A stretch of 20,877 nucleotides of DNA from the IMG/VR virus record IMGVR_UViG_3300031999_000233, positions 1 to 20,877 of that record; one strand, written 5' to 3'. Both the position numbers and the translations under genes were made by a program. The DNA is from a virus. The notes under the pieces were generated by a model. That model was not told the origin of the DNA and ran no database searches. It worked only from the letters and a program-made list of their open reading frames with translations. Within the stretch, counting starts at the first letter, position 1, and each line of letters begins with the position of its first letter. This document shows, in pieces, positions 1-20,877 of the stretch.

Positions 1-583
1 CTGGATCAACAGATACAAGATATGTCTCTGTATTGTCAGTTACAAGTCCTGGAACTGATAATGTGTTTATACTAGTTAATGTGACTGTTGTAGGTTTGAT
101 TAATGGACCACTAAGCTGTATAAGATTACCAGTTTTTGTAAGACCATTGTTTGCTGTTATAGCAGATAGTATAGATGAAACTGATGTTTGTCTAAGTACA
201 CCTAATGATGTAAGTGAAATCAAACTATATGGAGAAAGATCATTAACTAATCCAGTGATAGATAATGTATCAATGTTACTAGTTCCTATAACAGTTTGTT
301 CTGTAAGGGGTCCACCCATTCTGATATCATTTGTTATAGCATCTTTATAAAGACCATTACTAGCTGTCACTGTAAAACCTGGGGTGTTACATATTGCATT
401 ATCTAATTTCTGTAAAGCAACACATATTGTGTCACAAGACTCAATACCTGTGCAAGGAAGAGCTGATCCAATATAGACCATTCCATCACAGCTTATTCTA
501 TTATTAGGACTACATGGGTCATTTCCACATCCAGAATATACAAGTTGATTGTTGTAGCAAGGGCTTCCTGAAGTACAAGACAT
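1..583 (-). CDS. Tail fibre protein, N-terminal part (cut by window edge)
   Basis: The frame opens at an ATG at 583 and runs off the left edge after 194 codons, so the C-terminus is missing. The first 70 residues are Cys-rich (Cys at 3, 9, 19, 24, 32, 44, 50, 54, 65), which suggests a compact attachment domain. Two diverged repeats follow, about 70 residues apart: NGLYKDAITNDIRMGGPLTE (76-95) through ITGLV, and NGLTKTGNLIQLSGPLIKPT (146-165) through VPGLV. The NGLxKxGNxIxLxGxL pattern is a shaft repeat I recognise from fibres of Bacteroidota phages. The start lies behind an A/T-rich leader with no Shine-Dalgarno sequence, 27 nt after the stop of the collar fibre gene, so it is probably the next gene of the same transcript. 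Role in host adhesion is inferred from the repeats and context; the receptor-binding end is not visible. Confidence 0.8.
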   Translation of the reverse strand, partial: MSCTSGSPCYNNQLVYSGCGNDPCSPNNRISCDGMVYIGSALPCTGIESCDTICVALQKLDNAICNTPGFTVTASNGLYKDAITNDIRMGGPLTEQTVIGTSNIDTLSITGLVNDLSPYSLISLTSLGVLRQTSVSSILSAITANNGLTKTGNLIQLSGPLIKPTTVTLTSINTLSVPGLVTDNTETYLVSVDP

Positions 584-610
584 ATTATTATTTATTTAAA
601 AGTTATAAAA

Positions 611-1747
611 TTAAGGGATATACATTATGTAGTAACAAGCTAATACAGGTTGAATATTTGCATGAGCAGTACTTCCACCTGTAAGATCAGTTGTTGTATC
701 TACTGTAATTCCTACAGAAACTTTACTAGTAAGACCATTAACAGCAGAAGCATTAGCGTTGTCTGCTGATACAGCATAACTTAAATCACCAACACTTGAT
801 AACTCTGCAGCTGCAACATTTGTTGGACTTATTACAGCAGCACCATTAGATACATGTGCGGTACTAAAACAAAAATGTGTGTGTCCACCATTTGCTTCAG
901 TTACTACAGAATGTGCTACGTGTGAATGACTTGGTATTTGAGGTGTAGTTAATGTAACACCATTAGAACCAGCAGTAGTATATAGTAAATAATTTGGGTT
1001 TAATCCACCAGGAGTGACAACAGCATCCATTCCTGTACCAAAAGTTACTCCAACACCCACTCTTCCTCTTTTATCAGGAGTACCATTTTGACCATTACAT
1101 AAATAGATTTTTTCCCAATCACCTTGTCCAGCACCAGAAAAATCAAAGTTGGAAGGATTACCATAGTATTCAACCACTGTATAAGGAACCATTTTATTGT
1201 ATAACTTATTAGCATCTCCAGGAGCATTGTTTTCAATACATGCTATAACTAAAGAACAAAGGTCAGTTAGTTTTACATAGTTTGTATCAAGATTGATTGC
1301 AAGGGCATTTAGGTCAGCTTCTACAGTACATAGCTTTGTTATGATGGCTTGTACCACTTGATGTGTTACAGAGTCTCCAGAAGCAACTGTAAGGCATCCT
1401 GTTGTGTAAGGAGCTTCTATTGCAGCAACATCTACTGCTAATGCATCTAATTGAACTTTAAGACTACATACAGACTTTATTAAAGCTGTAGTGAAATCTA
1501 CTAACGAAAGCTCTCCACAAGTTGGAAGGAAGTCTTTAACTATATTACAAATAATTGTAGGATCTATAGGCATGTGTATACCTGTACCATCTAGAGCAGA
1601 TGTTAAAAACTCTATTAAAGATTGCTCTACAAACGATAGAGAATCTCCACTTTTTATACCTAACATAGGAACATCTATTCCTGTGTATCTTACACATTGA
1701 TCAGAAGTTATTTCTGAACAACCATTAAAACAATTTGAACAAGCCAT
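611..1747 (-). CDS. Tail fibre with phage tail collar domain
   Basis: 378 residues. The N-terminal ~180 residues look like a shaft or attachment region: a Cys-rich start (MACSNCFNGC), then helical repeats such as LCTVEADLNALAINLD (139-154). The C-terminal half looks like a collar domain. It begins around residue 187 (MVPYTVVEYYGN), has PDKRGRVGVG (224-233) and PQIPSHSH (269-276), then GGHTHF (287-292), and ends NIQPVLACYYIMYIP. The IPxHxH and HxH motifs followed by NxQP near the C-terminus are typical of the collar family, which includes T4 short tail fibre gp12, where such histidines bind metal in the trimer. The protein is therefore a probable receptor-binding or baseplate fibre that works as a trimer. 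It lies 24 nt after the FISUMP adhesin gene. The function call is firm at domain level; the receptor is unknown. Confidence 0.85.
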   Translation of the reverse strand: MACSNCFNGCSEITSDQCVRYTGIDVPMLGIKSGDSLSFVEQSLIEFLTSALDGTGIHMPIDPTIICNIVKDFLPTCGELSLVDFTTALIKSVCSLKVQLDALAVDVAAIEAPYTTGCLTVASGDSVTHQVVQAIITKLCTVEADLNALAINLDTNYVKLTDLCSLVIACIENNAPGDANKLYNKMVPYTVVEYYGNPSNFDFSGAGQGDWEKIYLCNGQNGTPDKRGRVGVGVTFGTGMDAVVTPGGLNPNYLLYTTAGSNGVTLTTPQIPSHSHVAHSVVTEANGGHTHFCFSTAHVSNGAAVISPTNVAAAELSSVGDLSYAVSADNANASAVNGLTSKVSVGITVDTTTDLTGGSTAHANIQPVLACYYIMYIP

Positions 1748-1771
1748 TTTTATATATATTTTAATTTTGAT

Positions 1772-2500
1772 TTAATTAAGTTTAACACGCACAGAAAACC
1801 CACCACCACCATTATAAAACTGAGTGTCTATAGCTCCATTAAGATAAGACATACTATAGTAAGTATTACCTGTACTACTCCACCAGAAACCATTTTGACC
1901 AAAAAGAAAAAATGATCCATTTGGAAAACGATAGCCTCCAGGAAGAGCAGTAAAATTTATACAATTTATTGCTGCAATATTAGGACTTTGCCAATGACTT
2001 GTGCCTGCTTCTTTTAGTTTACCACCAGCTACTGATGCTCCACCTAAACAATCACCTATACTTACCCACTCTGTAGGTGTTGCTACATGATATCCTAATG
2101 GAGCAAGCCCTCTTGGATCACTAACCGCAAATCCGTTATATATATATCCATATTCAGCAACAAGACTACAATCTCCATTTGGACAACAATAAGCACCTGT
2201 ACTTGTACCATTAGCAATAGCCCAGTCTCCATCTGTTGGAGCATAAGTTATATTATCACCATTAGCATATTTTGTTACAGCTAAGTTTGTTGTAGCCCAA
2301 TCATTTATACATTCTGGATTACAAGTGGTAGTTGTAGTGGTAGTACTACTTGTACTAGTTGTAGTTGTTGTAGAAGATGATGTAGTTGTTGTACTTATAG
2401 GTGGTTTAGGTGTAGGCTTAACATTGCAACAGCTCTTTGGATAGTAAACAGTTACTCTCTCAAATTTAGCATAATGATTGTTACAATAAGGATTCCACAT
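1772..2500 (-). CDS. Adhesin with poly-Thr linker and FISUMP domain
   Basis: 242 residues in three parts. Residues 1-35 are a short anchor with three Cys (YCNNHY, SCCN). Residues 36-59 are almost only Thr and Ser. Residues 60-242 match the Fibrobacter-succinogenes-major-paralogous pattern: a WATTNLAVTKYANGD start, GLAPLGYHVATPTEWVSIGD (131-150), GGKLKEAG, ALPGGYR (185-191), FWWSST (205-210) and a closing FSVRVKLN. Proteins of this family are surface or fibre adhesins, probably with a lectin-like fold. I infer a host-glycan or surface contact role. The ATG follows the stop of the 93-residue gene directly, with no spacing, so the two are translationally coupled. The end is rich in Tyr, Asn and Gly (GNTYYSMSYLNG), as expected for a variable binding face. 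The exact ligand cannot be told. Confidence 0.8.
   Translation of the reverse strand: MWNPYCNNHYAKFERVTVYYPKSCCNVKPTPKPPISTTTTSSSTTTTTSTSSTTTTTTTCNPECINDWATTNLAVTKYANGDNITYAPTDGDWAIANGTSTGAYCCPNGDCSLVAEYGYIYNGFAVSDPRGLAPLGYHVATPTEWVSIGDCLGGASVAGGKLKEAGTSHWQSPNIAAINCINFTALPGGYRFPNGSFFLFGQNGFWWSSTGNTYYSMSYLNGAIDTQFYNGGGGFSVRVKLN
2324..2395 (-). repeat. Poly-Thr linker tract in the FISUMP adhesin gene
   Basis: Encodes residues 36-59, Thr with a few Ser. It contains the 17-mer TAGTTGTAGTGGTAGTA (plus strand, 2329-2345), which occurs identically in the propeller adhesin gene at 4079-4095. Confidence 0.85.
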
Positions 2501-2782
2501 CTAGTTACTGTTAAGCTTTAGATTAATTTGTTCTATTATAAAAGTCTTCACTTCTAATTCATTGAGGTCTTTAGGAACATCTAATGATATTACATCTTTC
2601 TTTATTTCTTCATTCTCTGTATATTCAAACTTTGCAGATGTCTTACTTCCAGATAGTTTAGAAATGTCTACATACTTTTGTTCACTTTTCTCACTTTCAT
2701 CCTTTATAGTGAATACAGTTTTAATTACTGGTCCTTTACCAACATACTTTACATTCACTGAGCTTTCTATTAATGTTTTCAT
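2501..2782 (-). CDS. Small structural-region protein of unknown function
   Basis: 93 residues, lysine- and glutamate-rich, with no Cys, signal peptide or membrane segment. The pattern is mostly beta (VNVKYVGKGPVIKTVFTIKD) with a C-terminal helical stretch (LNELEVKTFIIEQINLKL). I do not recognise the family. It sits between two poly-Thr adhesins: its ATG is one nucleotide after the stop of the beta-propeller gene, and its stop touches the ATG of the FISUMP gene. This packing suggests it is made with them, perhaps as a chaperone or small adaptor for fibre assembly; that is inference only. Confidence 0.7.
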   Translation of the reverse strand: MKTLIESSVNVKYVGKGPVIKTVFTIKDESEKSEQKYVDISKLSGSKTSAKFEYTENEEIKKDVISLDVPKDLNELEVKTFIIEQINLKLNSN

Positions 2783-2783
2783 A

Positions 2784-4436
2784 TTAAGGAATTATAGTGT
2801 TTGTAATATCTAGAGTTAGTGTACTGTTAATGATTACCGCAGAAAGTGGTCCATCAAGTATTGTTGAATTAGTTATAGTATAAAGTGAAGTTAATATTGT
2901 AGATGTAATTGTTTGAGATGTTAAATAACTAGTGATATCATAAAAAGTTTGTTCTCCATATTGTCCAGGAGTCACTTGAGTTAATGGAAGTTTAAATAAA
3001 TATTCATTATTATTACCAGTACCTCTGCGTCCAACAATCATTAATATACCATTACGTATCTTAGCAGCATCTTGAGAATAATTCCAACTTCCTATCTCAA
3101 TATCAAAATAAGGATTGTCATCTGAACCAATTGCTGTAGTCCATTGATAAACACCGTTTGTATCAAACTTATTAATAACTATATATTTTGCATCTGTAAT
3201 ACAGTCATTTGTCCAATCACAATCAACTTTATCTCCAACCCAATAAACACCTCCTTCAGGACTAACTGCTAATGCAAATATAACATCATCATAAAAAGAA
3301 GTTTCATTAGATACTAATGTACGAGCCCAAGCAAATGTTCCATTAGAGTTTAACTTAAATATTGAAGAACCAAAGTTACAACCATATATATTATTATTAG
3401 CATCTAATTGGAATCCTGAAAGATCGCAGTCTTTATTAAAATCAGCTTGATTTAATCTAGCATCCCATATAACAGTGTTAAGATTATTTGTAAATTTAAT
3501 TATTGTTGTAAAAAAAGCACCAGTATTATTTGCAACAGCTACTAAAACATTACCTAGACTGTCAACTAAAGGAGCATTACTAGTATATGTATCATTTGAA
3601 CCTGTAATAATAATTTCTTTTTGAGTAATTACAGTTCCTGTAGAAGCAGATAATTTAGCTAAATAAACAATACCATTACCACTACCATTATATAAAGATG
3701 CAAATAGATTTCCATTTTTATCAAAGTTTATTCCTATAATAGATGAACTCAATTCCCACCACTCTTCCCATAATATATTTCCATCAGGATCCACCTTTCT
3801 AATACCACGATTATAAACCATATAAAGATTTCCATCAGAATCAATCTTCATTTCAGAAGGATCTGAAACAAAAATATCACCACCAATAATAGCTATAAAT
3901 GTATTTTCCCACACAAGTGTACCAGATGAATCAAACTTTCTATAAGTACCAGTAGAACCAATTTGTGAGAATGAATATATATTACATGCAGCATCTATTT
4001 CCATACTTTCTGGATAGTAATTTGAACTTTCATCAGGAGCAATAGTATTATACCAAAATCCTGAATTAGCACAATTTATAGTTGTAGTGGTAGTAGTGGT
4101 TGTAGGAGATGGGGGAACAATTGGAATGTAATGTGAAGGTTTAGCCTTTTTTCTTACACAACAATTTGTCAGTCCACCTGTTAACACTTTCACTCTACTA
4201 GCTATTGCACTTAATGAAAATGCACAAGCATAATCATAGTTACAAAGCTTATATGTTAATATTCTTTTATAATTTAATAAATCACCAAATGTCTCACTTT
4301 GAATTGAAAGGTTCAAAGAGAATATAATATTATTATATTCATTCTTTGCCAACTCTGTAAGTTTGCAATCAATGATATCTAAAAGTTGTGATATACTCGA
4401 ACACTCTGTACATTCTGAAAGTCTGGGTGATAACAT
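2784..4436 (-). CDS. Modular adhesin: conserved N-terminal anchor, poly-Thr linker, beta-propeller
   Basis: 550 residues. Residues 1-110 form a compact, partly helical domain with several Cys (C9, C12, C24, C65, C71, C92, C93), including DLLNYKRILTYKLCNYDYA (52-70). I recall similar N-terminal modules in Bacteroidota phages and infer a virion anchor. Residues 112-119 are eight Thr. From about 120 to 500 there are repeats of the form D-x-x-G-N-[LI]-Y then K-[FLV]-D-x-x-G-x-x-x-W, for example DSDGNLYMVYNRGIRKVDPD, DKNGNLFASLYNG, DANNNIYGCNFGSSIFKLNS and NKFDTNGVYQWTT. These fit an NHL/SBBP/PQQ-type beta-propeller. The last ~60 residues (from about EQTFYDITSYLTSQ) are Thr/Ser/Ile-rich and beta-like. 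Probably a virion protein that contacts the host surface; ligand unknown. Confidence 0.75.
   Translation of the reverse strand: MLSPRLSECTECSSISQLLDIIDCKLTELAKNEYNNIIFSLNLSIQSETFGDLLNYKRILTYKLCNYDYACAFSLSAIASRVKVLTGGLTNCCVRKKAKPSHYIPIVPPSPTTTTTTTTINCANSGFWYNTIAPDESSNYYPESMEIDAACNIYSFSQIGSTGTYRKFDSSGTLVWENTFIAIIGGDIFVSDPSEMKIDSDGNLYMVYNRGIRKVDPDGNILWEEWWELSSSIIGINFDKNGNLFASLYNGSGNGIVYLAKLSASTGTVITQKEIIITGSNDTYTSNAPLVDSLGNVLVAVANNTGAFFTTIIKFTNNLNTVIWDARLNQADFNKDCDLSGFQLDANNNIYGCNFGSSIFKLNSNGTFAWARTLVSNETSFYDDVIFALAVSPEGGVYWVGDKVDCDWTNDCITDAKYIVINKFDTNGVYQWTTAIGSDDNPYFDIEIGSWNYSQDAAKIRNGILMIVGRRGTGNNNEYLFKLPLTQVTPGQYGEQTFYDITSYLTSQTITSTILTSLYTITNSTILDGPLSAVIINSTLTLDITNTIIP
4080..4103 (-). repeat. 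Poly-Thr linker tract in the propeller adhesin gene
   Basis: Encodes eight Thr (residues 112-119) between the N-terminal anchor and the propeller. Overlaps the 17-mer at 4079-4095 shared with the FISUMP gene. Confidence 0.85.
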
Positions 4437-4442
4437 CTTAAA

Positions 4443-4535
4443 TTATTTTTTGGTACCGTTACAATATGCACATAAGCCATTAACTAGCTGACATCCACAT
4501 CCAACATTTGTTCCACATTGTTTACAACTTGCCAT
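4443..4535 (-). CDS. 30-residue Cys-rich microprotein
   Basis: A complete frame ATG to TAA encoding 30 residues: starts MASCKQCGTNVGCGCQLVNG and continues LCAYCNGTKK. Six cysteines occur as CxxC, CxC and CxxC (C4, C7, C13, C15, C22, C25), a spacing suited to one or two zinc sites or to disulphides. It fills the gap between the 187-residue gene (whose stop ends one nucleotide from this one's leader) and the propeller adhesin (start 7 nt after the stop), on the same strand. The start has the same A/T-rich leader as its neighbours (AATTAATATGGC). I recall similar small proteins beside this gene pair in Bacteroidota phages but cannot confirm this here. Probably a small virion or assembly protein. 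Confidence 0.65.
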   Translation of the reverse strand: MASCKQCGTNVGCGCQLVNGLCAYCNGTKK

Positions 4536-4536
4536 A

Positions 4537-5100
4537 TTAATTAAAATTATTTATGTAATTATTTCCAGAACAGTTACAACCGTTCCTTATAAAACTATCT
4601 AACATTTTATTTGCTTGATTGTAAAGTTTATTAGATTCTGCTGTAGCACAATTATTAGCAGCAGCAATCGCTCCTTGTATAAAGAAGTTTATACTTGTGA
4701 GGTTTACTTTCTGTTGTGTTCTGATAGCCCTATCACATTCCATCATATCTAGATTCATAAATGCAGAATCAAACTTCTCTTGAAGTTGTTCAACCCTGAT
4801 TATAGATCTTTCTACAAAGTTCTCATACGCAGGAGCAACTGAATACTTCAAGAAGTATACACCATCTGGAATAGGAACTATAGGAACTCCTACAGGTGTC
4901 AATCCCAAAGAGGTTGAATTAAAAACATTTATTGTATTTATATTAAAGGGAAGGATAACTTTTCCAAATCCTGGAACAGTTATTTCGATTGTGGGAGCAG
5001 AAACAGGAGGAGCTATAGGATATGTTGAAATATCATTAATAGCTAAAGTTTTACTACTATATGTAGGGACTACTAATATATCTAAATTTAAATCTGCCAT
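4537..5100 (-). CDS. Conserved virion-region protein of unknown function
   Basis: 187 residues. The N-terminal half is proline- and beta-rich (ISTYPIAPPVSAPTIEITVP, then GVYFLKYSVAPAYENFVERS). The C-terminal half is helical (RVEQLQEKFDSAFMNLDMME, then IQGAIAAANNCATAESNKLYNQANKMLDSF) and ends in an Asn/Cys tail, NGCNCSGNNYINNFN. I recall proteins with this layout next to tail and fibre genes in large Bacteroidota phages, but know no assigned role. It is the first gene after the hairpin terminator at 5116-5156 and starts the adhesion set. A two-part beta then helical build suits a baseplate or neck adaptor; this is inference. Confidence 0.75.
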   Translation of the reverse strand: MADLNLDILVVPTYSSKTLAINDISTYPIAPPVSAPTIEITVPGFGKVILPFNINTINVFNSTSLGLTPVGVPIVPIPDGVYFLKYSVAPAYENFVERSIIRVEQLQEKFDSAFMNLDMMECDRAIRTQQKVNLTSINFFIQGAIAAANNCATAESNKLYNQANKMLDSFIRNGCNCSGNNYINNFN

Positions 5101-5115
5101 ATTATTTAAAATAAA

Positions 5116-5156
5116 TATGCCAGAGGATTGAGTTTGATCCTCTCACCTCTGGCATA
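5116..5156 (-). terminator. Hairpin terminator after the 387-residue gene
   Basis: A perfect 11-bp inverted repeat, TATGCCAGAGG (5116-5126) and CCTCTGGCATA (5146-5156), encloses a 19-nt loop. In the leftward direction the stem is followed by TTTATTTT, so it reads as a rho-independent terminator. It lies 27 nt past the stop of the 387-residue gene and just before the 187-residue gene, and would cut or attenuate transcription between the abundant structural genes and the adhesion genes. An alternative inner pairing GAGGAT/ATCCTC also exists. Confidence 0.7.
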
Positions 5157-5183
5157 GGTTATATGATTTCTATTCTTTTTCTA

Positions 5184-6347
5184 CTAAGGAATCTTAGTTG
5201 TTGTTGTTGAAGTGCTAGGCCATACAGTAGTAGTTGTACTAGTAGTAGTCAAACATGTATTGTCACCAGCAGCAGTTCCTAAAGCAGGAGTTAAAATAGC
5301 ACTCAAGTTAGTTGAAGCAGTTCCAACTGGAACAGCAATTATAACCATTGAATCTTCCATGATATAATCACCCCATTGGTAAGCAGATCTGTCATACTCG
5401 TTAAACTTGATGTAGTAGCTATCATAAGTTGTACCAGCACTAACCCAGCTTTCAAAGTTTTCATTGTAACCAGCCATTCTGTAAAGATGCTTCAAGTAAC
5501 CAGCTTGGTAGCTATAGAAGTTCTTTTCTAATTGGATGATCTCGTCTGATGTTCCATCAGGATAAGAAGAACGTTGAGTGATTACAGGAGTTGCAACAAT
5601 ATTACAATTGTCAGCAACAATGAAATCAGCAGTTGTAGCAGGACCAGAATAAACGAAAGTACGGAAGTACATTCTGTCATATTCAAAAGGGAATGCAGCA
5701 ACATCACATGGTTGACCATATTTAGTTAATGGTTTACCAGAGATACGTAAAATTGCATTAGCATCATTACCAATTCTTTGGAATTGATAGAAAGTGCCAA
5801 AGTTAATATTGTCAGGGTTGATACCTGGAGCATGCATGTCAAACTCTAGGATAGCCTTGTCAATAAAAGCAGGTACATCAACTGTATCACAAGGATCTCC
5901 ACCACAATCGCAGCAAGGAGCTACAATAGTAATAGAACGAGTGAAACCATTGAAATACAAGGTGTCAATGTAAGAAGAATGAGCACGTAATGTAATAGTG
6001 ACAACATCACCACACTTTACATTCCAACCAGCTACATCAGTCACCTGAGTTGCTGCTGTAGGACATCCGTTTACTTTGTACCATTCAGTTACATTAGAAG
6101 TACAGTTTGCACTAGCACATCCTTTAATTTTGTCTGAACGTTTAGATCCTTGTAAATAAGTGTTTGTTCTACCTTGTGCAATGTAGAAATAAGGAGCAGC
6201 AGCAATAGTGCCTGAAGTCAAAGCTGCATATGTGTTACTAAACACACCAACTTGACCAGCTGTTAAGTCTTGCGTTGATCCAGAACTAGGAAACGTTGTT
6301 TGTCCTACTGGTACCACGAAGAGGGTAGTTAATGAAAAATCTGACAT
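5184..6347 (-). CDS. Virion structural protein of unknown class, Thr-rich C-terminus
   Basis: 387 residues, mostly beta-rich, with no membrane segment. It begins MSDFSLTTLFVVPVGQTTFP and has APYFYIAQGRTNTYLQGSKR (116 to 135 region is preceded by an Ala/Thr stretch). The middle holds a dense Cys cluster, APCCDCGGDPCDTVDVP, followed by FIDKAILEFDMHAPGINPDN. The last 21 residues are a Thr/Ser tract (TTTSTTTT, 367-374; STSTTTT, 378-384) ending KIP. Codons are cleaner and less AT-skewed than in the fibre genes, which fits high expression. It is placed between connector genes and the adhesion set and is followed by a terminator. A tube, ring or decoration protein are all possible; I do not recognise the fold. 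The Thr tail resembles the linkers of the two adhesins but carries no further domain. Confidence 0.75.
   Translation of the reverse strand: MSDFSLTTLFVVPVGQTTFPSSGSTQDLTAGQVGVFSNTYAALTSGTIAAAPYFYIAQGRTNTYLQGSKRSDKIKGCASANCTSNVTEWYKVNGCPTAATQVTDVAGWNVKCGDVVTITLRAHSSYIDTLYFNGFTRSITIVAPCCDCGGDPCDTVDVPAFIDKAILEFDMHAPGINPDNINFGTFYQFQRIGNDANAILRISGKPLTKYGQPCDVAAFPFEYDRMYFRTFVYSGPATTADFIVADNCNIVATPVITQRSSYPDGTSDEIIQLEKNFYSYQAGYLKHLYRMAGYNENFESWVSAGTTYDSYYIKFNEYDRSAYQWGDYIMEDSMVIIAVPVGTASTNLSAILTPALGTAAGDNTCLTTTSTTTTVWPSTSTTTTKIP
5196..5249 (-). repeat. Thr/Ser-codon tract at the end of the 387-residue gene
   Basis: Degenerate ACT/ACA/AGT codons encode residues 367-384, TTTSTTTT-VWP-STSTTTT. It is the third Thr tract in the window, but here it is terminal instead of linking two domains. 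Confidence 0.8.
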
Positions 6348-6373
6348 TTTGTTTATATTTAATTGTTAAAAAT

Positions 6374-7105
6374 CTATTCGTTTGTTTGTATTCTAACCTG
6401 AGCATTTTGTACTGCAGATTGATTCTCTGTATACATTGCTAATGTTTGAACTGTAAGATCTAGTAGTTCATCTTCTAAATACAATTCTAGTTCACAGTCT
6501 TGATCAAAAGAATCTTCACCATCTAACATCACATATCCTGTTTTATTAATGTACTGAGGATATCTCATGTAGCTTATGTAGATTTTAGAGGGAGTGAATG
6601 TACCATCAGTGAATATAGAGATTTCATCAGAGGATAAGAAGTTGAATGTCTCTTGATATTCAAACGATGGTCTGTAATGATCATTGTTTAAAATGAATTG
6701 TAAATCACCATGTTTAGCAAGATCTCTATTGATCCAAATCTTTCTATCCTTACATCTTCCCTTATCAGCTAATACATAACTATCTACATAGAACATATAC
6801 TTTGGTGTAAGAAGATGTATATTTGCTCTCCACTGATTTAATTCAGCATTCATTAATGAGAGTTCCAAAGGTTGATTGTTATATGTAACAACAAGACTTT
6901 GTAGATCTTCGTAACGCTTTTTGAAAGCATCTAACCCAAGGCCACTCACTGTGCTTTGACCATCAACCTTTTGCTTTATCAACTTAATCTGAGCTTGATT
7001 TAAAGCTAAGATCTTATCTTCTAATTGAATTTGTTGATGTTCATTAGTTGATAGTTTATTTAATTGTTGATCTATTTTATATAATAAACTATCTACTGGT
7101 ATCAT
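6374..7105 (-). CDS. Candidate head-to-tail connector / tail stabilization protein
   Basis: 243 residues. The first ~70 form a coiled-coil-like helix (NKLSTNEHQQIQLEDKILAL and on). The rest is beta-rich with PSKIYISYMRYPQYINKTGY and a C-terminal helix ELELYLEDELLDLTVQTLAM ending ENQSAVQNAQVRIQTNE. The order 'YxRYPxxI, acidic loop, C-terminal helix with LxxLxVQTLAMY' resembles connector or stabilization proteins that bind the portal ring (P22 gp4 / gp6-like type), some of which are known in crAss-like phages. It is two genes downstream of the capsid gene, where such proteins lie. Its ATG overlaps the stop of the 322-residue gene by 4 nt (ATGA), so the two are coupled. Class is an inference; virion role is likely. 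Confidence 0.6.
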   Translation of the reverse strand: MIPVDSLLYKIDQQLNKLSTNEHQQIQLEDKILALNQAQIKLIKQKVDGQSTVSGLGLDAFKKRYEDLQSLVVTYNNQPLELSLMNAELNQWRANIHLLTPKYMFYVDSYVLADKGRCKDRKIWINRDLAKHGDLQFILNNDHYRPSFEYQETFNFLSSDEISIFTDGTFTPSKIYISYMRYPQYINKTGYVMLDGEDSFDQDCELELYLEDELLDLTVQTLAMYTENQSAVQNAQVRIQTNE

Positions 7106-8070
7106 ACAGATGCTAATTTCTTAGTTTTCAATTTTTGTTCAAGGGTAATTAGTTCATCCTGATTATCATCATCAGCTAAGAACTTAATAAGATCTTCTTC
7201 ATCTTTAGCCACTTCAAATTCACCTTCGTAGATTTTACCATTTGGTTTCAATCTGTACACTGAATGTGTTATAGCCTGTTTAACAAGATCTTTAATATGG
7301 AGTAAGTTTTCCTTCATATCTGCAAAGCGGTTAAAAACCTCTACAGGATTTAAACCCTGATATTTGCCATTCTTGAATTCTGTTTGTTTAAGCATATTAT
7401 CTACCTGATTGTATACAGATTCTTCTTTTGAATCTTCTGTTACTGGTAAACCTAATAATCTAGCCACTTTTCTTTTCTTCTCAGGAGTCATAGAATCAAA
7501 CTTGACAATAGCCTTGTTGATTAATTGTTTCTTCTTGAAGATCACTGCATTTTCTATTTCATCATCTGCAACATAAAATTGTGTTTCTGCTGCAAACTCA
7601 CCTCTTTCCCAAGCTTGATAACTAGAAGCAACTGTAGGATGAACTCTCAACCATGCAAATGCTAACTCTTGGAAAGGAACGTTAAAATCAAAATAGTTAT
7701 CACCATCCAATAACTTAACTGCTTGTACATGCATTACATCTTCTGTAGAAGTTGATAATCCGTAGTTCCAAAAAGAAGAACGAGGACCAAGATCAACATC
7801 ACCTAACGCAGATTCTAATTTTGCTTTAAGAGTTGTTACACGTTCAATTTCCATTTCTTTTTCAAGTTGATCACCTATCCTTCTGATGTACGCAGCATTA
7901 GGATCTAGTCCTGTTCTATACTGACCATCAAGTTCCTTGTAAGGATACTTAAAAACTCCTGTACCAGGAATTCTTGTTAAGCCTTTAGTGGATAGTCCAC
8001 CTTGCATTGTTTGCAATTGAGAATTGTTGTACTCCTTTTTAATAGTGGAGATTTTGCCTATCTTACCCAT
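7102..8070 (-). CDS. Conserved head-region protein, probable virion component
   Basis: 322 residues, hydrophilic, with no signal peptide or membrane segment. Features are a basic, flexible N-terminus (MGKIGKISTIKKEYNNSQLQ), a central globular part (FNVPFQELAFAWLRVHPTVA; VIFKKKQLINKAIVKFDSMT; PEKKRKVARLLGLPV) and a charged C-terminal tail ending KTKKLASV. It lies directly after the capsid gene and its hairpin-rich spacer, and couples to the connector gene through an ATGA overlap. I cannot name the family. The place fits a ring, adaptor or internal head protein; the basic ends could contact DNA. Confidence 0.6.
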   Translation of the reverse strand: MGKIGKISTIKKEYNNSQLQTMQGGLSTKGLTRIPGTGVFKYPYKELDGQYRTGLDPNAAYIRRIGDQLEKEMEIERVTTLKAKLESALGDVDLGPRSSFWNYGLSTSTEDVMHVQAVKLLDGDNYFDFNVPFQELAFAWLRVHPTVASSYQAWERGEFAAETQFYVADDEIENAVIFKKKQLINKAIVKFDSMTPEKKRKVARLLGLPVTEDSKEESVYNQVDNMLKQTEFKNGKYQGLNPVEVFNRFADMKENLLHIKDLVKQAITHSVYRLKPNGKIYEGEFEVAKDEEDLIKFLADDDNQDELITLEQKLKTKKLASV

Positions 8071-8161
8071 GATGTAGTTATTTATTTGGTTTAATTAGCA
8101 GAGAAGTAAACATCGAAGTTTCAGCAACTGGACACTAATCCAATCCTCATCTCTGTGATTT

Positions 8162-8204
8162 GAGAAGACTCCCCTAGCTGGAGGGCTAGGGGGTGATTCT
8201 TCTC
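8162..8204 (-). terminator. Strong two-part stem-loop after capsid gene
   Basis: The outer stem is GAGAAGA (8162-8168) with TCTTCTC (8198-8204). The inner GC-rich stem is CCCCTAGC (8171-8178) with GCTAGGGG (8185-8192), with loop TGGAGG. No U-tract follows in the leftward direction, so it is not a textbook intrinsic terminator. It may instead protect the capsid mRNA 3' end or pause RNA polymerase. Confidence 0.5.
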
Positions 8205-8215
8205 GGTAGGTTAAG

Positions 8216-8231
8216 CACACACTATTGTGTG
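8216..8231 (-). other. Small CACACA/TGTGTG stem-loop
   Basis: Six-bp perfect inverted repeat, CACACA (8216-8221) and TGTGTG (8226-8231) around CTAT, between the capsid stop and the large stem-loop. It may be part of the same structured 3' region. Confidence 0.45.
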
Positions 8232-8239
8232 TAGCAGTA

Positions 8240-9793
8240 TTAGAATTGTGGAATCTCTTCGATCAACACAGTACGTGATAAATCCTCAATGAACACATCA
8301 CAACGGTCTTTCATCCAGATCTCATATCCTGGGAATTTGTTCGCAGAACTCATACCTTGAGACTTAGCAAAACCTAAGTGGTGACGAGTACCATCGATAT
8401 AACCCCAAGTCATAGAAGGAGCTCCTTTCATACGTACTTCACGAATGTTATTAACCATAGAACCATCGCTCATAGGACTAACATCAAATACCATGAATAC
8501 TGGAGTAGACTTCTTGTTCTGACCAAATTCCAAGTTTGATTGTGGAAGATCAAGTTCTTTCAAGTGAATAAGTTCAACACGACCTGTTTCACGTGTAACC
8601 ATTGCATCAAATGCAAAGTTATAAGTGATGTGTTGACCTTCTCCTTGCATGTAACGATTTCCAGAATCAGCCATGAAAGTTAAACCTGAATTAAGAGCAT
8701 CGTTCTTCAAAGCTTGTTGGAACACGTCAAACCCAGCTTCGTTTGTATACATCTTAACTTTACGATCCTTAACATCAACCCTTCTGTAGAAAAGATCTCC
8801 AAACACAGAACGAATCAAGTTTGCAGAAAATTCTCCACGATTGTATTGTACTAAGTTACCGTTATTTCTCATTCTGTGGTAAACACCAGCAGAAGTTCTT
8901 TTCAATTCTTGCTTAGAACCATTAGTCTTAACAGTACCTGGTTTAGACCAGATCATACGTTTAACTTTCAATTCTAACATAGATTTACGCATCCAGAACT
9001 CGATGAATGGTTCCCATTTAACATCATTACGAGTTAAAGGTAATTGATTCCTACGTTGAGGAGCATATACTAAGATATCCAAAGGTTTGCCAGAAGCATC
9101 TCTCATCATCTTGTCATCAGCCCACTCAGTGATCTTGTGCTCATAACCATATGCTGATCCTAAAGATTCAAACATTGTGATTTGCTCACCTAAACGAGGA
9201 AGACCTAATAAGTCTTGATCGAATTCACCAATAGCAGCATCAACTAATTCTAATTCAATTCCTGTTTGTAAGAAAGTAGAAGTTACGAAATCTACAGTTG
9301 GATTGTCAGTCACCAAAGTGAAAGAGTACAAATAACCCATGTTCCAAGGAACTGGATCTTTGATAACGTAGAAACGAGGACCATACTGACGAGAACCTAC
9401 AGAAACAATTGCGTTCTTAGAGAACTCATTAGTATCTAATACTAATTGAAATTCTTGACCATCAATACCTGGCTTGCTCAAAGCAGCAGTGCTGTCAGGG
9501 ATGTTAATGATCTTAGGGAATTTGTAAGGAACAGCTACTTGCCATTTCCAAGCATCACTATTATTATCTATGTAATAAGGTGTGCTTTTGTTAATCATGT
9601 CTAAGAAGTCATTGCTATACAATGAGCTCTGAGTGTAAAGACTGATGATTTTTTTATCATAGTCTGCTGGTTCTGTGCTGTGAAAGCTTTCTAAGTGATT
9701 AGAGTCTGTAAGTTTACCTACAGCACGCTTATCCATAGAGGCTACTCTTGCATACGTAAAACCAGTTAATCCTGGGATTGTTTGAATTGCCAT
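8240..9793 (-). CDS. Major capsid protein (HK97-fold class, inferred)
   Basis: 517 residues, in the size range of crAss-like capsid proteins. The N-terminus is MAIQTIPGLTGFTYARVASM; the middle has VDFVTSTFLQTGIELELVDA and EWADDKMMRDASGKPLDILV; the end is DRCDVFIEDLSRTVLIEEIP. I see no membrane segment, low-complexity part or Cys-rich region, consistent with a shell protein. Codon use is more regular than in neighbours, as for an abundant protein. It is directly downstream of an acidic scaffold-like gene (31 nt) and downstream of portal and TerL, the classic head-gene order. A structured 3' region follows. The call rests on position, size, codon use and overall look, since HK97 folds have no short sequence motif. 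The main alternative, another large virion protein, is less likely. Confidence 0.8.
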   Translation of the reverse strand: MAIQTIPGLTGFTYARVASMDKRAVGKLTDSNHLESFHSTEPADYDKKIISLYTQSSLYSNDFLDMINKSTPYYIDNNSDAWKWQVAVPYKFPKIINIPDSTAALSKPGIDGQEFQLVLDTNEFSKNAIVSVGSRQYGPRFYVIKDPVPWNMGYLYSFTLVTDNPTVDFVTSTFLQTGIELELVDAAIGEFDQDLLGLPRLGEQITMFESLGSAYGYEHKITEWADDKMMRDASGKPLDILVYAPQRRNQLPLTRNDVKWEPFIEFWMRKSMLELKVKRMIWSKPGTVKTNGSKQELKRTSAGVYHRMRNNGNLVQYNRGEFSANLIRSVFGDLFYRRVDVKDRKVKMYTNEAGFDVFQQALKNDALNSGLTFMADSGNRYMQGEGQHITYNFAFDAMVTRETGRVELIHLKELDLPQSNLEFGQNKKSTPVFMVFDVSPMSDGSMVNNIREVRMKGAPSMTWGYIDGTRHHLGFAKSQGMSSANKFPGYEIWMKDRCDVFIEDLSRTVLIEEIPQF

Positions 9794-9824
9794 TTTGTTA
9801 TTAATTTAATTGTTGTTTAATTGT

Positions 9825-11093
9825 TTATAAAAACCATGAATTAGAATTCTTAGAACTTGAGGCTGAACCTTTTACAGAGCTTTTAGTCACCTGTCTTGCC
9901 ACCTCACCAAATAGTTCGTTAGACTTTTTACTTATACCACTTTTTTGAATGGTAGAAAGTGTAGGATCTTTTTCTAAGATCTTTAGAAGAAGAGCAACCT
10001 TCACCTTTGTTTCATGGTTTTCTGGTCTCTTCAATTCCAAGATAGTCTTATCAAAATCTGTAAGTGTTTCTCCAGAATTTGTCTTATACTTATCTACTAG
10101 TAAAAAGTCTTGTAGTTCGCCTGCTAGTTTTGGATTGATTGGAATACCATCAAACTCTTTTGTTTTAAGCTTCTCTTGAAGGACAGCTTGAACGTTATTT
10201 ATATATTGGCTCTTTATTGCTTGTTTGTTCTGTAAGTCTCTTTCTGCCACTTGCTCCATTTGATGAAGTTTAGCAGCTTCTTTCTTTACTAAAACTTTAT
10301 GATGCTTTGCAGCAACAGTCTCTAGATCTCCGTAGTTCTTTAACCTTTCCACCTCAGAGGTGATATCTTCAGCATCAAACCCTTGATCAGCTAGTGCTTG
10401 TTTTAAAACTGAAATCTGATTACTTTCCTGAGAAAGATCTAGTTCAGCAAAACTTGCTACATTATTATAAGTACCAAAGTATTCTTTAGGATCAACTCCT
10501 TTTACAAATATGGCTTCAAATGCTTGTTGATAATCTTCTCCAAATTGTCCTATAAAGTTGTTTACCACTTCAATAGCACCTTTCTTTTTCTCAGATTGGA
10601 ACCTTTCAAGGAACTCTTCAGGAGTTGAAATTGGTGCATCTTCCTCATCATCTTCTTTTGAGAATACACCAAGTTTAAATAGATCGTTTGCTAGAGCACC
10701 AAATCTACTAACTTCTGTTTCAGCTTCTTCATCACCTTCTTCAGTTTCTGTACTAGTTTCTGCTTTTACTTTTTGTTTACTAGAAGCAGTAGGAGCTTCT
10801 TCCTCTTCTTCCTCATCATCATCTCCACCTAATAAAAAGTCTTGAATAGATGTTTCTTCTTTCTTCTCAGGAGCTTCTTCCATAGTTTCTCCTATAGATT
10901 TAGTAGCAGCTTTCTTTGATTCAGCTTTAGGAGCTTTGTCCTCAGCAGTCATTTCCTTAATATCATCAGGACTAGTGGATGCAGTTTCAGGAGACATCAG
11001 ATCATTTAAAAGTTCTGAATTACCCATACCCATTTCCATAGTGTTCTCAATAGAGAAGTTACCAAACGATGGAGTTTCTAAATTTTCAGCCAT
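9825..11093 (-). CDS. Scaffold-like acidic protein upstream of capsid
   Basis: 422 residues, strongly acidic and low in aromatic residues. The N-terminal ~140 residues are disordered and Glu/Asp/Ser/Thr/Ala-rich, including DDDEEEEEE (about 92-100) and long Lys/Glu stretches. Residues from about 150 to 370 are helical, e.g. GAIEVVNNFIGQFGEDYQQA and LQNKQAIKSQYINNVQAVLQ. The tail is SSKNSNSWFL. An acidic, helical protein just before the capsid gene fits a scaffolding protein, which binds the capsid protein to guide procapsid building and then leaves. I do not see a protease motif. A promoter-like site lies upstream (11125-11155), which could give separate, high expression of scaffold and capsid. 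Confidence 0.65.
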   Translation of the reverse strand: MAENLETPSFGNFSIENTMEMGMGNSELLNDLMSPETASTSPDDIKEMTAEDKAPKAESKKAATKSIGETMEEAPEKKEETSIQDFLLGGDDDEEEEEEAPTASSKQKVKAETSTETEEGDEEAETEVSRFGALANDLFKLGVFSKEDDEEDAPISTPEEFLERFQSEKKKGAIEVVNNFIGQFGEDYQQAFEAIFVKGVDPKEYFGTYNNVASFAELDLSQESNQISVLKQALADQGFDAEDITSEVERLKNYGDLETVAAKHHKVLVKKEAAKLHQMEQVAERDLQNKQAIKSQYINNVQAVLQEKLKTKEFDGIPINPKLAGELQDFLLVDKYKTNSGETLTDFDKTILELKRPENHETKVKVALLLKILEKDPTLSTIQKSGISKKSNELFGEVARQVTKSSVKGSASSSKNSNSWFL

Positions 11094-11124
11094 ATGTAGT
11101 TGTATTTTAATTGGTTTTACAATG

Positions 11125-11155
11125 TAAAAGTATGTTATATTATATTACGAGCAAA
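11125..11155 (-). promoter_or_regulatory. Candidate Bacteroides-type promoter for scaffold and capsid
   Basis: Reading leftward: TTTG (11152-11155), a 19-nt spacer, then TACTTTTA (11125-11132). This fits TTTG / TAnnTTTG apart from the final G. The predicted start is about 25-30 nt upstream of the scaffold ATG, inside a 120-nt gap that has no gene. The gap also holds the palindrome GCTATAATATAGC (about 11183-11195). Confidence 0.45.
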
Positions 11156-11213
11156 GAGTTTGAACACTATATAGCCCAAAATTCGCTATAATATAGCATT
11201 AATATTTTTGTCT

Positions 11214-11744
11214 CTAATTATTCTTATTTGAAAAGTTATCATTTATTAGTCTATAGCTCCTTATTGGGGCTATATCTGTTAGTGTAACCTGCTGAATATC
11301 CACTCCCCACTTCTTAGCTTCAACCCTTGCTTTCTTTGTAAGAATGTTATCTAGCTCAGGATCTATACATTTTTCTGAGGGAAGAGATATTACAATATTC
11401 TTTATTATACTCAATGTCATATCTGAAAGAGCATCTGTTGCATCATACACCTCTAGAAGGAATGTTTTAACATCAGCTATTTTATACTTAATTACCCCCT
11501 TCACTACAAAGTTCTGTTTATCAAGAGTGTATAGAGATTGTGCTGGTAAGCTAAGCGTAGTCACTACAACATGTTGTCTCAAGATCTCATCAGCAAAAGG
11601 AATCTTAAAATGAATGCCAGGAGATAACACCCTTTTAAACTTACCAAAACTAAGGTGCACTCCCTCTTCATAAGAAGGAATGATCACCACTGGTAAGAGT
11701 TGATCAATCCATTGTATTATTATTTCTACTAATCTATCAAACAT
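11214..11744 (-). CDS. SPFH / Band-7 (stomatin-prohibitin) domain protein
   Basis: 176 residues. It has a hydrophobic N-terminus (LVEIIIQWIDQLLPVVIIPS, 5-24), then the SPFH core: YEEGVHLSFGKFKRVLSPGI (25-44) with HFKIPF, and VVVTTLSLPAQSLYTLDKQN, FVVKGVIKYKI, LSIIKNIVISLPSE and KKWGVDIQQVTLTDIAP. The order 'EGVxxxFGK....PGIHFKIPF... V.T.SLPAQ... D.....V.GVIxYKI... A....K..GV.I..V.L.DI' is the usual band-7 pattern. Such proteins form large membrane-bound rings. No separate transmembrane segment is obvious beyond the N-terminal hydrophobic stretch. Its ATG overlaps the stop of the endonuclease gene by one base (TAATG). It sits between portal and scaffold, an unusual place. A part in capsid assembly at the membrane or in control of a host protease is inference. 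Confidence 0.75.
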   Translation of the reverse strand: MFDRLVEIIIQWIDQLLPVVIIPSYEEGVHLSFGKFKRVLSPGIHFKIPFADEILRQHVVVTTLSLPAQSLYTLDKQNFVVKGVIKYKIADVKTFLLEVYDATDALSDMTLSIIKNIVISLPSEKCIDPELDNILTKKARVEAKKWGVDIQQVTLTDIAPIRSYRLINDNFSNKNN

Positions 11745-12166
11745 TATTTAGATTTTTTGTTTCTTCCTTTTAAATAGTCTATTGCAGAAGAAAGTGATTC
11801 AACATCATCTTTAAGAAGACCTATTGCAGTATTACAACTACTACAAAGTAATCCTCTAATTTTATTTGTTTTATGACAATGATCTATAGCAAGTCGTTTT
11901 TTAAATTCTGTTTGATGTCTTTTGCATATTGCACAATTTCCTTGTTGTTTATCAAATAAAATATTATAATCTTCTACAGTTAAATTAAAAGTACTTTTCA
12001 TATTCCATTTCCATTTAACTTGTGAATTATATGTAATTTTATTTCTTGCTCTAGCCATTTTAGATTGACAGATTTTACAATCTGCTCTTTTTTGAAACTT
12101 ACCTCTTACTGACTTATTAAATTCAGATAGATCTTTCTCTATATTACATTTTGTACAAACTTTCAT
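11744..12166 (-). CDS. Endonuclease VII family / HNH-type nuclease
   Basis: 140 residues. The N-terminus carries a CxxC (C4, C7) and a later CxxC (C30, C33), a zinc ribbon. The core has GNCAICKRHQ (76-85), LAIDHCHKTNKIRGLLCSSC (92-111) and N112, i.e. CxxC-DHxH-CxxCN of the His-Me finger endonuclease VII family (T4 gp49 type), with the metal at the four Cys and catalysis at the D95/H96 to N112 region. It cuts branched DNA in T4, and may clear recombination junctions before packaging, but a homing endonuclease role is as possible because it sits between portal and SPFH. The gap to the portal gene is 3 nt, and the SPFH gene starts in its stop. Confidence 0.8.
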   Translation of the reverse strand: MKVCTKCNIEKDLSEFNKSVRGKFQKRADCKICQSKMARARNKITYNSQVKWKWNMKSTFNLTVEDYNILFDKQQGNCAICKRHQTEFKKRLAIDHCHKTNKIRGLLCSSCNTAIGLLKDDVESLSSAIDYLKGRNKKSK

Positions 12167-12169
12167 TTA

Positions 12170-14764
12170 TTATTTTTTATTTGACTTACGCCCCTTTGCA
12201 TTCTCTTTAGCCACAGCTAGGTCATTAGCTTGGTTTTCTCTAGCCACCTTAAGCTTTTCCATTTCTACAGCCATTTTATCAGAAGCTTGTTTGTTCTTAG
12301 AGTTTATATCAGCTAGTTTTAATTGGTAGTCTTTAGAAGCTTTATCTTGCTCGTGAGATAGCTTACTCATTTCTAATACATCTGGAATAGTGTTCTCATT
12401 AACATCTTCTGTTGGAACATTACCATATCCTGTAGCAGAAATAATAGCAATCTTCTCTTTAGACAATCTATCAAGTTCTCTTTGGTAATCATCATGAGCT
12501 TGTTTCTCCTGAGCCATTTGAGCTTGTTGTTGCATTTGAGCTTGAGCTTGTTGTTGCTGTTGTTCCATTTGTTGTTGTTGCATTTGCTGTTGTTGATCTT
12601 GCATTTGCTCTTGTCTTTCCTTAAGTGTCTTAAACACCTTCTTCATCTGACGTATAGACTTAGTTGAATATAATTCAATAATGTCATATAATGAACCACC
12701 ATTTTGTATAACAGCTTGAGACAATCCTCTAATTTCATTAAACATTTGTTGATCTTCTGGTCTGTTAGTTAAGAACACTTTAAGATCTCTAAATTTAAGT
12801 TCTGAACCATTCACTTGTACAAATGCACTCTCTCCTGTATTGGTAATATAGGAAAGTGTAGATTGTGGTTTCTTAGATTCTACATACAGAGCAGCATCAA
12901 TGATTGCTTGATAAAGCTGACCCATTACATATTCATGAGCTACAAACAAAGGTTCTGTCTGAGAATAAGATTGTTGCATAGCTGTATTAGTACCTGTAGC
13001 AGATTCTGAAGCAGCAACACTTCCCATTCTTTGTCTAGACATACCTATAAGTTCCCAACACTCATTCTTCAATTGCATAGCAAGTTGATAACGAGATTGT
13101 ATCTCTTGAGTTCTTGTTAAGTCTATATCCCTAAACTGATTGAATGAACTAGGGCTTTTTAGATTCTCTGGAGAATCATCAATAAACATCACACCTCTAT
13201 TACGAGCTTCCATTTCCCAAACATCTAATGCATCTTGTGCATCACCATCTTTAGGAATAGGTATGTGTCTGATAGATGTTAGATACACCTTACCAACTTC
13301 TTTCTCAAGTAGTTTGTAAAGTTGATTCATACACACATTGTAAAGCACCTGGAAGGGTTTCATAAGATCTACAAGGGATTTAGCCTCTGTGTTCTTAACC
13401 TCGTGTGTAAGTCCTATAATAGGGCAATAGTTTAAAAGTTTGTATGGTTTAATATGATAGATGTCTGGACCAATCTTAACACCTTGGTACCATTCATTAA
13501 TCCATCCCCACTCTAATGATTGTTGTGTAGGAATAGTTCCACTCTTATATGTTTCATCTACAAGCATTGATTGCTCATTACCCATTTCATCTTCATATAT
13601 AAGTTTACCTATCTTTCTTTTAGAAATCCAATATGCTCTAACTACAACATACTTATAACCAAATGAGGATACGTTAGATGTAAGTCCTAAGAAGTCTTTA
13701 AGTCCATCATCATTCTCTTTCATCTCACTCTCAATAATCATTCTTGTTTGTAGAACAAGAGGATCAAATGTATCATACATTACAGAGTCTTGACCAGGAA
13801 CAGCATCTGGATTACCAAGATTTGATTCACGTACATTGATCAAACCATAATCTTGTAGAGAAGATCTAAGATGATCAATCTCTTCTTTGGTCAAATCAGG
13901 AATAGATTCAATAATTTCAGAAAGCTCCAGCACTTGTACTGTACCAGCAGCATAAGCTCCCTGAGCTCTTCCTGTGGGATCAGAAATATATTTTCTATCA
14001 GGAGTGGTAAGGAACCATGTGTTCTTAGGATTAGCCACCTCAATGTTGAATCCAAGTTTTGAATTGTCTTCATATATATGATAGAACTCTCTAGCAGATA
14101 TTAGCATATCTCTGAAAGCATCTTCACTCTTTTCTTTTAAATTAAACTCAGCTTTTTGACATGTAAGAATATGGTTTGCCCATTTCTCAGCTACAGATGT
14201 ATAATCATCTAACTGATCTTGTACATCTTGCATAGTCATCTTTTCCAATTCCTCAGGATCTATTTGTTCAACATCCTGTCCTTCCATTGCAAGCTTTTGT
14301 AAGATCTTTTCTTTTGCTTGATTGGTTACATACTCTTGTAAGATTTGAGTTTTGAATTCCAACTCTTCTGATTTAGAATCATCATCAAAAGCTTTCACTC
14401 TGAATGTGTCTGGTCTTTTAGAGATCTCACCTACAAGTTCATTGATGGGAGTGGTGATGATGGAATAGTGCTTCACATATGCAGGAAGTTTAAGATCTGT
14501 AGTTAGCATATCTGTAAAGCTCTTCACTTGTGGTTCTTGATAGAAATCTTCCATACGAAGGATTCCTTTAACAAGATCGTAGTTTTTAACAAATGTATCT
14601 CTGTTCTTTACATATTCAGCATAAGCTTTGTTTGCAAAGTAGTCCATTGTGTTTTTAATCCAACTCTCATCTTTCTTTTCCTTCTCAGTTTTAAACTGAT
14701 CAGGGAATATGTTTAAATACGCATAGCGTATTGTAGCATCTTTTGTATACCTAATAATTGCCAT
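12170..14764 (-). CDS. Portal protein
   Basis: 864 residues. It comes straight after TerL (1-nt overlap, TAATG) and is the size of crAss-like portals. Visible parts are a long N-terminal helical region (SWIKNTMDYFANKAYAEYVK), KHYSIITTPINELVGEISKR, DTFRVKAFDDDSKSEELEFK, a beta-rich wing region, and GSVAASESATGTNTAMQQSY with FVAHEYVMGQLYQAIIDAAL, which fits the helical stem and crown. A Gln-rich stretch at about 700-740 (QQQQMQQQQMEQQQQQAQAQ) and a charged helical C-terminal tail follow and may form the barrel inside the head. The ring is the DNA entry port and motor docking site. Position, size and the TATG/NTAM-type helix make the call firm at family level. Confidence 0.88.
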   Translation of the reverse strand: MAIIRYTKDATIRYAYLNIFPDQFKTEKEKKDESWIKNTMDYFANKAYAEYVKNRDTFVKNYDLVKGILRMEDFYQEPQVKSFTDMLTTDLKLPAYVKHYSIITTPINELVGEISKRPDTFRVKAFDDDSKSEELEFKTQILQEYVTNQAKEKILQKLAMEGQDVEQIDPEELEKMTMQDVQDQLDDYTSVAEKWANHILTCQKAEFNLKEKSEDAFRDMLISAREFYHIYEDNSKLGFNIEVANPKNTWFLTTPDRKYISDPTGRAQGAYAAGTVQVLELSEIIESIPDLTKEEIDHLRSSLQDYGLINVRESNLGNPDAVPGQDSVMYDTFDPLVLQTRMIIESEMKENDDGLKDFLGLTSNVSSFGYKYVVVRAYWISKRKIGKLIYEDEMGNEQSMLVDETYKSGTIPTQQSLEWGWINEWYQGVKIGPDIYHIKPYKLLNYCPIIGLTHEVKNTEAKSLVDLMKPFQVLYNVCMNQLYKLLEKEVGKVYLTSIRHIPIPKDGDAQDALDVWEMEARNRGVMFIDDSPENLKSPSSFNQFRDIDLTRTQEIQSRYQLAMQLKNECWELIGMSRQRMGSVAASESATGTNTAMQQSYSQTEPLFVAHEYVMGQLYQAIIDAALYVESKKPQSTLSYITNTGESAFVQVNGSELKFRDLKVFLTNRPEDQQMFNEIRGLSQAVIQNGGSLYDIIELYSTKSIRQMKKVFKTLKERQEQMQDQQQQMQQQQMEQQQQQAQAQMQQQAQMAQEKQAHDDYQRELDRLSKEKIAIISATGYGNVPTEDVNENTIPDVLEMSKLSHEQDKASKDYQLKLADINSKNKQASDKMAVEMEKLKVARENQANDLAVAKENAKGRKSNKK

Positions 14765-16788
14765 TATGAAAACAATTTACGTTTTTTACTATTAAATAAT
14801 CCTCTTGATTCAGAGAACAGTGTATTCTTTTTATGTGCTGAGAACATTGCCTTCACTCTTTCATCTCCACTTCCACCAACCTTTCCCATTATAGGATCCA
14901 TCTTAAGTGCTTGAGCTATGGCTAATTCTGCTGCTATGATTCTATCAAAGTTACCTTGATCATTATACTGTATAATCTCTTCCAGTAGTACAGGATCAAA
15001 TATCTTACTCACTCCTATTTGTTCTTTAATTATATTACCATCTTCATCCTTCTCTGTATAGATCACTTCTTCCATATACTTCTTTAAGCAGTTGTGAAGA
15101 TAGTCAATTATTTTTTGAGAACTTCTATGTACACCATATTCTCTTTTAACAGTGGTGTTAGGAACTATCTCCATAAGCCACTGAGGTTGTTTCTCTAGAT
15201 AGTGAGCATCCCCTTTACTCTTCATGTATTCTATGAATGATATATCATCATTCTCACATAGAGTGCGAGCATTGTAATACTTGATCAAGAGTCTTGCTTG
15301 TTCTTCCCACACTTCTTTCTTATCAGGTCTTGCACAATACGAAGCTACGAACATATCTTGATACTTCTCACCTGTAAGATCGTGCATTCTTTTATACACA
15401 TATACAGATCCTAATGAGGAACTGTACGCACTCTTACCCTGTCTATAGGGATCCACTCCAGCTACATAGAGTCCATATGGAGGATTCTCTATAGGGAATT
15501 CATATATAACCACAGGAGCATCCTTAAGATCGCTATTCTTTAAAGGAAAGTTTGTGATGGGTTGCTTATCTGTAAACTCATGTGAGATCTTTTCACCATC
15601 ATTAAATAATATAATGGGTGTACCAGTTCTTTCATTATTAAGTAGTCTTGTCTTTTGTCTCTTGGCAGATTCAATATCAAAGATGTTTGTATCCTCATTC
15701 AGGAATATATCATCCACTTCTAAAGGATAGTACATCTTCTCTTTAAGATAGGCTATACGATCACCTGCCTTCTTAAGACGTTCTAAGTTGGTGGTGGTAA
15801 TTTGTTTAGCTTTCTCTTCATTAGAAACAAGCATCTTCACATTATGAAGCTCACTTGATAATGGTTTATCTAAGAAGGCCCCTAATGTAGAGTCTTCCTT
15901 AGATTCCATTCTATACTTGTATGAAATGAATAAGCCATGGATCCTCTTCTCATCTTTCTCATTATTGTATGTGAGGAAGTTAAAATTATCCACATCAAAC
16001 ATTAGAGATTTGGCGTCCATAAACTTTTTCATATCACCGCCTGTACCTGTAAGGATTGGTGAACAACCCCAACCAAATGGTGTGGTAAAACCAGGAACAG
16101 CAGCTTGGAAACCTCTTAAGAAGTTTCCTTTACCAATTTCATCTATAATGAGCTTACGAGGTTTTGTACCTGCAATAGCTTCCTCATTATTACCTTCATC
16201 AAGGTTACGTATTAAGATTTGGGAGAATGGTATTCTTTCTCCTCCTTTAGTTCTTATTCCTAGTGTCACTTGGTTCTTCCAGTTATCCTCTATTCTTTGC
16301 CATCTCCAAGCTTCTGGTAGGAAGTTAAGTCCTTTGTCAATCTTATCTGTAATAAGCTTTATATCTGGTGCATTAAGACCAGCAATAATATTCTGTGAGT
16401 TCTCATCGAACGTAGCACCCCAAGCTATATAGCTAGACTCAATCACTGATTTAGCCAAACGTCTAATACCAAGAATGACTAGTCCTTTTTTCTCTTGCTG
16501 TGCTCTATCTATTTCATTTGTAATCACCCACTCATTATCTCTAAGGAAAGGGTTGGCATATTTCTGAGAGATTCTACCACGCTCATCTATAACATCCACT
16601 TCTGTATTCCAGAAGTTTAGATGCCAATATAAGAATGGGTTTATATACACACCATCCATCATTGCACCATTCAAGCATAGATCTTTATGGAAATTAAAGA
16701 ATTGTTTATACTCCTCGCTCTCCTTATCAGGAATACGTGACTGGTTTAAAAACCAATCCTTATAATCTATACTCTGTAGTTCAATCAT
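14764..16788 (-). CDS. terL: Terminase large subunit (TerL)
   Basis: 674 residues: ATPase domain then RNase H-like nuclease. The ATPase part has GIRRLAKS (107-114) as a variant Walker A, KLIIDE (212-217) as Walker B with the catalytic E217, and ILTGTGGD (245-252) as the coupling motif. The nuclease part has GVDPY with D446 and LCEND with E512 as candidate metal ligands. It cuts the DNA concatemer and drives it into the procapsid through the portal. Its ATG overlaps the stop of the candidate small subunit gene (TAATG), and its own stop overlaps the portal ATG. The Walker A lacks the usual GKT/GKS and ends AKS, which is common in some TerL groups. Confidence 0.93.
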   Translation of the reverse strand: MIELQSIDYKDWFLNQSRIPDKESEEYKQFFNFHKDLCLNGAMMDGVYINPFLYWHLNFWNTEVDVIDERGRISQKYANPFLRDNEWVITNEIDRAQQEKKGLVILGIRRLAKSVIESSYIAWGATFDENSQNIIAGLNAPDIKLITDKIDKGLNFLPEAWRWQRIEDNWKNQVTLGIRTKGGERIPFSQILIRNLDEGNNEEAIAGTKPRKLIIDEIGKGNFLRGFQAAVPGFTTPFGWGCSPILTGTGGDMKKFMDAKSLMFDVDNFNFLTYNNEKDEKRIHGLFISYKYRMESKEDSTLGAFLDKPLSSELHNVKMLVSNEEKAKQITTTNLERLKKAGDRIAYLKEKMYYPLEVDDIFLNEDTNIFDIESAKRQKTRLLNNERTGTPIILFNDGEKISHEFTDKQPITNFPLKNSDLKDAPVVIYEFPIENPPYGLYVAGVDPYRQGKSAYSSSLGSVYVYKRMHDLTGEKYQDMFVASYCARPDKKEVWEEQARLLIKYYNARTLCENDDISFIEYMKSKGDAHYLEKQPQWLMEIVPNTTVKREYGVHRSSQKIIDYLHNCLKKYMEEVIYTEKDEDGNIIKEQIGVSKIFDPVLLEEIIQYNDQGNFDRIIAAELAIAQALKMDPIMGKVGGSGDERVKAMFSAHKKNTLFSESRGLFNSKKRKLFS

Positions 16789-17120
16789 TATTTTCTGCTT
16801 TTAAGGAACTCCTCAGCCATTGAGCTAAGTTCTCCTTTTCCTCTCACTTCCACCTTACTCTCTTCTTTTTCTCTCATTGAATCCACTGTTCTTAATATCT
16901 CAGCATAATCTTTGAGAGCTTGTGTTAAGTCTTTTCTCTGAGCTTCTTTGTTAGCTATACAAATAGGAATAGCTCCCCCTCCTTTAGTTTCTTTCCAAGC
17001 CATTCTATCTGTTAATTGAGAAAACGGATTTGCTTCTATATATTCTTTTAGCTCCTGGAGTTTATTCTCTAAAAATTCTAATTCATATTCAATTAGAAGA
17101 GCTTTCTTGCTTGTTGCCAT
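16788..17120 (-). CDS. Candidate small terminase subunit
   Basis: 110 residues, almost all helical: KALLIEYELEFLENKLQELK (6-25), then RMAWKETKGGGAIPICI (39-55), then a second long helix KEAQRKDLTQALKDYAEILR (58-77). It lies directly upstream of TerL, where small terminase subunits usually sit. TerL starts in its stop (TAATG), so the two are translationally coupled. I do not see a clear helix-turn-helix, so DNA recognition cannot be shown; the coiled helices would suit oligomerisation. The name is by position; another TerL-coupled helical protein is possible. The endonuclease gene upstream overlaps its first 32 nt. Confidence 0.5.
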   Translation of the reverse strand: MATSKKALLIEYELEFLENKLQELKEYIEANPFSQLTDRMAWKETKGGGAIPICIANKEAQRKDLTQALKDYAEILRTVDSMREKEESKVEVRGKGELSSMAEEFLKSRK

Positions 17121-17616
17121 TATTTAGTTTTTTATTTATAATTCCTCTAGCTTTTAACGCTAACCTTAATTTCTCTCTAGTAGCTTCTGTAATAACTCTT
17201 TTACTATTTGCCACTTTAATTTTATTCTTCATTTCTTCTGTCCATATAGTTTTATGTCCAGTCATTCCCTCTCCCCCATCTGTTATATTTACAAGTGTTC
17301 CTTTCTTGTCTTTCTTTTTTCCAAGAAGCTTTATATAGTTTACTTCTTGATTAATTATTTCTTGTTTATCATCAGACTCTGAAATAATCATTACATTATA
17401 TCTAGTCTTATTACAAACCTTTTTCCAAAATCCACTTCTCTTTTTGTAACACATTGCTCTATCATAATCTTTCTTTCTATATTTTGTTCCTATTCCTATA
17501 TAGAATGCTTCACTTTTATCTTGCCTATAATGAACATAAAGATAATACTTTTTTTCTCCAGTTATATTAGAAGGAATAATTAATCTATCTATATGTGGAT
17601 GATCTTCAACTATCAT
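17089..17616 (-). CDS. GIY-YIG endonuclease with NUMOD-like C-terminus
   Basis: 175 residues. The GIY-YIG domain shows YYLYVHY (24-30) and FYIGIGT (38-44), R53, E91 (EVNYIKLLG) and LVNITDGGEG (108-117). The C-terminal part GHKTIWTEEMKNKIKVANSK (120-139) plus ATREKLRLALKARG (145-158) looks like NUMOD3-type DNA-binding helices, so it is probably a free-standing homing endonuclease. Its last 32 nt overlap the start of the next gene in another frame, and a 27-nt gap lies before it. This suggests insertion beside the packaging genes. Codon use is more AT-rich than its neighbours, consistent with transfer. Confidence 0.8.
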   Translation of the reverse strand: MIVEDHPHIDRLIIPSNITGEKKYYLYVHYRQDKSEAFYIGIGTKYRKKDYDRAMCYKKRSGFWKKVCNKTRYNVMIISESDDKQEIINQEVNYIKLLGKKKDKKGTLVNITDGGEGMTGHKTIWTEEMKNKIKVANSKRVITEATREKLRLALKARGIINKKLNNGNKQESSSN

Positions 17617-17643
17617 ACCTCTGTATTAATGTATGTAGTTTTT

Positions 17644-17928
17644 TTAATAGCCGCCATCTTCTTCCTCTTTAAATAAGTTATCAAGATCTAGTCCTTCCTT
17701 AATGATGTTATCAATATCAGAATCATCTATATGTCTAACATCCATCTCAAGTTGTCCTTTGTATTTAGCTAAACAATAAGCTAGCTCTTTATCTGTCACT
17801 CCCCAAAGGTTCCCACACTCATCAAGAACTGTAGCTAAATGTTTACCCATGTTATATTGTGGGTAGGCAGTATGTAGTTCTTGTAGAATATGAAGCACCT
17901 TATTATAGTAATTTGGTGGTTTCTTCAT
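17644..17928 (-). CDS. Conserved phage protein of unknown function
   Basis: 94 residues: a basic start (MKKPPNYYNKVLHILQELHT), then KHLATVLDECGNLWGVTDKE (29-48) and LAYCLAKYKGQL, and an acidic tail DNLFKEEEDGGY. The shape is a small helical protein. I recall similar genes near packaging genes of Bacteroidota phages but no function. It is 10 nt downstream of the 59-residue gene in the leftward unit. Confidence 0.7.
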   Translation of the reverse strand: MKKPPNYYNKVLHILQELHTAYPQYNMGKHLATVLDECGNLWGVTDKELAYCLAKYKGQLEMDVRHIDDSDIDNIIKEGLDLDNLFKEEEDGGY

Positions 17929-17938
17929 CTGTTTGGTT

Positions 17939-18118
17939 TTAAATTATAAGTCCTGAGCTTGTAGCTGATAGCTTTGTAAGCCCTGGTTTAATAACATCTT
18001 TAAGTAGCTTTTGAATTTCATCATTAGCTAATTTCTGTGTCTCTTCTGTAATTCCTGGTGTTGCACATAGCTGTCCTAGCTTTTCAATTACAATCCAGGC
18101 TTCCATTGTTGGGTTCAT
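17939..18118 (-). CDS. 59-residue protein of unknown function
   Basis: Complete frame from ATG at 18118 to TAA at 17939. The product starts MNPTMEAWIVIEKLGQLCAT and continues PGITEETQKLANDEIQKLLK, ending in KLSATSSGLII. It is helical and hydrophilic, without membrane or zinc motifs. The ATG overlaps the stop of the 87-residue gene by 4 nt (ATGA), so it is coupled and most likely real. It fills an otherwise empty 186-nt gap in the leftward unit. Unknown family. Confidence 0.65.
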   Translation of the reverse strand: MNPTMEAWIVIEKLGQLCATPGITEETQKLANDEIQKLLKDVIKPGLTKLSATSSGLII

Positions 18119-18378
18119 GTTAGTTGGTTTAAGTCATCATCTGACAGTTTTATATTCTTTATTTCTTCCTTCAATTCTTCAAAGTCAACAATGTGATCAT
18201 CACCCTCTTCTTCATCCTTGCTTAAATACTCCTCACAGAAAGCAATACCTATTGTATCTTGTTCCTCATCAGGCTTTCCTATAATATCTATATAATCCAC
18301 ACCTGTATTGTACACTTCCATCAATGCCTGTATCAGAACATTTAACGGTATCTTTTTAAGTCTTATTTCCTTGCTCAT
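18115..18378 (-). CDS. Acidic small protein of unknown function
   Basis: 87 residues. The N-terminus is basic and hydrophobic (MSKEIRLKKIPLNVLIQALM), and the rest is very acidic (KPDEEQDTIGIAFCEEYLSK, DEEEGDDHIVDFEELKEEIK). It could be a nucleic-acid mimic or binding partner, but I see no motif that shows it. Its start overlaps the Cys-rich gene by 23 nt and its stop overlaps the next small gene by 4 nt (ATGA). Confidence 0.65.
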   Translation of the reverse strand: MSKEIRLKKIPLNVLIQALMEVYNTGVDYIDIIGKPDEEQDTIGIAFCEEYLSKDEEEGDDHIVDFEELKEEIKNIKLSDDDLNQLT

Positions 18379-18661
18379 TGATTGACGTTTTTAATTCCTC
18401 TTCTTGTTCCTGTGTGACAACTCCCACCCATTTGTTTAAAGGACAACTGCAAGAAAGACATCTTGTTTTTGCTGATAAGGTGCATCCACAGTTTGTACAA
18501 TGATCATCTGGTCGTATTGTCTTATAATTCTTAGAATGATGAGGACAATTTAAACATATGTTTATTCGTTCACTTGATGTCTTCTCAATAACATCTTTTA
18601 ATTCTGAGGGGGGAATCAGTTTGTTTCTCCAGCCCTCTAACACTTGAGAAAAATTAATCAT
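18356..18661 (-). CDS. Cys-rich zinc-binding protein
   Basis: 101 residues. Cysteines and histidines follow C-x2-C-x2-H (C36, C39, H42), C-x2-C-x-C (C55, C58, C60) and C-x2-C-x-C (C68, C71, C73), in the stretches ERINICLNCPHHSK, DDHCTNCGCTLSAKT and RCLSCSCPLNKW. Two zinc sites are likely. The C-terminal part is charged. A small zinc protein with LSAKTR...CPLNKW is a layout I recall from Bacteroidota phages; function unknown. The start overlaps the IHF-like gene's stop by 8 nt, so the genes are coupled. Confidence 0.75.
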   Translation of the reverse strand: MINFSQVLEGWRNKLIPPSELKDVIEKTSSERINICLNCPHHSKNYKTIRPDDHCTNCGCTLSAKTRCLSCSCPLNKWVGVVTQEQEEELKTSINEQGNKT

Positions 18662-19001
18662 TTATTCTTGGTTTTAACTGTTCTATGTTTGCTGTCAGGG
18701 AAGCAATCTTTTGATGTGCAATGCTTCTCTTATGTTCTGTTGTCTCTGGGTTTACAAGCTGTCTTTCTAGAGCAGCCTTTTGTCTAAGCATTGTTTCCAT
18801 CTTCTTCACTGCCTTCTTCCTATTAAAGAACAACTTCCCAAACCCAGAAATCTCTATTGAATCATTATCCCTTAGGGCATTGTTTGCTTCACTAAACTGA
18901 TGAACTATCACTTGATCTATAACCTTCTCACTCACCATCATCTTCACAGCTAATGTCCTGACAATATAATCCCTCATTGAAAGATTGACTGGCTTATCCA
19001 T
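18654..19001 (-). CDS. IHF/HU-like DNA-binding protein
   Basis: 115 residues. The first ~65 residues match the HU/IHF fold layout: two helices (MRDYIVRTLAVKMMVSEKVI; HQFSEANNALRDND) then SIEISGFGKLFF (48-59), the beta part with the 'xIxGFGxF' signature and basic NRKKAVKK. The residues after ~66 form helices (ALERQLVNP; IAHQKIASLTANIEQLK) that replace or extend the usual DNA-wrapping arm. Such proteins bend DNA and help replication, packaging or transcription; IHF-like genes are a known part of crAss-like genomes. Start and stop overlap both neighbours by 8 nt. Confidence 0.75.
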   Translation of the reverse strand: MDKPVNLSMRDYIVRTLAVKMMVSEKVIDQVIVHQFSEANNALRDNDSIEISGFGKLFFNRKKAVKKMETMLRQKAALERQLVNPETTEHKRSIAHQKIASLTANIEQLKPRIND

Positions 19002-19347
19002 GTGTTAGCTTTATTTCTAATGTGATGTCCTTATTAAAATCCAATATGATTGTTGGATTGACCTTCACCTTTGTCCCATCCTTTACAAGCACATATATTT
19101 TCTTTAGCTTACTGATTATATTATTAATCGTTGGACCTGTACTATCATATCTCTCACAAAACTCTTTCCTTATATTAGCATAAGAGATGTTCCCTTTAAT
19201 GGCTGTGAATGCTACAAGCTGTATTTCCCTCTGTGTTAGCTTGAGATTGTTCACTGCTGACAGAATGGAATAATACTTCTCAGCTAGGGAGAACATATCT
19301 GTCTCCTGCTTTTTCATCTTCTGTAATATAATATTATTTGGTTTCAT
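18994..19347 (-). CDS. Winged-helix-like DNA-binding protein
   Basis: 117 residues: N-terminal helix (QKMKKQETDMFSLAEKYYSI), then LTQREIQLVAFTAIKGNISY (37-56) and ANIRKEFCERYDSTGPTINN (57-76) as a helix-turn-helix, then a beta hairpin (KKIYVLVKDGTKVKVNPTII). The layout suits a winged-helix regulator or initiator. It follows a consensus promoter by about 9-15 nt, so it is the first or second gene of the leftward unit and a fair candidate for control of late genes. No named family. Confidence 0.6.
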   Translation of the reverse strand: MKPNNIILQKMKKQETDMFSLAEKYYSILSAVNNLKLTQREIQLVAFTAIKGNISYANIRKEFCERYDSTGPTINNIISKLKKIYVLVKDGTKVKVNPTIILDFNKDITLEIKLTHG

Positions 19348-19361
19348 ATGTAATTGTTATA

Positions 19362-19392
19362 CAAAGATAGGCAATATAATCAGAACATCAAA
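19362..19392 (-). promoter_or_regulatory. Bacteroides-type promoter upstream of the winged-helix gene
   Basis: Leftward TTTG (19389-19392), 19-nt spacer, TATCTTTG (19362-19369). Both boxes match TTTG / TAnnTTTG exactly. The predicted start is about 9 nt before the ATG, a short leader. Lies in the 70-nt gap between the two genes. Confidence 0.65.
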
Positions 19393-19417
19393 TACAATCT
19401 TTTATATTATTGCTATA

Positions 19418-19660
19418 TTATGCCTCGTTTTCTTTAAAAAAGATCAAGACCACCTCTATAAAGAATAGAGACAACCTAAACTCCTGTTCTATAGAATCTT
19501 CCTCTTCTGTTGTATATTCTAAGAAAGATAGACCTATTCTATAATAGGGATTGGAAAGACCCTTAACTTCCATAGACAGTTCAAATTCATCAAACCCTTT
19601 AAACCCTGTAGCTAAAGAAATCACAATTGTAATTCCTATAAAGACCATAAGTGCAATCAT
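19418..19660 (-). CDS. Small membrane protein of unknown function
   Basis: 80 residues. An N-terminal hydrophobic segment (MIALMVFIGITIVISLATGF) is long enough to cross a membrane, followed by an acidic domain (EYTTEEEDSIEQEF) and a hydrophobic end (FFIEVVLIFFKENEA). It is the first gene after the leftward promoter at 19714-19746, with a leader of about 45 nt. The function cannot be told. The start with A/T- and G-poor leader (AACAAGGAAACATG) is plausible. Confidence 0.55.
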   Translation of the reverse strand: MIALMVFIGITIVISLATGFKGFDEFELSMEVKGLSNPYYRIGLSFLEYTTEEEDSIEQEFRLSLFFIEVVLIFFKENEA

Positions 19661-19713
19661 GTTTCCTTGTTTTATATTGTGTATCTATCTACCCCTTCCC
19701 CACCCACACTCCC

Positions 19714-19746
19714 CAAAGTTACAAATGTTTTATAATACCATCCAAA
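19714..19746 (-). promoter_or_regulatory. Bacteroides-type promoter for the leftward unit
   Basis: Leftward TTTG (19743-19746), 21-nt spacer, TAACTTTG (19714-19721). Exact match to TTTG / TAnnTTTG. It would start transcription about 47 nt upstream of the membrane-protein ATG, with a G-rich leader (GGGTGGGGAA, 19696-19705 on this strand). Confidence 0.65.
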
Positions 19747-19845
19747 TCTTTTTTTCTCTGTATAGCCATTTTCCATGGGAAACCCCCATTGGACCTGGAA
19801 AAAATATTTTGGGCCCCCATCCTTTTATAATGCTCCCCCCTATTG

Positions 19846-19855
19846 TATATATGGG
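19846..19855 (+). promoter_or_regulatory. TATATATGGG element, copy 1
   Basis: TATATATGGG upstream of the rightward 133-residue gene; a second exact copy is at 20469-20478 upstream of the 60-residue gene. A candidate promoter element for phage RNA polymerase or a regulator, since no host-type promoter was seen. Confidence 0.3.
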
Positions 19856-19973
19856 AGAAGAGACTACTCCATCCCAAGACCCCAGGTACAGAAGGAGTGG
19901 TTGGGGTTACCTCCGCCATTCAATCATTAATCATTAATGTGGAGACACCACGATTAAAAACTGTAAACTTTTT

Positions 19974-20375
19974 ATGGCTACTATTAAATTAATTGATGAA
20001 CAGTGTGACGAAGTTAGTGTAATTTCTCACAACAAGCCTTACAAGAATGGACAGAGAGCGAAGGACAAGAAGACTTTCAGTCAGTTCAAGTATAACAATG
20101 TTGTGTTCACTGTTGATTCAGAGAATCCATTCATTTCAGCTTTTGCTGAAGGCAAGATTGACAGTATTAAATTAACTGAAGGCACTCGTGAATCAGTTAC
20201 TGTTGATGCTAATGGAGAAGAACAAACTGCAATGGTTCCAACATTAACGTTTGACTCTTACATTAGTTTTGCACAGACTCTTAATAGAGCAGAGCATAAG
20301 AGTAAGATTGCTCGTTTTAAGCATCTTGAAGCTACACCAGTCTCTGCAGACTTGTTGAGCGAGCTAACTGCATAG
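19974..20375 (+). CDS. Rightward 133-residue protein of unknown function
   Basis: 133 residues with no membrane segment or recognised motif. The N-terminal part is beta-like (KYNNVVFTVDSENPF), the middle has SIKLTEGTRESVTVDANGEE and the C-terminal part is helical (NRAEHKSKIARFKHLEA). Codons are less AT-extreme than in the leftward genes, which fits strong expression. It is the first rightward gene, so it belongs to a different transcription unit from the structural block, perhaps the early or replication genes. I do not recognise it; a DNA-binding or inhibitor protein cannot be excluded. Confidence 0.7.
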   Translation: MATIKLIDEQCDEVSVISHNKPYKNGQRAKDKKTFSQFKYNNVVFTVDSENPFISAFAEGKIDSIKLTEGTRESVTVDANGEEQTAMVPTLTFDSYISFAQTLNRAEHKSKIARFKHLEATPVSADLLSELTA

Positions 20376-20392
20376 GAGAACATTGAGAAGAT

Positions 20393-20424
20393 TGTGTAGG
20401 TTTACCGTTTGGTAGACCTGCACA
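20393..20424 (+). ncRNA. 14-bp hairpin, candidate RNA switch or terminator
   Basis: TGTGTAGGTTTACC (20393-20406), loop GTTT, GGTAGACCTGCACA (20411-20424). Twelve Watson-Crick and two G-U pairs. The left-arm part GTGTAGGTTT (20394-20403) can also pair with AGACCTACAC (20452-20461). No U-tract follows, so a simple intrinsic terminator is unlikely. Confidence 0.4.
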
Positions 20425-20468
20425 CACTCTCATTAGCGTAGTATTATGCGAAGACCTACACTATACTA

Positions 20469-20512
20469 TATATATGGGTGGGAAATCATGCAATGTTTCG
20501 TTGGGTGGGGAA
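20469..20512 (+). repeat. TATATATGGG and two GGGTGGG direct repeats
   Basis: TATATATGGG (20469-20478), GGGTGGGAAA (20476-20485) and GGGTGGGGAA (20503-20512), 27 nt apart. The latter 10-mer also occurs on the other strand at 19696-19705. Confidence 0.5.
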
Positions 20513-20539
20513 TATTCTGCACTCTATATAGGTGTAAAT

Positions 20540-20560
20540 GAGGTGACGTGGAACCACCTC
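20540..20560 (+). other. GAGGTG/CACCTC hairpin
   Basis: Six-bp stem (20540-20545 and 20555-20560) around ACGTGGAAC. A short T-run (ATTTTTAAC) lies about 16 nt downstream. It may be a weak terminator or part of the leader of the next gene. Confidence 0.35.
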
Positions 20561-20628
20561 TGGAATACAAACAACATTTTTAACAATGCTTGATTCAAAA
20601 GAATACAGGCATACATATAGCATTAACT

Positions 20629-20811
20629 ATGACTTATCTTATACAAGACAACATTGCACACTTCTATAATAGAGAAGATGTAGACATTATTGATATTCCT
20701 AATTGTACAGTGTTACATACTAATCTATCTTGGATTGAGTTAGTTTGTAATAAGGTTGTTGATAAAGTTATTCATACACCTTTTCGTCTTAATGAAGATT
20801 TTAGAAGATAA
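20629..20811 (+). CDS. Rightward 60-residue protein of unknown function
   Basis: 60 residues from the ATG at 20629: starts MTYLIQDNIAHFYNREDVDI and continues IDIPNCTVLHTNLSWIELVC, ending NKVVDKVIHTPFRLNEDFRR. I chose this ATG over a TTG at 20590 that adds 13 residues, since other genes here start at ATG with A/T-rich leaders. No motif is recognised. A hairpin with a weak U-tract follows at once. Confidence 0.55.
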   Translation: MTYLIQDNIAHFYNREDVDIIDIPNCTVLHTNLSWIELVCNKVVDKVIHTPFRLNEDFRR

Positions 20812-20814
20812 TAT

Positions 20815-20836
20815 AATGGGCTGTAACAGGCCCATT
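20815..20836 (+). terminator. Hairpin terminator after the 60-residue gene
   Basis: AATGGGC (20815-20821), loop TGTAACAG, GCCCATT (20830-20836), followed by TGTTTAA. The stem is 7 bp with three G-C pairs plus A-T pairs; the U-tract is short. It ends the small rightward gene. Confidence 0.5.
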
Positions 20837-20877
20837 TGTTTAATGCACCACAATTCCACTTCCCAAGGGTGGACAGA

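Follow-up and report, generated by a model that had tools for sequence, protein, structure and literature searches.

Threonine tracts as probable joints for domain exchange in virion proteins of environmental crAss-like phages

Low-complexity tracts of threonine and serine occur in three structural proteins encoded in the window, a term used here for the whole 20.9-kb stretch of phage DNA under analysis. An earlier note on this DNA had read them as joints at which receptor-binding domains could be swapped, pointing to a 17-mer common to two of the tracts and to a third protein whose domain seemed to have been lost or never gained. Do the tracts mark sites of domain exchange and, if so, do they act as DNA or as protein?

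The window and its tracts

The window is a structural module of a crAss-like phage (Crassvirales). All its major genes lie on the minus strand, in the order terminase (phrog_6681), major capsid protein (MCP), ring-3/4-like protein, 387-aa protein, 187-aa virion protein, tract genes and collar/fibre-like gene. The MCP matches Crass_capsid PF23898 above the cut-off (E 7e-29) as well as phrog_11589, and the ring 3/4-like protein beside the capsid genes matches PF25710 weakly, under the curated cut-off (E 0.0016). The nearest capsid protein of a cultured phage, that of Leptolyngbya phage Lbo-JY46, is 26% identical, and the corresponding genes of that phage carry no long Thr tracts. Tissierellales was considered as a host from the sole match among GTDB genomes, one contig in a Tissierellales bin, and was not accepted on that evidence. 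A 13.4-kb contig in a Tissierellales MAG (L319), possibly a mis-binned phage contig, encodes a relative of the 387-aa protein with 63% identity.

The features are listed below; L numbers denote related loci, and a gene is called bare when its stop codon comes within about 0-16 residues after the tract.

5184-6347, minus strand: 387-aa capsid auxiliary protein, crAss gp36-like by the match of its AF2 model to 7qof_a; comes after the putative ring 3/4 gene
5184-5258, minus strand: Thr-rich C-terminal tail of the capsid auxiliary protein (residues 364-387 plus stop); tract proper at 5196-5249
4537-5100, minus strand: 187-aa virion structural protein (phrog_31752)
4104-4436, minus strand: N3 anchor of the propeller protein, a predicted three-helix bundle (AF2, pLDDT 83)
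4080-4103, minus strand: T8 joint of the propeller protein; close homology with L082 stops at 4114, just ahead of it
2787-4079, minus strand: exchangeable C-domain, probable beta-propeller (PF22701 under cut-off; propeller ORF 2784-4436); missing in L082
2501-2782, minus strand: 93-aa gene between the propeller and FISUMP genes; missing in L082
2396-2500, minus strand: N2 anchor (VTVYYPxxC) of the FISUMP protein; bare in L027, L039, L041, L067 and L104
2324-2395, minus strand: 24-residue T/S joint of the FISUMP protein, STTTTSSSTTTTTSTSSTTTTTTT
1775-2323, minus strand: exchangeable FISUMP C-domain (PF09603; FISUMP ORF 1772-2500)
1776-4114, no strand assigned: segment replaced between the window and L082, with 99.1% identity upstream and 97.7% downstream
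611-1747, minus strand: 378-aa collar/tail-fibre-like protein (phrog_8469), downstream of the swapped segment and conserved in relatives
1-583, minus strand: N0-family gene truncated at the window end; N-terminus MSCTSGSPCYNN, the same in L082

The FISUMP domain matches PF09603 at E 6e-27, and the propeller label is a probable one, given sequence repeats and a sub-threshold match to PF22701 (24 bits against a cut-off of 27.5). A pattern search of IMG/VR for other copies of these two domains found no relatives. The N3 anchor model drew generic structure matches only (best Z 8.6), and profiles of N0, N3 and the 387-aa protein found nothing specific among PDB sequences. No relative of the 93-aa gene was found in 318 loci; it may assist the propeller domain or simply travel with it as a passenger.

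The three tracts described earlier are confirmed at 2324-2395 (FISUMP), 4080-4103 (propeller, T8) and 5196-5249 (387-aa protein, TTTSTTTTVWPSTSTTTT), as is the 17-mer TAGTTGTAGTGGTAGTA, identical at 2329-2345 and 4079-4095 and found nowhere else. Its reading as a recombination footprint is not borne out. Dinucleotide shuffles reproduced the match 0 times, a null that ignores the Thr coding of both stretches, and about 12-13 nt of identity between the two window tracts is expected from poly-Thr coding alone. Shuffling of synonymous codons inside the tracts produced a common word of at least 17 nt in 3.3% of trials (P=0.03), and redrawing of codons from genome usage did so in 12% (P=0.12). Among 83 within-genome tract pairs of relatives, shared words were no longer than under the Thr-coding null (median p 0.67); a hotspot at the DNA level is therefore not shown, and the 17-mer is a possible recombination substrate rather than evidence of recombination.

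The suggestion of a missing domain in the 387-aa protein also had to be abandoned. An AF2 model built from 14 relatives, of modest confidence (pLDDT 56), has as its best match chain 7qof_a of the icosahedral capsid of phicrAss001 (Z 11.3, with 251 of 333 residues aligned; next match 6.1), a chain identified as the capsid auxiliary protein gp36 from its length (333) and the gene order (PMC10172136). By this model, the 387-aa protein is a gp36-type capsid auxiliary protein located after the putative ring gene. The matched fold stops at model residue 362, and there the Thr tail begins. Of 154 distinct complete homologues, about 144 have 14 or more T/S among their last 26 residues, and in none of the 154 does a domain follow the tail. 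A gp36-like fold together with a conserved tail and no domain thus argues that this protein is not a fibre minus its head.

Exchange of C-terminal domains at the tracts

We surveyed 318 related IMG/VR loci, which hold 438 distinct genes bearing one of four N-terminal anchor families (N0-N3); the FISUMP and propeller anchors of the window are N2 and N3, respectively. N3 is found mostly as a standalone gene without tract (138 genes, mostly 88 aa), with three bare genes and two carrying a domain (window and L082); N2 genes are bare in five cases and carry a domain only in the window. The numbers of genes with domain, bare and without tract are 78, 51 (51/183) and 51 for N0, and 83, 9 and 10 for N1. 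The 164 domain-bearing genes fall into 64 C-domain clusters, which may conceal remote homology; their contents include FISUMP, Lcl_C-like domains (just under cut-off), the DUF5122 propeller and a weak CBM6-like match, and most C-domains match no Pfam family. FISUMP domains are found on three anchor families (N0, N2 and N3), and up to six tract-linked modules occur in one protein. Bare genes usually end two or three residues past the tract (LP, IP, VAP).

Two side observations concern the surroundings of these genes. In five loci (L150, L161, L162, L167, L168), Thr tracts are also present in a protein of ~1,550-1,820 aa (MAEQEQGNIRQEYNNATTGLNMDQ type) encoded upstream of N1 genes. After the last tract gene, a conserved AAAAACCCTGTTTTGTTGGTTTTACAGGG...CTCCTGGGG...CCCTGGGAGTTTTT (L046:14234-14340, L019:13675-13770) resembles a pair of terminator hairpins and bounds the exchanged unit as its constant 3' flank.

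The most direct case of replacement is given by L082, which is of one species with the window. The two are 99.1% identical over 682 bp up to 4114, near the propeller tract, and 97.7% identical over 1,775 bp from 1776, that is, from the FISUMP stop codon on. Between these flanks the window holds the propeller domain, the 93-aa gene, and the N2 anchor, tract and FISUMP domain, 2.3 kb that are missing in L082, where the propeller anchor carries just a tract and a different FISUMP domain (41% identity with the window's); this junction is known from one contig only. Likewise, the bare gene of L035 and its counterpart with an 87-aa domain in L037 lie in DNA ~96% identical across 4.9 kb before and 7.1 kb after, and L040/L038 and L007/L043 behave in the same way. 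Domains also move between anchor families: one domain (93% identical) has N0 as its anchor in L070 and N1 in L046/L052. In the latter two loci, the N0-N1 spacer and the opening bases of an N1 gene come after the domain; this scar suggests that the domain was transferred from the N0 position. Tandem N1 genes, present in 8 loci, could have arisen by unequal crossover between tracts.

In 106 gene pairs whose anchors have 90% identity or more, the whole C-domain was common in 68, unrelated in 31 and partially covered in 7, the shorter domain being nearly or fully covered in each of the latter. When the 31 swap pairs were taken together with 33 bare/domain pairs at the same anchor threshold, homology ended in the tract in 62 of 64, a set that cannot by itself prove localization because it was picked for differing C-terminal parts. 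Homology restarted within 30 nt of the stop codon in 46/64.

In an unconditional survey, the ends of matches of at least 1 kb and at least 90% identity were recorded without conditioning on tracts. Of the right (5' side) ends, 45 lay in tracts, where 3.3 were expected (13.8-fold), and of the left (3' side) ends, 64 lay within 30 nt of the stop codon of tract genes, where 1.3 were expected (48-fold); these counts come from phylogenetically correlated pairs. For right ends, anchors (1.8) and C-domains (0.65) were near expectation and other ORFs were depleted, with a second, weaker hotspot at the collar/fibre-like gene (window 611-1747 and homologues; 140 right ends against 37.8 expected, 3.7-fold). 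An earlier survey with other settings went in the same direction (37 against 9.7; 73 against 3.4). Exact crossover points are blurred, since common Thr coding lets alignments extend into the tracts. The bare or domain-bearing state of N0 changed at least 22 times (a raw minimum count) on a tree of the adjacent collar protein from 103 genomes.

Taken together, the L082 replacement, the 31 pairs with unrelated C-domains, the 33 bare/domain pairs and the unconditional survey uphold the proposal that the tract is a joint at which C-domains are exchanged; in L082, as in the 62 pairs, the same anchor is joined to a different C-terminal part with the break at the tract. At the level of sequence comparison, our results show that the exchanged unit runs from tract to stop codon, that anchors and domains recombine and that domains cross anchor families. 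With such a unit, nearly any domain can therefore be gained, lost, replaced or moved while leaving both folded parts undisturbed.

The role of the tract and the origin of the junctions

These findings allow us to propose, with a probability of about 0.82, that environmental crAss-like phages possess a modular adhesion system in which the tracts serve as interchangeable joints. The N-terminal part, small and conserved (N0-N3), would dock the protein on the virion, as its position among virion genes suggests. It is followed by a Thr/Ser joint made of runs, typically of seven Thr, and short x-x-P spacers, and then either by nothing (stop after 0-16 residues) or by an exchangeable C-domain, sometimes by several modules. 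Co-infecting relatives most likely recombine, with long homology on both sides spreading existing variants, and rarer crossovers inside Thr-coding DNA would create new anchor-domain fusions, a notion consistent with the scar and with the tandem anchor genes. The benefit would probably lie in a change of the surface bound; the C-domains may bind cell surfaces or receptors, with hints from domain families (FISUMP, Lcl_C, weak CBM6, DUF5122 propeller).

The composition of the joints bears on the level at which they act. Pure Thr runs in the 438 genes are exactly seven residues long in 294 of 595 cases, six in 96 and eight in 98 (L027, L049 and L070 offer examples), and the 294 T7 runs are written in 220 different codon strings. 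Short Pro-ending spacers (IAP, VAP, APP) recur between runs, as found with a search pattern that itself required Pro in third place. A run length that is kept while its codons scramble speaks against slippage and points to selection at the protein level.

It is close to an even bet, though slightly short of it, that breaks occur anywhere and that only fusions through an unstructured linker survive, the tract acting at the protein level alone and the DNA holding no hotspot. The lack of excess common words between tracts of one genome, the mixture of Thr codons (ACA, ACT, ACC), the constancy of T7 and the swapping of domains as wholes all speak for such a filter. Moves between non-homologous anchors, on the other hand, require some crossover in or near the tracts, and the tandem N1 genes, like the scar, resemble products of tract-to-tract unequal crossover. 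This filter is compatible with interchangeable joints as regards the role of the tract and differs on the origin of the junctions: the filter gains from the absence of extra common words, and the occurrence of some tract-to-tract events gains from the scar and the tandem genes. A bolder version of our proposal would make T7 with x-x-P spacers a purpose-evolved universal joint, present on at least four unrelated anchors of one virion, with bare anchors as empty sockets into which any phage of the group plugs any domain of a shared pool and with new fusions made by tract-to-tract crossover; we advance it tentatively, as somewhat doubtful.

It is unlikely that the tracts serve mainly for glycosylation or coating, as mucin-like Thr tails of the capsid and of fibres, with exchange as a side effect of their being linkers. 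The retention of the tail of the capsid auxiliary protein without a domain in relatives and the abundance of bare anchor-tract proteins among N0 genes agree with a coating role; the breakpoint and cassette data, however, demonstrate exchange whatever the primary role may be. Since both the filter and the coating reading are compatible with interchangeable joints, the likelihoods given to them and to our proposal do not total one.

Assembly chimeras, in which short-read misjoins at low-complexity Thr-coding DNA would create false swaps, deserve attention given that all sequences are metagenome assemblies, that the tracts are repetitive and that the L082 junction was found once. Such an origin is nevertheless highly improbable: in the 46 pairs in which homology restarts near the stop codon, often with the same >90% relative, two misjoins would be needed; for 18 of the 31 swaps, each of the two junction types is found in two or more non-identical genes; tracts have only short exact words in common (17 nt in the window); and the N1-start scar lies outside any tract. 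Phase or length variation through (ACN)n slippage, in place of domain exchange, would account for tract lengths and T-run numbers that differ between relatives but is barely credible, as steps of three keep the frame, the sharp peak at seven over so many codon strings is not a slippage-like spread, and the eight bare genes examined have no frameshifted or orphan domain behind the anchor, their stops being followed in collinear order by conserved DNA, either intergenic or part of the next gene.

Relation to known systems

Within the Crassvirales, phicrAss001 and p-crAssphage have a fast-evolving fibre gene region, the crassvirus head fibres gp21 and gp29 dock through short N-termini (residues 1-38 and 1-58), and diversification of p-crAssphage has been described through BACON repeats and a diversity-generating retroelement (PMC10172136, PMC10136315). 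The window shares with these phages the virion plan of Crass_capsid MCP, putative ring protein and gp36-like capsid auxiliary protein, as well as a fast-evolving fibre gene region; in its group, exchange takes place at Thr joints. By sequence, anchors N0 and N3 have no clear match to a solved structure, and a term search of the crassvirus papers found no mention of threonine.

Ser/Thr-rich low-complexity regions are enriched in polysaccharide-binding proteins, and a possible link to recombination was raised by the authors of that report, whose data come from bacterial proteomes, mostly of two species, with phage low-complexity regions most enriched in Ala, Gly and Pro (PMC6821194). The joints described here are likewise Ser/Thr-rich and of low complexity and differ in belonging to phages. 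In the open literature searched, we found no description of Thr joints in phage fibres. The exchange unit, the joint and the 64 C-domain clusters can be read from sequence, so that domain gain, loss and swapping become countable in any metagenome time series, and the catalogue of C-domains offers specific candidates for assays of glycan or cell binding.

In tail adhesins of other phages, exchange takes place at collagen-like (Gly-X-Y) repeats and Gly-rich boxes. As in those adhesins, a low-complexity linker coincides here with the breakpoints of putative host-range domains; the Thr joints are built of another residue in a defined unit (T7 plus x-x-P), with no collagen triple-helix repeat.

A further parallel lies in modular phage receptor-binding proteins, such as Klebsiella phage depolymerases, in which a conserved N-terminal anchor carries an exchanged C-terminal domain. 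The shuffling of protein fragments has been surveyed (PMC10684548). Our genes resemble these proteins in having a conserved, presumably virion-side N-terminus, unrelated C-domains in close relatives and signs of recent exchange: near-identical anchors carry unrelated C-domains in the 31 pairs at ≥90% and in the window and L082, and the breakpoint falls at a defined joint in the 62/64 pairs and with the 13.8-fold unconditional enrichment. They differ in that one type of low-complexity joint is used by no fewer than four unrelated anchor families in adjoining genes, in that domains cross between these families, and in that bare genes, made of an anchor plus its joint, are common.
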